Shown piece after piece: positions 1 to 64,000 of a DNA stretch of 64,000 nucleotides. Numbering within the stretch: the first letter of the stretch is position 1; the number at the start of each line of letters is the position of its first letter. Source of the stretch: Salegentibacter salegens (GTDB lineage: Bacteria; Bacteroidota; Bacteroidia; Flavobacteriales; Flavobacteriaceae); the NCBI RefSeq assembly GCF_900142975.1, contig NZ_LT670848.1:3162001-3226000 (forward strand), given 5' to 3'. A program made the position numbers and the translations under genes. The notes under the pieces were generated by a model. The model had not been told where the DNA came from, ran no database searches, and saw only the letters and a program-made list of their open reading frames with translations.

Positions 1-856
1 TTAAACCCATCCCATCGGTACCCACCAAAACTTCATTCTCTTTGTTTACATAAAGCGTTTTTACCGGTAGGTTTTTAGAATCTTCTATAAAATTAAAATT
101 ATCTTTTTCCCGGTTATAGTTAAACAGCCCTTTGCTTAAACTTCCAACATACAGCTTACCTTTTTGATCTTCAGCAATACTGGAAATTTGTGTTTCATAG
201 TCATTTTCATTAAAATATTCTGTAATTTCTCCTGAAGGGGCAATTTTAAATAGGCCTTTATCCTGGCTAAGAGCCCATAAATTTTCATTTTGATCCTCAA
301 AAATCTTTTCCAGAAAGGAACTGGGAACCATTTCAGGAAATTTACGGGCCACGGGTTTACCATTCTCCTGCGTTAACTTTAAAATTCCCTGGCCAGATGT
401 GCCTATTAAAATTTCTCCATTTTCCCTTTCGAGCATTGAGGTGACGTGGGCGGGATAATGAGTGTTGTCTTCTGTTAGTAATAGAATTTCATGGAATTTC
501 TCGGTAGCGTGATCAAAATATTGTAGGCCATTAAAAAAACCGAAATATAAAGTCCCGTGGCTATCCTGAAATATAGATTTTACATAATTATTTAAGATCG
601 AAGTAGAATCCTCTTTGTCTTGTTTATATATAGAAAATTTTGCGCCATCATACCTGTCTAATCCATCTTCGGTAGCCATCCAGATATATCCTTTGTTATC
701 CTGAAAGATTTGATTTATTAAACTACTGGAAAGTTCTGCATCGGTAGAAAATAAATTGCCTACCTGGGCAGAGGTAAAGATTGGGAATAATAGAATAAAC
801 GTTAAAAATAGATAGCATCTTTTTAAAAGAGCTATTTTAAATTTTGGTTCTTTCAT
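1..856 (-). CDS. Hybrid two-component (HTCS-type) sensor, N-terminal part, cut by window edge
   Basis: The reading frame starts with ATG at 856 and stays open to the left edge, giving about 285 residues. Residues 1-30 are a hydrophobic signal sequence ending in FTSAQ. The rest has the repeats of two-component regulator propellers, for example WMATEDGLDRYDG near residue 60, then GTLYFGFFNGLQYFD, GEILIGTSGQGILKL, ENLWALSQDKGLFKI and KLYVGSLSKGLFNYN. In known HTCS proteins these periplasmic propeller blades bind oligosaccharides and are followed by a transmembrane segment, kinase, receiver and AraC domains; those parts lie outside the window. An AGGAGG ribosome-binding site sits 5 bases before the ATG, which is unusual for Bacteroidota. 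Its position beside the arabinan locus suggests it senses arabino-oligosaccharides, which is inference. Confidence 0.85.
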   Translation of the reverse strand, partial: MKEPKFKIALLKRCYLFLTFILLFPIFTSAQVGNLFSTDAELSSSLINQIFQDNKGYIWMATEDGLDRYDGAKFSIYKQDKEDSTSILNNYVKSIFQDSHGTLYFGFFNGLQYFDHATEKFHEILLLTEDNTHYPAHVTSMLERENGEILIGTSGQGILKLTQENGKPVARKFPEMVPSSFLEKIFEDQNENLWALSQDKGLFKIAPSGEITEYFNENDYETQISSIAEDQKGKLYVGSLSKGLFNYNREKDNFNFIEDSKNLPVKTLYVNKENEVLVGTDGMGL

Positions 857-898
857 ATAGACCTCCTGGTAACTTTTTTAGGTATAAGATTTTTTCAG

Positions 899-926
899 AA
901 TTATTAAAATTAGAATTTTAATAATT
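899..926. repeat. Perfect 13-bp inverted repeat upstream of the HTCS gene
   Basis: AATTATTAAAATT is followed after two bases by its exact reverse complement AATTTTAATAATT. It lies about 43 bases upstream of the HTCS start, so it could be an operator or a hairpin in the leader. It is made only of A and T, so chance formation in this AT-rich stretch cannot be excluded. Confidence 0.55.
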
Positions 927-1042
927 AAAACTAGTGCAGAATAAAAACTTATGGTTTCTGTGACCACAAGTTATAATTTTTTTCTTAATTTAGCAATCTA
1001 TTACAGATTAATAAAAATATTGTACCAATAACTACTAATTCT

Positions 1043-1122
1043 ATCCTTTTGGGAGAAAAGTTTTAATTTCAATTTTACGGTTGATTATTCATTAAGTTCG
1101 ATAAAACTACTCTCAAAAGGAT
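1043..1122. repeat. Long-loop inverted repeat between HTCS and AraR genes
   Basis: ATCCTTTTGGGAG at 1043-1055 pairs with CTCTCAAAAGGAT at 1110-1122 (12 of 13 positions), separated by 54 bases and followed on the + strand by a T run. The rest of the 857-1171 gap shows no gene. On the minus strand it lies just after the araR stop, so it may help end that transcript, although the T run is on the wrong side for a classic terminator of araR. Confidence 0.4.
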
Positions 1123-1171
1123 TTTTTATTGTAGAAATTTAAAGGAAGAGTATTTAGTAATTCTTGCTGAA

Positions 1172-1861
1172 TTATAATTTAAAAGAAAAGCCTTCTTCCA
1201 CTTTTTGCTGATACTTCTCTGCATCAAACTTGTATAGAAAAGAACCCTTCCGGGAAGAATTCATATCCTTTTCTTCCAATTTTATCAAAATATCCAGGGC
1301 ATTTATTTTATTGATAAAATTGCGTTTGTCCAGTTTTTCTCCAAGAATAGATTCGTAAAGTTTTTGAAGCTGGCGCATCGTAAATTTTTCGGGTAGAAGT
1401 TCAAAACCAATCGGCTTTTTAGAAGTTTTATAGCGTAATCTTCTTATTGCTTTTGAGATCATTTCAGAATGGTCAAAAATAAGTTCGGGAAGTTCTGTGA
1501 CACTAAACCATTGGGCCGAATGCTTATCAATTAAAGCTTTGTCATGCTCTTTAATATTTATGAGGGCAAAATAGGCTACCGATATGGTTCGCTCTGCAGG
1601 ATCCCGGTCTACTTCACTAAAAGCATATAGCTGCTCCATATAAATTTGTTCAAACCCCGTAAGTTGGTAGAGGATGCGGTTCGCAGCCACGTTTAGGTTT
1701 TCTTTTCTTTTAAGAAAACCTCCCATCAACGACCATTTTCCTTTTTCGGGTTCAAAATTTCTTTTAATCAGTAAGATTTTTAAATCTTCCTCATCAAAAC
1801 CAAATATTATACAATCTACTGCCAGAAGAACCTTGTCTTCGGTTTGATAATTAGGGCCCAT
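1172..1861 (-). CDS. araR: Nudix-family transcriptional regulator, AraR-like
   Basis: A 229-residue protein with an N-terminal Nudix-like domain (about 10-145; LIKRNFEPEKGKWSLMGGFL) and a C-terminal winged-helix part (about 150-225; ending in KYQQKVEEGFSFKL). The Nudix box is degenerate: after GGFLKRKENLNVAANRIL the catalytic REXXEE glutamates are missing, as in the NrtR/AraR regulator group where the domain binds a ligand instead of hydrolysing it. Characterised Bacteroidota AraR controls L-arabinose utilisation genes, and here the gene is divergent from an arabinan susC and near araBDA. Palindromes in front of its start (1874-1889 and 1936-1949) could serve autoregulation. The family is well supported; the arabinose specificity is by context. 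Confidence 0.8.
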   Translation of the reverse strand: MGPNYQTEDKVLLAVDCIIFGFDEEDLKILLIKRNFEPEKGKWSLMGGFLKRKENLNVAANRILYQLTGFEQIYMEQLYAFSEVDRDPAERTISVAYFALINIKEHDKALIDKHSAQWFSVTELPELIFDHSEMISKAIRRLRYKTSKKPIGFELLPEKFTMRQLQKLYESILGEKLDKRNFINKINALDILIKLEEKDMNSSRKGSFLYKFDAEKYQQKVEEGFSFKL

Positions 1862-1873
1862 AAAATTAATCGA

Positions 1874-1889
1874 TTAGCTATTCAGCTAA
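1874..1889. promoter_or_regulatory. Palindrome TTAGCT-attc-AGCTAA before araR
   Basis: Perfect 6-bp arms with a 4-base spacer, 13 bases upstream of the araR ATG on the minus strand. The position suits an autoregulatory site or a leader hairpin. A second, unrelated perfect palindrome of 14 bp, GTTAAAATTTTAAC, lies at 1936-1949. Neither matches the motif shared by susC and araB, so their role is unknown. Confidence 0.4.
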
Positions 1890-2019
1890 ATTATAAAAGT
1901 ATTTAAAAAGACTATCATGTAGCTCGAGCTTTCTTGTTAAAATTTTAACGCCGTAAAAATTCCTAATTGTAGTCTACATCACATCTCAGTGCTTATTTTG
2001 AGAATATCACTAAAATTTA

Positions 2020-2052
2020 TTTGGTTTCTTGCTAAAAATTTAATTACATTTG
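2020..2052 (+). promoter_or_regulatory. Bacteroidota-type promoter of susC
   Basis: TTTG at 2020-2023 is followed after exactly 21 bases by TACATTTG at 2045-2052, matching the Bacteroidota -33 TTTG and -7 TAnnTTTG boxes. Transcription would start near 2058-2060, leaving a leader of about 35 bases before the susC ATG. Confidence 0.75.
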
Positions 2053-2053
2053 G

Positions 2054-2072
2054 AAATGTAAAAAACACACTT
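2054..2072. promoter_or_regulatory. Candidate AraR operator before susC
   Basis: AAATGT, 7 bases, ACACTT. The same arrangement (AAGTGT, 7 bases, ACACTT) occurs at 15749-15767 before araB. The site directly follows the -7 box and covers the expected start of transcription, a position that would let a bound repressor block the promoter. Assignment to AraR is inference from location at two arabinose promoters. Confidence 0.55.
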
Positions 2073-2094
2073 AATTAATTTTTAATCTTATCTT

Positions 2095-5000
2095 ATGAAT
2101 AACGCAAATTCTTATTATGATAAGTTACCATTATTACGAAAACGTTTTATGTTAACTTTTCTCGTACTGTTGTTTTCAGGATCGGCTTTGATGGCCCAGG
2201 AAAACATTACAGTTACTGGTATCGTGACCTCAAAAGGAGAAAATCTTCCTTTGCCTGGGGTGAATGTTATTGAAGAAGGTACTTCTAATGGGGTTGTTAC
2301 AGATATGGATGGTAGATATTCCATTTCGCTCCCAGAGGATGCCGTTTTAAATTTTTCCTATATAGGCTTTGAGTCAAAAATAGTTTCGGTAAATGGTCAA
2401 TTTAATATTGACATTGTACTTGCTGAAGACTATGCCTCTCTGGACGATGTGGTAGTTGTTGGTTATGGAACTCAACGTAGACAGGATGTAACCGGTTCTG
2501 TAGCTTCTATAGATGCAGAAGAAATTCAGAAACAATCAAACAACGATGTTTCGCGGATGCTGCAAGGTAGAACTGCCGGGGTTACCGTTACCAGTAATGG
2601 CGAGCCAGGAGCTGGAGGAAACGTTAGAATACGTGGGGTGGCTACCTTTGGAGACAATCAGCCTTTATACATTGTAGATGGAGTGCCGGTGGGAACTTCA
2701 ATCAGGGATTTTAACCCTAACGATATAGCATCTATTGAAGTGCTTAAAGATGCATCTGCAGGTGCTATTTATGGTTCAAGGGCCGCTAACGGTGTGGTTA
2801 TTATAACTACAAAAAGTGGAAAAAAGAACACTCCTTTACAAATAGAATATAGTGGTTACTATGGTATAGATGAAGTAGCACAGGATATTCCGGTTTTGGG
2901 AAGGGAAGATTACCAGATGATTTCAAATGAAAAAAGGACTAACGCCGGCTTACCTCTTATTCCTGGTAACGACCCAGGTTCTGATCTTTTTGTTGATAAT
3001 ATTGATACAGATTGGCAGGAAGTAGGATTAAAGTCGGGAAGTAGACAAAACCATAACCTCAATTTTTCTGGAGGTGGTGATAATATAACTTATAATGCTT
3101 CCCTGGATTATTTTAATAACGAAGGGGTTTTTGTAGGGAATGGCCCTGATTATGAGAGATATTCTGGACGTATAAATACTACGATGGAAAAAGGTATTTT
3201 CAAAATATCTCCATCTTTATATTATACTCATAGTTTTGAAAATTCCTTAACTTTTAGAGGTGATATTTTAACCGGTGGAAGGCCACCATTAATTAATGAC
3301 CTGGTAAACGCTATCCCAACCCTGGGAATTTATGATGAAAATAACGAAGGCGGATATGCCGGAACTTCTTCAGAAATACACCAGGAAATAATCCTTAACG
3401 TACCTGGAATTAATAGTTTGTTTACCAACACGGTAGAGGTAGATAGGATTTTCGCAATTGTTAATCCTGAACTTAAATTATTAGATAGGGACGGGCACGA
3501 GCTTACTTATAAGCTCAATACAAGTTATGATAAAACTCACGTAAGAAGTTTCTCTTTCACTCCAGAATTTCAAATGGGATATTTCTTTGGTTCAGGTCGT
3601 TCTTTACTGGACGATAACTCTAGTATCTATACTGTAGCCTTGATTGAAAATACATTAAATTATAAGAAGGAATTTGGCAAACATGGTGTAGACGTACTTT
3701 TAGGTCAAACTTATCAAAAGAATTCTACAGTGCAAAGACAGGCTCATTCTGAAAGTTTACCTAAACCGTATTATCCGGTATTATCAAACGGTAGTAATCA
3801 AACCGTAGGAGGACAGGAATTTTATAGTTCCCTGGCTTCTTATTTTGGAAGGTTAAATTATAATTTTGATGACAGGTACCTATTAACTGCAACAGTTAGA
3901 AGAGACGGTTCTTCTCGTTTTGCTCCTGCTAACAGGTATGGTACTTTCCCATCAGTAGCATTAGGATGGAGACTTTCTAATGAAGATTTCTTTAATGTTC
4001 CCGAAGTAAATCAATTAAAGTTTAGAGCGAGTTACGGTGAACTAGGAAATCAAAATATTGGTGATTACTTGTATCAGGCAGTTATAAACAGGAATATACC
4101 TTATAATTTTGGAGGTAACCGGGTATTAGGAGGTCTGCAAACCAGTATTATTGCTGAAGATATTAAATGGGAAACCACTACCTCTTTAAACTTAGGTATG
4201 GATGTTTCTCTTTTTAATAATAAAATTGATTTAACTTTAGAATATTACGATAAAGAAACAAACGATGTATTGGTTGGGGTGCCAATTCCCGCCTCTACAG
4301 GATCAATTAACACTGCGCCAACAATAAATGCCGGTAGTTTAAAAAACTCAGGGTTTGATGCTCAGATCACGTATCATTATAACAATGAAGAAGATTTTTC
4401 ATTCGATATTTCTGCCAATGCCAGTACGATAAAAAATGAAGTTTTAGCTTTAGGCGGAAGTGATGAGCCAATTGCTGGTGTAGGATCGCGAACTCAGGTT
4501 GGTGGAGAAGTAGGAGAACATTTCGGTTTTGTGTACGACGGAATTTTTCAGTCAGCACAAGAAATAGAAGAACACGCATTTCAAAATGCAGCAACTTCAG
4601 CAGGAGATGTGAGATTTGCAGATATAAACGACGATGGCGTAATTGATGCGAATGATAGAACCTTTTTAGGTAGTGCAATACCAAGTGTTACTTACGGCTT
4701 AAATTTTACTGCACAGTATAAGAATTTTGACTTAACAATGTTTGCATCAGGTGCAGCGGGTTATTATATAAATAGCAGGTTGTACAGATCTTTAATGTTA
4801 TCTACAGGATTTATAAATGCTCACGAAGACATTTTAGACAGGTGGACACCTCAAAATACCGATACAAATATCCCTCGAGTAGTAGCAAACGACCCCAATA
4901 ATAATGCAAGAGATTCCAATAGACCGGGTTGGTTACAAAAAGGCGATTACTTAAGAATAAATACTTTGTCCTTAGGTTATAGTTTGCCACAGGGTCTTTT

Positions 5001-5175
5001 TGAAGATGCTTTGAATTCTGCAAGAATTTATGCGACAGTTCAAAATCTATATACTTTTCAGTATTATGATGGATTTAACCCTGATTTCAACTCCGGAGTA
5101 TTTGAACCCGGATTTGATAACGGTACTTACCCGAAACCAAGAACATTTATGTTAGGCGTAGACTTATCATTTTAA
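2095..5175 (+). CDS. susC: SusC-like TonB-dependent outer membrane transporter
   Basis: A 1026-residue protein. A signal peptide ends near ALMAQ (about residue 35), followed by a carboxypeptidase-regulatory-like domain (40-115, TVTGIVTSKGENLPLPGVNV), a TonB-box region (DDVVVVGYGTQRR), the plug domain (about 120-240, with NVRIRGVATFGDNQPLYIVDGVPV and GAIYGSRAANGVVIITTK) and a large beta-barrel ending in LGVDLSF with a C-terminal aromatic. It imports oligosaccharides captured at the cell surface, using TonB energy, and pairs with the SusD 11 bases downstream. There is no N-terminal STN domain, so it is not an anti-sigma signalling type. Substrate, arabino-oligosaccharides, is inferred from the GH51/GH43 neighbours. 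Confidence 0.95.
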   Translation: MNNANSYYDKLPLLRKRFMLTFLVLLFSGSALMAQENITVTGIVTSKGENLPLPGVNVIEEGTSNGVVTDMDGRYSISLPEDAVLNFSYIGFESKIVSVNGQFNIDIVLAEDYASLDDVVVVGYGTQRRQDVTGSVASIDAEEIQKQSNNDVSRMLQGRTAGVTVTSNGEPGAGGNVRIRGVATFGDNQPLYIVDGVPVGTSIRDFNPNDIASIEVLKDASAGAIYGSRAANGVVIITTKSGKKNTPLQIEYSGYYGIDEVAQDIPVLGREDYQMISNEKRTNAGLPLIPGNDPGSDLFVDNIDTDWQEVGLKSGSRQNHNLNFSGGGDNITYNASLDYFNNEGVFVGNGPDYERYSGRINTTMEKGIFKISPSLYYTHSFENSLTFRGDILTGGRPPLINDLVNAIPTLGIYDENNEGGYAGTSSEIHQEIILNVPGINSLFTNTVEVDRIFAIVNPELKLLDRDGHELTYKLNTSYDKTHVRSFSFTPEFQMGYFFGSGRSLLDDNSSIYTVALIENTLNYKKEFGKHGVDVLLGQTYQKNSTVQRQAHSESLPKPYYPVLSNGSNQTVGGQEFYSSLASYFGRLNYNFDDRYLLTATVRRDGSSRFAPANRYGTFPSVALGWRLSNEDFFNVPEVNQLKFRASYGELGNQNIGDYLYQAVINRNIPYNFGGNRVLGGLQTSIIAEDIKWETTTSLNLGMDVSLFNNKIDLTLEYYDKETNDVLVGVPIPASTGSINTAPTINAGSLKNSGFDAQITYHYNNEEDFSFDISANASTIKNEVLALGGSDEPIAGVGSRTQVGGEVGEHFGFVYDGIFQSAQEIEEHAFQNAATSAGDVRFADINDDGVIDANDRTFLGSAIPSVTYGLNFTAQYKNFDLTMFASGAAGYYINSRLYRSLMLSTGFINAHEDILDRWTPQNTDTNIPRVVANDPNNNARDSNRPGWLQKGDYLRINTLSLGYSLPQGLFEDALNSARIYATVQNLYTFQYYDGFNPDFNSGVFEPGFDNGTYPKPRTFMLGVDLSF

Positions 5176-5186
5176 AAACCTGAATT

Positions 5187-6755
5187 ATGAAAATAAAAAA
5201 TCTTTTAATCATATTTTTTCTGGGCATCTTAATTTCGGGATGTGACGAAGAACTAGAATTGAACAACCCCAATAGTATGACTGCTGTTGAATATTGGGCC
5301 GATGAGGAACAGGCTATTGCCGGAATAAATGCAGCCTATAATAGTTTGCTAATTGATGGGTATTATATGAGAATGACACCTGCGCTAAATGATGGGCGGG
5401 GAGATGATTTTCTAGGAGACACTCCATGGCCCGATCTAATGCAGATTTCTAACTTTACAATTTTACCTACTTCAGGACCTATTCAATGGATGTGGTCTGC
5501 CTATTACCAACAGGTTTTTAGGGTAAATCAAATTTTGAAAAGAGTGCCTGAAATAGAAATGGACGAAGCTGTAAAAGAGCGAGTTATAGGGCAGGCCTAT
5601 TTTCTAAGAGGATTAGCATATTTTAACCTGAAAAATAATTTTGAGAGGGTGCCGCTAATACTTTCTGTAGCTCAGAGTGAAGAAGAATATTATCCGCCAA
5701 CCGCTTCAGAAGAAGCTATTTGGAATCAAATAATTTCCGATTTCCAGGAAGCCCAGTCACGTTTACCGGTAGATTATACTAATATTTCAGGAGCAGATCA
5801 AGGGCAGGTAGGTAGAGCTACAAAAGGAGCCGCTACAGGTTTTCTAGGTAAAGCTTATCTTTATTCTGAAGAATGGAGCCTGGCGGCTGCAGAGTTTCAA
5901 AAGCTTATTGATGGCCCCGAAGTAAACATTTATAGACTAGTAAATAATTATAAAGACAATTTTGGTCCTTTTAATGAAAATAATGATGAATCCCTTTTTG
6001 AAGTTCAATTTGCAGGAACCGATGAGGTTGGGGGAACTGTTATGAATTATGGCGGAGAACCTTCAGCTGCCTGGATGCAGGTATCATCTGTAGGGCATAC
6101 CTATGCTATGGATGGCTATGGGTATTCAGATTTTTTACCAACCCGCTGGATATATGAAAAATATAAATCTGAAGAAACGGTAGACGGTGGTATAGATCCT
6201 CGTTTGCTGGTAAGTATAGCTTCATATGAACCGGAGGCCAATTCAACTACTGTATATAATGGCACGCCGTGGCCTCATGCTGAAGATGCTATTTACCCAA
6301 GAAAATACACCCATGACGGTTTCGGCTTTGATACCGAAAGCCAGGGTGGTGTAGAAAGATCTGAAATTAATTATAGGGTGATGAGGTATGCAGATGTATT
6401 GTTGATGTATGCAGAAGCTTTAAATGAGATGGGACAAACCGAGGATGCTTACGAATACATTCAGGAAGTTAGGGATAGAGCCAATTTACCAGATCTTCGT
6501 GAAACTAAGCCAGGTTTAACACAAGAGCAAATGAGAGAACAAATAGCTCATGAGCGTGCCCTGGAGTTCGCAATAGAAGGAATGAGAATACACGATATTA
6601 TTAGATGGGGATGGTTGTATGATGATGCAAAACTCTCAGAATTAAGAGCTCACGATAGTGAATTCGACACCTGGTCTCCAGGAAAAGAATATCTTCCTAT
6701 TCCTCAAAGTGAGTTAGATGTTAATCCAAATCTTGAACCAAATTCAGCAAATTAA
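5187..6755 (+). CDS. susD: SusD-like glycan-binding surface lipoprotein
   Basis: A 522-residue protein of usual SusD length. The signal peptide ends in the lipobox LISGC (Cys19), followed by acidic residues DEELE, which favour surface export. Family landmarks are seen: the N-terminal EYWADEEQAIAGINAAYNSL, the TPR-like helices with GQAYFLRGLAYFNLKNNFERVPL, the late YRVMRYADVLLMYAEALNEMG, and the ERALEFAIEGMRIHDIIRWG region near the C-terminus. SusD forms the lid of the SusC transporter and binds the glycan outside the cell. It is co-transcribed with susC and followed by a hairpin before the first hydrolase. Confidence 0.95.
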   Translation: MKIKNLLIIFFLGILISGCDEELELNNPNSMTAVEYWADEEQAIAGINAAYNSLLIDGYYMRMTPALNDGRGDDFLGDTPWPDLMQISNFTILPTSGPIQWMWSAYYQQVFRVNQILKRVPEIEMDEAVKERVIGQAYFLRGLAYFNLKNNFERVPLILSVAQSEEEYYPPTASEEAIWNQIISDFQEAQSRLPVDYTNISGADQGQVGRATKGAATGFLGKAYLYSEEWSLAAAEFQKLIDGPEVNIYRLVNNYKDNFGPFNENNDESLFEVQFAGTDEVGGTVMNYGGEPSAAWMQVSSVGHTYAMDGYGYSDFLPTRWIYEKYKSEETVDGGIDPRLLVSIASYEPEANSTTVYNGTPWPHAEDAIYPRKYTHDGFGFDTESQGGVERSEINYRVMRYADVLLMYAEALNEMGQTEDAYEYIQEVRDRANLPDLRETKPGLTQEQMREQIAHERALEFAIEGMRIHDIIRWGWLYDDAKLSELRAHDSEFDTWSPGKEYLPIPQSELDVNPNLEPNSAN

Positions 6756-6765
6756 TTAGCCATAT

Positions 6766-6795
6766 CAGCAAACTTTCTTCTTAGGAGGTTTGCTG
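6766..6795 (+). repeat. Hairpin between susD and GH51 gene
   Basis: CAGCAAAC (6766-6773) pairs with GTTTGCTG (6788-6795) around a 14-base loop. There is no strong T run, so it fits an mRNA-stabilising or attenuating hairpin that sets susCD apart from the enzyme genes better than a full terminator. The loop contains TAGGAGG, but it is too far from the next ATG to be its ribosome-binding site. Confidence 0.5.
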
Positions 6796-6815
6796 GTTTA
6801 ATAAAACAAAATAAG

Positions 6816-8360
6816 ATGAAAAAATATTCATTATTCACAGTATTAATCGGGATCTTCTGTTTGCCAAATTTATTTTATGGACAAACCAGTATTACAGTAG
6901 AAGAAACTGAAGATGCCCCAATAATCAGTAAACATATTTACGGCCATTTTGCAGAACATCTTGGCCGTTCTATATATGACGGAATATATGTTGGTGAAGA
7001 CAGCGAAATCCCTAATAAGGATGGTGTTAGAACCGATATTATTGAAGCTTTAAAAGATATTCAAATTCCTAACCTTAGATGGCCAGGCGGTTGTTTTGCA
7101 GATACCTACCACTGGAAAGACGGTATTGGTCCCAAAGAAGAAAGACCTAGCATTGTAAATGCCTGGTGGGGAGGAGTTACAGAAGATAACAGTTTTGGAA
7201 CACATGATTTTTTAAATCTTTGTGAAGAACTTGGTGCAGAACCATACCTGGCCGCTAATGTAGGAAGCGGTACGGTACAAGAATTCAGCGACTGGATTCA
7301 GTATGTTAATCACGCTGAAGGTAGCCCTATGGCCGATTTAAGAAAAGAAAACGGCAGAGAACAACCCTGGAATGTGAAATATTGGGGTGTTGGAAATGAA
7401 ATGTGGGGTTGTGGTGGAAATATGACTCCCGAGTATTATGCCAATCTTTATCGGCAGTATGCCACTTTTATGACCAGCTGGGAGAATGAAAATAATTTGT
7501 ATAGAATAGCTTCCGGAGCAAATCAGGACGATTATCACTGGACCGAGGTACTTATGAGAGATATTCCCAAGCATCTTATAGAGGGAGTTGCCTTACATTC
7601 ATATTCTTTTGTGGAATGGCAGGATAAAGGATCTGCAACAGATTTTAACGAGGCGCAGTATTTCTCTACGATGAAAACGGCTTTATGGATGCAGGAACTT
7701 ATTGATAAACATACCGATATTATGGATAAATACGATCCTGAAAATGAAATTGACCTTATTGTAGATGAATGGGGTGCCTGGTATGACGTAGAAGAAGGTA
7801 CTAATCCTGGGTTCCTTTATCAACAGAATTCAATGAGAGATGCGATGATTGCAGGTGTTACCCTTAATATTTTTAATAATGAAAGTGACAGGGTGAAAAT
7901 GGGGAACCTGGCGCAGACAGTAAACGTATTACAGGCCGTTGCTTTAACTGAAGGTGAAAAAATGCTTTTAACGCCAACTTATCACGTGTTAAAAATGTAT
8001 ACCGTACATCACGACACCAAATTATTATCCGTAGAATTTGAGTCTCCTAATTATACTTATAACGGTGAAAGTTTACCGGCAATTTCAATGTCTGCTTCCA
8101 GGAATGATGCAGGGAATGTTAATATTTCTCTCGTTAATATTGATGCAGAAAAAGAGAATAAAGTGGAAATAGATGTTGACGCTTTGGATGTAGAAAATAT
8201 GACAGCCGAAATATTGAGTTCTGCAGAACTGCAGGATCACAATACTTTTGATAATCCAGATAATATTGTAGTAAAGGAATTCAAAGATTTTAAACTTAGA
8301 AGAGGAACACTGGAGGTAACCCTACCTCCATTCTCAGTTGTTGTGTTGAAGCAGGAATAA
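6816..8360 (+). CDS. GH51 alpha-L-arabinofuranosidase, secreted
   Basis: A 514-residue enzyme that removes alpha-L-arabinofuranosyl residues from arabinan or arabinoxylan oligosaccharides. A signal peptide ends at LFYGQ (about residue 23). Family GH51 landmarks are the N-terminal IYGHFAEHLGRSIYDGIYVG, LRWPGGCFADTYHWKDGIG, the acid/base in VKYWGVGNEMWG (Glu195) and the nucleophile in DLIVDEWGAWYD (Glu318), with the usual C-terminal beta-sandwich ending in LPPFSVVVLKQE. It is likely periplasmic, acting on chains brought in by the SusCD pair. The gene is full length and lies inside the arabinan operon. Confidence 0.93.
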   Translation: MKKYSLFTVLIGIFCLPNLFYGQTSITVEETEDAPIISKHIYGHFAEHLGRSIYDGIYVGEDSEIPNKDGVRTDIIEALKDIQIPNLRWPGGCFADTYHWKDGIGPKEERPSIVNAWWGGVTEDNSFGTHDFLNLCEELGAEPYLAANVGSGTVQEFSDWIQYVNHAEGSPMADLRKENGREQPWNVKYWGVGNEMWGCGGNMTPEYYANLYRQYATFMTSWENENNLYRIASGANQDDYHWTEVLMRDIPKHLIEGVALHSYSFVEWQDKGSATDFNEAQYFSTMKTALWMQELIDKHTDIMDKYDPENEIDLIVDEWGAWYDVEEGTNPGFLYQQNSMRDAMIAGVTLNIFNNESDRVKMGNLAQTVNVLQAVALTEGEKMLLTPTYHVLKMYTVHHDTKLLSVEFESPNYTYNGESLPAISMSASRNDAGNVNISLVNIDAEKENKVEIDVDALDVENMTAEILSSAELQDHNTFDNPDNIVVKEFKDFKLRRGTLEVTLPPFSVVVLKQE

Positions 8361-8369
8361 TTTAAAAAG

Positions 8370-8407
8370 GACCTCATAATACCTTGTAAAATAGATATTA
8401 TGAGGTC
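8370..8407. terminator. Strong 12-bp hairpin after the GH51 gene
   Basis: GACCTCATAATA (8370-8381) pairs perfectly with TATTATGAGGTC (8396-8407). On the + strand it is followed by TAAAATATTAA rather than a T run; on the minus strand a short T run follows. It may partly terminate or protect the susCD-GH51 transcript before the GH43 gene that starts 25 bases later. Confidence 0.55.
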
Positions 8408-8431
8408 TAAAATATTAATATAAAACCGAGG

Positions 8432-10054
8432 ATGATGAAAAGGACAATGTTTCTACGATTTTTAATATTCTTTTTGACTTTTTCTGCTGGCATTACCCTT
8501 GTTGGGTGTTCTGAAGACGATACAGATTTTACAGATGATGTTATTGAAGAAGATAACGATGATATTGATCCCGGTACAGAAGATGATTTTCCAGGGCCAA
8601 CCTATGCCGATAATTATACCGGGATAGCTTCCTGGCAGGACAGGGTACAATGGAATCTGGCTAACGTACATGACCCTACGGTTGAGAAAGATGGTGAGTA
8701 TTTTTATATGTACCAAACCGATGCGTCCTATGGTAATGCCCACGAAGGAAATGGTCATTTCCCCGCACGCAGATCTAAAGATTTGGTTGAATGGGAATTT
8801 ATGGGCGCTGTTTTTTCTGAAGCACCTGCCTGGATCAAAGATTCTTTAAACAGTAAAAGGGCACAAATGGATCCGCCTCTGGATCCCATAGAAAATCCAA
8901 ATTATGGTTTTTGGGCACCCCATATTCAAAAAACAGGGAGTACTTATCGTTTGTATTATAGTGTGGTAATTACAAATCCAATAGTAGGTACAGATCCTAA
9001 CACCTCCTGGACAGAAAGGGCTTTTATAGGCCTTGCTGAAAGTACAGATCTTTCCTCAAATAACTGGGAAGATAAAGGTATGGTGGTAAGTTCGGTGCCA
9101 GATGGTGTAGAAACTTATGAACGCGATGGTGGAGACGACTGGAGTGGCTACTTTAAATTTAATGCCATAGACCCAAGTTTTATTGAAACTCCCAATGGAG
9201 AGCATTGGCTAATTTATGGATCCTGGCATTCGGGTATTGCCGCCGTACAATTAAACGCTGAAACAGGAAAACCAAATGAGCTTAATGATCTTGAAGATTA
9301 TGGTTCTAGAATTGCCGGTCGCGGAAATGTAAACAATAATAGGTGGCAGGGTCTCGAGGCTCCAGAGATTATTTATAATGAAGAAACCGGATTTTACTAT
9401 TTGTTTTTAGCTTATGATGAACTTTCGGTAGCTTATAATACTCGAGTTGCTCGTTCAGAAAATATTGAAGGCCCGTATGTGGGTATAGATGGTGCAAATG
9501 TAACCGAAGGTGCAGAAGCCTGGCCAATGATAACGCATCCTTATGCTTTTGATGGTCACCCGGGATGGGTAGGTATATCCCATCCATCTGTATTTCAGGA
9601 TCCCGAATCTAACCAATGGTTTTATTCTTCTCAAGGGCGGTTGCCTGAAGGTGTTCCAGGTATAAATGCATCTAATGCGGTTATGATGGGTCACGTAAGA
9701 AAAATAGAATGGACCAGTGATGGCTGGCCTGTAGTCGCTCCTCAGCGTTATGCTGATGTACCTGATACAGAAATCACTGGAGAAGATATCCAGGGTACCT
9801 GGGAAGTAATTACCCTGGAGTATGAGTATAGAAATATTCAGGAATCATCAGAAGTGGTTTTTCATGAAGATAATACACTTACCGGGGCTATAAATGGTTC
9901 CTGGTCTTTTGATGAAAGTTCAGGAATATTAACTGTTAACGATATCGAGTTGATAGTAGATGACGCCTGGGACTGGGAAGCTTCACCCAGAAGAACCACA
10001 ATAACATTTACAGGCCTTAATGAAGCGGGTCGTTCCCTTTGGGGTAAAAAATAA
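8432..10054 (+). CDS. GH43 endo-alpha-1,5-L-arabinanase with C-terminal domain, lipoprotein
   Basis: A 540-residue lipoprotein (lipobox LVGC, Cys26) with an acidic linker rich in Asp and Glu at about 28-53. The five-blade GH43 core carries the base in NVHDPTV (Asp81), the pKa-modulating Asp in NAIDPSF and the acid in GLEAPEI; GHPGWVGISHPSVF has the His typical of the arabinanase calcium site. After the core, residues about 455-540 (GTWEVITLEYEYRN to RSLWGKK) form a separate small beta domain like the GH43 C-terminal domain of Bacillus Abn2-type arabinanases. It probably cuts the arabinan backbone at the cell surface. Two Met codons stand at the start; either could be used. Confidence 0.88.
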   Translation: MMKRTMFLRFLIFFLTFSAGITLVGCSEDDTDFTDDVIEEDNDDIDPGTEDDFPGPTYADNYTGIASWQDRVQWNLANVHDPTVEKDGEYFYMYQTDASYGNAHEGNGHFPARRSKDLVEWEFMGAVFSEAPAWIKDSLNSKRAQMDPPLDPIENPNYGFWAPHIQKTGSTYRLYYSVVITNPIVGTDPNTSWTERAFIGLAESTDLSSNNWEDKGMVVSSVPDGVETYERDGGDDWSGYFKFNAIDPSFIETPNGEHWLIYGSWHSGIAAVQLNAETGKPNELNDLEDYGSRIAGRGNVNNNRWQGLEAPEIIYNEETGFYYLFLAYDELSVAYNTRVARSENIEGPYVGIDGANVTEGAEAWPMITHPYAFDGHPGWVGISHPSVFQDPESNQWFYSSQGRLPEGVPGINASNAVMMGHVRKIEWTSDGWPVVAPQRYADVPDTEITGEDIQGTWEVITLEYEYRNIQESSEVVFHEDNTLTGAINGSWSFDESSGILTVNDIELIVDDAWDWEASPRRTTITFTGLNEAGRSLWGKK

Positions 10055-10065
10055 ATTAGTTTTAA

Positions 10066-12453
10066 ATGAAATTACTATTCAAAACATATTATTGTACAGC
10101 GATTCTGGTCATACTTAGCCTGGCCTCAGGTCATTGTATTTTTGCTCAAAATTCAGAAACCAGAATGTTTCATCTTGAAGATGTAAAACTTTCTGAAAGT
10201 ATGTTTAAAGAGGCTATGCACACAGATTTAGATTATATTTTGAAACTAGATCCAGATAAGTTGCTCGCCCCATTTTTAGCTGAAGCCGGTTTAGAACCCC
10301 GCGAAAAATCTTATACAAATTGGGAAAACACGGGTTTAGATGGGCATACAGCCGGTCATTACTTAACCGCTTTAGCCCAAATGTATGCTTCTGCCAACAG
10401 CGAAGAAGCACGACATGCAATGGAATATGCCATAAATGAATTAAAAAGAGTTCAGGATGCTAATGCTAATGGTTACATAGGTGGAGTTCCAGGTGGTGAA
10501 GAAATTTGGAACGAAATTGCTAACGGAAACATTAACGCGGGTAACTTTAGCTTGAACGATAGGTGGGTGCCTTTGTACAATATTCATAAAACCTACGCCG
10601 GTTTAAGAGATGCTTATCTTATTGCAGGAAATGAACTTGCCTTAGAAATGTTGATCGATTTTACCGATTGGATGCTGGATACTACTGCGCAACTTTCAGA
10701 TGCGCAAATGCAGGAAATCCTGATCTCAGAACACGGCGGACTTAATGAAGTATTTGCTGATGTGGCGCAAATTACCGGTGAGTCAAAATATTTAGAATTA
10801 GCTAAGCGATTTTCTCATAGAAAATTGTTAGATCCATTAGCCCGGAATAAAGATGTTTTAAATGGCATGCACGCTAATACGCAGATTCCAAAAATTATTG
10901 GTTTTGAAACTATTGCCAGTCTAAATGGTGAAAGTGATTATCACCAGGCGTCAACTTTTTTCTGGGACAATGTGGTTAACCAAAGAACAGTGGCCATTGG
11001 CGGAAATAGTGTAAGAGAACATTTTCATCCTACAGATGATTTTTCAGAAATGATTGCCAGTGTGCAGGGTCCCGAAACCTGCAATACTTATAATATGCTG
11101 AGGTTGAGCGAAAAATTATTCTTAGCTGAACCAGATGAAAAATATATAGATTATTACGAAACTGCTTTATATAACCACATATTATCTTCACAACACCCGG
11201 AAGAAGGAGGTTTTGTGTATTTTACCCCAATGAGACCGGGGCATTATAGGGTTTATTCTCAGCCAGAGACCAGTTTTTGGTGCTGTGTTGGTTCAGGAAT
11301 GGAAAACCATGGAAAATACAACCAATTTATCTATGCGCACACCAATGATGCGCTGTTTGTGAATTTATTTATTTCTTCAGAACTCGATTGGCAGGAAAAG
11401 AATCTTAAACTTGTTCAAAATACAGGTTTTCCAAATTCTGAGTCTACAAATCTTACTATTGAAACAGAAGAACCGCAGACTTTCAAATTGCGTTTGAGAT
11501 ATCCCGATTGGGCTATTGAAGGAGAATTAGAAATTTTTATTAATAACAAGCTTTACAAACACGATAATAAACCAGGGAGCTACGTGGAAATTGATCGGGT
11601 ATGGGAAAATGGAGACGAAATTCATGTCAAATTTCCGATGAAATTGGATTTTGAAAGACTACCGGATGATTCAGATTTCGTAGCATTAAAATATGGCCCT
11701 ATTATCCTGGCTACAAAACTGGGCGATAAAGATCTTGAAGGTCAATTTGCCGATGATAGCAGAGGTGGCCATATTGCTGAAGGTGAAAAAATAGCGCTTT
11801 CTGATTTGCCTGTATTTTTAGCTGAAAATGATGAAAACTGGCTAGAAAAGATAAAACGCGTTAATGATCAGAATTTAAAATTTTCAGCAGAAGAAATAAT
11901 CTTTCCACAGAAATTTAAAAATCTGGAGTTTGTTCCTTTCTACGAAATTCATGAAGCCCGCTATGCCATTTATTTACCCATAGAAACCCCGGAAAGCTAT
12001 GAGAATATTCAGAAAGAAAGAGCAAAGAGTGAAAAGATAGAAAGAGATTTGGCTGAATTAACAATAGACCAGGTCGCACCCGGGGAGCAACAACCCGAGT
12101 CAGATCATTTTATAAAAAGTGAGGAATCCAATACCGGTGTAAATTTAGGAGAACATTGGAGAGACGCTTCAGGGTGGTTTAGCTACGAATTAAAAGACGA
12201 TAAAAACCAGGCACAGAAAATAAGGCTGACTTATTTTGGAAAGGATGTTAATCGAAAATTCAGGATTTTCATCAATGGAATTGAAGTAGGTCAGGAACAT
12301 TTTGAAGAAGAAAAAGCCGAAAATTTCTATACTAAAGATTACCAGTTGCCAAAAAAAATCACAGAAAAAAACATCAAACGTTTAACTATTCGTATTGAAG
12401 CTGAAAGTGGCTTTAGTACTGCGGGAGTTTACGATATTAAGTTAATGAAATAG
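10066..12453 (+). CDS. GH127/GH146 beta-L-arabinofuranosidase
   Basis: A 795-residue protein with a signal peptide ending near CIFAQ (about 28). It contains the former DUF1680 fold: an alpha/alpha barrel of about 30-440 followed by beta-sandwich domains. The zinc-cysteine active site known from HypBA1 is visible, with GPETCNTYN (Glu337, Cys339) and SFWCCVGSGMENHGKY (Cys406, Cys407). GH127/GH146 enzymes release beta-L-arabinofuranose, a rarer linkage found on pectic arabinan and on plant hydroxyproline-rich proteins. The choice between the two families cannot be made by eye. The gene is packed between GH43 genes, with only 2 bases to the next start, so it is clearly part of the operon. Confidence 0.88.
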   Translation: MKLLFKTYYCTAILVILSLASGHCIFAQNSETRMFHLEDVKLSESMFKEAMHTDLDYILKLDPDKLLAPFLAEAGLEPREKSYTNWENTGLDGHTAGHYLTALAQMYASANSEEARHAMEYAINELKRVQDANANGYIGGVPGGEEIWNEIANGNINAGNFSLNDRWVPLYNIHKTYAGLRDAYLIAGNELALEMLIDFTDWMLDTTAQLSDAQMQEILISEHGGLNEVFADVAQITGESKYLELAKRFSHRKLLDPLARNKDVLNGMHANTQIPKIIGFETIASLNGESDYHQASTFFWDNVVNQRTVAIGGNSVREHFHPTDDFSEMIASVQGPETCNTYNMLRLSEKLFLAEPDEKYIDYYETALYNHILSSQHPEEGGFVYFTPMRPGHYRVYSQPETSFWCCVGSGMENHGKYNQFIYAHTNDALFVNLFISSELDWQEKNLKLVQNTGFPNSESTNLTIETEEPQTFKLRLRYPDWAIEGELEIFINNKLYKHDNKPGSYVEIDRVWENGDEIHVKFPMKLDFERLPDDSDFVALKYGPIILATKLGDKDLEGQFADDSRGGHIAEGEKIALSDLPVFLAENDENWLEKIKRVNDQNLKFSAEEIIFPQKFKNLEFVPFYEIHEARYAIYLPIETPESYENIQKERAKSEKIERDLAELTIDQVAPGEQQPESDHFIKSEESNTGVNLGEHWRDASGWFSYELKDDKNQAQKIRLTYFGKDVNRKFRIFINGIEVGQEHFEEEKAENFYTKDYQLPKKITEKNIKRLTIRIEAESGFSTAGVYDIKLMK

Positions 12454-12455
12454 CA

Positions 12456-13427
12456 ATGAAAAAGAACACAGTATTAGTATTCAGTCTTACGCTTTTCGGT
12501 GTAGCGACAATATTCGGCCAATCAGAGCAAAACTTCAATAATCCTATTATTACTGAGAAATTTACTGCAGATCCTGCAACTATTGTCCATAATGATTCGG
12601 TTTATCTATATGCGGGCCACGACGAGGCCCCGGAAGATCTTCACTTTTATAAGTTGGATGAATGGTTGGTTTATTCATCTGCAGATCTGGTAAACTGGAA
12701 AGAACACCCTGTGCCTTTAAAACCTTCAGATTTTGAATGGGCTAAAGGAGATGCCTGGGCGGCTGAAGTGATTGAAAAAGACGGGAAATTCTATTGGTTC
12801 GTGACTGTGGAACACGATGATTCACATCCGGGGAAAGCTATTGGAGTGGCAGTTTCTGATAGCCCTGTGGGGCCTTTTAAAGATGCAATTGGGGAAGCAC
12901 TTATCACTAACGATATGACTACCGAATATACAGATATTAGTTGGGACGATATTGATCCTACCGTATTTATAGACGACGATGGGCAGGCTTATATGTACTG
13001 GGGAAATACCGTTTGCTATTATGTGAAGTTAAAGGATAATATGATAGAAATGGATGGCGAAATTCAGACTGTGGATTTACCAAATTTTGTTGAAGCACCC
13101 TGGATACATAAAAAAGGAGATTGGTATTACTTAACTTATGCCTATGGCTTTCCTGAAAAAACAGCCTATGCTATGAGTAAATCGGTTACCGGGCCCTGGG
13201 AATATAAAGGTCTTTTAAACGAAGTTGCAGGAAATAGCAATACCAATCATCAGGCAATTCTGGAGTTTAAAGGTAAAGATTACTTTGTATATCATAATGG
13301 AAGTATTCAACCAAACGGCGGTAGTTTTAGAAGATCGGTTTGTATAGATAGACTTTATTATAATGAAGATGGAACTATACAAAGAATTCAAATGACTTCA
13401 GAAGGAATTCAGGAGCCAGTTAAATAA
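12456..13427 (+). CDS. GH43 family arabinofuranosidase/xylosidase-type enzyme
   Basis: A 323-residue secreted enzyme with a signal peptide ending in TIFGQ (about 22). The single five-blade propeller has the triad positions in KFTADPATI (base), DDIDPTVF (modulator) and FVEAPWI (acid). CHITIN-like or carbohydrate-binding add-ons are absent. The DEWLVYSSADLVNWKEHP and NHQAILEFKGKDYFVYHNG stretches are typical of exo-acting GH43 members that cut arabinose or xylose from chain ends. By position it most likely trims arabino-oligosaccharides. It starts 2 bases after the GH127 stop and ends 7 bases before the next GH43. Confidence 0.82.
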   Translation: MKKNTVLVFSLTLFGVATIFGQSEQNFNNPIITEKFTADPATIVHNDSVYLYAGHDEAPEDLHFYKLDEWLVYSSADLVNWKEHPVPLKPSDFEWAKGDAWAAEVIEKDGKFYWFVTVEHDDSHPGKAIGVAVSDSPVGPFKDAIGEALITNDMTTEYTDISWDDIDPTVFIDDDGQAYMYWGNTVCYYVKLKDNMIEMDGEIQTVDLPNFVEAPWIHKKGDWYYLTYAYGFPEKTAYAMSKSVTGPWEYKGLLNEVAGNSNTNHQAILEFKGKDYFVYHNGSIQPNGGSFRRSVCIDRLYYNEDGTIQRIQMTSEGIQEPVK

Positions 13428-13434
13428 TAAAACT

Positions 13435-14409
13435 ATGAAAATCTCAAATTTATTTATTTTCTTATTTCTATTGGCATTTTCAGTAGATGCCCAGGAAATT
13501 AGAGTGCACGATCCAGTGGTTGCAGAGCAGGATGGAACCTTTTATTTGTTTAACACCGGAAGAGGGATTTCAGTGCACAGTTCTACCGATTTGGAAAACT
13601 GGAAAAGAGAAGAACCGGTATTTTCAGAAAAACCGGAATGGACAGATGAGGTTGTTGAAGATTTTAAAAACCATATTTGGGCTCCAGATATTTTTCATAA
13701 AAACGGCACTTATTATTTATATTATTCAGTTTCCTCCTTTGGAAAAAATACTTCAGCAATTGGCGTTGCAACAAACAAAACTTTAAATCCCGAAGATGAT
13801 GATTTTGAGTGGGTAGATCACGGGATAGTGGTACAATCTGTTCCCAATCGCGATATGTGGAATGCCATAGATCCTAATATGATCGAGGATGAAGAAGGCA
13901 CGGTTTGGATGTCTTTTGGATCTTTCTGGAACGGGTTAAAATTGGTGAAGATGAATGAAGATCTAAAATCTATAGCTAAACCTGAAGAATGGCATACCAT
14001 AGCCAGAAGAGAACGTTCTTTTGAAATTCCTAATGAAGATCCCGGAGATGCTGCCTTAGAAGCACCATTTATTTTTAAAAAGCACGGGTATTATTATCAG
14101 TTTCTTTCCTGGGATCTTTGTTGCCGTGGAGATGAAAGTACCTATAAAGTAGTTGTAGGAAGATCCAAAGATGTAAAAGGACCTTATGTAGATAAGGAAG
14201 GTAAGCCTTTAAATGAAGGTGGCGGTACTTTAGTTATCCAGGGTAATGAAAATTGGTATGGTGCCGGTCATAATAGTACGTATACTTTTAACGGGAAAGA
14301 CTATATGTTCTTTCACGCTTATGATGCTAACGATGAAGGTGCTCCAAAACTTAAAATTAAAGAATTAAGCTGGGACAAGGGCTGGCCAACTGTTGCCCCG
14401 TTGAAATAA
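13435..14409 (+). CDS. GH43 endo-alpha-1,5-L-arabinanase-like enzyme
   Basis: A 324-residue protein with a signal peptide ending in SVDAQ (about 19). The catalytic positions are in RVHDPVV (base), NAIDPNM (modulator) and LEAPFIF (acid). NHIWAPDIF, GSFWNGLKLVKM, FLSWDLCCRGDESTYKVVVGRS and GAGHNSTYTF match single-domain arabinanases such as AbnA-like proteins. WYGAGHNS carries the His found in the calcium site of this group. It probably acts in the periplasm on internal bonds of imported arabinan oligosaccharides, complementing the larger lipoprotein arabinanase earlier in the operon. A tight spacing of 7 bases to the previous gene supports co-transcription. Confidence 0.86.
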   Translation: MKISNLFIFLFLLAFSVDAQEIRVHDPVVAEQDGTFYLFNTGRGISVHSSTDLENWKREEPVFSEKPEWTDEVVEDFKNHIWAPDIFHKNGTYYLYYSVSSFGKNTSAIGVATNKTLNPEDDDFEWVDHGIVVQSVPNRDMWNAIDPNMIEDEEGTVWMSFGSFWNGLKLVKMNEDLKSIAKPEEWHTIARRERSFEIPNEDPGDAALEAPFIFKKHGYYYQFLSWDLCCRGDESTYKVVVGRSKDVKGPYVDKEGKPLNEGGGTLVIQGNENWYGAGHNSTYTFNGKDYMFFHAYDANDEGAPKLKIKELSWDKGWPTVAPLK

Positions 14410-14430
14410 TAATTAAAAACAAACAAACTC

Positions 14431-15537
14431 ATGATGAAGGCAAAATCATTAATAAAATTAGTACTTGTAGTTTTTTCTTTGCTGGCAGTAGCTAATTCTT
14501 CGCAATTAAATGCGCAAGATCATGCGGCTGATGGTAAAGATATCACAAAGTCAAACGATCCCATTGTACTACAACGCGCAGATCCATTTATTTACAAGCA
14601 TACAGACGGTTACTATTATTTTACAGGTTCTGTGCCCACTTACGATGCTATTGAAATAAGACGAGCAAAAACCATTGAGGGTTTGCAAAATGCAGAGCCC
14701 TTTAAAGTTTGGGAAAAGCACGAAAGTGGACCGATGAGTCGTCACATTTGGGCACCCGAAATTCATTATTTAGATGGAAAATGGTATGTATATTTTGCAG
14801 CTAGTGAAGAAGACGATATATGGAAGTTGAGACCTTATGTGTTGGAATTGAAAGGTCAGGATCCATTAAAAGATGAATGGGTGGAACTTGGAATGATGCA
14901 AGCAGCAGATGATGATCCCAAAAGCTTTACCGATTTTTCTTTAGACGGAACTGTCTTTGAGCACAATGGAAAACGATATTTCTGTTGGGCAGAAAAAACT
15001 GGTGGACAATTCGCTGCTTCTAATTTATATTTAGCTGAAATGGAATCGCCTATCAAGCTAAAAACAGTCCAGTTTATGCTAACCACGCCAGATTACGACT
15101 GGGAACGTATTGATTTTTGGGTGAATGAAGGTGCTGCGGTGATTAAAAACAATGGCAAAATTTACATCACCTTTTCAGCAAGTGCTACAGGAGCTTCTTA
15201 TAGTATGGGAATGATGGAAGCCGACGAAAATGCTGATTTATTGGATAGAAATTCCTGGAAAAAGTCAAGATATCCGGTTTTAGAAACCAATGAAGAAAAA
15301 GGACTTTATGGTCCGGGACATAATTCCTTTACTGTCGATGAAAATGGAGATCCATTAATGATTTATCATGCAAGAGATTACGAAAATGCTGTTGGAAATC
15401 CAAAAATGGTACCTGCGACAGATAAAAGACCTTTAGAAGAAATTAAAGCAGATCCTTTATACGATCCTAATCGTCATGCAAGAATGATGGAAGTAAAATT
15501 TGATAACAACGGCAGGCCGGTTTTTGAATTTTATTAA
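14431..15537 (+). CDS. GH43 alpha-L-arabinofuranosidase-like enzyme
   Basis: A 368-residue protein with a signal peptide ending in QLNAQ (about 29). The base lies in LQRADPFIY, and the later positions are in FSLDGTVF (Asp) and WVNEGAAV (Glu), a triad context different from the endo-arabinanases in the same operon and seen in exo-acting arabinofuranosidases. RHIWAPEIHYLDGKWYVYFAA and LYGPGHNSFTVDENG are further GH43 blades. It is the last hydrolase of the arabinan run; a 278-base gap with its own regulatory signals separates it from araB. Confidence 0.82.
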   Translation: MMKAKSLIKLVLVVFSLLAVANSSQLNAQDHAADGKDITKSNDPIVLQRADPFIYKHTDGYYYFTGSVPTYDAIEIRRAKTIEGLQNAEPFKVWEKHESGPMSRHIWAPEIHYLDGKWYVYFAASEEDDIWKLRPYVLELKGQDPLKDEWVELGMMQAADDDPKSFTDFSLDGTVFEHNGKRYFCWAEKTGGQFAASNLYLAEMESPIKLKTVQFMLTTPDYDWERIDFWVNEGAAVIKNNGKIYITFSASATGASYSMGMMEADENADLLDRNSWKKSRYPVLETNEEKGLYGPGHNSFTVDENGDPLMIYHARDYENAVGNPKMVPATDKRPLEEIKADPLYDPNRHARMMEVKFDNNGRPVFEFY

Positions 15538-15576
15538 AAAAAGACAAGTCTATTAATCAAATTTATTAGGAAGAGA

Positions 15577-15702
15577 ATGTCATATTTTAATGAGAAGAAA
15601 AACAAAAATATCACATTAGTAAATCCTAACTTATTTAATAAAAATTCTTTTGAGGCTTCAGAAAACATTTTTTCAGTGGAAGAAGAAGAATGTTTGAATT
15701 AA
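15577..15702 (+). CDS. Possible 41-residue small protein
   Basis: ATG at 15577 opens a 41-codon frame, preceded by AGGAAGAG as a plausible ribosome-binding site 40 bases after the GH43 stop. The predicted peptide is polar, begins MSYFNEKKNKN and ends in an acidic EEEECLN tail, with no signal or membrane segment. I recognise no family. It could equally be a chance frame in the araB upstream region. Confidence 0.25.
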   Translation: MSYFNEKKNKNITLVNPNLFNKNSFEASENIFSVEEEECLN

Positions 15703-15748
15703 AGCAATATTCCTGGAATTTTTAAAATTAAAGAAATCTTAAATTCAC

Positions 15749-15767
15749 AAGTGTTTTTATCACACTT
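15749..15767. promoter_or_regulatory. Candidate AraR operator before araB
   Basis: AAGTGT, 7 bases, ACACTT: perfect inverted arms. It shares arm sequence and spacing with 2054-2072 before susC, including the extended CACACTTAAT. It lies just upstream of the -7 box of the araB promoter, over the place of the -33 element. Confidence 0.6.
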
Positions 15768-15783
15768 AATATAAGGAAATTAT

Positions 15784-15791
15784 TATATTTG
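15784..15791 (+). promoter_or_regulatory. -7 box (TATATTTG) of the araB promoter
   Basis: TATATTTG matches the Bacteroidota TAnnTTTG box, 25 bases before the araB ATG. No clear TTTG is present 21 bases upstream; that position is occupied by the operator-like repeat, so the promoter may be weak or regulated. Confidence 0.6.
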
Positions 15792-15815
15792 TTTCTGTAG
15801 AATAAAATTGAAAGA

Positions 15816-17507
15816 ATGAAGAACTATGTTATAGGCCTGGATTATGGAACTGACTCGGTAAGAGCAGTGCTTGTGGATACCGGGAGTGGAGAAGAACTGG
15901 CTACTGATACATTTTATTATCCGCGCTGGCAGGAGAAGAAATATTGTAATTCGGCATCTAACCAATTTCGCCAAAACCCGGCAGATCATATTGAAGGCTT
16001 AGAAAAAACCATAAAAGGCGTTTTAGCAAAAACTAAAATTGATGGTGCGGCCGTAAAGGGAATTTGTATAGACACCACAGGCTCCTCACCAATTGCGGTA
16101 ACTAAAAAAGGTACACCGCTGGCTTTTGAAGAAGGTTTTAAAGAAAATCCAAACGCGATGATGGTGCTTTGGAAAGATCATACTGCAATTCACGAAGCCA
16201 ATGAAATTAACGAATTGGCTAGAAATTGGGGTGGAGAAGATTACACCAAATACGAAGGCGGTATTTATTCTTCTGAATGGTTTTGGGCAAAAATTGCTCA
16301 CGTGATTCGTGAGGATGAAGCGGTTAAAGACGCTGCCTATTCCTGGATGGAGCATTGCGATTTAATGACGTTTATGCTCATTGAAAATCAGGATTTACCC
16401 TCCTTTAAACGTAGCCGCTGCGCTGCCGGTCACAAAGCCATGTGGCACGAAAGCTGGGGCGGACTTCCCTCTAAAGATTTTCTGAATCAGCTGGATCCCT
16501 ATTTAGGTGAATTAAGAGATAGATTATATACAGAAACCTATACTTCAGATGAAGTTGCCGGAAATTTGAGTGCAGCATGGGCTGATAAACTAGGACTTTC
16601 TACCGATTGTGTGATCGCGGTTGGTACCTTCGATGCCCACTCGGGCGCCGTAGGTGCAAAGATAGATAAGCACACTTTAGTTCGCGTTATGGGAACTTCC
16701 ACCTGCGATATTATTGTTTCTGAACAGGAAAATGTGGGAGATAAAACGGTTCGGGGAATTTGCGGCCAGGTAGATGGTTCTGTAATTCCAAAAATGATAG
16801 GTTTAGAAGCCGGGCAATCGGCTTTTGGTGATGTGCTGGCCTGGTTTAAAGATGTGCTTAACTGGCCTTTAGAAAACCTGGTTTTTAATTCAGATATTAT
16901 TTCCGAAGAACAAAAAGAAAAACTTAAAGATGAAATTGATAAAGATTTTATCAAAAAACTTTCTAAAGCCGCTGAAGCAATTCCGCTTTCAGAAAGTATT
17001 CCAATTGCCTTAGACTGGATTAACGGACGAAGAACTCCCGATGCCAACCAGGAATTAAAAAGTGCTATAACAAAACTATCTCTTGGTTCAAAAGCACCAC
17101 ATATTTTTAAAGCGCTTATCAATGCGATTTGCTTTGGTTCAAAACAAATTGTAGATCGTTTTGAAGAAGAAGGAGTGAAGATTAATAGTGTGATTGGGAT
17201 TGGAGGCGTTGCCAGAAAATCTCCGTTTATTATGCAAACCCTGGCCAATGTGCTTAATATGCCTATAAAAGTTGCTTCCTCAGATGAAGCTCCCGCGCTT
17301 GGCGCTGCAGTTTATGCCGCGGTTGCTGCCGGTATCTATCCAAATGTGATCGAAGCCAGTAAAAAACTGGGTAGCGATTTTGAAGCAGAATATCACCCCG
17401 AAACAGAAGCTTTGGAAACCTATGCCAGTTTAATGGAAGAATATAAAGAGTTAGGCGCTTTTGTTGAAAATAATATAAACCGAAAATCTACTGTAAATGA
17501 GCTCTAG
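15816..17507 (+). CDS. araB: Ribulokinase
   Basis: A 563-residue FGGY-family sugar kinase, the usual length of AraB. It phosphorylates L-ribulose with ATP in the cytoplasm. The N-terminal phosphate loop is IGLDYGTDSVRAVLVD (5-20); KGICIDTTGSSP, VLWKDHTA and GTFDAHSGAVGAK follow the ribulokinase pattern, and GIGGVARKSPFIMQTLANVL with APALGAAVYAAVAAG forms the C-terminal ATP-binding part. Its stop overlaps the araD start by 11 bases, so translation is coupled. It heads the araBDA catabolic run under a probable AraR-controlled promoter. Confidence 0.96.
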   Translation: MKNYVIGLDYGTDSVRAVLVDTGSGEELATDTFYYPRWQEKKYCNSASNQFRQNPADHIEGLEKTIKGVLAKTKIDGAAVKGICIDTTGSSPIAVTKKGTPLAFEEGFKENPNAMMVLWKDHTAIHEANEINELARNWGGEDYTKYEGGIYSSEWFWAKIAHVIREDEAVKDAAYSWMEHCDLMTFMLIENQDLPSFKRSRCAAGHKAMWHESWGGLPSKDFLNQLDPYLGELRDRLYTETYTSDEVAGNLSAAWADKLGLSTDCVIAVGTFDAHSGAVGAKIDKHTLVRVMGTSTCDIIVSEQENVGDKTVRGICGQVDGSVIPKMIGLEAGQSAFGDVLAWFKDVLNWPLENLVFNSDIISEEQKEKLKDEIDKDFIKKLSKAAEAIPLSESIPIALDWINGRRTPDANQELKSAITKLSLGSKAPHIFKALINAICFGSKQIVDRFEEEGVKINSVIGIGGVARKSPFIMQTLANVLNMPIKVASSDEAPALGAAVYAAVAAGIYPNVIEASKKLGSDFEAEYHPETEALETYASLMEEYKELGAFVENNINRKSTVNEL

Positions 17508-18201
17508 TTACAAAGCATTAAAACAGGAATGTTACGAGGCCAATATGGAACTTGATGCCTTAAACCTGGTGATCTACACTTTTGGAAATGTAAGTGCCGT
17601 AGATCGTGAAAAAAAGGTGTTTGCCATAAAACCTAGCGGTGTGCCTTATGAGACCTTAAAGCCTGAAGATATTGTAATTCTCGATTTTGAAAACAATGTG
17701 ATTGAAGGGGAAATGAGACCATCTTCAGATACCAAAACCCACGCTTTTCTTTACAAAAACTGGGAAAATATTGGCGGAATTGCCCATACCCACGCTACTT
17801 ATTCGGTAGCATGGGCACAGTCGCAATTAGATATTCCTATTTTTGGAACTACCCACGCCGATCATCTTACCGCCGATATTCCCTGCGCACCACCAATGCG
17901 TGATGAACTAATAGAAGGTAATTACGAACATAATACCGGTATCCAGATTTTGGATTGTTTTAAAGATAAAAACCTTTCTTACGAGGAAGTGCCTATGGTG
18001 TTAATAGGTAATCACGGTCCCTTTACCTGGGGAAAAGATGCCGCTAAAGCGGTTTACAATAGTAAAGTTTTGGAAGAAGTAGCTAAGATGGCATTGCTTA
18101 CCAAACAAATTAATCCGGAAGCACCAAGGATGAAGGATTCCTTAATCAAAAAACATTACGAACGTAAACACGGCAAAAATGCCTATTACGGCCAAAATTA
18201 A
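17497..18201 (+). CDS. araD: L-ribulose-5-phosphate 4-epimerase
   Basis: A 234-residue class II aldolase/epimerase. It converts L-ribulose-5-phosphate to D-xylulose-5-phosphate, feeding the pentose phosphate pathway. The zinc ligands are visible in GGIAHTHATYS (His97, His99), with the TTHADHL motif following and NHGPFTWG near the C-terminus. GNVSAVDREKKVFAIKPSGV forms the phosphate-binding N-terminal part. The gene overlaps araB by 11 bases and is followed by a strong terminator before araA. Confidence 0.95.
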   Translation: MSSSYKALKQECYEANMELDALNLVIYTFGNVSAVDREKKVFAIKPSGVPYETLKPEDIVILDFENNVIEGEMRPSSDTKTHAFLYKNWENIGGIAHTHATYSVAWAQSQLDIPIFGTTHADHLTADIPCAPPMRDELIEGNYEHNTGIQILDCFKDKNLSYEEVPMVLIGNHGPFTWGKDAAKAVYNSKVLEEVAKMALLTKQINPEAPRMKDSLIKKHYERKHGKNAYYGQN

Positions 18202-18219
18202 TATCTATCTCAATAATCA

Positions 18220-18252
18220 CCTCACAGGCTTCAAAAACCTGTGAGGTTTTTT
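18220..18252 (+). terminator. Rho-independent terminator-like hairpin after araD
   Basis: CCTCACAGG pairs perfectly with CCTGTGAGG around a 9-base loop, followed by six T. It lies 27 bases before araA, so araA expression would need read-through or its own promoter; partial termination would lower araA relative to araBD. Similar CCTG/CAGG hairpins appear at 33432-33458 and 33476-33502. Confidence 0.8.
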
Positions 18253-18278
18253 AAAAAACTAAATAATTCTGAATTCAA

Positions 18279-19787
18279 ATGATAAATATAGAAGCAAAAG
18301 AAATATGGTTTGTTACCGGTAGCCAGCATTTATATGGCGATGAAACCTTAAATCAGGTCGCAGCCGATTCAAAAGCAATTGTAAACGGACTTAACGATTC
18401 CAAACACCTTCCGTTAAAAATAGTGTGGAAAGACACCGTGAAAACGGCCGATGAGATCACCGATATTTGCCAGGATGCCAACGCCAACAAAAACTGTATT
18501 GGAATTGTTGCCTGGATGCATACTTTTTCTCCCGCCAAAATGTGGATAAAAGGATTGACTTTACTTAAAAAGCCACTTTGCCATTTACATACACAATTTA
18601 ACGCCGAAATTCCATGGGGTAAAATCGATATGGATTATATGAACCTCCACCAGTCGGCGCACGGTGATAGGGAATTTGGTTTTATGATGAGTAGAATGCG
18701 TAAAAAACGTAAAGTAATTGTTGGCCACTGGAAGACCGATCGCGTGCAGCAAAAATTAGGAATTTGGTCTCGCGTGGTTTTAGGATGGGACGAGCTTCAG
18801 CATCTAAAAGTAGCCCGTATTGGCGATAATATGCGCAATGTAGCCGTTACCGAAGGCGATAAAGTTGCTGCCGAAATGAAATTTGGAATGGCCGTAAACG
18901 GTTATGATTCTTCAGAAGTAGTAGCGCATATTGATAAAATTTCCGAAGAAAAAGTAAATGACTTACTTAAGAAATACGACGCTGATTATAATTTAAGCGA
19001 AGACCTAAAAGAAGGTGGTTCACAAAGAGCTTCTTTGGTTGATGCGGCTAAAATCGAATTAGGATTAAGGTCATTTTTAGACGAAGGTGGTTTTAAAGCT
19101 TTTACCGATACTTTTGAAAATCTTGGTAAACTGAAACAATTACCCGGCATTGCCGTACAACGCTTAATGGCCGATGGTTATGGTTTTGGCGCAGAAGGCG
19201 ACTGGAAAACCGCAGCGCTTTTACGGGCTTTGAAAGTTATGGCTGTTGGATTAGAAGAAGGGACTTCTTTTATGGAAGATTATACCTATCATTTCACACC
19301 ACAAAAATCTTATGTTTTAGGCTCGCATATGCTGGAAATTTGTCCTTCAATTGCTGATGCTAAGCCAACCTGTGAAGTTCATCCGCTTGGAATTGGTGGG
19401 AAAGAAGACCCCGTGAGATTGGTTTTCAACGCTCCAAAGGGTGATGCTTTAAATGCCTCGTTAATAGATATGGGCAACAGGTTTAGGTTAATTGTAAACG
19501 AAGTAGAAGCAGTTGCCCCGGAAGCCGATTTACCAAACTTACCGGTAGCACGCGTATTGTGGGATGCAAAACCAAACCTGGAAGTTGCAGCGACTTCCTG
19601 GATTTTAGCCGGGGGAGCGCATCACACGGTGTATACCCAGGCATTAACCACTGAGTTTTTGGAAGATTTTGCCGATATCGCCGGGATTGAATTACTGGTT
19701 ATAGATGAAAAGACCAGTATCAGGGAATTCAAAGATAAAATAAATGCCAACGAGGCATATTACCATATGTTTCAACACGGAATGTAA
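18279..19787 (+). CDS. araA: L-arabinose isomerase
   Basis: A 502-residue enzyme, the normal AraA length. It interconverts L-arabinose and L-ribulose using a divalent metal. Family signatures include [17 protein letters not shown] at the start, [58 protein letters not shown] with the catalytic Glu, [14 protein letters not shown], and [15 protein letters not shown] with the C-terminal metal/active-site His. Together with araB and araD it makes a full arabinose route. A hairpin separates it from araD, and the mutarotase follows 23 bases later. Confidence 0.97.
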
Positions 19788-19810
19788 TTTCTAATCTAAC
19801 GCATCTAATT

Positions 19811-20995
19811 ATGAATATTTCAAAAAATAATCTTTTCGGTTTTGGGATAGTTTTTCTGTCCTTGTTTTTTATTCAATGTAAAAATGCTGACAAGGAGGCT
19901 GAAACCAAGGAAAATGAAATGAATACCGAAAAAAGCCAAAAAACGGAAATGCAAAAAGAAGACTACGGTACCACAGGTGACGGAGAGAAAGTAGCGCAAT
20001 ATACACTCACCAACGATAATGGTATGGAAGTTAAAATTATTACCTACGGTGGTAGAATCACTTCATTGAAAGCTCCCGATAAGAACGACGAATTTGAGAA
20101 TGTAGTTTTAGGATTCAATTCCCTGGAACAATATACCAAAGACAATCCGTTTTTTGGAGCTTTAATTGGCCGTTTTGGAAACCGAATCGCTAAGGGAAAA
20201 TTCACTTTAGATGGTGAAGAATATACTTTGGCTCAAAATGACGGGCAGAACCATCTGCACGGTGGGGAAAAAGGTTTCGATAAAGTGGTTTGGACTGTTG
20301 ATGATGCCAGTGCAAATTCCATTAGCCTTTCTTATATAAGTGAAGATATGGAAGAAGGTTATCCTGGGAAACTGGAAACTACGGTAGTATATACTTTAAC
20401 TGATGATAATGCGCTGGATGTTGATTATAAAGCCACTACCGATAAAACAACGGTGGTAAATTTAACCCAGCATGCTTATTTTAACCTTTCAGGAAATTTT
20501 TCTGAAACTATTTTAGATCATAAAATTGAAATAAATGCCGATGAATTTTTACCGGTAAACGAAACTTTGATCCCAACTGGAGAATTAAAAGAAGTAGCTG
20601 GTACTCCTTTTGATTTCCGTGAAGCCAAAACAGTAGAACAGCATATTGAAGAAAAAAACCAGCAACTGAAACGTGGCCAGGGTTACGATCATTGTTGGGT
20701 TTTAAATCAACAGGATAGTGGGATGCGTTTTGCTGCTTCAGCTTATCACGAAGAAAGTGGCAGAATGTTAGAGGTTCACACAAACGAACCGGGAATTCAG
20801 TTTTATTCCGGGAACTTTCTTGACGGCACACTTCCGCAGGCAAATGGTGAGGGAAATTATGGACATAGAAGTGGATTTTGCCTTGAAACCCAGCATTACC
20901 CAGATTCTCCAAACCAGGAAGGTTTTCCTTCAGTAGTATTAAAACCTGGAGAAACCTATTCTTCAAAAACAAGTTTTAAATTTTCTGTGAAATAA
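19811..20995 (+). CDS. galM: Aldose 1-epimerase (mutarotase), lipoprotein
   Basis: A 394-residue protein with a lipobox in FFIQC (Cys23), then a Lys/Glu-rich linker to about residue 50 and the galactose-mutarotase domain. NHLHGGEKGFDKVVW and TQHAYFNLSG carry the two active-site His, and GIQFYSGNFLDG and GFCLETQHYPDSPN are typical of the C-terminal half with the catalytic Glu. It equilibrates sugar anomers in the periplasm and would supply the anomer used by the symporter that starts 4 bases downstream. Arabinose as substrate is inferred from the operon. Confidence 0.93.
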   Translation: MNISKNNLFGFGIVFLSLFFIQCKNADKEAETKENEMNTEKSQKTEMQKEDYGTTGDGEKVAQYTLTNDNGMEVKIITYGGRITSLKAPDKNDEFENVVLGFNSLEQYTKDNPFFGALIGRFGNRIAKGKFTLDGEEYTLAQNDGQNHLHGGEKGFDKVVWTVDDASANSISLSYISEDMEEGYPGKLETTVVYTLTDDNALDVDYKATTDKTTVVNLTQHAYFNLSGNFSETILDHKIEINADEFLPVNETLIPTGELKEVAGTPFDFREAKTVEQHIEEKNQQLKRGQGYDHCWVLNQQDSGMRFAASAYHEESGRMLEVHTNEPGIQFYSGNFLDGTLPQANGEGNYGHRSGFCLETQHYPDSPNQEGFPSVVLKPGETYSSKTSFKFSVK

Positions 20996-20999
20996 GTTT

Positions 21000-22619
21000 A
21001 TGAAAGCATTAGATACTTTTGACTGGATTGCGATTAGCCTTTATTTTCTGGTTCTAGCCGGAATCGTTGTTTGGGTAATTAGAAAAAAGCAATCCAATAC
21101 CGAAGATTATTTCCTGGCCGGTAGAAATGTTGGCTGGTTTGTAGTTGGGGCATCCATTTTTGCCTCTAATATTGGATCAGAGCACGTAGTTGGCTTGGCC
21201 GGTGCGGGAGCGGGAGATAAACTGCCCATGCTTATTTATGAAATACAGGCCTGGGTGGTGCTTATTTTAGGTTGGGTGTTTTTACCCTTTTATGCCCGAA
21301 GCGGGGTTTTTACCATGCCAGAATTTCTTGAAAAACGATTTGATGCCAGGTCAAGATGGGTACTATCCGTATTCTCTATTATAGCTTATGTACTTACAAA
21401 AATCTCGGTAACCATTTACGCCGGGGGTATCGTAGTATCTGCCTTACTGGGAATTAATTTCTGGACCGGTGCACTTTCTACAGTAATTTTAACCGGTATT
21501 TATACCGTTTTGGGTGGAATGCGCGCCGTTGTTTATACTGAAACCTTACAGGCAATTATTCTTGTTCTCGGTGCAGCAGCCCTTACTTTTATTGGTTTAG
21601 ATGAAGTAGGAGGCTGGGTTAGCATGAAAGAAACCGTGACCCCCGAATACCTTAATATGTGGCGATCGGCATCAGATCCCGATTTCCCCTGGCCGTCCCT
21701 TTTAATTACCAGTACAATTGTTGGTATTTGGTATTGGTGTACCGATCAATATATTGTGCAACGTGCACTTACCGCTAAAAACATTAAAGAAGGAAGACGC
21801 GGAACCATTTTTGGCGCTTTGCTGAAATTACTTCCGGTATTTTTATTCTTAATACCCGGTATTATAGCGCTTACCCTTAAGATGCGTGGTGAGCTGCATT
21901 GGGATAGTCCAGATGAAGCTTTTCCTGTTTTGATGAGTAATTTATTGCCTTCAGGATTACGTGGGCTTGTAGCGGCTGGTTTATTGGCTGCATTAATGAG
22001 CTCCTTAGCTTCGGTATTTAATTCCTGTTCTACTTTATTTACGGTAGATATTTATAAAAAATTGAGGCCAAATACTCCGGAAAAAAAATTGGTAAGAACT
22101 GGTCAAATTGCAACTGTAGTTATCGTGATAATTGGTATTGCATGGATCCCAATTATGGCGAATATCTCAGGGGTGTTATATGAATACCTGCAGAAGGTTC
22201 AATCTTACATTGCACCTCCAATTACTGCGGTATTCTTATTAGGGATTTTCTATAAGCGAATTAATGCGCACGGTGCTTTTATCACTTTGGTGGTTGGTTT
22301 TATAGTAGGTGCATTAAGGATCGTCCTGGAGTTATTTAAAGATTCTTTAGATCCAGATGGATTCCTGTTCCTGGTAGGAGATATTAACTTTTTGACTTTT
22401 GCGGCATGGTTCTTCCTTTTCTGTGTAGTTCTAATTACCGTGGTAAGTTTCTTAACCAGCATACCTTCAAAAATTAAAACCGATAATCTTACTTTCCAGA
22501 CAATTTCTGAAGAAGAAAAAAGAAATAACAAAAACAGCTATAATTGGGTTGATATTGTGGTTTCTATTCTGGTAGTTGTATTGGTAATTGGAGTGATGAT
22601 TTTCTTTAACGGAAGATAA
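21000..22619 (+). CDS. Sodium/sugar symporter (SSS family)
   Basis: A 539-residue polytopic membrane protein with about 13-14 transmembrane segments. It starts with DTFDWIAISLYFLVLAGIVV, followed by NTEDYFLAGRNVGWFVVGAS and SNIGSEHVVGLAGAGA, the SSS-family core containing sodium-site residues. WYWCTDQYIVQRALTAKN is the SGLT-like signature. It probably takes free arabinose across the inner membrane, since it ends the araBDA-galM operon and no other arabinose importer is present. The final about 30 residues form one more hydrophobic helix. Confidence 0.93.
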   Translation: MKALDTFDWIAISLYFLVLAGIVVWVIRKKQSNTEDYFLAGRNVGWFVVGASIFASNIGSEHVVGLAGAGAGDKLPMLIYEIQAWVVLILGWVFLPFYARSGVFTMPEFLEKRFDARSRWVLSVFSIIAYVLTKISVTIYAGGIVVSALLGINFWTGALSTVILTGIYTVLGGMRAVVYTETLQAIILVLGAAALTFIGLDEVGGWVSMKETVTPEYLNMWRSASDPDFPWPSLLITSTIVGIWYWCTDQYIVQRALTAKNIKEGRRGTIFGALLKLLPVFLFLIPGIIALTLKMRGELHWDSPDEAFPVLMSNLLPSGLRGLVAAGLLAALMSSLASVFNSCSTLFTVDIYKKLRPNTPEKKLVRTGQIATVVIVIIGIAWIPIMANISGVLYEYLQKVQSYIAPPITAVFLLGIFYKRINAHGAFITLVVGFIVGALRIVLELFKDSLDPDGFLFLVGDINFLTFAAWFFLFCVVLITVVSFLTSIPSKIKTDNLTFQTISEEEKRNNKNSYNWVDIVVSILVVVLVIGVMIFFNGR

Positions 22620-22670
22620 TTGCTGCAGTAAATAATATTTTAATTGAATTAAAAAAGAACTTTTAGAGGA

Positions 22671-22767
22671 ATATTAAATTCGACCAGATAGAGCAGGCAG
22701 AAGCATTGGGGTTTCCCGATATAAGATAGAAATGGTAAGTAAAGCTTTAAAAGCTATAAACAATTAA
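22671..22767 (+). other. Possible degraded coding remnant before the esterase
   Basis: In the 182-base gap before the esterase, one frame reads FDQIEQAEALGFPDIR then stop, and another continues RYKIEMVSKALKAINN then stop. The two pieces look like an amphipathic helix segment broken by a frame change. No family can be named, and nothing else is recognisable in the gap. Confidence 0.25.
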
Positions 22768-22801
22768 TCTTTTGAATTGCTAACATTAAAACTAATTTAT
22801 T

Positions 22802-23749
22802 ATGTCTAACACACCAATTAACTTAGCGAAGTCTGCCATTTGGTCGATTTTATTCCTCGTTGCTGCATCGGGAATGGCGCAAGACGGGACAATTTACCCT
22901 CTTGAAACTCCTCAAGAACCTAATGCTATTCCATTAGAAACGGGTGGGGTTGAAGATCAACCCGCTTCAGAAACCTGGTTTCGTCAGTGGGGAGATCCTA
23001 TGGCGAGAAATATATCTAAAGCCACCCTTACTCCATTTCTGCCAGATCCAGACAAAGCGAACGGTACCACAATAATTGTGGCGCCAGGGGGCGGTTTTAG
23101 ATGGCTTTCTTTGGGCAACGAAGGTTGGGAAGTAGCAGAAGCTCTTGCAGACCAGGGAATCACCGCGTTTGTACTAAAGTATCGTTTACATCCAACTCCA
23201 GAGTCGCTAGACGACTTTAAGGACTCCATGAGTCGGCCTGCCACTCCTCCAGCTGAATCTTCAGATGATGCTCCAGAAACACGCCCGGAACGTCCGCGCT
23301 CCAATCTGTCTAACCAACTTGAGGATGCCGAGGCCGCTTACGCCATGATCGTAGAACGTGCTGAAGAATGGGGTGTTGATACTAATAATATTGGTATGAT
23401 TGGTTTTTCAGCAGGTGCAGGGCTCACTATGCATTCTACGCTGAATTCTCAGACCATGGATTTGGCTTTCATCGCACCTATTTATGGGGGGGTGAATACA
23501 GTAGAAGTTCCAGAAGATGCTCCCCCTATGTTCAACGTTATTGCTGCCGATGATTTTCTCTTCTTCGGGGAGTTTGGTTTAATCGAAGCCTGGCATAAGG
23601 CCGGTAAACCGGTGGAGTTTCATCTTTACCAAAACGGGGGCCATGGCTTCGGACTTGGAAATCCAGACCGTACCAGTAATCGCTGGTTTGATGCTTTTAT
23701 TCACTGGTTAGAGGTTAATAAATTTCTCATATCCAATTCTGAGGAGTGA
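22802..23749 (+). CDS. Secreted alpha/beta-hydrolase, probable carbohydrate esterase
   Basis: A 315-residue protein with a signal peptide ending in SGMAQ (about 27). The alpha/beta-hydrolase core shows an oxyanion loop IIVAPGGGFRW, the nucleophile elbow MIGFSAGAG (Ser203), an Asp in IAADDFLFF (about 250) and the catalytic His in NGGHGFGLG (His281). This is the pattern of acetylxylan or feruloyl-type esterases often called endo-1,4-beta-xylanase B in databases. Between strands lies a Pro/Glu-rich insertion (about 143-167). The gene is visibly richer in G and C than its neighbours, including a run of seven G near 23484, which hints at separate acquisition. Substrate is not certain. Confidence 0.78.
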   Translation: MSNTPINLAKSAIWSILFLVAASGMAQDGTIYPLETPQEPNAIPLETGGVEDQPASETWFRQWGDPMARNISKATLTPFLPDPDKANGTTIIVAPGGGFRWLSLGNEGWEVAEALADQGITAFVLKYRLHPTPESLDDFKDSMSRPATPPAESSDDAPETRPERPRSNLSNQLEDAEAAYAMIVERAEEWGVDTNNIGMIGFSAGAGLTMHSTLNSQTMDLAFIAPIYGGVNTVEVPEDAPPMFNVIAADDFLFFGEFGLIEAWHKAGKPVEFHLYQNGGHGFGLGNPDRTSNRWFDAFIHWLEVNKFLISNSEE

Positions 23750-23831
23750 TCAAATGTTTTTTTGCGTAATTTTAAATCCTCTGGCATGTTCTTTTAACCA
23801 ATTCTGAAGAAGAACAATAAACAACAAAAAG

Positions 23832-23884
23832 CAACTGTAACCGGGATGAAACTGTAGTTTTCATCCCGGTTACAGTTGTTTTTC
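23832..23884 (+). terminator. Terminator after the esterase gene
   Basis: A long stem formed by CAACTGTAACCGGGATGAA and its complement TTCATCCCGGTTACAGTTG, with a short loop and five T at the 3' side. It closes the esterase transcript and insulates it from the aldehyde dehydrogenase gene. Confidence 0.9.
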
Positions 23885-23944
23885 TAAAAATCAGAAAATA
23901 TTTTAAAACTAACTCTTATTAAACCAGCTTTTTAAACTTAAATT

Positions 23945-25522
23945 ATGAAAATACCACAGGAATTTCAGATTACAAAATTGCTTCATCAGGAGAATTATCT
24001 TAGCAATGGGGAATTGATTAAATGGGATGGCGAAACAGATGAGGTTTACTCTACTATTTCTTCCACAGAGAATTATAAACCAACTTTACTGGGTACTATC
24101 CCGCATATGGATAAAGATTCTGCGCTGGAAGTTTTAGATTCAGCTTGTAAAGCTTATGCAAAAGGGCAGGGTGATTGGCCTACTATGAAGGTTTCAGAAC
24201 GAATTTCCTGTATGCAGAATTTCGTAACCGAAATGCAAACTAATCGGGAAGAAGTTGTAAAATATTTGATGTGGGAAATTGGAAAATCGCTCCCCGATTC
24301 CCGAAAAGAATTTGACCGTACGGTAGAGTATATCAATGATACTGTTGAAGATTATAAGCAACTAGACCGTGACAGTGCTAAATTCTTTAAGCGCGATGGT
24401 ATTCACGCGCATATTCGCCGTGGGCCTCTGGGCGTGGTTTTATGTCTAGGGCCATATAACTATCCTTTAAATGAAACTTTTGCGTTGTTGATTCCTGCCC
24501 TGATTATGGGAAATACAGTGATTTTTAAACCGGCAAAAAACGGTGTTTTATTGATTTCTCCACTTCTTGAAGCATTCAAAAACAGTTTTCCGCCCGGTGT
24601 TGTAAATGTAATTTATGGTCGCGGCAGGGAAGTAGCTGCTCCTATAATGGCTTCAGGGAAAGTTGATGTTTTAGCGCTTATTGGAAATAGTAAATCGGCA
24701 ATAGCTTTACAGGACCAGCATCCTTATAAAAACCGTTTGCGCCTGGTTTTAGGTTTGGAAGCAAAAAACCCGGCTATTATTTTACCAGATGCCGATTTAG
24801 ATTTGGCTATTGAAGAATGTATTTCGGGGTCTTTATCTTTTAACGGGCAGCGTTGTACAGCGCTTAAAATTATTTATGTTCACGAAGATATTAGGGAGGA
24901 ATTTAATAAGCGTTTTGCTAAAAAAGTAGATGCTTTAAAATTCGGAAATCCCTGGGAAGATGGTGTGAAACTTACTCCGTTGCCTGAAACAGATAAGCCC
25001 GATTATATAAAAGAACTAATTGATGATGCCAGGGAGAAAGGTGCCGAGATCTTAAATGAAAAAGGAGGTGAAATTTCAGAAAATTATATCTATCCCGCAG
25101 TTCTCTTTCCGGTAAGCAAAAAAATGCGGGTTTACCAGGAAGAACAATTTGGCCCTGTGGTTCCTATTAAGCCTTTTACAGATATTCAGGAGATTTTAGA
25201 TGAAATGGCCGAGTCCAGCTATGGGCAACAGGTGAGTTTATTTGGTAAGGATATTCAGGAAATCGCTCCACTTATCGATACGCTGGTAAATTTGGTTTGC
25301 AGAGTAAATCTTAATAGTTCCTGCCAGCGCGGGCCAGATGTTTTCCCGTTTACAGGAAGAAAAGATTCAGCGGTAAGTACCCTAAGTGTTCACGATGCAT
25401 TGCGTTCTTTTTCAATCAGGACCTTTGTAGCTTCAAAAGATAATGATTACAATAATGAGATCTTACAGGAATTATTAAACTCAAAAACCTCCAATTTCGT
25501 AAGTACAGATTATATCTTATGA
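23945..25522 (+). CDS. gapN: Aldehyde dehydrogenase, GapN-like (non-phosphorylating GAPDH)
   Basis: A 525-residue ALDH-superfamily enzyme. The general base is in [11 protein letters not shown] (Glu272) and the nucleophile in [10 protein letters not shown] (Cys304). The Rossmann part contains [22 protein letters not shown] and FKPAKNG. These contexts, with [11 protein letters not shown] and [13 protein letters not shown], resemble NADP-dependent glyceraldehyde-3-phosphate dehydrogenases that go directly to 3-phosphoglycerate. Such an activity would take glyceraldehyde-3-phosphate from the pentose and KDPG routes in this window and give NADPH, which is inference. The protein is about 30 residues longer than many GapN at the N-terminus. 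The aldo/keto reductase follows. Confidence 0.8.
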
Positions 25523-25558
25523 TGTTGTTTTTGTACCTTGAAAAAGAAAAAAGTTGAT

Positions 25559-26545
25559 ATGAATTATAGAAAATTAGGAAAAACAGGATTTGAAATTTCT
25601 GAAATTTCCCTCGGAACCTGGCAAATAGGTGGAAAATGGGGATCAGATTTTAGCGATAAAACCGCCGACGAAACCATTAATACTGCAATAGATAAAGGAA
25701 TTAATTTTATTGATACGGCTGATGTTTATGAAGCTGGTTTAAGTGAAAAAGCAGTAGGACGTGTGGTGCGTTCAAGGTCTGAACGTATTTATGTGGCCAC
25801 AAAATGTGGAAGGCAAATTAATCCGCATACTTCAGAAAATTACACGCCTGAAGCGCTTACGAAATATGTAGAAGAAAGTCTTAAAAGAACAGGTTTTGAA
25901 GCGTTGGATCTAATCCAGTTACATTGCCCGCCAACCGAGGTTTATTATCGTCCCGAGATTTTTGAAACTTTTCAGAAATTAAAAGATCAGGGGAAAATTC
26001 TTCATTTTGGCGTTAGTGTAGAAAAAGTTGAAGAAGCTTTAAAAGCTATTGAATATGATAATGTTGAAACCGTTCAAATTATATTTAATTTATTCAGGCA
26101 GCGTCCTTCAGAGCTTTTCTTTGAACAGGCTAAAAAGAAAGATATCGGGATTATTGCACGTGTTCCACTTGCCAGTGGATTGCTAACTGGAAAATTTGAT
26201 AAAAATGCCAGTTTTGATAAAGAAGATCACCGAAATTTTAACCGAAATGGTGAAGCTTTTGATAAAGGTGAAACCTTTTCAGGGGTAGATTTCGATCGCG
26301 GTTTAGAAGCAGTTAAGAAACTTAAAAGTTTGTTTCCTGAAGTTCAAAATCTGGCTCCAATAGCGCTGCAATGGATTTTAAAATTTCCGGAAGTAAGTTG
26401 TACCATTCCCGGCGCTTCAAAAGAGGAGCAGTTGCTTTCTAATTTATCGGTATATGATTTACCTGAATTAAGCAAAGAAAAAATTACAGAAATGAATAAA
26501 ATCTATGATGAATATCTAAAACAGGAAGTTCATAATAGGTGGTAA
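25559..26545 (+). CDS. Aldo/keto reductase
   Basis: A 328-residue (alpha/beta)8 reductase of the AKR superfamily. MNYRKLGKTGFEISEISLGTWQIGG opens the family fold; the catalytic tetrad is visible as Asp in FIDTADVYEAG, Tyr in the same segment, Lys in VATKCGR and His in LIQLHCPP. The NADPH site lies near the C-terminus (TIPGASKEEQL). A longer frame begins at a TTG at 25538, but the ATG at 25559 gives the standard N-terminus. It lies 36 bases after the ALDH and is probably co-transcribed. Natural substrate is unknown; sugar aldehydes or ketones are plausible. Confidence 0.88.
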   Translation: MNYRKLGKTGFEISEISLGTWQIGGKWGSDFSDKTADETINTAIDKGINFIDTADVYEAGLSEKAVGRVVRSRSERIYVATKCGRQINPHTSENYTPEALTKYVEESLKRTGFEALDLIQLHCPPTEVYYRPEIFETFQKLKDQGKILHFGVSVEKVEEALKAIEYDNVETVQIIFNLFRQRPSELFFEQAKKKDIGIIARVPLASGLLTGKFDKNASFDKEDHRNFNRNGEAFDKGETFSGVDFDRGLEAVKKLKSLFPEVQNLAPIALQWILKFPEVSCTIPGASKEEQLLSNLSVYDLPELSKEKITEMNKIYDEYLKQEVHNRW

Positions 26546-26577
26546 TTTTTTTTAGAATTTAGATATAGGGACTATAC

Positions 26578-26682
26578 TCGTCAAGCTGAACTTGTTTTCA
26601 GACTTTATCCCGAATTTTCTTCGGGATTCTAACATGTTGGGTGATGTTCAGGTCTTAGATTCTGAAATAAATTCAGAATGAC
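26578..26682. repeat. Interspersed palindromic intergenic repeat, copy 1
   Basis: The segment has CAAGCTGAACTTGTTTTCAG, an inner hairpin TCCCGAA-ttttc-TTCGGGA, and ends with TTCTGAA-ataaa-TTCAGAA-TGAC. The same building blocks occur at 27764-27893 and 61521-61780. All copies lie between genes. The rest of the 26546-26792 gap holds only the terminator at its end. Confidence 0.7.
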
Positions 26683-26756
26683 GCTCAAAGAACCTCATAA
26701 AAGAGGTGATTTCAAGAAATATTTTCTATAGAATACATAAAAGAAATCATTTTTTA

Positions 26757-26792
26757 AAAGCCTTTCTTTATCTTTAGAGAAAGGCTTTTTTT
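26757..26792 (+). terminator. Terminator-like hairpin abutting the SMP-30 gene start
   Basis: AAAGCCTTTC (26757-26766) pairs with GAAAGGCTTT (26779-26788), followed by a run of T that ends one base before the ATG at 26793. It probably ends the ALDH/AKR transcript. Its contact with the next start codon leaves no room for a ribosome-binding site outside the hairpin. Confidence 0.75.
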
Positions 26793-27692
26793 ATGCAAAA
26801 TATGAAACCAAATTTTTTATCGTTTTTAATTATCGTATTAGGATTTATTTCTTGTAATTCTCAAAAGGAATTGATTAAAGAAGGGCAAAAGCCGCAGCTA
26901 ATTTCTAACGAATTTGAGTTTACCGAAGGCCCCGCTGCAGATACTGAAGGCAATGTTTATTTTACTGACCAGCCGAATAATAGAATACATAAGTGGTCTG
27001 TAGAAGACGGTTCTGTTTCAGTTTTTATGGAGGATGCCGGTCGTGCTAACGGACTTTATTTTGATGTAGAAAAAGACCTTTTAGCTGCTGCCGATGAAAA
27101 TTCAGAAATATGGAAAATCACTCATCAAAGAGATGTGAAGGTTTTGATTGATGATTTTGAAGGAAAACGTCTAAACGGTCCAAATGATCTTTGGGTGGCG
27201 CCAAACGGTGGAATTTATTTTACCGATCCTTATTATCAGCGTGATTACTGGGAACGCACTGAGAAGGAAATTGCAGAAGAACGCGTTTATTATGTGAATC
27301 AACAGGGAGAACTAAGTATTGTAGTTGATGACCTGGTACAACCTAACGGGATTATTGGCACTCCTAATGGTGAAATCTTATACATCGCCGATATTGGGGA
27401 TAATAAAACTTATTCCTATAAAATTAATCCTGATGGAAGGCTAACAGACAAAAAGCTTTTTACCGAATTAGGTTCAGACGGGATGACCATAGACAATATG
27501 GGCAATGTTTACCTTACCGGAAACGGAGTAACGATTTTCGATAAATCTGGTAAGAAAATCCAGCATATTCGTATTGATAAAGACTGGACAGCAAACGTGA
27601 CTTTTGGTGGAAAAAAACAACAAACTCTTTTTATTACTGCTCAAGAGGCAATTTATAGCTTGCAGATGAATGTAAAAGGGGTTCGATGGTAA
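26793..27692 (+). CDS. SMP-30/gluconolactonase-like lipoprotein
   Basis: A 299-residue protein whose signal peptide ends in the lipobox GFISC (Cys21), so it is membrane-anchored outside the cytoplasm. The six-blade propeller of the SMP-30/Gluconolaconase/LRE family follows: FEFTEGPAADTEGNVYFTDQ carries the metal-binding Glu, RLNGPNDLWVAPNGGIYFTDP the Asn and Asp, and NGIIGTPNGEILYIADI the later metal ligand. Family members hydrolyse sugar-acid lactones. A second ATG at 26802 is possible and would sit farther from the terminator hairpin. It may process aldonolactones made by periplasmic sugar oxidation, which is inference. Confidence 0.85.
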   Translation: MQNMKPNFLSFLIIVLGFISCNSQKELIKEGQKPQLISNEFEFTEGPAADTEGNVYFTDQPNNRIHKWSVEDGSVSVFMEDAGRANGLYFDVEKDLLAAADENSEIWKITHQRDVKVLIDDFEGKRLNGPNDLWVAPNGGIYFTDPYYQRDYWERTEKEIAEERVYYVNQQGELSIVVDDLVQPNGIIGTPNGEILYIADIGDNKTYSYKINPDGRLTDKKLFTELGSDGMTIDNMGNVYLTGNGVTIFDKSGKKIQHIRIDKDWTANVTFGGKKQQTLFITAQEAIYSLQMNVKGVRW

Positions 27693-27763
27693 ATATTGAT
27701 GGCTGTTGTTTAATCTTGTTATGATATTATCAATTACAATTTATGCGTAATAGGTTTTGGATA

Positions 27764-27893
27764 ACGTCATTCTGAACTCGTTTCAGACTTTATCCCGATT
27801 TTTTTTCGGGAATCTAATATGAAAGTATTTAAGCTCAACTTAGACCTCCGATAAAAATTCGGAGCAGGCTCTGAAGCCAGTTCAGGGTGACGA
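27764..27893. repeat. Interspersed palindromic intergenic repeat, copy 2
   Basis: Begins GTCATTCTGAACTCGTTTCAG, contains an imperfect TCCCGA/TTCGGGA hairpin, then CCTCCGATAAAAATTCGGAG and GCAGGCTCTGAA, ending CAGGGTGACGAC. The opening is nearly identical to 61727-61747. It fills most of the gap between the convergent SMP-30 and Gfo/Idh genes (27693-27960), which contains no gene. Confidence 0.75.
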
Positions 27894-27960
27894 CCAAACC
27901 TGAGTTCAAGTGATTTTTTAAAAATAGTAGCTACTCTAAACTACAGTATAAAATTGAAAT

Positions 27961-29295
27961 TTAGACTTGAGGTAATTCCCAACCATTATGATAATTGGCT
28001 TTTAGTAAATCATCGGCTTCGTTATCGTTAAATGATCCGGTTTCCGCATTCCAGTATAATTTTTTCCCGGTTTTATAAGCAATATTACCCATATGCGCAG
28101 TAATTGCCGCGATACTTCCGGTTTCTATACCACAGTTAAGTTTTGAACTATCGTTCGCCCGAATAGCAGAGACAAAATTTTCCGCATGATTTTCCAGGGC
28201 ATTTCCTTGCGGAGAGATCAAATCGATCTTTTCTGTTTTAGTTACCCATTCATCATTTTTATTTTCTCCTTCAGGGATAACTTCCCAGCCACCTCTGTTT
28301 ACCACTAAAGTGCCGTTATTTCCAATAAAGGCGATGCCCTCGGTTCTTCCGTAGTTTCCGCCATCTATACCTGTAGCGTGTTCCCATAGAAGGTTGAAAT
28401 CTTCAAATTCATATACGGTTTGTAGGGTGTCAGGAGTTTCAGAAGCATCATCAGGATATGCAAATTTTCCACCTGAAGCCAAGATTGATTTCGGTGATTT
28501 AGCTCCCATAGCATAGAGGGCGATGTCAATTTCATGAACGCCCCAATCTGTCATTAAACCGCCGGCATAATCCCAAAACCAACGAAAATTAAAATGGAAT
28601 CGATTTTCATTGAACGGTCTTTCAGGCGCAGGACCCAACCACATTTTGTAATCTACTCCCTCTGGAGGAGTGCTGTTTGGTTTAACCGGAACCGGATTCA
28701 TCCAACCCTGGTAAGCCCAACATTTTACTAAACGAATTTGCCCTAGTTCGCCCGATTGTACATATTTTATGGCATCATCATAATGATTTCCACTTCGTTG
28801 CCATTGGCCTACCTGCACTAATTTATCGTACTTTCTACCGGCATTGAGCATCACATTACATTCCTCTATACTATTGGCCAGGGGCTTTTCTACGTAAACA
28901 TGCTTATCAGCTTGCAGAGCATCTACCATATTTAAGCAGTGCCAGTGGTCTGGCGTGCCTATAATTACCGCATCAATATCTTTGTTTTCCAACATTTTGC
29001 GATAGTCTTTATATTGTTTTGGAGCCTTGCCACTTATCTCCTTAACCTGGGCTGTTCTTTCATCTAAAACACGCTGGTCAATATCTGCCAATGCTATACA
29101 GTTCACATTTGGTAATTTTAAATGTGCCTGCATATTTGCCCATCCCATACCTTTACAACCAATTACTCCAAAATTAATGGTGTCATTCGCGGAAAAAATA
29201 GATAATGGATTTGCTAAAACCGATCCTGATAAACTTAAACCTGCTGTTGCTAAGGCCGTTTGTTGTAGAAATTTTCGTCTTGGGAGGTTGCTCAT
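27961..29295 (-). CDS. Gfo/Idh/MocA-family oxidoreductase with Tat signal
   Basis: A 444-residue protein. The start at 29295 gives MSNLPRRKFLQQTALATAG, a twin-arginine signal (RRKFL) ending near SVLANPL, so it is exported folded with its cofactor. The Rossmann domain follows (INFGVIGCKGMGWANMQAHL, then VIIGTPDHWHCLNMVDAL and HVYVEKPLANSIEECNVML with the family's EKP motif). The C-terminal domain has FHFNFRWFWDYAGGLMTDWGVHEIDIALYA. It is the last gene of the leftward glucuronoxylan operon, 95 bases after GH115. Its substrate is unknown; an exported NAD(P)-type sugar enzyme such as a GH109-like glycosidase or an uronate oxidoreductase is possible. An upstream ATG at 29322 is less likely. Confidence 0.85.
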   Translation of the reverse strand: MSNLPRRKFLQQTALATAGLSLSGSVLANPLSIFSANDTINFGVIGCKGMGWANMQAHLKLPNVNCIALADIDQRVLDERTAQVKEISGKAPKQYKDYRKMLENKDIDAVIIGTPDHWHCLNMVDALQADKHVYVEKPLANSIEECNVMLNAGRKYDKLVQVGQWQRSGNHYDDAIKYVQSGELGQIRLVKCWAYQGWMNPVPVKPNSTPPEGVDYKMWLGPAPERPFNENRFHFNFRWFWDYAGGLMTDWGVHEIDIALYAMGAKSPKSILASGGKFAYPDDASETPDTLQTVYEFEDFNLLWEHATGIDGGNYGRTEGIAFIGNNGTLVVNRGGWEVIPEGENKNDEWVTKTEKIDLISPQGNALENHAENFVSAIRANDSSKLNCGIETGSIAAITAHMGNIAYKTGKKLYWNAETGSFNDNEADDLLKANYHNGWELPQV

Positions 29296-29389
29296 CTTGT
29301 TTTTAGTTAATTGGTTGTACACTATTGAATATACTACTTTTTAGTGGGCTGGAATTAGGTTTTTAAAGGCGAAACTTTTCTTCAATTCT

Positions 29390-32242
29390 TTATTTTACAG
29401 TTTTACTTCCTGGTGGCCCTAAATAAGAATTTCCAATTTCTCCTTTTCTAATAATAATTTTCTGAATGGCCATTCCTGAATCTATAGCCCAAATCTTCAA
29501 CGTATGGTTTCCTTTTTCTTCCAGATTTAATTCTGAAATCACCCTGGTAATATTATTTCCTACCGAAGTACCCCAATCATCATCGGTATCTTTATGCATA
29601 TTGATGATTTTTGGTTTACCATCGTCAATGGAATAAGCAAATCTCAAACCGCCCTGATTTTGAAAATCCAGGGTAGGGGAAAGCAGAAATTCTATGTTCA
29701 TTTCCCCGGTGCTGAAATTGTGAAAATCATATTCCAGGTAAGGATTGTCTTTAGATAATTCCTTGTGGGTGGGAGTTTCGGCAAAAGCAGTCATTGTAGC
29801 AGCTGTTTTTCCTAAATTCGGCACCAAAGTCCATCCTTGCTCATCGTTTCCTTTTTCACTATAATTAGCAGCTTCCATAGCGATATACTTATCGCTTTCT
29901 ACAAAACCTTTTACGTTTTTAGTATTGATATTATTAATTGGAACTTCAATTTTAACGGAATTTCCCCCTTGTTGAATGCTTAGATTTCCTGTAGATCTTC
30001 CTTTTGGAACTTTGTTCCAGTCAATACTTACAGAAAGCCTTTTTTGATCTGAAATTAATCCCGATTCATCTGAAACCTTAATCCATTTATCTTTCTTTTT
30101 GATTTTAAAATCAAATTCTTTTTTCCCTTTATTGAAAATTTCAACATAAGATTTTTGATCTGTTACCGAAGTAAATTCAGGAAGTCTCGCATCTTCATTC
30201 GAAGCTGGCCAGGATTCTTTTGAACCTTCAATCGCAACACCCATTTCAGGTTTTTCAGGAACTTCAATCGTTTTAACTTCCGGCATTACCTGTTCTTTCG
30301 GCTGTTGCCAATAGGTGTAGCCAATATGGTTTTGCGACATCATATGGTTCCATTTCCCATCGGAGATGTTGTGATATGCTTCGGTTAATTCTGAATCCTT
30401 TTTATATAATTCTTCAACTTTTTCAGCATAGGAATTTGCAATGGCGCGACCTTGTTCTGCATACAACCGGTTTTTAGCGGTGGCTACATACAATTCGTTT
30501 AAATTGGCGGATGCTTTAACCGGAAACAAAACCAATTGAAAATAGGCGTCTTTATATTCCGCAGGAAGTCTGTTGTTTATTTCTTCGGCTTTTTCGACTA
30601 ACTCGTTATAGTCTTTTACTACGTTTTCCGCTTCGTTATAATTGATCAAACTATAAGTCTCCGGACTCAACATCTCGGGTTTTCTGCGACTATTATACTT
30701 GGTGTATGTATCTAAGATTTCACCGATTTCCGAAGTATATTCATCTCCGAATTGTTTTTTAGCCCAATCTTTCGAATAATCTTGAAGTTCATTAGCATCG
30801 ATAGCTTCCGGATCCCAGGCAAAATCTAAAAAGAAACTAATTGGGAATTCCATAGGTTTTAGATCGCCTACGTTTACCACCCATAATTCTGTAGCATCGT
30901 ATTGGTAAGCCAGGTTCATTTGTTCCCAAACGCGCTCAATTTGCGTGGTGTTTAGCCATTTGTAATTTCGTGGACCGCCAACATAATCAAAGTGATAGTA
31001 AATGCCGTAGCCACCTTCACGCGGCTCGTCTTCGGGGTCTGGTAATTTTCTGATGTTTCCCCAATTGTCATCGGCCAGAAGCAAAGTTACATCATCGGGA
31101 ACACGCATTCCCTGGTCGTAGTAATCCTGAACTTCTTTATAAAGTGCCCAAACCTGCGGGGTTTCTTCTGCCGGTTTTCCGGTTACATTTGCGATAATAT
31201 CCCGCTGATCTTTTACAATATTTTCCAGCAATTCTATAGCGGTACCTTCGGTCATTGGTTCGTCACCATCGCCACGCATTCCAATTGTTACCAGGTTTTC
31301 ATAATCCTGGTTTCTTTCAAAACCGTCTTTCCAAAACTGTTTTAGACCTTTTTCGTTGGTTTGGTAATCCCATTCGCCATTTCCATAATCTTCCCTATGC
31401 GTTCCCCATTCTTTTTGCGCCCTAACCATAGGTTCGTGATGAGAAGTTCCCATTACAATACCGTATTTATCGGCCAAAACCGGATTTTTAGGATCGTCCT
31501 CATTAAAAGCTTTTCCCCACATTGCAGGCCACAAATAATTTCCTTTTAGTCGAAGTATAAGTTTAAAAACTTGTTCATACATTTTACTGTTTATGCCACC
31601 AAATTTTTCCCTTGCCCAATTTCCTAATCCTGGTTCTTCATCGTTTATAAAAATTCCGCGGTATTTTACTTTCGGAGTTCCTGCGGAATAACTTCCCGGC
31701 TTTACATAAAGCTCCTCCGATTTTTTTACCGGGACATCGGCCCACCAGTGCCAGGGCGAAACACCCATTTTTTCTGATAAATCATACATTCCGAAAATGG
31801 TTCCGCGTTTATCGCTGCCTGTAATTACCAAAGCTTTTTCTACTCCCGGCGATGGATTTTTAACCACTTCAATTAAGAAGTTTTCCCATTTTCCTTCTAT
31901 TTTTGAAACGTCCAATTTAGCGCTGGAAATCAACTTATCAATCAATTTACTTTTTCCAATAGTTCCAATAATTACCGGGTACTCCCCATTGATTTCTTCT
32001 GAAGAAATTTTAGGCTCACTGCCGGTAACTTTTTTAAAATCTTTTTGTAGATCTTTTGCAACTAAATGAACTCCTTCGTGATCTTCTGAATCTACAAATA
32101 GGGTGACAGAATTTAATGAAAAAGCATTTTCAACCTTCTCAAAACTTACATAATCTTTCTGTGCAAAAGCAATTTGGAAAAAACCTAAACAAAGAAAAAG
32201 AGAACAAAATTTTTGGAAATTGGTAATTGATGGTTTTGGCAT
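29390..32242 (-). CDS. GH115 xylan alpha-1,2-glucuronidase
   Basis: A 950-residue secreted enzyme; the signal peptide ends in FQIAFAQ (about 28). GH115 enzymes remove (4-O-methyl)glucuronic acid from internal positions of glucuronoxylan. The N-terminal region has LFVDSEDHEGVHLVAKDLQKD and YPVIIGTIGKS; the catalytic barrel contains VKYRGIFINDEEPGLGNWA, GNYLWPAMWGKAFNEDDP, GIVMGTSHHEPMVRAQKEW, VTIGMRGDGDEPMTEGTA and LLLADDNWGNIRKLP, all typical of this family. A C-terminal beta domain (about 780-945, MEAANYSEKGNDEQGWTLVP) matches the GH115 C-terminal domain. It starts 2 bases after the GH10 stop, so the two are translated from one message. Confidence 0.93.
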   Translation of the reverse strand: MPKPSITNFQKFCSLFLCLGFFQIAFAQKDYVSFEKVENAFSLNSVTLFVDSEDHEGVHLVAKDLQKDFKKVTGSEPKISSEEINGEYPVIIGTIGKSKLIDKLISSAKLDVSKIEGKWENFLIEVVKNPSPGVEKALVITGSDKRGTIFGMYDLSEKMGVSPWHWWADVPVKKSEELYVKPGSYSAGTPKVKYRGIFINDEEPGLGNWAREKFGGINSKMYEQVFKLILRLKGNYLWPAMWGKAFNEDDPKNPVLADKYGIVMGTSHHEPMVRAQKEWGTHREDYGNGEWDYQTNEKGLKQFWKDGFERNQDYENLVTIGMRGDGDEPMTEGTAIELLENIVKDQRDIIANVTGKPAEETPQVWALYKEVQDYYDQGMRVPDDVTLLLADDNWGNIRKLPDPEDEPREGGYGIYYHFDYVGGPRNYKWLNTTQIERVWEQMNLAYQYDATELWVVNVGDLKPMEFPISFFLDFAWDPEAIDANELQDYSKDWAKKQFGDEYTSEIGEILDTYTKYNSRRKPEMLSPETYSLINYNEAENVVKDYNELVEKAEEINNRLPAEYKDAYFQLVLFPVKASANLNELYVATAKNRLYAEQGRAIANSYAEKVEELYKKDSELTEAYHNISDGKWNHMMSQNHIGYTYWQQPKEQVMPEVKTIEVPEKPEMGVAIEGSKESWPASNEDARLPEFTSVTDQKSYVEIFNKGKKEFDFKIKKKDKWIKVSDESGLISDQKRLSVSIDWNKVPKGRSTGNLSIQQGGNSVKIEVPINNINTKNVKGFVESDKYIAMEAANYSEKGNDEQGWTLVPNLGKTAATMTAFAETPTHKELSKDNPYLEYDFHNFSTGEMNIEFLLSPTLDFQNQGGLRFAYSIDDGKPKIINMHKDTDDDWGTSVGNNITRVISELNLEEKGNHTLKIWAIDSGMAIQKIIIRKGEIGNSYLGPPGSKTVK

Positions 32243-32244
32243 TT

Positions 32245-33399
32245 TTAAGGAGTTTTGGTTTCTGGTTGAGTTTCAAATTCAACCACTTTTTCGTATGCTT
32301 TTTTACGTTCAAAATTTTCATCGAATAAAAGCGGATAATTCTTTCTTCCTGCGACAGGGTAGGTGTCTAGCCAGGAATATCGGTCTGAAATGTTCCAGAA
32401 AGTCACCCCGGTAATTACGTCTTTGTAATCCCTAAAAACCCTAAAAAACATATCGTAGGCTTCAATTTGTTTTTGTTCCAGTTCAGGAGTAAACTCATCT
32501 GATTCGCCTTCTTTAAGTTCGCGGCGCTCTTTTTCCCAGGGATAAAGTGAAACATCAAGTTCGGTAATTTGAATTTCCAGGCCTAATTCTGAATACAAAT
32601 CCAGGGCTTCTCTTAATTCTGCTTCTGAAGGGCCGTAAATAGACCAGTGAGCCTGGATTCCCACACCATCAATTGGGGCATTATTTTCCTGGAGATATTT
32701 TAATAATTCAATAATGCGGTCTCTTTTCTCGGGAATGATTGCGTTATAATCGTTGTAAAATAATTTTACATTTGAATCTGCTTCACGAGCATATTCAAAG
32801 GCTTTTACCAGGAAATCTTTTCCGGCAATTTTAAGCCATTCCGATTCGCGGTAAACTTTCGTAGAATCATCTGCCACGGCTTCGTTTACAACATCCCAGG
32901 CATAAATAATATCTGAATAGCGCGGCACAACCGAATCTATATGATTTTTCATTCGCTTTAACAGTTCTTTTTTATTTACGTTGCCGCCACTTTCATTTTC
33001 AAAGATCCAACCGCCGGTTTGTTGATGCCAAACCAGGGCGTGTCCTCTCATTTTTAAATTGTTTTCTTTAGCAAATTCGGCGAGTAGATCGGCATCTTCC
33101 CAATAGAATTTATCTTTTTCGGGATGAATAGGTCCCATTTTCATCACATTTTCTGGCGTGATACTGTTGTATTCCTTTTTGATCAATTCAGCCGATTTTC
33201 CTTTGACAGAATTTGGCGCAACCGCCACACCCATTGGGAAATAATCTTCATAATAATCTTTCAGTCCCATATCTGAAGAATCTTCTGTTTGAGCCTTAAC
33301 TTCTTTTTCTTCAGAATCGGTATTGGATTTGCAGGCGGTAAACGCTGCAGCAAACGCAAGAATAAAAACCGATTTTTGAAATATTTTTAGTGAATTCAT
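32245..33399 (-). CDS. GH10 endo-1,4-beta-xylanase, lipoprotein
   Basis: A 384-residue enzyme that cuts the xylan backbone. The start at 33399 yields a lipoprotein signal with lipobox FTAC (Cys23) and an acidic Ser/Glu linker; a longer frame to 33438 adds 13 residues that do not suit a signal peptide. GH10 motifs are NSITPENVMKMGPI, MRGHALVWHQQTGGW, the acid/base in AWDVVNEAVAD (Glu173) and the nucleophile in LEIQITELDVSLY (Glu280), then FWNISDRYSWLD. It is likely on the cell surface or in the periplasm, and works with GH115 and GH67 on glucuronoxylan. Confidence 0.94.
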   Translation of the reverse strand: MNSLKIFQKSVFILAFAAAFTACKSNTDSEEKEVKAQTEDSSDMGLKDYYEDYFPMGVAVAPNSVKGKSAELIKKEYNSITPENVMKMGPIHPEKDKFYWEDADLLAEFAKENNLKMRGHALVWHQQTGGWIFENESGGNVNKKELLKRMKNHIDSVVPRYSDIIYAWDVVNEAVADDSTKVYRESEWLKIAGKDFLVKAFEYAREADSNVKLFYNDYNAIIPEKRDRIIELLKYLQENNAPIDGVGIQAHWSIYGPSEAELREALDLYSELGLEIQITELDVSLYPWEKERRELKEGESDEFTPELEQKQIEAYDMFFRVFRDYKDVITGVTFWNISDRYSWLDTYPVAGRKNYPLLFDENFERKKAYEKVVEFETQPETKTP

Positions 33400-33410
33400 A
33401 GTTTCTAATG

Positions 33411-33427
33411 TGTATAAACGTTTTTGT
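33411..33427. promoter_or_regulatory. Weak LacI-type operator-like site before GH10
   Basis: TATAAACGTTTTTGTA is centred on CG at 33419-33420 and partly fits the ACACAAnCGnTTGTGT palindrome found at three stronger sites. It lies just upstream of the corrected GH10 start. Several positions differ, so it may be a low-affinity site or chance. Confidence 0.3.
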
Positions 33428-33431
33428 AAAT

Positions 33432-33502
33432 CCTGCAAGGTTTATAAAAACTTGCAGGTATGTCTCATATTAAAACCTACGAGGTATAAAAAACCTCTCA
33501 GG
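33432..33502 (-). terminator. Two tandem hairpins between uxuA and GH10
   Basis: CCTGCAAG (33432-33439) pairs with CTTGCAGG (33451-33458). A second hairpin, CCT..GAGGT with ACCTC..AGG (33476-33502), precedes a T run on the minus strand. Read leftward they lie after uxuA and before GH10, so the GH67-SDR-uxuA message may end or be attenuated here, with GH10-GH115-Gfo/Idh forming a second unit. Confidence 0.6.
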
Positions 33503-33557
33503 ATGGATATGTTCTCCGAAAATTCATTTTTGTAGAAATATGGAAGCTTCATAGTAA

Positions 33558-34727
33558 TTATTTAAATGATTCCTGTAACCCTAATTCGAGTCCGCGCAGT
33601 TCAGCAAGACCTTTTAATCTGCCTATAAAAGAATAGCCTGCATAATAGTTTTTGTTGGCTTCTAAAGTATGCAGGTAGCCGTGGTCTGGGCGCATTGGGA
33701 TGCTTTGATTTCTTTTTTGCATTGTTTTTGAGATGCATTTTACAACCTCTATCATTGGAACATCGCCTTCCAGATGGTTAGATTCCATAAAGACACCGGT
33801 TACTTTCTTTTTTACATTTCTAAGGTGTAAAAAATGAATTCTTTCTTCAAATTCATCATAAATCTCAAGAAGATCGTGCGCAGGATTGGCACCTAAAGAC
33901 CCGGTGCAATAACAGAGTCCGTTGGCTTTGCTTTTTACACTTTCAAAGATAAATTGCAGGTCTTTGTGATTGCTCACTACACGAGGCAGCCCTAATACTG
34001 AAAAAGGTGGATCGTCTGGATGAATAGCGAGGTTTACCTTGCTTTCTTCAGCTGTTGGGGTAACTTCAGATAAAAAATTAACGAGGTTTTTGCGTAATTT
34101 TTTATCGTTAATATGCGAATATGACTCCAGGAGATCTTTAATAATTTCGGCGGTAAAATTTTCTGTACTGCCCGGTAATCCTAAAAGAATACTTTTAAAA
34201 AGTTCATCTTTTTCTTCGGAAGAAAGATTGTTACCTACTTCTTTGGCAGCAGTAATCTGCTCTTCGGTATAATCTTTTTCTGCATTTTTTCTTTTCAGTA
34301 GAAACAAGTCGAAATAGGCAAATTTTAAAGGATCGAATTTTAAAACTGAAGCACCTTCTTCATTTTCATGATAATGATCTGTGCGAACCCAATCCAGAAT
34401 TGGCATAAAATTATAAGCGACAACGCGAATACCGCATTTGCCAATATTTTGCAGGCTTATTTTATAATTTTCTATGTATAGCTTATAGTTTCCCGATCTT
34501 TTTTTGATGTCTTCGTGCACGGGAAGGCTTTCAATTACGCTCCATTTCAGCCCGAAACTTTCAATCAGGTTTTTTCGTTCCAAAATGGCTTCTTCGGTCC
34601 AAATTTCCCCTACCGGAATTTCGTGCAAAGCGGTAACTATTCCGGTTATCCCTGCTTGTTTTAAATCTTTTAGCGATAGCACGTCGTTTGGGCCGTACCA
34701 TCGCATTGTTTGTTGCATTGAAATCAT
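33558..34727 (-). CDS. uxuA: D-mannonate dehydratase
   Basis: A 389-residue enzyme that turns D-mannonate into 2-keto-3-deoxygluconate in the cytoplasm. The N-terminus MQQTMRWYGPNDVLSLKDLKQ matches the UxuA hallmark MxxTxRWYGPxDxVSL, and GITGIVTALHEIPVGEIW, HPDDPPFSVLGLPRVVS (metal ligands), GLCYCTGSLGANPAHD and IPMRPDHGYLHTLE are classic UxuA segments. Possible starts are 34727 and 34718; the frame is also open to an ATG at 34751 that would overlap the SDR gene. It lies directly behind the SDR gene, with which it forms the fructuronate-to-KDG steps. Confidence 0.95.
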   Translation of the reverse strand: MISMQQTMRWYGPNDVLSLKDLKQAGITGIVTALHEIPVGEIWTEEAILERKNLIESFGLKWSVIESLPVHEDIKKRSGNYKLYIENYKISLQNIGKCGIRVVAYNFMPILDWVRTDHYHENEEGASVLKFDPLKFAYFDLFLLKRKNAEKDYTEEQITAAKEVGNNLSSEEKDELFKSILLGLPGSTENFTAEIIKDLLESYSHINDKKLRKNLVNFLSEVTPTAEESKVNLAIHPDDPPFSVLGLPRVVSNHKDLQFIFESVKSKANGLCYCTGSLGANPAHDLLEIYDEFEERIHFLHLRNVKKKVTGVFMESNHLEGDVPMIEVVKCISKTMQKRNQSIPMRPDHGYLHTLEANKNYYAGYSFIGRLKGLAELRGLELGLQESFK

Positions 34728-34728
34728 C

Positions 34729-35472
34729 CTAAAATCCGATTGAATTTCCACCGTCTACCGGTAAAATTGTTCCTGTAACAAATGATGATTCATTAGTAGC
34801 AAAATAGTAAACAGCATCGGCGATATCTGAAGGTTGCCCTAATTTCCCCATGGGTGTTCTGGATAAAACCTTGTTTTTGCGTTCAGGATCGTTATTCAAA
34901 GCTTTTCGTGACATATTGGTTTCAATAAAACCGGGTGCCACCGCGTTTACACGAATTCCGAATTGGGCTAAATCTACGGCCATGGCACGTGTCATCCCAT
35001 CTACGGCAGTTTTACTGGCCGAATAAGCAATAACTTTAGGAATACCGTATTGGGCAGCCATCGAGCTAATATTGATGATGCTGCCCGAATTTTGTTTCTT
35101 CATTATTTTTGCCACTTCCCGACTAATAGCGAAAAGTCCCAAAACATTGGTGTGTAAAATATTCTGAAATTCTTCATTGGTTACTTCCAGGAATTCTTTT
35201 TTCATATTAATCCCTGCATTATTTACCAGGATGTCAATGCTTTCGGCTTCCTGCCCAATCTTTTCTATCGCTGCGGGAATTTGATCTAGATCATTAAGAT
35301 CCAGAATAAAGGGTATGGCGTTTTCGCCTAATTCTTTACAAGCCTCTTCGGTCTTTTCTTTATTTCTTCCGTTTACGTAAGTTTTAATTCCTTTTTCACA
35401 GAATTTTTTGGCTGTTGCAAAACCGAGTCCGGCGTTTGCTCCAGTTACGATTGCTGTTAGTTGTTTGGTCAT
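34729..35472 (-). CDS. SDR-family oxidoreductase, probable D-fructuronate reductase
   Basis: A 247-residue classical short-chain dehydrogenase. The cofactor site is TGANAGLGFA, the structural NNAG is present, and the catalytic Ser, Tyr and Lys are in ISSMAAQYGIPKVIAYSASK. The C-terminus LPVDGGNSIGF is typical. No mannitol-dehydrogenase-type UxuB is present in the cluster, while the gene lies between GH67 and uxuA, so it most likely supplies the fructuronate-to-mannonate reduction; Bacillus UxuB (YjmF) is also an SDR protein. A KduD-like role is the alternative. Cofactor preference cannot be told; the N at the end of the second strand (VNGRNKEK) with Arg suggests NADP. Confidence 0.82.
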   Translation of the reverse strand: MTKQLTAIVTGANAGLGFATAKKFCEKGIKTYVNGRNKEKTEEACKELGENAIPFILDLNDLDQIPAAIEKIGQEAESIDILVNNAGINMKKEFLEVTNEEFQNILHTNVLGLFAISREVAKIMKKQNSGSIINISSMAAQYGIPKVIAYSASKTAVDGMTRAMAVDLAQFGIRVNAVAPGFIETNMSRKALNNDPERKNKVLSRTPMGKLGQPSDIADAVYYFATNESSFVTGTILPVDGGNSIGF

Positions 35473-35489
35473 TTTTGTTAGTTTTTGTG

Positions 35490-37634
35490 TTACCAGGAAG
35501 GATTTATGCCTGGTGCAAATGGACGTTCTATTGATTTATAATATTCTAGATTATGTTCGGGCTCTGGTACTCCTTCAGGTAATTCCATGTTTGAAAATTG
35601 TTGGAAATAGCTTAAGCAGGCGTCTCTCCACCACTTTGCTTCTTTCAGCTGAATTTCAAGCAACATTGAAGTTTTTTCAAACTCCCGCTCGTTTACGTAT
35701 GGCTCCATTTCCTCCCAGGTAGCCTGCATTTCCTCAACCTGTTCCACGCCTGTTTGGTAGTGTAATGCTATATTATCCCATAGCGTTTTGCCATTTTTCA
35801 TTTCATATTCCCAGGCAAGGTGATGGAACCATAATAAGTATTTCTCCGGTGTGGTTTCAGGAGAACTGTATTTTTCTTCAATAGGTTTGGCGTATTGCGA
35901 CAAGGCATCACTGCCAGAGCTAGTTCTGTCGAATCCTATCCCATTTTTATCGGCTTTATGGTAATAAACCGGATTCCATTCCGGGCGGCCAAGATCATCC
36001 ACCCAGGGCCCGGGTCCATAATGATGGCTGGTAGCCATAATATGATGTAAACCTAATGGCGTCATATAATTCACTACAGCTTCGCGGGATTCTATTAATA
36101 AATCGGTCATTGGTTTTACAAAATTTTCCTCGTTAGAAAAATTTATTTTCAACCATTCCTTCGCGATATCTTTAGAATCCATATAAGGATCCCAGGCTAA
36201 TCTCCCAAAGCCATACCAGTTTGCCTGGCCAAAGGGGTGTCCTGTCCAGTTCTTTTCAGTACCAATATTGGCTACGCCTGCAATTCCCGTTAATTTTTTA
36301 TTTGAATTAGTTCCATCTATTACTTTAGCGACAGGAGAATTTTCGCCATCGGAAAAGGTGTCTTCATCCAACACTTCTTCATATAATTTAGGAAGAAAAA
36401 CAAGGTGCGAACTAAAGCCCAAATATTCCTGGGTTATTTGAAACTCCATCATTAGCGGAGTATCGGGCATTGCGCCAAACATAGGGTGGAATGGCTCTCG
36501 AGGCTGAAAGTCTATAGCTCCGTTTTTAACCTGTACCAATACGTTATCGGCAAATTTGCCATCATAAGGAATAAACTGGTCGTAAGCCTGTTTTGCGCGA
36601 TCGTCTGGATCTTCTTCAGAATAAACAAATGCGCGCCACATAATAATTCCATCGTACGGCGCAACCGCCTCGGCCAGCATATTGGCGCCATCTACGTGTG
36701 TTCTATCATATTGAAAAGGCCCGGGTTGGCCTTCAGAATCTGCTTTAACTAAAAAGCCACCAAAATCGGGAATTTCAGAATAAATTTCATCAGCTATATT
36801 TTTCCACCATTTTTTTACATCTTCATCTAAAGGATCGGCAGTATCAAGGTCGCCTAATTCAATTGGGGCTGAAAATCTCGCCGTTAGGTAAACCTGAATT
36901 CCGTAAGGACGAAAAACTTCAGCCAGGGCTTTTACTTTTTCAATATAATGCGGCGTGAGTATTAGCGCGTTGGAATTTACATTGGTCAGGACCGTTCCGT
37001 TAATTCCTATCGCTGCATTTGCACGGGCGTAATCTTTATATTCGGGTTTTATAAGTTCGGGTAAAAGATGCCAGTCCCAAATTGAAAAACCGGCATAACC
37101 ACGTTCTACGGTGCGGTCTAAATTATCCCAATGGTTTAACACACGTTTCTGGATTTTTGGTTTTTCTTCAATATTTAAATTGGAAATATCATTTTTTTGC
37201 TGCATTTCACGAAGCAAGCCAAAGGTACCATAGAGAAGGGCTACATCTGAATTTCCGCTTATTACTATTGTCTCCTTATTATTAAGGGAAGTAATGGTAT
37301 AGCCTTCATTCCCCAGGTTTTCGGTGTCAATCTGGCTTTTAAGAGAGGATGGTAAATTGCTCTGAATTCCTATAATTAATTTTGAATTACCGCTGGGATC
37401 TGAATTTTCAAACTCAAATCCAGTTCGAGCCAGTTGCAATTCGTCTTTAATGGCCTGAATTGTGGAAGAATTTCCAATTAATTCTATATTATTTAAAAAA
37501 GAAGCATATTTTTTTTTAACAGTAGTATCCTGTATTTTTTTATAATCTAACCAGAGCTCATATCCTTCCTGTGCCTGAATATTGAAAACAAAAAGGCTTA
37601 ATAGTGCCAGGGAAATAAATTTCTTTAATTTCAT
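35490..37634 (-). CDS. GH67 alpha-glucuronidase
   Basis: A 714-residue secreted enzyme with a signal peptide ending in FNIQAQ (about 22) when started at 37634; a longer frame to 37691 adds 19 unlikely residues. GH67 removes (methyl)glucuronate from the non-reducing end of xylo-oligosaccharides. The acid is in VKADSEGQPGPFQYDRTH (Glu301), and the water-activating pair lies in VKNGAIDFQPREPFHPMFG (Asp375) and LMMEFQITQEYLGF (Glu403). RVLNHWDNLDRTVERGYAGFSIWDW is a family block. It heads the leftward operon, diverging from GH3, with two candidate LacI sites in the shared 169-base upstream region. Confidence 0.95.
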   Translation of the reverse strand: MKLKKFISLALLSLFVFNIQAQEGYELWLDYKKIQDTTVKKKYASFLNNIELIGNSSTIQAIKDELQLARTGFEFENSDPSGNSKLIIGIQSNLPSSLKSQIDTENLGNEGYTITSLNNKETIVISGNSDVALLYGTFGLLREMQQKNDISNLNIEEKPKIQKRVLNHWDNLDRTVERGYAGFSIWDWHLLPELIKPEYKDYARANAAIGINGTVLTNVNSNALILTPHYIEKVKALAEVFRPYGIQVYLTARFSAPIELGDLDTADPLDEDVKKWWKNIADEIYSEIPDFGGFLVKADSEGQPGPFQYDRTHVDGANMLAEAVAPYDGIIMWRAFVYSEEDPDDRAKQAYDQFIPYDGKFADNVLVQVKNGAIDFQPREPFHPMFGAMPDTPLMMEFQITQEYLGFSSHLVFLPKLYEEVLDEDTFSDGENSPVAKVIDGTNSNKKLTGIAGVANIGTEKNWTGHPFGQANWYGFGRLAWDPYMDSKDIAKEWLKINFSNEENFVKPMTDLLIESREAVVNYMTPLGLHHIMATSHHYGPGPWVDDLGRPEWNPVYYHKADKNGIGFDRTSSGSDALSQYAKPIEEKYSSPETTPEKYLLWFHHLAWEYEMKNGKTLWDNIALHYQTGVEQVEEMQATWEEMEPYVNEREFEKTSMLLEIQLKEAKWWRDACLSYFQQFSNMELPEGVPEPEHNLEYYKSIERPFAPGINPSW

Positions 37635-37642
37635 TATAATTT

Positions 37643-37658
37643 TATCAAACGATTGTGA
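37643..37658. promoter_or_regulatory. Candidate LacI-family operator next to GH67
   Basis: TATCAAACGATTGTGA contains the core CAAnCGnTTGTG without a mismatch, compared with ACACAAACGGTTGTGT at 51485-51500. It lies 9 bases upstream of the GH67 start codon, in the leader or start of transcription. Confidence 0.55.
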
Positions 37659-37699
37659 GTTGAAAATTAGACAAAAAAAGCTTGCTGGCAAAATTTTGA

Positions 37700-37715
37700 A
37701 TGCAATCGGTTGTGT
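37700..37715. promoter_or_regulatory. Candidate LacI-family operator in GH67/GH3 divergent region
   Basis: ATGCAATCGGTTGTGT keeps 12 of the 14 defined positions of the ACACAAnCGnTTGTGT palindrome. Located between the divergent GH67 and GH3 genes, it could control both operons. The identical GCAATCGGTTGT 12-mer occurs, on the other strand, at the site before the GH43 xylosidase. Confidence 0.65.
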
Positions 37716-37803
37716 TTATAATAAATTTATGTTTAATTTGTTAAGACATTTTTAAGAAAAAGGCTCTTAATTAATGACTTGTGCACTTTAAACCTGTAAA
37801 ATT

Positions 37804-40005
37804 ATGAATTATAAAGTATTGTTGATCGTTTTGTTGCTTTTGGGTTTAGGAAACTGGAATTCAATTAATGCCCAGGAGAAAGAGAAAAATTATGGTTTTA
37901 GGGACGAGTCATTAAGTATAGATGAAAGAGTAACTGATTTAATCAATCGATTGACTTTAGAAGAAAAGGCGATGCAAATGATGCACGATAGCCCGGCAAT
38001 AGAAAGATTAAGTATCCCTGAATATAACTGGTGGAACGAGGCTTTGCACGGAATAGGCCGCTCTGGGGTAGCAACGGTTTTTCCACAGGCCATTGGGATG
38101 GGTGCTACTTTTGATGAAGATTTAATTTTTGAAGTTTCTTCAGCGATTTCTGATGAAGCCAGGGGAAATCATAATACAGCCGTTGAAAATGGGTACAGAA
38201 GACAATATAGCGGACTTACATTCTGGACGCCAAATATTAATATTTTTCGCGATCCACGTTGGGGAAGAGGGCAGGAGACTTATGGGGAAGACCCGTTTCT
38301 TACCGCTTTATTAGGAGTGGCTTTTGTAAAAGGCCTGCAGGGAGATGATGATAAATACCTTAAAACTGCTGCTGCGGCAAAGCATTATGCTGTGCATAGC
38401 GGTCCTGAAAAACTTAGGCATGAATTTAATGCAGTAGCTTCTCAAAAAGATCTCTGGGAAACCTATTTACCGGCTTTTGAAGCCCTTGTAGATGCTGAGG
38501 TGGAAACTATTATGTGCGCATACAACGCGACAAATGGCGAGCCTTGTTGTGCCAATAAATATTTACTCACCGATGTGTTGCGGGAAAAATGGGGATTTAA
38601 AGGTCATATAGTTAGTGATTGCTGGGCTTTGGAAGATTTTTATGGAGGTCACGGTGTTGTAGAAACTCCTGAAGAAGCCGCAGCACTGGGAATAAAAAGT
38701 GGTGTTAATCTTAACTGTGGCAGCGTTTACCCATCATTGGTTAAAGCTGTTGAACAAGGTTTGGTTACCGAAGAAGAAATTGATGAGCAGCTTGCCGTAC
38801 TTATGAAAACCAAGTTTAAACTTGGCCTTTTTGATTCACCTACAAATAATCCTTATTCAAAACTTTCAGCAAAAAATATTAATACCAGCGAGCACAGAGC
38901 ACTGGCGAGGGAAACCGCGCAGAAGTCTATCGTTCTGCTTAAAAATGATAACGTACTTCCTTTAAAAAATGACCTGGCTAAATATTTTATCACCGGGCCT
39001 AATGCTACGAGTATCGAAATTTTATTAGGGAATTACCACGGTGTAAATCCTAATTTGGTAACTATTATTGAAGGTATTGCAGGGGCTATAGAACCTCAAA
39101 GTCAGTTGCAGTATCGGCAGGGAACTTTGTTAGATCGCCCTAATGCCAATCCGCAGGATTGGGCTTCACCTAATGCTGGAAATAGCGATGCAACCATTGT
39201 TGTACTTGGAATTTCTGGCGTTTTAGAAGGCGAAGAAGGTGAATCTATAGCTTCGGAAACCTTTGGAGATAGATTGGATTATAATCTTCCCGAAAATCAG
39301 TTGGATTATTTAAGAAAACTGAATGAAGCCGCTGGGGATAATCCGGTAATTGCCGTGATAACCGGGGGAAGCCCTATGAACCTTAAAGAAGTGCACGAAC
39401 TTGCAGATGCTGTTCTTATGGTTTGGTATCCCGGCCAGGAAGGTGGTAACGCAGTTGCAGATATTATTTTTGGCGATGTTTCCCCATCGGGGAGGTTGCC
39501 AATTACGTTTCCAAAGTCTTTAGACGATCTACCTCCTTATGAAGATTACACGATGAAAGGCAGGACTTATAAGTACATGGATGAAGCGCCAATGTATCCC
39601 TTTGGTTATGGGTTAAGCTATTCAGAATTTCAATTTTCTGATGTAAAATTATCAAAAGGACGAATACGAAAAGGGCAAAATTTGGAGGCCAGTATAGAAG
39701 TTTCCAATATTGGGAGTCGTAAAGCAGAAGAGGTGGTGCAATTGTATGTTTCAGATTTGGAAACTTCAGTAGATGCGCCTAAATATCAACTTTATGGTAT
39801 TAAAAAAGTGAATTTAGAAGCTGGGAGTTCCGAAGAAATCACCTTTGAAATCACCCCAGAGATGATGGAACTTATAAATAACGAAGGGGAAAGTGTATTA
39901 GAAAAAGGAGAATTTAAAATTTATATAGGAAGTTCCAGCCCTTCCAATCGAAGCCTGGAATTAGGTGCAGCCCAGTTTAAAGAAGCTGTATTTACACTTA
40001 GATAA
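37804..40005 (+). CDS. GH3 beta-xylosidase
   Basis: A 733-residue secreted enzyme with a signal peptide ending in SINAQ (about 24). The GH3 N-terminal barrel has IPEYNWWNEALHGIGRSG and FRDPRWGRGQETYGEDPFLTA, with the substrate-contact AAAKHYAVHSGPE, and the nucleophile in GHIVSDCWALEDF (Asp272). The C-terminal sandwich (EGEEGESI, VWYPGQEGGNAVADIIFGDVSPSGRLPITFPKS) and a fibronectin type III-like tail (about 640-725) complete the family layout. It releases xylose from xylo-oligosaccharides in the periplasm. It opens the rightward operon with uxaC, kdgK, eda and the TRAP genes. Confidence 0.93.
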   Translation: MNYKVLLIVLLLLGLGNWNSINAQEKEKNYGFRDESLSIDERVTDLINRLTLEEKAMQMMHDSPAIERLSIPEYNWWNEALHGIGRSGVATVFPQAIGMGATFDEDLIFEVSSAISDEARGNHNTAVENGYRRQYSGLTFWTPNINIFRDPRWGRGQETYGEDPFLTALLGVAFVKGLQGDDDKYLKTAAAAKHYAVHSGPEKLRHEFNAVASQKDLWETYLPAFEALVDAEVETIMCAYNATNGEPCCANKYLLTDVLREKWGFKGHIVSDCWALEDFYGGHGVVETPEEAAALGIKSGVNLNCGSVYPSLVKAVEQGLVTEEEIDEQLAVLMKTKFKLGLFDSPTNNPYSKLSAKNINTSEHRALARETAQKSIVLLKNDNVLPLKNDLAKYFITGPNATSIEILLGNYHGVNPNLVTIIEGIAGAIEPQSQLQYRQGTLLDRPNANPQDWASPNAGNSDATIVVLGISGVLEGEEGESIASETFGDRLDYNLPENQLDYLRKLNEAAGDNPVIAVITGGSPMNLKEVHELADAVLMVWYPGQEGGNAVADIIFGDVSPSGRLPITFPKSLDDLPPYEDYTMKGRTYKYMDEAPMYPFGYGLSYSEFQFSDVKLSKGRIRKGQNLEASIEVSNIGSRKAEEVVQLYVSDLETSVDAPKYQLYGIKKVNLEAGSSEEITFEITPEMMELINNEGESVLEKGEFKIYIGSSSPSNRSLELGAAQFKEAVFTLR

Positions 40006-40028
40006 CAACCGAAAAGACTGACAAAAAA

Positions 40029-41444
40029 ATGATGAATTTTATTGAAGAAGATTTTCTTCTTGAAAATAGGTTTTCAAAAGAACTCTACGAGCGTTACGCT
40101 AAAGATATGCCCATAATAGATTATCACTGCCATTTGCCGGTTGAGGATATAGCCGAAGACAGGCAGTTTAAAAATTTAACCGAAATCTGGATTGCCGGAG
40201 ACCATTATAAATGGCGGGCAATGCGGGCGTTGGGAATTGAGGAAAAATACATTACGGGCAACAGTAACGATGAAGAAAAATTCGAAAAATGGGCGGCAAC
40301 AATTCCTTACACATTAAGAAATCCGCTTTACCACTGGACGCATTTAGAACTGCAACGCTATTTTGGTATAACCGATTTATTAAACGAAAAAAACGCGAAA
40401 AAAATTTATAATCAGTGTAATTCTTTGCTGGCTACCCAGGCCTATTCTACCAGGAATTTACTAAAGAAAATGAATGTAAAAGTGGTTTGTACCACCGATG
40501 ATCCTGCCGATGATCTAAAACATCATAAAAAAATTGCTGAAGACGGATTTGAAGTAAAAGTGCTTCCCACCTTTAGACCAGATGCTTTGCTTAATATTGA
40601 AAGCGATGGTTTTTCAGCCTATTTGCACAAAATTGGAGAACAAACCAATGTGAAGATTAAAGATTTTAGTTCTCTTGCAACAGCAGTAGAAAGAAGAATT
40701 GATTATTTTCATGAACACGGGTGTAGGCTTTCAGATCATGGTTTGGAAAGAATGTGTGCTGAAGATTTTTCAGAAAATGAAATAGATACGTTGCTTAAAA
40801 AGAAACTCGCTGGAGAAAACATTACTACTGAAGAAGCCGAAAAATATCAGTCGGCTTTAATGCTCAAAATGGGAGAATTTTATGGAAAAAGAAACTGGAC
40901 GATGCAATTGCACCTGGGGCCTGTGCGCGATACTAATTCAAAATTACTCAATCAGATTGGGAAAGATGCTGGCGTGGATAGTATTGGGGATCTCAACCAG
41001 GCAAAGCCTTTAGCGAAGTTTTTAGATACGCTGAATAAAAAAGATAAGTTACCAAAAACCATTCTTTATAATGTGAACCCGGCAGATAATGAAGTAATGG
41101 CTACTATGGCCGGAAATTTTATGGGAGATTCTCCAAAAGGAAAAATCCAACACGGATCTGCCTGGTGGTTTTTAGATCAAAAAGATGGGATGGAGAAGCA
41201 ATTAAATTCTTTATCGAATATGGGTTTAATAAGCTGTTTTGTAGGTATGTTAACCGATAGTAGGAGTTTCCTTTCGGTGCCCAGGCACGAATATTTTAGA
41301 CGCGTTTTATGTAATTTATTCGGAAAAGATATAGAAGCTAAAGAGCTTCCTGAAGATATAGAATGGATTGGGAAAATAATTCAGGATATCTGTTATTACA
41401 ATGCAGAATCGTATTTTCAATTTCCGGAATTGAACAAAAAGTAG
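40029..41444 (+). CDS. uxaC: Glucuronate isomerase
   Basis: A 471-residue enzyme of the amidohydrolase fold that converts D-glucuronate to D-fructuronate in the cytoplasm. The N-terminus has the family block MPIIDYHCHLPVEDIAEDRQFKNLTEIWIAGDHYKWRAMR in shortened view (metal-binding HCH), followed by VVCTTDDPADDL, LPTFRPDALLNI, CRLSDHGLE and MQLHLGPVRDTNSK. QHGSAWWFLDQKDGMEKQL and LTDSRSFLSVPRHEYFRR end the protein. It acts right after import of glucuronate released by GH67 and GH115. It is 23 bases after the GH3 stop and 3 bases before kdgK. Confidence 0.96.
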   Translation: MMNFIEEDFLLENRFSKELYERYAKDMPIIDYHCHLPVEDIAEDRQFKNLTEIWIAGDHYKWRAMRALGIEEKYITGNSNDEEKFEKWAATIPYTLRNPLYHWTHLELQRYFGITDLLNEKNAKKIYNQCNSLLATQAYSTRNLLKKMNVKVVCTTDDPADDLKHHKKIAEDGFEVKVLPTFRPDALLNIESDGFSAYLHKIGEQTNVKIKDFSSLATAVERRIDYFHEHGCRLSDHGLERMCAEDFSENEIDTLLKKKLAGENITTEEAEKYQSALMLKMGEFYGKRNWTMQLHLGPVRDTNSKLLNQIGKDAGVDSIGDLNQAKPLAKFLDTLNKKDKLPKTILYNVNPADNEVMATMAGNFMGDSPKGKIQHGSAWWFLDQKDGMEKQLNSLSNMGLISCFVGMLTDSRSFLSVPRHEYFRRVLCNLFGKDIEAKELPEDIEWIGKIIQDICYYNAESYFQFPELNKK

Positions 41445-41447
41445 TTT

Positions 41448-42446
41448 ATGAAAAAGCTGGTAAGTCTTGGAGAATTGTTAATGAGACTGTCTTGTGAAGA
41501 TGCGCTTAGGTTTTCACAGGTAAATAATTTTAAAGTGGCTTACGGCGGGAGTGAAGCAAATGTGCTTATTACCGCAGCAAACTTTGGCTTAGAAACTGAA
41601 TTTTTAAGTGTTTTACCCGAAAACGATTTAGGGAAATCGGCGCTAAACGACCTGCGGAATAGTAACGTTGGTTTAAACCATATAAAATTTCAGGGTGAGC
41701 GTTTAGGTTTGTATTTTTTGGAACCCGGCGCTATTAACCGACCGGGGAAAATAATTTATGACCGGCAGAATTCAGCTTTTTCAAAAATAGACCCTGAGTG
41801 GTTTGACTGGGAAGAGATTTTTAAGGATTGCAACTGGTTTCATTGGTCAGGCATAACCCCGGCGATTTCAGAAAAAGCAGCACAAGTTTGTTTACATGCG
41901 GTTGAGACCGCTAAAAGCAAAGGGATAAAAGTTTCAGGCGATCTTAATTACCGCGGAAATCTTTGGCAATATGAAGGAGCCAATCCAAAAGAAATTATGA
42001 GTCAGTTGGTAGATAAAACCGATGTTTTGTTGGCGGGATCCTATGCCTGTAGCCAGTTTTTCGATATAAAAAATATTCAGAATAATTCAGAACTTTCTAA
42101 AGCGCTAATCCAAAAATTTCCGGCTTTGCAAAGAATTGCGATCACCAATAGGGAAGAAATAAACGCTTCTCATCATAAATGGTCTGCAGATCTTTTTACT
42201 GAATCAACTTTATTATCATCTACAGAATATAATATTTACCCAATAGTGGACCGTGTAGGCACGGGAGACAGCTTTATGGGGGCGCTAATCTACGGACTTC
42301 AGCATTTTAAAGATCAAAAAGCCCTTGATTTTGCGACTGCTGCTTCTTGTTTAAAACATTCTATTGTTGGAGATTTTAATCGAGTAAGCAAGGAAGAGGT
42401 TTTTGAATTGATAGAGGGTGATGGTTCAGGAAGAATTAAAAGATAA
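41448..42446 (+). CDS. kdgK: 2-keto-3-deoxygluconate kinase (PfkB family)
   Basis: A 332-residue carbohydrate kinase. It phosphorylates 2-keto-3-deoxygluconate, the product of UxuA. The PfkB fold is clear from FKVAYGGSEANVLITAANFG, the sugar-binding GLYFLEPGAINRPGKIIYDRQNSAF and the C-terminal signature DRVGTGDSFMGALIYGL with the catalytic Asp. Glycerate-type or fructokinase activity is possible for the fold, but the position between uxaC and eda strongly favours KDG. It is followed by a 137-base gap with palindromes before eda. Confidence 0.92.
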   Translation: MKKLVSLGELLMRLSCEDALRFSQVNNFKVAYGGSEANVLITAANFGLETEFLSVLPENDLGKSALNDLRNSNVGLNHIKFQGERLGLYFLEPGAINRPGKIIYDRQNSAFSKIDPEWFDWEEIFKDCNWFHWSGITPAISEKAAQVCLHAVETAKSKGIKVSGDLNYRGNLWQYEGANPKEIMSQLVDKTDVLLAGSYACSQFFDIKNIQNNSELSKALIQKFPALQRIAITNREEINASHHKWSADLFTESTLLSSTEYNIYPIVDRVGTGDSFMGALIYGLQHFKDQKALDFATAASCLKHSIVGDFNRVSKEEVFELIEGDGSGRIKR

Positions 42447-42456
42447 AATTATAAAA

Positions 42457-42518
42457 CCAGCATAATGCTGGACTGAAATAAGGCAACACACAACTTGTCC
42501 CGTTCCGAAAGCTTTCGG
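42457..42518. repeat. Two palindromes in the kdgK-eda gap
   Basis: CCAGCATAATGCTGG (42457-42471) is a perfect palindrome around one base, and CCGAAAGCTTTCGG (42505-42518) is a perfect 14-bp palindrome flanked by further CCCG/CGGG. They may attenuate or process the message between kdgK and eda. The CCGAAAG palindrome resembles the hairpins in the interspersed repeats. Confidence 0.6.
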
Positions 42519-42583
42519 GATCGGAAGGGCAATCATTATAAACCTGTGATAAATTCACCCTTTGGGGCATAAATTTTAAACAT

Positions 42584-43255
42584 ATGAAAACATTATCCAG
42601 ACCGGAAATTGCGATAAAAATGAAAGAATCGGGCTTAGTGCCTTTGTTTTATAATAAAGATTATGCCCTGGTTGAAAAAGTTCTTCTCGCAGCTTATAAA
42701 GGTGGGGCAAGGTTTTTTGAATTTACCCATCGTGGAGAACTTGCTCACGAGGTTTTTACAAGCCTGGTGAAATTTTCAAGAAAACAATGCCCAGAAATGA
42801 TTCTTGGCGTGGGCTCTGTGGTTGATGCCGGTACGGCAAGTCTTTATATGAATTTAGGCGCAGAATTCGTAGTGAGCCCGGTAATTAGGGAAGATGTTGC
42901 AAGAATTTGTAATCGAAGAAAAGTGCTATACCTACCTGGTTGTGGTAGTTTAACTGAAATAAGCCAGGCTGAAGAATTAGGTTGCGAAATAGTAAAACTA
43001 TTTCCTGCCGCTGTTTTAGGACCAGGTTTTGTGAAAGCCGTAAAAGGACCACAACCCTGGACTTCAATTATGCCTAGTGGCGGGGTTACACTTGAAGAAC
43101 AAAATATAAAAGCATGGTTTGATGCAGGTGTAACTTGCGTTGGAATGGGCTCAGCACTTATTCCGAAAAATATGCTTGAAAATTCTGATTATAAATCTAT
43201 AGAAAATAATGTAGCCAAAGTGCTAAAAATAATTTCTGAAACAAGATCTGCATGA
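42584..43255 (+). CDS. eda: KHG/KDPG aldolase
   Basis: A 223-residue class I aldolase that splits 2-keto-3-deoxy-6-phosphogluconate into pyruvate and glyceraldehyde-3-phosphate. The catalytic Glu is in FFEFTHRGELA (Glu46), and the Schiff-base Lys is in CEIVKLFPAAVLGPGFVKAV (Lys138). LPGCGSLTEISQAEELGC and MPSGGVTLEEQNIKAWFDAG carry the phosphate-binding glycines. It finishes the glucuronate route of this operon. Its TGA overlaps the ATG of dctP. Confidence 0.96.
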   Translation: MKTLSRPEIAIKMKESGLVPLFYNKDYALVEKVLLAAYKGGARFFEFTHRGELAHEVFTSLVKFSRKQCPEMILGVGSVVDAGTASLYMNLGAEFVVSPVIREDVARICNRRKVLYLPGCGSLTEISQAEELGCEIVKLFPAAVLGPGFVKAVKGPQPWTSIMPSGGVTLEEQNIKAWFDAGVTCVGMGSALIPKNMLENSDYKSIENNVAKVLKIISETRSA

Positions 43256-44232
43256 GATCCGTTTTCAAACTTTTTATTGTCTTATTTCTTTTTATTTCCT
43301 GTAGTCAGGAAAAAGAGGCTAAGTCTTTAAAACTATCACATGGTTTAAGTCTGGACCATCCGGTTCACAAGGCTTTAGCTTTTTTTGCCCAGCGTGTTGA
43401 AGAAAAATCTAAGGGAGAACTAATAATTGAGGTTTATCCCGGTGGGCAATTAGGTTCTGAAAGACAAAGTTTAGAATTATTACAATTGGGCGGTTTGGCA
43501 ATGACCAAAGTATCTTCGGCCGTGATGGAAAATTTCTCTCCTAAACTTCGCGTTTTTGGATATCCATATATTTTTAGAGACAGGGAACATCGATATAAAT
43601 TGTACGATAGTGATTTAGGCAGGGAATTACTTTCAGACGGAGAGAAATACTGGCTAAGAGGCTTGACTTACTTTGATGCTGGAAGTCGTTCTTTTTATAC
43701 AAAAGATACTCCCATTGAAACTCCGGATGACTTAAAAGGCTTAAAAATTAGGGTTATGCAAAGTCCTACGGCAATTAATCTTATAAAAACCCTGGGAGGT
43801 TCACCTACCCCGGTTTCCTGGGGAGAACTTTATACTTCTTTGCAGCAAGGTGTTGTGGAAGGAGCAGAAAATAATTTACCCAGTTTTTACACTTCGAGAC
43901 ATTACGAAATTTGTAAAAATTTTTCAATGGATGAGCATTCGGCTATCCCCGATATTTTGGTAATAAGCACCCAGATTTATAACAAGCTTTCTTCGGAAGA
44001 AAAAAAATGGATTCAGGAAGCTGCACAGGAAGCTTCAGTAAAACAAAGGGAATTATGGGAAATTGCTGAAACAGAAGCATTGGAAGCAATTAAGCAAGAA
44101 GGGGTTACGATAACTTACCCTGATAAAGAATTGTTTAAAGAAAAAAGTAGTCATATAATTAAAGATTTAGAAAAAACAGAACCAGAATTATATAACACCA
44201 TTCAAGAAATTAAAAATTTGGGAAATGAGTAG
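43252..44232 (+). CDS. dctP: TRAP transporter substrate-binding lipoprotein
   Basis: A 326-residue DctP-family protein. The signal peptide ends in the lipobox FLFISC (Cys17), so the protein is tethered to the membrane instead of free in the periplasm, as usual in Bacteroidota. KLSHGLSLDHPVHKALAFFAQRVEEKSKG and EVYPGGQLGSERQSLELLQLG are the N-terminal family blocks; LKGLKIRVMQSPTAINLIKTLGG contains the Arg that binds the substrate carboxylate. Together with dctQM it should import glucuronate and related uronates, since it is fused into the uxaC-kdgK-eda operon by a 4-base overlap with eda. Confidence 0.95.
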   Translation: MRSVFKLFIVLFLFISCSQEKEAKSLKLSHGLSLDHPVHKALAFFAQRVEEKSKGELIIEVYPGGQLGSERQSLELLQLGGLAMTKVSSAVMENFSPKLRVFGYPYIFRDREHRYKLYDSDLGRELLSDGEKYWLRGLTYFDAGSRSFYTKDTPIETPDDLKGLKIRVMQSPTAINLIKTLGGSPTPVSWGELYTSLQQGVVEGAENNLPSFYTSRHYEICKNFSMDEHSAIPDILVISTQIYNKLSSEEKKWIQEAAQEASVKQRELWEIAETEALEAIKQEGVTITYPDKELFKEKSSHIIKDLEKTEPELYNTIQEIKNLGNE

Positions 44233-44701
44233 AAAACTTAACTGGTTTTTGGAATGGTTGGTAGTAGGCCTGGTTACGGTCATGTTATTTAGCGTATTGT
44301 GGGGTGTTTGCAGTCGCTATTTATTGGCAGATCAAAGTTCCTGGACAGATGAATTAGCGCGCTTTATGCTTATTTGGGTAAGTCTTTTTGGAGCTGTTTA
44401 TATTTCAGGTAGAAATACCCATATTACGATAGATTTACTTCCAAAATCATTTAGTGTAAAAACAAAATTGAAGCTGGATCTACTAGTGCAAGTAATAATT
44501 ATGCTTTTTACCGCTACAATTTTTGTAATTGGAGGAGGTAGGTATGTGTATGTTTCATTCAAACTGGAACAAACTTCTGCGGCATTAGGATTACCCATGG
44601 GGTTTGTATATCTGGTTTTGCCTATTTCGGGATTAATGATTATTTATTTTAAATGGGAACAAATGCGACAAACCTTGCAGGACTTAAAAGCAAATCGATA
44701 A
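44225..44701 (+). CDS. dctQ: TRAP transporter small membrane subunit
   Basis: A 158-residue protein with four transmembrane segments, the DctQ pattern. SWTDELARFMLIWVSLFGAVYISGRNTHITIDLLP is the family signature between helices 2 and 3, seen here in pieces SWTDELARFMLIW and GRNTHITIDLLP. It bridges the binding protein and DctM in the sodium-driven TRAP system. It overlaps dctP by 8 bases and is followed directly by dctM. Confidence 0.93.
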   Translation: MSRKLNWFLEWLVVGLVTVMLFSVLWGVCSRYLLADQSSWTDELARFMLIWVSLFGAVYISGRNTHITIDLLPKSFSVKTKLKLDLLVQVIIMLFTATIFVIGGGRYVYVSFKLEQTSAALGLPMGFVYLVLPISGLMIIYFKWEQMRQTLQDLKANR

Positions 44702-45988
44702 ATGGAAATATTTATTCTAATTTTTAGCTTTATAGTTTTAGTGGCTATTCGGGTACCAATTGCCTGGAGCATAGGAATAGCCTCGGTGCTTACACTATTG
44801 TTTAGTGTAGATACTATTCCGGCTTTTACTACTATTTCTCAAAGAGTAGCTACCGGTTTAGATAGTTTCTCTTTACTCGCCATTCCTTTTTTTATACTTG
44901 CCGGCCATATAATGAACAGAGGCGGAATTGCCAAAAGATTAATTGAATTTGCAAAATCGCTGGTAGGGGCTTTACCGGGCGGTTTGGCGCACGTAAATAT
45001 AGTAGCTGCCATGATGTTTGGCGCTATAGCGGGTTCAGCAGGAGCTGCTGCAGCGGCAATTGGTAGTTTTATGTCTGAAAGGATGGAAAAAGAAGGCTAT
45101 ACCAAGGAATATGGTGTTGCGGTAAATGTTACTTCTGCAACTACCGGACTTTTAATTCCGCCTAGTAATATTTTTATTATTTATTCGCTTGCAAGTGGTG
45201 GGGTGAGTATAGGGGCATTATTTTTAGCCGGCTATATTCCGGGAATCCTTACGGGTTTAATCTTAATGGTTATAGCTTTAGTTTGGGCTAAGAAAAAAGG
45301 TTTTCCCACAGGAAAAAGAAGTTCTTTTAAACATATTGTGAAATCTTTTTTTGATGCCCTTCCAAGTCTGCTTTTATTAATAATAATTATTGGAGGAATT
45401 GTTGGCGGGATATTTACTGCTACTGAAGCTTCGTCTGTAGCAGTTGTCTACTGCCTGATACTGGCTTTTCTTTATAAAGAATTGAATTTCTCTAAGCTTA
45501 AAACTGTTCTGGTAGAATCTGTAGGAACAATTTCTTTAGTCATGTTGCTTATAGCGATGTCTATTGCAATGTCCTGGGTAATGTCTTATGAGAATATTCC
45601 GCAGGAAGTAACTTCAGCTTTATTGGGTTTTAGTGATAATCCCTATGTGGTGATTATTTTAATAAATCTAATTTTACTATTTGTAGGAATTTTTATGGAT
45701 ATGACTCCTGCGGTATTAATTTTCACCCCAATATTTCTTCCCGTTGCAGTAGCGATGGGTATAGATCCTGTGCATTTTGGAGTAATAATGATCCTGAATT
45801 TATGTATAGGGCTTTGTACACCACCCGTAGGTTCGGTTTTATTTATAGGGGTAGGAGTTGCTAATACTACTATTCAAAAAGTGGTAAAACCTTTGTTGCC
45901 ACTTTTTGTGGGAATGCTGGTTTCTTTGATTTTAGTAATAATTTTTCCGTTTCTGAGTCTTTGGCTTCCGGAATTATTCGGATTTTAA
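44702..45988 (+). CDS. dctM: TRAP transporter large membrane subunit
   Basis: A 428-residue protein with about 12 transmembrane segments, the channel-forming DctM family. FSLLAIPFFILAGHIMNRGGIAKRL, AAMMFGAIAGSAGAAAAAIGS, TSATTGLLIPPSNIFIIYS and ILNLCIGLCTPPVGSVLF are typical. It carries out sodium-coupled transport across the inner membrane. It starts immediately after the dctQ stop and ends the rightward operon; the convergent LacI gene follows 11 bases after. Confidence 0.95.
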   Translation: MEIFILIFSFIVLVAIRVPIAWSIGIASVLTLLFSVDTIPAFTTISQRVATGLDSFSLLAIPFFILAGHIMNRGGIAKRLIEFAKSLVGALPGGLAHVNIVAAMMFGAIAGSAGAAAAAIGSFMSERMEKEGYTKEYGVAVNVTSATTGLLIPPSNIFIIYSLASGGVSIGALFLAGYIPGILTGLILMVIALVWAKKKGFPTGKRSSFKHIVKSFFDALPSLLLLIIIIGGIVGGIFTATEASSVAVVYCLILAFLYKELNFSKLKTVLVESVGTISLVMLLIAMSIAMSWVMSYENIPQEVTSALLGFSDNPYVVIILINLILLFVGIFMDMTPAVLIFTPIFLPVAVAMGIDPVHFGVIMILNLCIGLCTPPVGSVLFIGVGVANTTIQKVVKPLLPLFVGMLVSLILVIIFPFLSLWLPELFGF

Positions 45989-45999
45989 TTAAACCTGGT

Positions 46000-47028
46000 T
46001 TACTTTCTTTTACTGGAATTTCTTATAATAATTTCGGTATCTAACATTGTAATTTCTGAAACAGCAGCATCCAGTTTGCGCGTGGAGTGTTCTAAAATTC
46101 TTTTTGTAGATATTTCTCCCATTTTTTGTGCGGGATGCGAAACGGTAGACAGCGTAGGTTCTACGATTCTTGAGATAGGATCATCGTTAAATCCAATAAT
46201 AGCGAGTTCCTCAGGAATTTTAACTCCTTTTTCTTTAGCATATAAAATTGCACTTACTGCTGCAGTATCGATAGCAGAAAAAATACCGTCTGGAGGATTA
46301 TCAAGTTTTAATAACTTTTCGGTTGCCTTCCTTCCTTCTTCAAAACTAAGGGTTTTCATATCCATTATGAGTTCTTCGTCAACTTGAAGTCCAGAGTCTA
46401 TAAGTGCATCCACGTATCCTTTCTTTCTTAAGTTATAAACATTCACGTGTTGAGCTCCAGCGAAATGTGCAATTCTTTTACATCCTTGTTCTATTAAATG
46501 TTTCGTAGCCCGGTATCCAGCAGCGTGATTATCGATGATAACACGGTAAGAATTGAAATTTTCAGGCACCCGGTCTACAAATACTATAGGTATATTTTGT
46601 TTTACATATTGATCAAAATGGCTGGTGTCTCTAGTTTCCATTCCTAAAGAAACAATTAAGCCTCCAACTCTAGCGTCGTATAAAGCTTTTACGTTATCAA
46701 CTTCATTTTTGTATTTATCATCAGATTGGGTTATGATTACATTATAGCCTGCTTTTCTGGCGGTTTTTTCAATTCCAGTAATCAAAGAAGCTTGAAATGG
46801 ATGATTTATCTTTGGAATCGTTATTCCGATGGTTCTGGAAGTGTTATTTCTTAAACTAGCAGCTAAGGCATTAGGGCGATAATTAAATTCTTCTGCAGTT
46901 TTTTGAATCTTTTTAATGGTTTTCTTTCCAATACTTGTATGGTTGTTTAAAGCTCTTGAAATAGTGGAAGGAGAGTAGTTTAGCTCCTTGGCTAAATCGT
47001 ATATAGTAACTTCCTTTTTTTTCATCAT
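46000..47028 (-). CDS. LacI-family transcriptional regulator
   Basis: A 342-residue regulator. The start at 47028 gives MMKKKEVTIYDLAKELNYSP; the longer frame to 47091 adds 21 residues with no homology pattern. The DNA-binding domain is VTIYDLAKELNYSPSTISRALNNHTSIGKKTIKKI (seen in pieces VTIYDLAKELNYSP and STISRALNNH), with the hinge YRPNALAASLRN. The sugar-binding part (about 60-340) has TIGITIPKINHPFQASLITGIE and GIFSAIDTAAVSAILYAKEKG. It lies between the uronate TRAP operon and the GH43 xylosidase, and CG-centred palindromes at nearby promoters are candidate operators. A uronate intermediate or KDG is a reasonable effector, by inference. Confidence 0.92.
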   Translation of the reverse strand: MMKKKEVTIYDLAKELNYSPSTISRALNNHTSIGKKTIKKIQKTAEEFNYRPNALAASLRNNTSRTIGITIPKINHPFQASLITGIEKTARKAGYNVIITQSDDKYKNEVDNVKALYDARVGGLIVSLGMETRDTSHFDQYVKQNIPIVFVDRVPENFNSYRVIIDNHAAGYRATKHLIEQGCKRIAHFAGAQHVNVYNLRKKGYVDALIDSGLQVDEELIMDMKTLSFEEGRKATEKLLKLDNPPDGIFSAIDTAAVSAILYAKEKGVKIPEELAIIGFNDDPISRIVEPTLSTVSHPAQKMGEISTKRILEHSTRKLDAAVSEITMLDTEIIIRNSSKRK

Positions 47029-47161
47029 TATATAATCGCTAAGATATTTCGGCACAACAATATTACGAAACATTTGATTAATGTTGCGCAAAAAAAATTA
47101 ACTTTTGAAAGAACTTCAATTTATTTGTTTTCTAGTTACTTTCATTATCTGAAAATTAGTA

Positions 47162-47169
47162 TATATTTG
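47162..47169 (+). promoter_or_regulatory. -7 box of the GH43 xylosidase promoter
   Basis: TATATTTG matches the Bacteroidota -7 box, 24 bases before the start codon. No consensus TTTG lies 21 bases upstream. The LacI-type palindrome starts 3 bases later and would cover the start of transcription. Confidence 0.55.
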
Positions 47170-47172
47170 AGA

Positions 47173-47188
47173 TAACAACCGATTGCGT
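47173..47188. promoter_or_regulatory. Candidate LacI-family operator before GH43 xylosidase
   Basis: TAACAACCGATTGCGT: the reverse strand reads GCAATCGGTTGT, identical over 12 bases with the site at 37702-37713. It is 5 bases before the GH43 ATG and just after the -7 box, in the region shared with the divergent lacI-type gene. Confidence 0.65.
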
Positions 47189-47193
47189 TTATT

Positions 47194-48849
47194 ATGAGAA
47201 AATTATTATTTAATTCATTGTTTTTATTTATTGTATTTGCCAGTGCCGCACAGGAAAATTTTTTAAATCCTATTTTAGCCGGATGGTATCCAGACCCCGC
47301 TATTACCGATGACGGAGAGGGAAACTTTTATATGGTACATTCTACCTTTGCCTTTTATCCCGGTATCCCTGTTTTTCATAGTACCGATTTAGTTAATTGG
47401 GAACAGGTGGGAAATGCGATTCATAGACCAGGGCAGGTAGATCTACACGGCTTTGGGACTTCCCGGGCAGTCTTTGCACCCGATATTAGTTATGATAATG
47501 GTACTTACTATTTAACCTGTACTATTGTTGACGGGAAAGGAAATTTTGTGATGACTGCAAAAGATCCTGCCGGCCCGTGGTCCGATCCGGTTTGGCTTCC
47601 TGAGGTTAGTGGAATTGATCCCGGCTTATTCTTTGACGACAACGGAAAGTCTTACCTGGTTTATAACAGCGAACCTCCAAATAACGAAGCTAAATATGAA
47701 GGACATCGAACAATTAGAATGATTGAATTTGATAAAGAAAACCTTAAAACTATAGGAGATAATCGAATTTTGGTAGATGGTGGAGTTGATATTTCCACAA
47801 AACCTGTTTGGGCTGAAGGTCCCAGGATTTACAAATTAAACGGTTATTATTATTTAATGACGGCGGAAGGTGGTACCGCGGTAAACCACTCTGAAATGAT
47901 TTACCGAAACACAAATATTGAGGATGAATTTATTCCTTTTAAAGAGAATCCAATCTTAACCCAGCGACATCTTGATCCCGATCGTGATAACCCTATTACT
48001 TCGGCAGGGCACGCTGATATTGTTCAGCATCCTAATGGAGATTGGTATGGGGTTTTTCTTGCCGTGAGGCCTTACGAAGGCGATCTTTATAATACGGGAA
48101 GAGAAACTTTTTTAACTCCGGTAAAATGGGAAAATGACTGGCCAATTTTTGATTTAGGCGGGGAAGAGATTCAATATTCCTATCCGTTGCCTGATGGTGT
48201 TGAAATAAATAAGGAATTATTTCCGATGAATGGTAACTTTTCTTTCGAAGAGAAATTTGATAAAGATGAGTTACCACTAAACTGGATGATGCTTAGAAAC
48301 CCAAAAACTTCCTGGTACGATTTAAAAGATGACGCTGAAGGTGTTAGCCTTAAAACACGTTCTGAAACCGTAGAAGGTAAAGCAAATCCAAGTTTTCTTG
48401 CTCATCGCCAGCAACATATAATTGGGGAAGCTTCTATTTCGGTTAAATTTGATGCCGAAGCTGAAAATGAGAAGGCCGGGTTGCTCGCTTTTCAAAATGA
48501 ATCTCATTATTACTTTGCAGCACTTTCAAAAGTGAATGAAAAACCTGTAGTACAGTTTTACAAGTCTGATGAATTGATTGAAACCGTTTCTTTAGAAAAT
48601 TCAGTTTCTGAAGTTGAGTTTAAATTGAAATTTGAAGAAGATGAATATACTTTCTTCTACAAAACCGGGGAAAACTGGCAACGTCTGGGAGAAACACAGG
48701 ATGGTAAATTTCTTAGCACACAGGTAGCCGGCGGATTTGTAGGAGTAAATTTAGGTCTTTATACTACTTCCAATGGAAAAGAGAGTGACAATGAAGCAAT
48801 ATTTAATTGGTTTCGTTACTCAGGGAATGATGAGGTTTACAGGAAATAA
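47194..48849 (+). CDS. GH43 beta-xylosidase with C-terminal beta-sandwich
   Basis: A 551-residue enzyme with a signal peptide ending in FASAAQ (about 20). The GH43 propeller (25-320) has the base in GWYPDPAI, the modulator in SGIDPGLF and the acid in WAEGPRIYK; MVHSTFAFYPGIPVFHSTDLVNWEQ is the block typical of the XynB-like xylosidase/arabinofuranosidase group. The C-terminal domain (about 350-545, NWMMLRNPKTSWYDL to EAIFNWFRYSG) is the DUF1349-type sandwich found in these two-domain enzymes. It cleaves xylose or arabinose from xylo-oligosaccharides. It has its own promoter with a LacI-type site and a terminator after it. Confidence 0.92.
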   Translation: MRKLLFNSLFLFIVFASAAQENFLNPILAGWYPDPAITDDGEGNFYMVHSTFAFYPGIPVFHSTDLVNWEQVGNAIHRPGQVDLHGFGTSRAVFAPDISYDNGTYYLTCTIVDGKGNFVMTAKDPAGPWSDPVWLPEVSGIDPGLFFDDNGKSYLVYNSEPPNNEAKYEGHRTIRMIEFDKENLKTIGDNRILVDGGVDISTKPVWAEGPRIYKLNGYYYLMTAEGGTAVNHSEMIYRNTNIEDEFIPFKENPILTQRHLDPDRDNPITSAGHADIVQHPNGDWYGVFLAVRPYEGDLYNTGRETFLTPVKWENDWPIFDLGGEEIQYSYPLPDGVEINKELFPMNGNFSFEEKFDKDELPLNWMMLRNPKTSWYDLKDDAEGVSLKTRSETVEGKANPSFLAHRQQHIIGEASISVKFDAEAENEKAGLLAFQNESHYYFAALSKVNEKPVVQFYKSDELIETVSLENSVSEVEFKLKFEEDEYTFFYKTGENWQRLGETQDGKFLSTQVAGGFVGVNLGLYTTSNGKESDNEAIFNWFRYSGNDEVYRK

Positions 48850-48877
48850 AAGCTGTTCATCTTATTGAAGATAGTAA

Positions 48878-48906
48878 AAACCGATGTTGTTAGACATCGG
48901 TTTTTT
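48878..48906 (+). terminator. Terminator of the GH43 xylosidase gene
   Basis: AAACCGATGT pairs with ACATCGGTTT around a 6-base loop, continuing into a run of six T. It lies about 30 bases after the stop codon. Confidence 0.9.
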
Positions 48907-48957
48907 GGTTTGGAATATTTCAATTAGAATATATTCGGTATTAAATATTGAAACAGA

Positions 48958-48992
48958 AAAAGGTGCTGATAATTCAATTACCAGCACCTTTT
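48958..48992 (-). terminator. Terminator of the split GH43 gene
   Basis: AAAGGTGCTG pairs with CAGCACCTTT, with an inner TAATT/AATTA extension, and a T run follows on the minus strand. It lies 20 bases beyond the GH43 stop on the minus strand and, with its flanking A and T runs, can act in both directions. Confidence 0.85.
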
Positions 48993-49011
48993 CTTTACTA
49001 GTAGGCTTGCT

Positions 49012-49929
49012 TTAGTCTAATTCAGTATAAGACTGCATTGTTTTAATTTTTCCGTCTTCATCATGTTCAATTTCCATCATTTTCATACTTCTTAAGTATG
49101 TTTTTCCTTCTGAAAGTGAACTATCGTGGTAGAATAAATACCATTTTCCTTCATATTCAACTATAGAGTGGTGGTTTGTCCAACCTACAACCGGCTCTAA
49201 AATAACTCCCTGGTAAGTGAAGGGACCATATGGGCTGTCGCCAATGGCATAAGCAATGTTATGGGTGTCTCCGGTAGAATAAGAGAAATAATATTTATCA
49301 TTATATTGATGAACCCAGGCTGCTTCGAAGAATCTGCGGTCGTTATCGCCGGTTGTGATAGGTTCTCCGTTTTCATCTAATATTTCAACATCTTTTGGTT
49401 CTTCAGCAAAACTCAATAAATCATCGCTCATTTTAGCGATTTTTGGGCTAAGTGCCGGCTTATCATCAGCCGGATATTCGTCCTCTTCAACAAATTCGCC
49501 GGTTTGCCAACGTTGTAACTGGCCTCCCCAAATTCCTCCGAAATACATATAATATTCACCGTTAGTATCTTTATAAACCGCAGGATCTATACTATAACTG
49601 CCTTCAATTGCTTTTTCTTCTGGTGAGAAAGGACCTTCAGGCTTGTCTGATGTGGCTACTCCAATCCTAAAAATATCATCTTTATCTTTAGCAGGGAAGA
49701 ATAAGTAATATTTTCCATCTTTTTCGGCAGCATCAGGTGCCCACATTTGGCGTTTTGCCCAGGCTACGTCTTCAACGCTTAAAGCTTCTCCATGATCGGT
49801 TACCTCGCCGTTAGGATCTTCCATAGAATACACATGGTAATCCTTCATGTTAAAATGATTTCCGTCGTCCATTTCAGGTTCTCCTGAATCCCAATCATGC
49901 GAAGGATAAATATATAGAATCCTTTGCAT
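49012..49929 (-). pseudogene. GH43 gene, 3' part, cut off by IS insertion
   Basis: The frame continues the GH43 core from IYPSHDWDSGEPEMDD to the end (about 300 residues), with the modulator Asp in YSIDPAVYK and the acid in RRFFEAAWVHQYNDKYY. The apparent start ATG at 49927-49929 and the first residues MQRILY come from the insertion-sequence end, so no signal peptide is present and the catalytic base Asp is missing. The other piece lies at 51136-51354. Joined, they give a lipoprotein of about 370 residues in the GH43 subfamily 1-like group (beta-xylosidase or arabinofuranosidase). Even if translated, this half should be inactive and cytoplasmic. Confidence 0.9.
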
Positions 49930-51150
49930 AACCCCTTACAAACATAGCATAAAAAATTTGTGTGCATGGTTGGTTTTCACTAATTTCATGCTTTACAAAA
50001 ACCATCTCCTATGAGCCAGTTAAGTTTTTCCGATATAGAATTGGGACGCAGTAGAAAGCCCAGCAGGGTATCCTCCAAGTTAAACAAGATCAATAATTTG
50101 GTGGAATGGGACAAAGTCTTCAATCTGGTGCAGGCAGTGGACAACACCAATAAAGTTATCGGTGGAGCGCCGCACCGCGATCTTTCCATTAAGGTCAAAA
50201 TGCTTTTTCTTCAGCACCTGTATAACCTGAGCGACCCGGAACTGGAGGATCAGGTCAACGACCGCTTGAGTTTTCAAAAATTTGCAGGGATCAACTACAC
50301 TACCACGGTGCCAGATTTCACGACCATATGGCGGTTCAAAGAAGCCTTGGTACGGGAAGGCTTGATGGATGGGTTGTTTGCTTTGATCTTGGCCAGTCTT
50401 GAATCAAAAGGTTTGTTGCTGAAAAAAGGAACGAGTGTAGATGCCACCATCCTTCAGTCCACCACCAAGCCGTTGAGCAAGGAGCGGCGGGAAGAACTGG
50501 AAAAACACCCGAGTGCGCAAATAGATACCGATGCCCAATCCACGGCAAAGCGGGGGAAGAAATATTTTGGTTATAAAGGTCATATTGGAACCGATGTGGG
50601 CAGTGAGCTGATAAGGAAAAGGACATTCACTTCGGCACGTCCTCATGATTCCCAGCTAAAAGATGAACTCCTTAGCGGCGATGAGCAGATGATTTTTGGC
50701 GATAGCGCCTATGGCACTATTGCCGACAAGCGAAAGGCCAGGAAAGAGGGTGTTTATTACGGGATGCTGGACAAAGGGACACGAAAGCGGAAACTCTCCG
50801 CGACGCAAAAGAAAAACAACAAGAAGAAATCAAAGATAAGATGCAAGGTTGAACACCCTTTCGCCTATTTGAAGGAAAAGTTGAACTACAAAAGAACGGT
50901 TGCTAAAACAATGGCAAGGAACGAATTAAGGTTTGACTTCAACTGCATCCTGTACAATATTTTTCGGGCCAGTTATCTGCTCTCGAAAGCCTAAAACGTG
51001 GGAACGTGCGCAGTGTTGGAACAAAAAGGGAATAAAATAACGAAAATGATGAAAAAAATTGGCCAAAAGTCAAGGATTTAGGCAAAATAGTCCAAAAAAA
51101 TTCTCGGAAAAGAGAAATAAAAGAAAAACCATTACTTATTCAAAGCTTCC
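49917..51150 (+). mobile_element. IS5-family (IS5 group) insertion sequence, complete
   Basis: The element is about 1234 bases. Its ends form an imperfect inverted repeat: GAATCCTTTGCATAA at 49917-49931 against GGAAGCTTTGAATAA (reverse of 51136-51150), 11 of 15 matching. Flanking bases are ATATA on both sides; restoring the GH43 frame needs removal of one 4- or 5-base copy, which fits the 4-base duplications of IS5-group elements. It encodes one intact transposase with very few unexplained bases: about 80 before the gene and 155 after. It is inserted into, and oriented opposite to, the GH43 gene. Confidence 0.9.
50011..50994 (+). CDS. IS5-family transposase
   Basis: A 327-residue DDE transposase, the same length as the IS5 protein. 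The N-terminal domain has APHRDLSIKVKMLFLQHLYNLSDPELEDQV, the first Asp is in GTSVDATILQS, the second in MIFGDSAYGTIADK, and the Glu in KVEHPFAYLKEKLNYKRTVAKT (Y-R-E signature region). A basic linker (RKRKLSATQKKNNKKKSK) precedes it. The gene is intact, so the element may still move. GC content is visibly higher than in the flanking genes, as expected for a mobile gene from elsewhere. Confidence 0.95.
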   Translation: MSQLSFSDIELGRSRKPSRVSSKLNKINNLVEWDKVFNLVQAVDNTNKVIGGAPHRDLSIKVKMLFLQHLYNLSDPELEDQVNDRLSFQKFAGINYTTTVPDFTTIWRFKEALVREGLMDGLFALILASLESKGLLLKKGTSVDATILQSTTKPLSKERREELEKHPSAQIDTDAQSTAKRGKKYFGYKGHIGTDVGSELIRKRTFTSARPHDSQLKDELLSGDEQMIFGDSAYGTIADKRKARKEGVYYGMLDKGTRKRKLSATQKKNNKKKSKIRCKVEHPFAYLKEKLNYKRTVAKTMARNELRFDFNCILYNIFRASYLLSKA

Positions 51151-51354
51151 ATATATTTTATCTTCAAAAACGTGGGCTGAAGGATCTGCCGTATAATGAT
51201 CGGTAATTAATGGTTCTGAATGATATCTAATAGTGTCTTGTTGGGCTATAGAATCTTCAGCTACTTCATCTTTTTCCTCCTGTTTGTTGTTATCCTTACA
51301 ACCAAAGGCAATAAGGGCCGGTAATAAAATTGGAAGGCTTTGTTTTAATTTCAT
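51136..51354 (-). pseudogene. GH43 gene, 5' part, cut off by IS insertion
   Basis: Start at 51354: a lipoprotein signal with lipobox ALIAFGC (Cys19), an acidic linker KQEEKDEVAEDS, and the first GH43 strand LITDHYTADPSAHVFEDKIY with the catalytic base Asp. After KIY the frame runs into the IS end and adds only GSFE before a stop. Joining KIY to IYPSHDWD at 49912 restores the typical GH43 blade 1. The promoter region with a LacI-type palindrome is intact, so a short useless lipoprotein may still be made. Confidence 0.9.
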
Positions 51355-51484
51355 TTTAAAATTGGTTTTAATGTTTCGGGTAAAAATATAAAAAAATCAA
51401 TCGTATTCGTAAGTTAAATGTGCATAATATGCCCTGTAATATAGTTTTTTAAACAAATATTCACCCATTGAAAAACCTCAATTA

Positions 51485-51500
51485 ACACAAACGGTTGTGT
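51485..51500. promoter_or_regulatory. Candidate LacI-family operator before the split GH43 gene
   Basis: ACACAAACGGTTGTGT is the best palindrome of the set: 14 of 14 defined positions of ACACAAnCGnTTGTGT. It lies about 130 bases before the start of the split GH43 gene, in the otherwise empty gap 51355-51652. Its retention shows that this gene belonged to the same xylan/uronate regulon. Confidence 0.65.
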
Positions 51501-51652
51501 AAATAGATTAAAGCATTATCTCTATTCATCATCAAAAAACACTTTTTCTTATGGTGATTTCTTAAAAATTTAGATCTGAAGCTAGGTTGAGAATATTAAG
51601 AACTATCAAAAAATTTTATAATAAAGTAGCTTTAAAAAGATTGGAATATTTC

Positions 51653-52318
51653 TTAAATCAATTTTAGATCTTTCATAATCCCAATGAGGTGTGGGTTTGT
51701 GTTTGCCTCAAATTCCTCGCGTAATTCCTTTAAACGCTTCTCTATAGCGCTTCTACTGCTGGGCTTAATGTTTTTCTTCTTCAACTCTCTTTCAATTTCG
51801 TCCTGAGTGTAACCATTGGAGAGATATTTCACAATATTTATTTCAAATTCGTTAAGACTAAGCAGGTTTTTTTGTTTTAGAGCTTTTTCAATAGAAGGTG
51901 AATTGTATTGTTGGTTTTCACTTACAATTTTAATCGCTTCTTTTAAGTCTTTAAGACCGTTGCGGTCTTTACAAACATAGGCATCAATATTCCCAGACGC
52001 CCATAAATCGCGAACGGTTTGCGGATGGTCTTCTATGGAATTTACGATAACCTTTAGGTTTGGGTCTTCCTTTTTTAAGATTGAAATAAGTTCTTGACCT
52101 GAAGTTATTTTTTCTTTCCTAAAATCTTGTTTAAAAGAGAGGTCGCAAATAAGTAAATCAAAAGGTTGGTTATCCTTTATTGCTTTCTTTGTTCTTAACC
52201 AGGCCTGATCGCAGTATTGAGAATGTGTAACTTCTGCAATTCGGAGATCTTTTAAAACAATGGAAACAGCCTGGTTGATACTGTCCATATCTTCTGCAAC
52301 AAGGACCTTTTTAAACAT
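51653..52318 (-). CDS. Response regulator (receiver plus C-terminal HTH)
   Basis: A 221-residue protein. The receiver domain (1-125) has the acidic pair in VLVAEDMDS, the phosphorylation Asp in LLICDLSF (Asp59) and Lys in AYVCKDRNG. The C-terminal part (about 150-215), LSLNEFEINIVKYLSNGYTQDEI, resembles a LuxR/GerE helix-turn-helix but is more degenerate, ending with a helical SRSAIEKRLKELREEFEANT. It starts 8 bases after the end of the broken histidine kinase gene, its natural partner. Target genes are unknown. With the kinase broken, it may be controlled by another kinase. Confidence 0.88.
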   Translation of the reverse strand: MFKKVLVAEDMDSINQAVSIVLKDLRIAEVTHSQYCDQAWLRTKKAIKDNQPFDLLICDLSFKQDFRKEKITSGQELISILKKEDPNLKVIVNSIEDHPQTVRDLWASGNIDAYVCKDRNGLKDLKEAIKIVSENQQYNSPSIEKALKQKNLLSLNEFEINIVKYLSNGYTQDEIERELKKKNIKPSSRSAIEKRLKELREEFEANTNPHLIGIMKDLKLI

Positions 52319-52326
52319 GATAATTT

Positions 52327-52991
52327 TTATAACGGGATACGGATTATAATTTTTAATCCTTTTCCCTTTTCAGTTTCAAAAATAAGTTTTCCATTTATAG
52401 AAAAAATACGGTTTTCCACATTTTACAACCCATTTCCGTTTTTGATAACTGCCATTGAAGAGCCTCGGTAGCCGATTCCTGGCTGCCGGTATAATCTTGC
52501 ATTCGGCTTTGAGCGATAGCCATTTCGAGAGTTCTGCGGGCAGCTTTTGTGCTATCTCCTAATTGAAGATATCGTTTCCGGGCTTCAAAAGCATTTTTAA
52601 AAACCGCTTCCTGATTATCTAAATACCGATTAATAACCGCTTTTCTGTAAAACGACAGGGCAATGCTGCCCGTGTCTTTTTGGAATTTTGCTACCCGTTG
52701 GAGGCTATCGGCAAAAAGCAAGGCGCTGTCGTATTCTTTTAAACGGTTGTGATAGTAGATTTTGTGATCCAGTAAGAGTGCTAACAAAGTATCGGAGCTT
52801 TGTTGAGCCTGCTCAAGCCCTTTGTTGAAGAAACTTATTTTCTGCGGAATAAAATCAGTTTTTTTGGCTTTTTCATAAAAATAAGAAACCGAATCAACCG
52901 GGTTTTTATTCTCCTGAGTATTCACCTCTTTTTTTTGACAGGCCAGGAATAAAAAAGCCAGGCTAAAAAATAAGCAGTAAAAGTGCTTCAT
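52327..52991 (-). pseudogene. TPR sensor histidine kinase, internally deleted remnant
   Basis: The first 180 or so residues are a lipoprotein-like signal (FLFLAC, Cys18) and TPR-like helices (FFNKGLEQAQQSSDTLLALL, EYDSALLFADSLQRVAKFQK). The open frame ends at KMWKTVFFL. In another frame, overlapping its end, the DNA reads KNGNGL, stop, NVENRIFSINGKLIFETEKG (52400-52330 area) and ends IIIRIPL just before the response regulator: the C-terminal ATP-binding end of a histidine kinase, with a nonsense codon where Lys is expected. So the membrane segment, the His-box and most of the ATPase are gone. Alternatively the 198-residue frame could still be made as a TPR lipoprotein. Confidence 0.75.
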
Positions 52992-53141
52992 ATACTCAAA
53001 AATATAAAAAGCAGGTGGCTCAAAGTTTGAATTCGAGCATTTAATTTTTTAAAATATACATAGTCAATACCAAATCCTGAAATTTTAGATCTGCAGCGAT
53101 CGAAAAATTTCAATTTTCGCAGAATATCGATTAAATTTTTA

Positions 53142-53174
53142 TTTGTTTAATAGAAAGAAGAAATTGTATATTTG
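53142..53174 (+). promoter_or_regulatory. Bacteroidota-type promoter of the candidate ncRNA
   Basis: TTTG at 53142-53145 and TATATTTG at 53167-53174, 21 bases apart, the same spacing as the susC promoter. Both boxes match the consensus. Transcription is expected to begin near 53180. Confidence 0.75.
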
Positions 53175-53179
53175 CCAGC

Positions 53180-53435
53180 CCTCTTTGAGATCTTCGGGTT
53201 GTTTAGAGGTAGTATTGATTATTAGTGACCGAATTAATTCTTCGGTTTTAGAAATAAAATTTGGGGTTCAGAGCCTTGTGCTAAAAGTTTGTGAATTAAA
53301 CTTTTGCATTAAAATTAAGTTGTGTTGTTGTCCTGTTAATTCAGGACGTGTAGTTAGCCAGTTATATCCTATGTTGTGTGGATTTGGCTAACCAATGAGA
53401 AGCTTTTTTCCGTGTATTCGGAAAGAGGCTTTTTT
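53180..53435 (+). ncRNA. Candidate structured non-coding RNA, about 250 nt
   Basis: A strong promoter and a terminator enclose about 250 bases with no convincing coding frame (one 82-codon frame begins upstream of the expected transcript start and has no recognisable features). Perfect hairpins follow each other: CCTCT/AGAGG (53180-53209), ACCGAA/TTCGGT (53228-53246), AAAAGTTT/AAACTTTT (53283-53305), GTCCTG/CAGGAC (53330-53347) and GTTAGCCA/TGGCTAAC (53353-53392). The terminator stem is GCTTTTTTCCG/CGGAAAGAGGC (53402-53429), then T. The 5' end AGCCCTCTTT could also pair with AAAGAGGCT of the terminator. I cannot assign a family; a 6S-like RNA or an uncharacterised flavobacterial RNA are options. 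It is not tmRNA or RNase P as far as visible. Confidence 0.6.
53402..53435 (+). terminator. Terminator of the candidate ncRNA
   Basis: GCTTTTTTCCG pairs along its whole length, with G-T wobbles, with CGGAAAGAGGC, and six T follow. No protein-coding gene ends shortly before it on this strand, which supports a separate RNA transcript. Confidence 0.85.
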
Positions 53436-53583
53436 GTTTTTAGGAAGTTTGTAATTAATATATAGGCGAAAATATAGAATTCTTCCTGTTCAGATTAACT
53501 ACAATTTTTGCTTAGTCCCCAACAATCATGCTTGATCCCTTTTTTACTATAAAGAATATAGAGGTAATGCATAATGCAAAATT

Positions 53584-53616
53584 AAAAAAGCCCGAGAACA
53601 CTAAGTGTATCGGGCT
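53584..53616 (-). terminator. Terminator of tRNA-Phe
   Basis: On the minus strand AGCCCGA pairs with TCGGGCT across a 14-base loop, followed by six T. It lies 7 bases after the tRNA 3' end. Confidence 0.85.
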
Positions 53617-53623
53617 TTTAAGG

Positions 53624-53696
53624 TGGTGCCTCCAGGAATCGAACCAGGGACACAAGGATTTTCAGTCCTTTGCTCTACCAACTGAGCTAAGGCACC
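53624..53696 (-). tRNA. tRNA-Phe (anticodon GAA)
   Basis: 73 nt on the minus strand. The acceptor stem GGTGCCT pairs with AGGCACC, followed by discriminator A; CCA is not encoded (ACCT follows). The D arm TAGCTCAGTTGGTAGAGCA, the anticodon stem-loop AGGACTGAAAATCCTT with anticodon GAA and the T arm CCTGGTTCGATTCCTGG are all regular. It has its own promoter and terminator, so it is a single-gene transcript. Confidence 0.97.
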
Positions 53697-53721
53697 AGTT
53701 GCTTATTGTTGTAAGCGGGTG

Positions 53722-53753
53722 CAAATATATATTCATTTTTATAATCTCACAAA
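53722..53753 (-). promoter_or_regulatory. Promoter of tRNA-Phe
   Basis: Read on the minus strand: TTTG (53753-53750), 20 bases, TATATTTG (53729-53722). Both boxes match the Bacteroidota consensus; the -7 box ends 26 bases before the mature tRNA. Confidence 0.75.
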
Positions 53754-53803
53754 GGAAAATTTAAAAAAATGCTTTTGTAATTTAGCCGGACAATCATTTT
53801 ACT

Positions 53804-54535
53804 ATGAATTTAATTATTGATGTTGGGAATTCTGCCGTAAAAAGTGCTGTATTTCAGAATGCTAAGATTTTGAGGTCTTACGTGTTTCCTTTTGAAAAAT
53901 TTTTTGAAAAATTTCAGCAAATAAAAAAAGATTATCCTCAAATAGCTTTTTCTATCCTTTCTTCGGTAATAAAAGATACTTCAGAAATAGAAGAAATTCT
54001 TAGAAATGAAACTAAACTCTTTGTTTTAGGAGAAAACACCAGGCTTCCGTTTAAAAATAACTATGCTTCTCCTCAAACTTTAGGGAAAGACCGGTTAGCA
54101 TTAGTGGCCGCCGGAGCAAAAGAATATAGTAATACAAATTTGCTGATTATTGATGCCGGAACCTGTATTACTTTCGATTTTAAAAATGATAAAAATGAAT
54201 ATTTAGGAGGCGCTATTTCCCCTGGGTTGCAGATGCGATTAAAAGCGCTTCATCATTTTACAGCGAAACTACCTTTAATAGAATTAGAAGAAAATATATC
54301 TTTAATTGGCGATTCTACTCAAAAAGGAATGCTCTCGGGTGTATTAAACGGGGTAGCGGCCGAGCTTGATGGAATTATTGATCGCTATAAAGCTGATTAT
54401 AAATATTTAACAATTATTTTAACAGGAGGGGATACGCAAATTTTGTCAAAGCGGGTAAAAAATGGCATATTTGCCAACCCGAATTTTCTTTTAGAGGGAT
54501 TAAACTACATTTTAGAATTTAACAAGACTCAATGA
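53804..54535 (+). CDS. coaX: Type III pantothenate kinase
   Basis: A 243-residue cytoplasmic enzyme that phosphorylates pantothenate, the first step of coenzyme A synthesis. The phosphate loop is MNLIIDVGNSAVKSAVF (Asp6), TLGKDRLALVAAGAKEY has the family GxDR motif, and LIIDAGTCITFDF carries the second conserved Asp; LGGAISPGLQMRLKALHHFTAKLP is the pantothenate-binding block. The stop overlaps the ATG of the following outer membrane protein gene by 4 bases, so it leads a co-translated run of envelope genes. Confidence 0.95.
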   Translation: MNLIIDVGNSAVKSAVFQNAKILRSYVFPFEKFFEKFQQIKKDYPQIAFSILSSVIKDTSEIEEILRNETKLFVLGENTRLPFKNNYASPQTLGKDRLALVAAGAKEYSNTNLLIIDAGTCITFDFKNDKNEYLGGAISPGLQMRLKALHHFTAKLPLIELEENISLIGDSTQKGMLSGVLNGVAAELDGIIDRYKADYKYLTIILTGGDTQILSKRVKNGIFANPNFLLEGLNYILEFNKTQ

Positions 54536-55785
54536 TTAAACGATTTATAGTAATCGTAGCTGTTTTTTTTACAGTTGTTGCTACAGCTCAGGAGAATGTA
54601 TCTTCACCCTATTCTTATTACGGAATTGGACTTAACACTTTTAAAGGAACTGTAGAAAACAGGTCTATGGGTGGTTTAAGTATGTTTTCAGATAGTATTC
54701 ACCTTAATCTTAGAAACCCTGCCGGGTATGGAAGATTAAGAAGAACAACTTACGCTTTAGGAGGTTCTCACGAGAGATTAACCTTAAACGCTAATACAGC
54801 AGAAGATGAAGCGAAAGTTTCTTCGTTAGACTATTTAGCCATCGGTGTGCCGGTGGGAGGAAACCTTGGTTTTGCTTTTGGAGTTTTACCATATACCTCG
54901 GTAGGATATCAAATTCTGGATATTAGGGAAGATGTGGCCAGCAGGCTTGAAGGTCGTGGCGGGATGAATAAAGTTTTTCTTTCATCAGGCTATCAGGTAA
55001 TTCCTTCTTTAAGCCTTGGGGTTGATGTTAATTATAACTTCGGAAACCTTCAAAATCACCGAACGCTTATTAGAGACGAGGTTCAATTAGGTTCGCGTGA
55101 TGTAAGTAGATCAGATTTAATGGGCTTTAGTTATAATTTTGGTGCCGATTTTCAACAGAGATTAAAAAACGGACTTAATTTACACGCAGCGGCGACATAT
55201 TCACCAACTACAAATATAGATGCTGAAAATTCCAGGCAACTAGCTACTATTGCTTTTTCACCAAACGGTGGGGAAGCAGTTGTAGAAGAACGGGATATAA
55301 ATGTGGCGGACTCAGAGTTAACTTTACCGGCTAAATATACAATTGGTTTAGGGCTGGGAAGACCTAATAAATGGTTCTTTGGTGGTGAATATGTGAGTAC
55401 CGATGATAATTCATTTTTAAGTGTAAACGGTGCGGGAGGTGCAAATGCAAACTTTGCAAATGCTGCACAGTATAAGTTTGGTGGGTATTTTATTCCACAA
55501 TATAATTCAATTACAAATTATTTTAATCGTATTGTTTACCGGGCAGGGTTCAGGTTTGAAGAGACAGGTTTAAATATCAATAATCAGGACATTAATGAGT
55601 TTGGCATCACTTTTGGAGTTGGACTACCTGTAGGACCGGGATTTTCTAATATAAACCTTGGATTTGAGTATGGACAGCGCGGTACCACCGATTCAGGTTT
55701 AATTCAGGAAGATTTCTTTAGGCTTTCAGTAGGGCTTTCCCTTACCGAAGCCAGAAGATGGTTTGAAAGAAGAAAATTTAATTAA
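54532..55785 (+). CDS. Outer membrane beta-barrel protein
   Basis: A 417-residue protein with a signal peptide ending in VATAQ (about 20). It begins SPYSYYGIGLNTFKGTVENRSMGG, followed by alternating strands rich in Gly and aromatic residues (VGGNLGFAFGVLPYTSVGYQI, SLSLGVDVNYNFGN, NEFGITFGVGLPVGPGFSNI), consistent with a FadL/PorV-like barrel with 12-14 strands. The specific function is unknown. It occurs behind coaX in many flavobacteria, as remembered from family context, and is followed by a TPR protein and lptC, which points to envelope maintenance. Confidence 0.8.
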   Translation: MIKRFIVIVAVFFTVVATAQENVSSPYSYYGIGLNTFKGTVENRSMGGLSMFSDSIHLNLRNPAGYGRLRRTTYALGGSHERLTLNANTAEDEAKVSSLDYLAIGVPVGGNLGFAFGVLPYTSVGYQILDIREDVASRLEGRGGMNKVFLSSGYQVIPSLSLGVDVNYNFGNLQNHRTLIRDEVQLGSRDVSRSDLMGFSYNFGADFQQRLKNGLNLHAAATYSPTTNIDAENSRQLATIAFSPNGGEAVVEERDINVADSELTLPAKYTIGLGLGRPNKWFFGGEYVSTDDNSFLSVNGAGGANANFANAAQYKFGGYFIPQYNSITNYFNRIVYRAGFRFEETGLNINNQDINEFGITFGVGLPVGPGFSNINLGFEYGQRGTTDSGLIQEDFFRLSVGLSLTEARRWFERRKFN

Positions 55786-55806
55786 CCACAATAATAAAAC
55801 AAGAAA

Positions 55807-57180
55807 ATGAAAGCGAGATTTATAGCATTAATTACGGGAGCCGTTTTAGGTTCAAGTGTTTTAAGCGCACAATCTAATGATTGTGCAACAATGGCTGCAT
55901 TGGCTTACGACGATGCCAAAGCTAAAGATTATGATGCGGCTTATGAGCCTTTAATGAAAGTTAGAGAAGAGTGTCCAAAATATAGTTTGGCTACTTTTCA
56001 ATATGGTGAACGTGCTCTTAACTATAAAATTGAGAACGCTGAAGGTGCCGAAAAAGAACAATTTATTAAAGAACTTATCGGCCTTTGGGAAGAGCGTTTG
56101 GAATTATTTCCAAATAAAACTTCTAAAGGAAAAATCTATTCTGATATCGCTCAGTTAAGATATGATCACAAATTAGGAACTAAAGAAGAATTATATAACG
56201 CTTTTGATAAAGTGTATACCGAAGATCGTGAGAACTTTACCAGCCCAAAAGGTTTGTATGCTTATTTTGATCTTATGGTAGAAATGCAGGATGCGGGAGA
56301 TAGAGAACTTCAGGATGTTTTTGACAGTTACGATAAAGTATTGGCGAAAATTGAAGAGGAAGAAAATGATGCTGCCGAAAGATTAGCTCCTCTTTTGAAA
56401 AAACAAGAAGAAGGTGAAGATCTTACCACCAAAGAACAGAAGCAAATCGAATATGCTGAAATTAACCTGAAAAATTACAACCTTGTAAAAGGAAGTATTA
56501 ATGCTAAATTAGGCGCAAGAGCAGATTGTGATAACTTAATTCCTCTTTATAAGAAAGATTTTGAAGAGAAAAAATCTGATGTAAATTGGTTGCAGAATGC
56601 CAACGCAAGATTATCTGCTAAAGATTGTACCGAAGATCCATTATTCTTCCAGGTTTCTGAGGCATTGCACCAATTAGAGCCTTCTGCAAATTCTGCTTAC
56701 TCCTTAGGGCAGTTAGCTGAAGCCGATGGCGATAGAGCTAAAGCTTTAGAATACTATAACGAAGCTGCTGAGTTAGAAGAAGATCCTAACGATCAAGCTA
56801 GAATTTATTATAGAATTGCTTCTAACTATAAAGAAAGAGGTAGTTTTTCTCAGGCAAGAAATTATTATAGAAAAGCACTAGACGCCAAGCCTTCTTTAGG
56901 TAATGCATACTTGCAAATTTCTAATATGATTGCCCAGAGTGCTAACAATTGTGGAGAGACATCTTTTGATAAAAGAGCTGTATACTGGTTAGCTGCAGAT
57001 TATGCTGCGAGAGCTGCAAGGGTAGATCCTTCTATTGCATCTAATGCAAATCAAACTGCTACAGCCTATAGAGGTAGAGCACCACAAAAATCTGACGTGT
57101 TTCAACAAGGTAGAAGTACCGGTGAAGCTATTCAAGTTGGATGTTGGATTGGGGAAACTGTGCGTATCCCACAAATGTAA
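55807..57180 (+). CDS. Periplasmic TPR-repeat protein
   Basis: A 457-residue protein with a signal peptide ending in SVLSAQ (about 22). It is mostly helical: an N-terminal TPR pair (AKDYDAAYEPLMKVREECPK), an acidic helical middle (LAKIEEEENDAAERLAPLLKKQEEGEDL) and two clear TPR units near 300-370 (SANSAYSLGQLAEADGDRAKALEYYNEAAELEEDP and NYKERGSFSQARNYYRKALDAKPSLGNAYLQIS, given here in shortened form). It ends in a Cys-containing tail. It probably scaffolds envelope complexes; the exact job is unknown. It lies between the barrel protein and lptC. Confidence 0.8.
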   Translation: MKARFIALITGAVLGSSVLSAQSNDCATMAALAYDDAKAKDYDAAYEPLMKVREECPKYSLATFQYGERALNYKIENAEGAEKEQFIKELIGLWEERLELFPNKTSKGKIYSDIAQLRYDHKLGTKEELYNAFDKVYTEDRENFTSPKGLYAYFDLMVEMQDAGDRELQDVFDSYDKVLAKIEEEENDAAERLAPLLKKQEEGEDLTTKEQKQIEYAEINLKNYNLVKGSINAKLGARADCDNLIPLYKKDFEEKKSDVNWLQNANARLSAKDCTEDPLFFQVSEALHQLEPSANSAYSLGQLAEADGDRAKALEYYNEAAELEEDPNDQARIYYRIASNYKERGSFSQARNYYRKALDAKPSLGNAYLQISNMIAQSANNCGETSFDKRAVYWLAADYAARAARVDPSIASNANQTATAYRGRAPQKSDVFQQGRSTGEAIQVGCWIGETVRIPQM

Positions 57181-57181
57181 T

Positions 57182-57754
57182 ATGAGATTAACATATAAGG
57201 AAATAATAACAGGCATTGTCACGCTCACCGGCGTGACAATGCTTTTTTCATGTCAGGGTAATCTTAATGAAATTCGGGCTTTAGAAATTGAAGGTGATGC
57301 TCCACAAGCTATTGCTGAAGGAATAAACCTAAAATATACCGATTCCGGGAGAATGGTGGCTAATTTAAAAAGCCCCCGAATGATGGATTTTACAAATAAA
57401 GAATTCCCTTACCGTGAATTTCCCGATGGTTTGGAATTGGAGATTTATGATGAAAACAACGAGAAAAGTACGGTTACTTCAGATTATGGGATTATTTACG
57501 ACGGTACCAATCTTATAGATTTACAGGGAAATGTGGTGATTTACACCGCCGATAGTTTGCGCCTGGAAGCTTCGCAGCTATTTTGGGACCAGAATATAAA
57601 CTGGGTTTTTACGGATAAACCCAATACCATTAAATTTCCAAACGGAGCTCTTAACGATGGTGAAGGTTTTGATGCTAATCAAAATTTCGGTAATTTTCGC
57701 TCCCGAACCAATGTGGGAATTCAAATTATAAAAGACAATAAATCAGATGAGTAA
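57182..57754 (+). CDS. lptC: LptC-like LPS export lipoprotein
   Basis: A 190-residue protein starting at 57182, one base after the TPR gene; a longer frame reaching back to 57035 overlaps that gene and is rejected. The signal ends in the lipobox TMLFSC (Cys23). The beta-jellyroll of the LptC/YrbK family follows, with VANLKSPRMMDFTNKEFPYREFPDG and the repeated NLIDLQGNVVIYTADSLRLEASQLFW typical of OstA/LptA-type strands. It should link the inner-membrane LptBFG pump with periplasmic LptA. It overlaps the next small gene by 8 bases. Confidence 0.88.
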   Translation: MRLTYKEIITGIVTLTGVTMLFSCQGNLNEIRALEIEGDAPQAIAEGINLKYTDSGRMVANLKSPRMMDFTNKEFPYREFPDGLELEIYDENNEKSTVTSDYGIIYDGTNLIDLQGNVVIYTADSLRLEASQLFWDQNINWVFTDKPNTIKFPNGALNDGEGFDANQNFGNFRSRTNVGIQIIKDNKSDE

Positions 57755-57944
57755 ATATTTTAAATATTTTGAATACGCTTATTTATTTATAGCGGTATTC
57801 TTTCTCTATGAAAGTATTAGAATTTGGAATACCGAGCGTAGCAGGGCATATTTGTTCATCTTTTTCGTAGTAATATCTATCTTTATGTTCTTCTTTAAGA
57901 GACGATTTAGGCGAAAAATAGAAGAGCGTAACAAGCAGGAATAA
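57747..57944 (+). CDS. Small membrane protein, 65 residues
   Basis: Two hydrophobic helices (YAYLFIAVFFLYESIRIW and AYLFIFFVVISIFMFFF) separated by NTERSR, and a strongly basic tail KRRFRRKIEERNKQE, so the tail should be cytoplasmic. No family with known function is recognised. It overlaps lptC by 8 bases and its stop overlaps the start of the CorC-type gene by one base, so it is a true gene in the operon. Confidence 0.8.
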   Translation: MSKYFKYFEYAYLFIAVFFLYESIRIWNTERSRAYLFIFFVVISIFMFFFKRRFRRKIEERNKQE

Positions 57945-59233
57945 TGGAAGTTGAAATTTTTATCATTGTCCTTTCCTTAATTTTATCTGCTTTCTTTTCC
58001 GGGATGGAAATCGCTTATATTTCCTCTAACAAGATCTATATTGAAATAGAAAAGCGCCAAAACGATTTTTTGGCTACCATTCTTAAAAGATTAACCAAAA
58101 AGCCTTCAAAATTTATCGCTACCATGTTGGTAGGGAATAACATTGCCCTGGTGGTTTACGGTTTTTTTATGGGCGATTTACTTATGATCTGGCTTGAGGG
58201 TCTTCAGCCTGTAAATAACGCTTTCTTTGAATATCTTATCGTAGATCTCAATTTATTTACCCAAACGGTAATTTCTACGCTGGTAATTTTGCTTACCGCT
58301 GAATTTCTTCCGAAGGTGTTTTTCCAAATTTACGCGAATAGCATGCTAAAGTTTTTCGCGGTACCAGCCTATATTTTTTATTTGGTTTTTAGTTTTATTT
58401 CCTCTTTCGTAATATGGATTTCTGATGTTATTCTGAAAAGATTTTTTAAAACCGAAGGAGACGAGGTACAACTTGCTTTTAGTAAAGTTGAACTGGGAAA
58501 TTTCATCAATGAACAAATGGAAACCGTAGAAGATGATGACGAAGTAGATTCTGAAATCCAGATTTTTCAAAATGCACTGCAGTTTTCAGATATAAGAGCG
58601 AGGGAAGTGATGGTGCCAAGAACCGAAATTATTGCGGTAGATCAACACCAGGCGCCCAGGGATCTTGTAAATACTTTTACCGAAACCGGGCTTTCAAAGC
58701 TTCTAATTTATAATGAAACCATAGACGATGTTATTGGCTACGTTCATTCATTCGAGCTTTTTAAAAAACCAGAGTCTATAAAATCTATATTGTTGCCGGT
58801 GGTTTTTGTGCCCGAGACGATGTGGGTAAAAGATGTTTTAAATAATCTCACTAAAAAACGTAAAAGTATTGCCGTGGTTATAGATGAATACGGCGGGACA
58901 AGTGGGATGATTACCGTAGAGGATATTGTTGAGGAGCTTTTTGGGGAAATTGAAGACGAACACGATCCTGTGGTACTTACCGAAGAAGAATTAGGCGAGA
59001 ATCATTATAAATTTTCAGCGCGTTTAGAAGTAGATTATGTGAATGAAAATTATAAATTCAATATTCCCGAAGGTGAAAATTATGAAACCCTTGGAGGATA
59101 TATAGTAAATCATACCGAGGAAATTCCGCAGCAAAATGAGGAATTACAGATAGATAGTTTTTTATTTAAAATCCTGGAAGTTTCCAATACCAAAATAGAA
59201 TTGGTGGAGTTAAAAATAAAACCTGCAGATTAA
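57944..59233 (+). CDS. CorC/HlyC-type CBS-domain membrane protein
   Basis: A 429-residue protein of the UPF0053/hemolysin family. Residues 1-180 form the DUF21 (CNNM) transmembrane domain: LILSAFFSGMEIAYISSNKIYIE, KFIATMLVGNNIALVVYGFFMG and TVISTLVILLTAEFLPKVFFQI. Two CBS domains follow (about 210-325; REVMVPRTEIIAVD and KSIAVVIDEYGGTSGMITVEDIVEELFGEI), then a CorC_HlyC domain (about 345-425) with the ENYETLGGYIVNHTEEIPQ pattern. Such proteins are linked to magnesium or cobalt efflux and to membrane integrity; a hemolytic function is unlikely. Confidence 0.9.
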   Translation: MEVEIFIIVLSLILSAFFSGMEIAYISSNKIYIEIEKRQNDFLATILKRLTKKPSKFIATMLVGNNIALVVYGFFMGDLLMIWLEGLQPVNNAFFEYLIVDLNLFTQTVISTLVILLTAEFLPKVFFQIYANSMLKFFAVPAYIFYLVFSFISSFVIWISDVILKRFFKTEGDEVQLAFSKVELGNFINEQMETVEDDDEVDSEIQIFQNALQFSDIRAREVMVPRTEIIAVDQHQAPRDLVNTFTETGLSKLLIYNETIDDVIGYVHSFELFKKPESIKSILLPVVFVPETMWVKDVLNNLTKKRKSIAVVIDEYGGTSGMITVEDIVEELFGEIEDEHDPVVLTEEELGENHYKFSARLEVDYVNENYKFNIPEGENYETLGGYIVNHTEEIPQQNEELQIDSFLFKILEVSNTKIELVELKIKPAD

Positions 59234-59329
59234 TTAGCGATTAGTTAGTATTTTGCTAATTATAAGTTTTATAATTAGGTTAAAAACATTATTTTCGCCC
59301 ACTATATTTCGATAAAATAACAACTACAA

Positions 59330-61450
59330 ATGGCAGTATTAAATAAAATCAGACAGCGTTCTGTTTTCTTGATCATCATCATTGCATTGGCACTTTTTTC
59401 TTTCGTGCTTGCAGATGTGATTCGTAACGGCGGTTTTTCTTCGCAAAAAGACCAGAATACCATCGCAACTATTAATGATGAAGAGGTGAGTAGGGAAGAT
59501 TTTGCCCGGCAGGTAGAAGCTTACCAGCGAAACATGGGCTCCAATGCGAGCACTGCCCAGGCAGTAAACCAGGTTTGGGAACAAACCCTTCGCGAAACCA
59601 TTCTTAAAGAAGAAATGGAAAAGCTTGGGATAAGAGCCGGTAAAGCTCAAATTAGAGAGGTGATGCGTGTGCAAATGGGAAATAATCCTGCTTTTAGAAA
59701 CGAAGCCGGGATGTTTGACGAGAACCGTGTGCGTGAATATATTGCCAGCATTAGGTCTACCCAGCCTGAAGCTTACCAGCAATGGCTGCAAATGGAAAGT
59801 AATATGGGCGATATGGCCCGCCAAAATATGTATTTCTCTATGGTAACCGCCGGGATTGGTGCTACCCTAACCGAAGCCAAACAAGCTCATCGTTTTGAGA
59901 ATAACAGCGTAGACCTTCGTTTTGTTCAGCTGGCTTATTCTTCTGTTTCAGATGATGAAGTGGAGATAAGTAAAGATGAAATTAGAGATTATATAAAAGA
60001 AAATCCGTCTCAATTTGAAACCGAAGCTTCAAGAAACCTTAGATATGTTTATTTTGAAGAAAAAGCTTCAGATGAAGATGTGCAGGAAGCTGAAGAAGCT
60101 TTAACTTCCTTACAGGACAGCCGTGTAGAATATAACGCGGTAACCAGCAGTAACGATACCCTTCCTGGTTTCAATACTACAAATGATTATGAAGATTTTG
60201 TAGAAGCAAATTCAGATCTTCCTTACGAAGACAGGTTTGTGTTTAAAAATGAATTGCCTTCAGAATTTGCTGACGATCTTTTCAACCTGGAAGAAGGACA
60301 AACTTTTGGTCCTTACCAGCATAATGGATATTTCAAACTTTCAAAGTTAGTTGAAACCAAACAAATTCCAGATTCAACAAAAGCGAGCCATATTCTTGTG
60401 GCTTACCAGGGGCAGCAATTTGCTCCAGACGTAACCAGAAGTAAAGAGCAGGCAGAAGCTTTGGCCGATAGCCTTGTGAATGTTGTAAGAGGAGATAAAG
60501 AAAAGTTCAATGAATTGGCGGCCGAATTTTCTTCAGACCGTTCCAATAATCAGGATGGTGGAGATCTTGGGTATTTTGGTCCTGGAACTATGGTTCCTGA
60601 ATTTGATAGCTATGTATTTGAAAATAACCCAGGAGATGTTGGCGTTGTAGAAACCGATTTTGGTTACCACGTAATTCATATTGAAGAGCAAACCGAAAGA
60701 GAAAAAGCGGTGAAAATTGCGACTATCGCAAGAGAATTAGAAGCTTCAGAGCGTTCCAGAAACAACCTTTTTAACGAAACCACAAAATTTGAGATCGCGG
60801 CAGGCGAAGGAGATTTTACTGAAGTTGCTAAAGAAGGAGAGTACAATGTTAGAACTGTAAATAATGTAAAAGCACTGGAAGAAAATATTCCGGGGGTTGG
60901 CAATCAAAGAAGAATTGTACAATGGGCTTTTGAAGATGATGCAAGCGTTGGAGACGTAAGACGTTTCGATATTCCTTCAGGATATGTTGTAGCACAATTA
61001 ACTGCTAAAAACAAAGAAGGACTTATGACGGCTGAAAATGCTTCGTCTAAAGTAATTCCTATTCTTACTAAAGAAAAGAAAGCTGAAATTTTAAAGGGAA
61101 GAATTAATGGTAAAGACCTTCAGGAAATCGCTTCTGCCAATAATACTATGGTACAAACTGCAAATTCAGTAAACCTTTCCAGCCCAACTTTACCGGGTGC
61201 AGGAAGAGAGCCGGAAGTTGTAGGATCTGTATTCGCTTTAGAACCGGGAAGTGTGAGTAATCCTATTGCCGGAGAGAATGGAGTTTATGTAGTGGAGCTT
61301 GAAAGTAAAAATGAAGCGCCTGAAATGAATTCTTACCGCGCAATCGCAGAGCAGGAGACTGCTAAAAGAAGACAGAATGCTTCTGGAAGACTTTTTGAAG
61401 CACTTCGTGAAAAAGCTGATATTAAAGATAATAGAGCGAGATTCTACTAG
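59330..61450 (+). CDS. ppiD: PpiD-type peptidyl-prolyl isomerase/foldase
   Basis: A 706-residue protein anchored by one N-terminal transmembrane helix (SVFLIIIIALALFSFVLADVI), with a SurA/PpiD-like chaperone region next (about 40-190, ATINDEEVSREDFARQVEAYQ and LRETILKEEMEKLGI). The parvulin isomerase domain is at about 345-455: KASHILVAYQ, FNELAAEFSSDRSNNQDGGDLGYFGPGTMVPEF and GDVGVVETDFGYHVIHIEEQ. A second, degraded parvulin-like part fills the C-terminal half. It assists folding of outer membrane proteins in the periplasm. A TATATTTC element at 59303-59310 may be its -7 box. A strong terminator follows. Confidence 0.9.
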   Translation: MAVLNKIRQRSVFLIIIIALALFSFVLADVIRNGGFSSQKDQNTIATINDEEVSREDFARQVEAYQRNMGSNASTAQAVNQVWEQTLRETILKEEMEKLGIRAGKAQIREVMRVQMGNNPAFRNEAGMFDENRVREYIASIRSTQPEAYQQWLQMESNMGDMARQNMYFSMVTAGIGATLTEAKQAHRFENNSVDLRFVQLAYSSVSDDEVEISKDEIRDYIKENPSQFETEASRNLRYVYFEEKASDEDVQEAEEALTSLQDSRVEYNAVTSSNDTLPGFNTTNDYEDFVEANSDLPYEDRFVFKNELPSEFADDLFNLEEGQTFGPYQHNGYFKLSKLVETKQIPDSTKASHILVAYQGQQFAPDVTRSKEQAEALADSLVNVVRGDKEKFNELAAEFSSDRSNNQDGGDLGYFGPGTMVPEFDSYVFENNPGDVGVVETDFGYHVIHIEEQTEREKAVKIATIARELEASERSRNNLFNETTKFEIAAGEGDFTEVAKEGEYNVRTVNNVKALEENIPGVGNQRRIVQWAFEDDASVGDVRRFDIPSGYVVAQLTAKNKEGLMTAENASSKVIPILTKEKKAEILKGRINGKDLQEIASANNTMVQTANSVNLSSPTLPGAGREPEVVGSVFALEPGSVSNPIAGENGVYVVELESKNEAPEMNSYRAIAEQETAKRRQNASGRLFEALREKADIKDNRARFY

Positions 61451-61471
61451 TAGAATAAGCGTTTAGATACA

Positions 61472-61502
61472 AAGCCTCGGTAATTTTTACCGGGGCTTTT
61501 TT
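61472..61502 (+). terminator. Terminator of the ppiD gene
   Basis: AAGCCTCGGTAA pairs with TTACCGGGGCTT around a 3-base loop and is followed by T residues, 21 bases after the stop codon. Confidence 0.92.
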
Positions 61503-61520
61503 ATGTTTTTTAAACAAATT

Positions 61521-61780
61521 AGATGCTGAAACGAGTTCAGCATGACAGGATGGGGATTCGTTTAAACAGCGTTACCCTCTCCCGATGATTCTCGGGATAT
61601 TTCAGGGTCTAAAGCTGTTTCAAGATCAAAAAAGGAACGCCATTACGGACGAACGGAGTGAAGTAATCTCTAACCCGATTGCCAGTAATTTGCAGATTAT
61701 CTTGTGAATTCTAATTATGAACCTTCGTCACCCTGAACTCGTTTCAGAGCCTGCTCCGAAATTTATTCGGTGGTCTAAGC
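61521..61780. repeat. Interspersed palindromic intergenic repeats, copies 3 and 4
   Basis: The gap between ppiD and the GHMP kinase (61451-61797) holds no gene. It contains GCTGAAACGAGTTCAGCATGAC, shown here in parts GCTGAAACGAG and TTCAGCATGAC, a TCCCGATGATTCTCGGGA hairpin, the stretch GAACGGAGTGAAGTAATCTC, and a second unit from 61727 starting GTCACCCTGAACTCGTTTCAG with GAGCCTGCTCCGAA. The last parts are shared, partly inverted, with 27764-27893. Confidence 0.75.
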
Positions 61781-61797
61781 TCTTAAGAACCGTTTTT

Positions 61798-62715
61798 TTA
61801 AAGAACAATATCCTCAAAGGCGAAAATCGTCAAATAACCTTTATTACCGAAATACTCAAAAACCTCTTCTTTCTCTCCCGTAACCATCACAAAATCTCCA
61901 CCCCAGCCGCCAAGGCTTTTAACCGCTCCCTTGAAATCTGTAAAGCGGGCTTGTTTTACCCTGGGAGTCTGCAATGATTTTGAAAGCAAAGTCTCGTGAA
62001 TATTAATTAAAAGCTCAAATTCTGTAAGACTACTACAGTTTATGAATTGCTCAGTTAGTGAAGATATTTTTTCTGTAAGTCCGGTTTTATTTGCTTCTGG
62101 TAAAGCTTTATAATGTGCGATAGCCTCACGACTATTTTTTTTCTCGTTTAGGTAAACAAAAAAGATATTTTCGGAAAAATCAGGATAAAAGTTAGCTTTT
62201 AAAACCGAAACGCCATTTTCTGTAATTTGGTAAGTAATCGGTTGGGTATTTTGCGATGCCGCGATATCATAACCACTACCTCCAAAAGTGTTTTTAAGCA
62301 GTTTGTAGGCGTCAATTTCAAACCAGTCAGCAATGTTGTTGATTAAAGTTGAAGAGGTTCCTAAACCCCAATTTCTATTGAAATTCAGCCGGGTGGTAAT
62401 CTCAATTCCCATTTTTTCTTCAGAAAATATTTCAGGGTTTAATTGATGTGCTTCATTTATTATTTGCTGAAGTTTTTTACCGGTATTTTCTTCTCCTGAA
62501 ATGAATTCAATTTTTCCATTTTTAAATTCAAACTTTCCCTGAAACCATAGTTTATCGTTTTCATCAAAACTATTCCAGTGAATTGTATTTTCTTCAATTC
62601 TTTTAACTTCCAGCGACTGACCAAATTTTGTGGGTACGGCGAGGGCTTTTGCGCCGTCTAACACAGCATATTCCCCGGTTATTAAAAGTTTTCCGTTGCT
62701 GTAAAACTCTTTCAT
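61798..62715 (-). CDS. GHMP kinase (mevalonate-pathway type, GYDIA group)
   Basis: A 305-residue kinase. The N-terminal strand FYSNGKLLITGEYAVLDGAKALAVP is the GHMP start with the substrate-contact GEYAVL, the ATP loop is NRNWGLGTSSTLINNIADWF (about 115-135), and GGSGYDIAASQ carries the catalytic Asp and gives the flavobacterial GYDIA name. The C-terminal VKSLGGWGGDFVMVTG is the third GHMP motif. By its overlap with HMG-CoA reductase (4 bases) it likely phosphorylates mevalonate or phosphomevalonate. Which of the two is not decidable from sequence alone. Confidence 0.85.
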   Translation of the reverse strand: MKEFYSNGKLLITGEYAVLDGAKALAVPTKFGQSLEVKRIEENTIHWNSFDENDKLWFQGKFEFKNGKIEFISGEENTGKKLQQIINEAHQLNPEIFSEEKMGIEITTRLNFNRNWGLGTSSTLINNIADWFEIDAYKLLKNTFGGSGYDIAASQNTQPITYQITENGVSVLKANFYPDFSENIFFVYLNEKKNSREAIAHYKALPEANKTGLTEKISSLTEQFINCSSLTEFELLINIHETLLSKSLQTPRVKQARFTDFKGAVKSLGGWGGDFVMVTGEKEEVFEYFGNKGYLTIFAFEDIVL

Positions 62716-64000
62716 GAATTTCGCAATTTTTTCAATTCTTCAACAGCGCTGCTGTGGGTTACGGTGTGTTTAGTGAAATACCTGGTAAGTATTTCTTTTT
62801 CCTGAGCATTGGCTTTATGTTGATTTAAAATATTCATTAAATGCATTTTCATATGTCCCTGCTGAATACCAGTGGTGGTTAATGAATTTATTGCAGCAAA
62901 GTTTTGTGCGAGGCCGGCAACGGCTACAATTTTCATCAATTCTTTAGCACTTGGCTGCTGTAAAATATCTAAAGCAAGCTTTACTAAAGGATGTAAACTT
63001 GTTAATCCGCCAACGGTTCCCAACGCTAATGGAATTTCGATCCAGAATTTAAAAATACCATCTTCAATGCTGGCGTGGGTTAAGCTGGAGTATTTTCCGT
63101 TTCTGGCGGCATAAGCATGAATTCCGGCTTCTACTGCCCTGAAATCGTTCCCGGTAGCGAGAACCACGGCATCAATACCGTTCATGATTCCTTTGTTGTG
63201 GGTCACAGCACGATAAGGTTCTACTTCAGCAATATTTACCGCCTGGATAAATTTTTTCGCGAAATCTTCTCCGATTAAATCTTTATTTTCATTGAGTTCT
63301 TCTACCGGGCAGGAAACTTCAGCTCTCACTAAACATTCCGGTACATAGTTAGAAAGAATACTCATAATTATTTCAATATCCTTTTCTTCCGAAGAAAAAT
63401 TAGAGTACTGCTGGGCTTCATTTTCAAAAACTTCCGCAAATTTTTCCAGGCAGGAATTTATAAAATTCGCACCCATGGAATCTTTGGTCTCGAACTCGCA
63501 ATGCAACTGATAGTAATTATCAATTTCAGCGGTTTTATCTTTAAGTTTTATATCTAAAACCCCGCCGCCGCGTTTTTCCATATTGCGGGTAATAGGTTTT
63601 ACAGCTTCCAAAAGTTTAGGTTTGGTGGTTTTGAAAAACTGCTCCAGCTTTTGCTTATTTCCGAAGAAATTAAAATGTACCTGACCTATTTTTTTGGTAT
63701 CAATCACTTCTGCTTTAAATCCGCCACGTGTTCTCCAGAATTTCGCCGCTTTACTTGCTGCTGCAATTACAGAACTTTCTTCAATCGCCATAGGAATAGC
63801 AAGAAGATCTCCATTAATTAGGAAATTTGGCGCTAGGCCAAAAGGCAGGTAAAAGTTAGAGAGTGTATTTTCGGTAAATTCGTCGTGAAGTTGTTGTAGC
63901 CTGGAATCTTCGTTCCAGTATTGTCTTAGAATGGCAACGTCTTCGGGGCGGTCTTTCAGGTAGGTTTCGGCCAACCAGTCTATTTTTTCCTTCTTTGTAA
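62712..64000 (-). CDS. Hydroxymethylglutaryl-CoA reductase, class II, cut by window edge
   Basis: The frame runs from the right edge (TKKEKIDWLAETYL) through 430 residues to the stop at 62712. An internal TTG at 63974 is not the true start; the family N-terminus KxEKIDWLAE continues beyond the window. The catalytic Glu lies in TENTLSNFYLPFGLAPNFLI, Lys in THNKGIMNGIDAVVLATGND, the Asp in ATGNDFRAVEAG, and the His in GIQQGHMKMHLMN. This class usually uses NADH or NADPH in bacteria. It makes mevalonate for isoprenoids; presence with the GHMP kinase indicates that this organism uses the mevalonate route. Confidence 0.92.
   Translation of the reverse strand, partial: TKKEKIDWLAETYLKDRPEDVAILRQYWNEDSRLQQLHDEFTENTLSNFYLPFGLAPNFLINGDLLAIPMAIEESSVIAAASKAAKFWRTRGGFKAEVIDTKKIGQVHFNFFGNKQKLEQFFKTTKPKLLEAVKPITRNMEKRGGGVLDIKLKDKTAEIDNYYQLHCEFETKDSMGANFINSCLEKFAEVFENEAQQYSNFSSEEKDIEIIMSILSNYVPECLVRAEVSCPVEELNENKDLIGEDFAKKFIQAVNIAEVEPYRAVTHNKGIMNGIDAVVLATGNDFRAVEAGIHAYAARNGKYSSLTHASIEDGIFKFWIEIPLALGTVGGLTSLHPLVKLALDILQQPSAKELMKIVAVAGLAQNFAAINSLTTTGIQQGHMKMHLMNILNQHKANAQEKEILTRYFTKHTVTHSSAVEELKKLRNS

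Follow-up and report, generated by a model that had tools for sequence, protein, structure and literature searches.

A conserved structured RNA of the Flavobacteriaceae with two motifs complementary to the pnp mRNA leader

A 64,000-nucleotide stretch of Salegentibacter salegens DNA (hereafter the window) carries a gene for a structured RNA that covaries among relatives, is near-universal in the Flavobacteriaceae that we checked and has no match in Rfam 15, in agreement with a preliminary description of the locus as an uncharacterised flavobacterial RNA. Two motifs of this RNA are complementary to two sites in the 5' leader of the mRNA for polynucleotide phosphorylase (pnp, PNPase), and from these sequence relationships we think it likely that the RNA is a trans-acting small RNA (sRNA) of the Flavobacteriaceae that base-pairs with this leader. 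The preliminary description had also called the RNA possibly regulatory, and the complementarity suggests that it may be. The features of the locus, in window coordinates, are as follows.

53142..53174, plus strand: promoter, TTTG (53142-53145), 21 nt, then TATATTTG (53167-53174); read from the sequence
53177..53309, plus strand: 5' part of the RNA, variable in the genus, with an H1-like hairpin at about 53283-53305; from folding and the genus alignment
53319..53328, plus strand: seed GTTGTGTTGT, complement of ACAACACAAC in the pnp leader; exact site found by genome search
53330..53347, plus strand: hairpin H2; 6 of 6 pairs changed on both sides, 97.4% of cells paired
53353..53392, plus strand: hairpin H3 (53353-53360 with 53385-53392; inner 53366-53369 with 53380-53383); from covariation
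53392..53402, plus strand: second motif CCAATGAGAAG, complement of UUUUUCAUUGG in the pnp leader; from family comparison
53397..53434, plus strand: terminator hairpin H4, then a T run; from a terminator scan and the alignment
53622..53696, minus strand: tRNA-Phe, confirmed; not part of the RNA and a neighbour in part of the genus only

Locus, structure and distribution of the RNA

The TTTG/TATATTTG element, which we take to be a promoter of the Bacteroidota type from its resemblance to that consensus and which falls outside the scope of a sigma-70 scan, is present as previously described and is kept, together with the first transcribed bases, in other promoter-driven Salegentibacter copies. 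Folding of 53177-53436 yields -76.8 kcal/mol against a shuffle mean of -53.9 (z -5.4), with 0 of 200 shuffles as low. Of the five serial stem-loops originally noted, those at 53330-53347 and 53353-53392 and the terminator are kept among relatives; the one at about 53283-53305, which occupies the position of hairpin H1 in the tRNA-linked copies discussed below, is kept in position but not in sequence, and 53180-53280 differs among Salegentibacter species. The strong terminator reported earlier was recovered by the terminator scan. A switch between two exclusive folds, proposed from pairing of the 5' end AGCCCTCTTT (53177-53186) with AAAGAGGCT (53422-53430), is possible on paper only and was set aside: the 5' stretch is missing in tRNA-linked copies, and the rival structure is a 16-pair terminator. 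The only open reading frame of at least 60 amino acids over the RNA on the same strand (82 amino acids, TTG start, 53143-53391) has no Pfam match and relatives carry indels of many lengths across its region, on which grounds we rejected a protein-coding reading, as did the preliminary description.

The surroundings are less uniform. Upstream lie a DDE transposase (50011-50994), a response-regulator-like open reading frame just below the Pfam cut-off (51653-52318) and a 198-amino-acid open reading frame (52395-52991) that had been called a broken kinase but has no Pfam match; 50011-52991 is possibly an insertion-damaged two-component locus. The tRNA-Phe was correctly placed as a neighbour here, but only some members of the genus have it at this position; the gene that recurs next to the RNA is tRNA-Asp. 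A type III pantothenate kinase (53804-54535) lies on the far side of tRNA-Phe.

A search of the window against Rfam 15 (4227 families) returned only tRNA at gathering score, with nothing over 53142-53435, and 20 related loci likewise returned only tRNAs. With lax filters the segment gave matches far under gathering score; the PyrG/PyrR-like ones among them were dismissed as terminator resemblance. The RNA is not 6S RNA, whose usual rod shape the preliminary description had contrasted with a chain of local hairpins: the covariance model of 6S-Flavo (RF01685) is unmatched at the segment and the genome's own 6S-Flavo lies elsewhere (G000:C1:1164785-1164905, 98.9 bits; G000 denotes the window's own genome). 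The GcvB model, which we take to be RF00022, had no match in the window or in the 20 related loci. A literature search found no account of the RNA or of a flavobacterial pnp leader, and neither is described in the parts of PMC2864571 and PMC5069720 that were available. A total of 85 new sRNAs have been catalogued in Flavobacterium psychrophilum, according to an excerpt of PMC9723704; their sequences lay outside our comparison, and one of these transcripts may be the RNA described here. Neither the RNA family nor its association with tRNA-Asp or predicted pairing with pnp appears to have been described in the literature searched.

The conserved portion of the RNA is its 3' half (53310-53434), which a DNA search found in 15 of 15 Salegentibacter genomes, G000 included. 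An alignment of 18 copies (A1), in which about 130 nt on the 3' side are conserved and the 5' part varies, was used to build a covariance model, R1, that matches 210 of 397 family genomes and 150 of 237 genera. A second model, R2, was built from 96 R1 matches (alignment A3), after 12 of 108 had been dropped by a stricter E-value, minus-strand and spurious ones among them. Applied to 60 relatives with every row listed, R2 matched 36 of 37 Flavobacteriaceae, 12 of which had supplied sequences to the model and 25 of which had not, and 1 of 23 others, so that R1, at 210 of 397 genomes, undercounts. The single outside match (G039, 36 bits) has neither motif on inspection and is false; the one family genome without the RNA by R2 is G030. 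Wider draws over the order and phylum agree, with borderline matches outside the family in G480, G664, G813 and G769 (35-40 bits), although our prevalence figure is that of the 60-relative search only, as these draws came without a full list of misses. The promoter-driven window copy is the sole R2 match in G000, and in G010 two identical copies near both ends of one contig (C1:2499 and 4693870) may be an assembly overlap. Of 47 IMG/VR stretches with the pattern, only 3 match the covariance model (L130, L150 and L124; 82, 57 and 57 bits), which led us to reject a phage origin; these three are perhaps elements integrated at tRNA-Asp.

The compensatory changes in relatives that had been suggested as a check are abundant. 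In the 96-row alignment, which was fitted to the model's structure and so favours it, 94.5% of cells are paired compared to 71.9% with shuffled partners, and 29 of 34 pairs have changed on both sides, in 593 cells versus 173, with 0 of 500 shuffles reaching either value; sliding the structure along the alignment lowers every measure. Independently of that alignment, 122 units were picked by their motifs; in 120 of them the seed is followed immediately by a hairpin with 5 or more pairs, the stems number 97 distinct ones, and exchanging arms between units leaves only 52% of cells paired. Since these units were found by motifs, they cannot gauge motif conservation without bias. Within the seed, GTTGTGTTG is invariant in 18 of 18 aligned copies. 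The motifs lie outside the hairpins, with GUUGUGUUGU on the 5' side and CRAUGRRAAG ahead of the terminator (as DNA, CRATGRRAAG is the commonest form of the second motif across the family). They can close on each other in the free RNA, where they are predicted to be about half unpaired (0.50 and 0.51; 122 units); part of the second motif also falls within the terminator stem. In genus g219 (G236, G403) the RNA has CCTTTGAGAAGC where others have CCAATGAGAAGC.

Linkage to tRNA-Asp

Outside Salegentibacter, many genera have the RNA downstream of a co-oriented tRNA-Asp(GTC) gene. Using a pattern made up of the tRNA-Asp 3' end, 32-62 nt and GTTGTGTTG, we found the seed GUUGUGUUG just behind tRNA-Asp in 144 of 397 family genomes, while a reversed-pattern control gave 0 in every row; R1 matches 58 of 59 loci hand-picked among the tRNA-Asp-pattern matches listed. 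The hairpin between tRNA and seed is terminator-like in many loci (L072, L083), is not so in L175, L176, L177 and L221, and is missing in L110, which suggests that the RNA may be co-transcribed with tRNA-Asp. Of 36 genomes, 11 were scored as having a tRNA-linked copy, 23 as having one without a tRNA (12 of them Salegentibacter) and 2 as having one at a contig edge. G023 and G007 each have a free-standing copy plus a tRNA-linked one, and G023 was scored on its second copy, the first being tRNA-linked. In six genera the TTTG of the promoter ends 4-6 nt 5' of the seed, which predicts a transcript starting at the seed or close to it in these cases.

Possible traces of mobile elements were seen at several tRNA-Asp loci. 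In G000, tRNA-Asp (C1:2203656-2203730; L093) is separated by about 2 Mb from its displaced 3' end (246325-246346; L094), which is accompanied by a decayed copy of the RNA, and the promoter-driven copy is intact; the sequence after this tRNA-Asp reads like the start of an integrase. In L057 and L096-L105 (G001, G236, G403, G428, G277 and G301), the tRNA-Asp 3' end, H1 and the RNA are repeated, in whole or in part, with spacings between 1.7 and about 39 kb, a pattern that islands bringing the RNA with them on entry into tRNA-Asp might leave. There is at least one additional copy, near position 2512 of L096, that has no tRNA end and shows changes in H1 and H2.

Complementarity to the pnp leader

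In G000, ACAACACAAC occurs at three sites. One is the antisense strand of the RNA gene; the others, both on the sense strand, are in the leader of pnp and immediately 5' of the prs start codon. With only two exact complements elsewhere in this genome, the seed does not behave as an antisense sequence for many targets, a reading that we rejected; a reversed-seed control gave 4 matches but shares the 9-mer CAACACAAC and is not an independent comparison. Across the family, the pnp leader consists, with small changes, of UUUUUCAUUGGUC, a CA-rich loop with CAACACAAC, and then GACCAUUG. Its first block complements the RNA motif CCAAUGAGAAG and its loop complements the seed, in an order that fits one antiparallel complex. 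The CAACACAAC of the loop is predicted to be single-stranded, with a mean of 0.91; none of the 26 leaders scored, a set that excludes G013 and G016, falls below 0.7. Four loci with the pnp leader (L275, L289, L292, L302) were searched against Rfam, and the only family returned was the S15-Flavobacteria leader (RF03161) of the neighbouring gene. It lies near pnp in 4 of 4, placing two leader RNAs close together; in L275 some 0.5 kb separates it from the pnp leader downstream.

A match to the seed alone would be weak evidence, since CA-rich leaders may be general translation enhancers. Allowing at most one mismatch in each, both leader motifs are present in 30 of 34 readable family leaders as compared to 0 of 21 outside the family. 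The exceptions are G030, the genome without the RNA by R2; G013, which has two inserted bases (CAACACACAAC); and G024 and G016, in which RNA and leader have both changed. G024 would pair RNA CAAGUUGUGUG with leader CACACAACUUG, and RNA CUUUUUGAGAAGC with leader GUUUCUCACAAAG with one mismatch; in G016, GUGUUGUUU would pair with AAGCAACAC, and CCAGUGGA with UCCACAGG, again with one mismatch. The remaining sequence searched, 3.0 million strand-bases of which much overlaps, held 25 exact occurrences of the two motifs together, all of them antisense to an RNA gene. Allowing one mismatch per motif added 27 places that are not plain antisense, 12 inside RNA genes and 15 in viral contigs that had themselves been selected for the complementary pattern; one further relaxed match, in locus L299, lies outside the leader.

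In 33 of 33 genomes, the RNA pairs with the leader of its own genome at a lower predicted energy than with any of 15 shuffled leaders or of the 6 leaders tried among the 21 from outside the family, a set of genomes in which 14 pairs come from one genus and from which G008, G017 and G034 were omitted, as these have the RNA but no readable pnp leader. The leader of G024 gives -25.8 with its own RNA and -12.6 to -20.2 with seven other RNAs. For G016 the own pair is not favoured: its RNA reaches -22.2 with its own leader and -24.5 with the G000 leader, and on the G016 leader the RNAs of G001 and G020 score slightly better (-23.7 and -22.8). Because the seed hardly varies, only a few lineages speak for covariation with the leader (G024 and G016, and more weakly G036 and G018). 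Unconstrained cofolding placed both helices together in the two pairs tried, G000 and G015, the latter with a minimal RNA; of 30 shuffled leaders, one or more gave a better interaction than the G000 pair (-16.2; shuffle minimum -17.3), whereas none did so for G015 (-14.6; minimum -13.3). As a candidate trans-acting antisense sRNA, the RNA thus shows conserved complementarity to an mRNA that co-varies with it, the co-variation lying mainly in G024.

Several other explanations of these motifs need to be weighed against pairing with pnp as a target. The complementarity would serve equally well in the opposite direction, with the pnp leader as the regulator, its loop acting as a sponge for the RNA, or PNPase, recruited by way of its own leader, degrading it, and with other mRNAs such as prs as the real targets. 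CAACACAAC, or a variant differing by one or two bases, is kept near the prs start codon in 15 Salegentibacter genomes and G021, and in G000 the prs leader (C1:2853109; L243) has two CAACACAAC blocks, one of them directly 5' of the start codon. However, the site is absent from the other 14 of the 30 prs leaders read, where the pnp site persists, and the second motif is matched by the pnp leader and not by prs, so we rejected prs as a general target and consider this reversed arrangement unlikely. It is more improbable still that both motifs are binding sites for some common protein or element of the ribosome, the RNA acting through protein binding and its match to pnp being incidental to a CA-rich enhancer. 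Both motifs are nearly fixed in sequence, like protein sites, and CA-rich leaders can be enhancers according to the accessible text of PMC3879156. Yet two separate motifs match in the right order, RNA and leader have changed together in G024, and the A/G-variable positions of CRAUGRRAAG face U in the leader, as pairing predicts.

We give least credence to the idea that the RNA is simply a structured 3' trailer of tRNA-Asp with a role in maturation or termination, or an attachment-site repeat of integrative islands, and that the window copy is a stray, which strikes us as very improbable. The linkage in 144 family genomes, and copies that sit behind only a tRNA 3' end kilobases from the full one, are what such an origin would produce. 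Against it stand the 23 of 36 genomes with no tRNA in front, the six with a promoter ending just ahead of the seed, and G000, in which the displaced tRNA-derived copy has decayed but the promoter-driven copy is intact.

Proposed regulation and comparison with known systems

If the RNA does act on pnp, as we favour, it would open its GUUG/CRAU closing helix and bind both leader sites, UUUUUCAUUGG and the CA-rich loop with CAACACAAC, displacing the leader's own CAUUGGUC/GACCAUUG hairpin and covering the loop. By analogy with GcvB, this could mask a translation-enhancing ACA-rich element or create a duplex for RNase III, in either case leading to less PNPase; that regulation is negative is a guess from this analogy. 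In the many genomes where the RNA lies behind tRNA-Asp, its supply would be tied to tRNA synthesis, while the window copy would be supplied from its own promoter. A more speculative extension, which we offer tentatively, is a family-wide feedback in which RNA supplied with tRNA-Asp sets PNPase according to tRNA output and PNPase removes the RNA or the duplex, with integrative islands that enter tRNA-Asp bringing a copy of the RNA, just as they restore the tRNA end, because the host needs it.

Should the proposal be correct, an sRNA missing from the catalogues, with the mRNA of the core RNA-decay enzyme PNPase as its conserved partner, is present in nearly all members of a large bacterial family. 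The Bacteroidota would gain a strongly conserved sRNA-mRNA pair that is testable by one compensatory-mutation experiment, and a GcvB-like seed would be known independently from a different phylum. The association of a tRNA gene with an sRNA gene, and the repeats that contain both, would also allow a test of why elements at tRNA genes retain sequence past the tRNA end.

An RNA derived from the 3' side of a tRNA transcript has a reported parallel in leuZ of E. coli, where the 3' external transcribed spacer is said to act as an sRNA sponge; the flavobacterial RNA differs in having its own terminator, a conserved fold, tRNA-free copies in several genera and a match to an mRNA leader. With 6S-Flavo it shares a flavobacterial distribution and a similar length, but 6S-Flavo has its own locus elsewhere and its model finds no match here. 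The Rfp sRNAs of F. psychrophilum are likewise structured flavobacterial sRNAs, found by transcriptomics. The part of PMC9723704 available to us describes Rfp18 as conserved in the genus, with a third stem-loop as pairing region, proteases and an adhesin as predicted targets, and lowered mRNA of two metalloproteases upon deletion; compared by description rather than by sequence, it differs from our RNA in pairing region and predicted targets. For pnp itself, the corresponding section of PMC5371410 reports post-transcriptional control in E. coli at the structure of the 5' leader through RNase III cleavage, in contrast to the separate RNA proposed here to act in trans in the Flavobacteriaceae.

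The closest functional likeness is to the enteric sRNA GcvB. In the portions of PMC3879156 and PMC7213987 at hand, the GU-rich region R1 of GcvB pairs with CA-rich translation-enhancing repeats (PMC3879156), the target consensus is CACAaCAY (PMC7213987), and in gltI such an element is located 45 nt 5' of the start codon (PMC3879156, PMC7213987). The flavobacterial RNA has the same kind of GU-rich, unstructured and highly conserved seed, complementary to CA-rich elements of an mRNA leader. It differs in belonging to another phylum, in its second pairing motif, in a predicted target that is pnp rather than amino-acid transporters, and in its linkage to tRNA-Asp in many genomes. On this comparison the RNA resembles GcvB in its seed and, judged by the Rfam searches, is not a member of the GcvB family.
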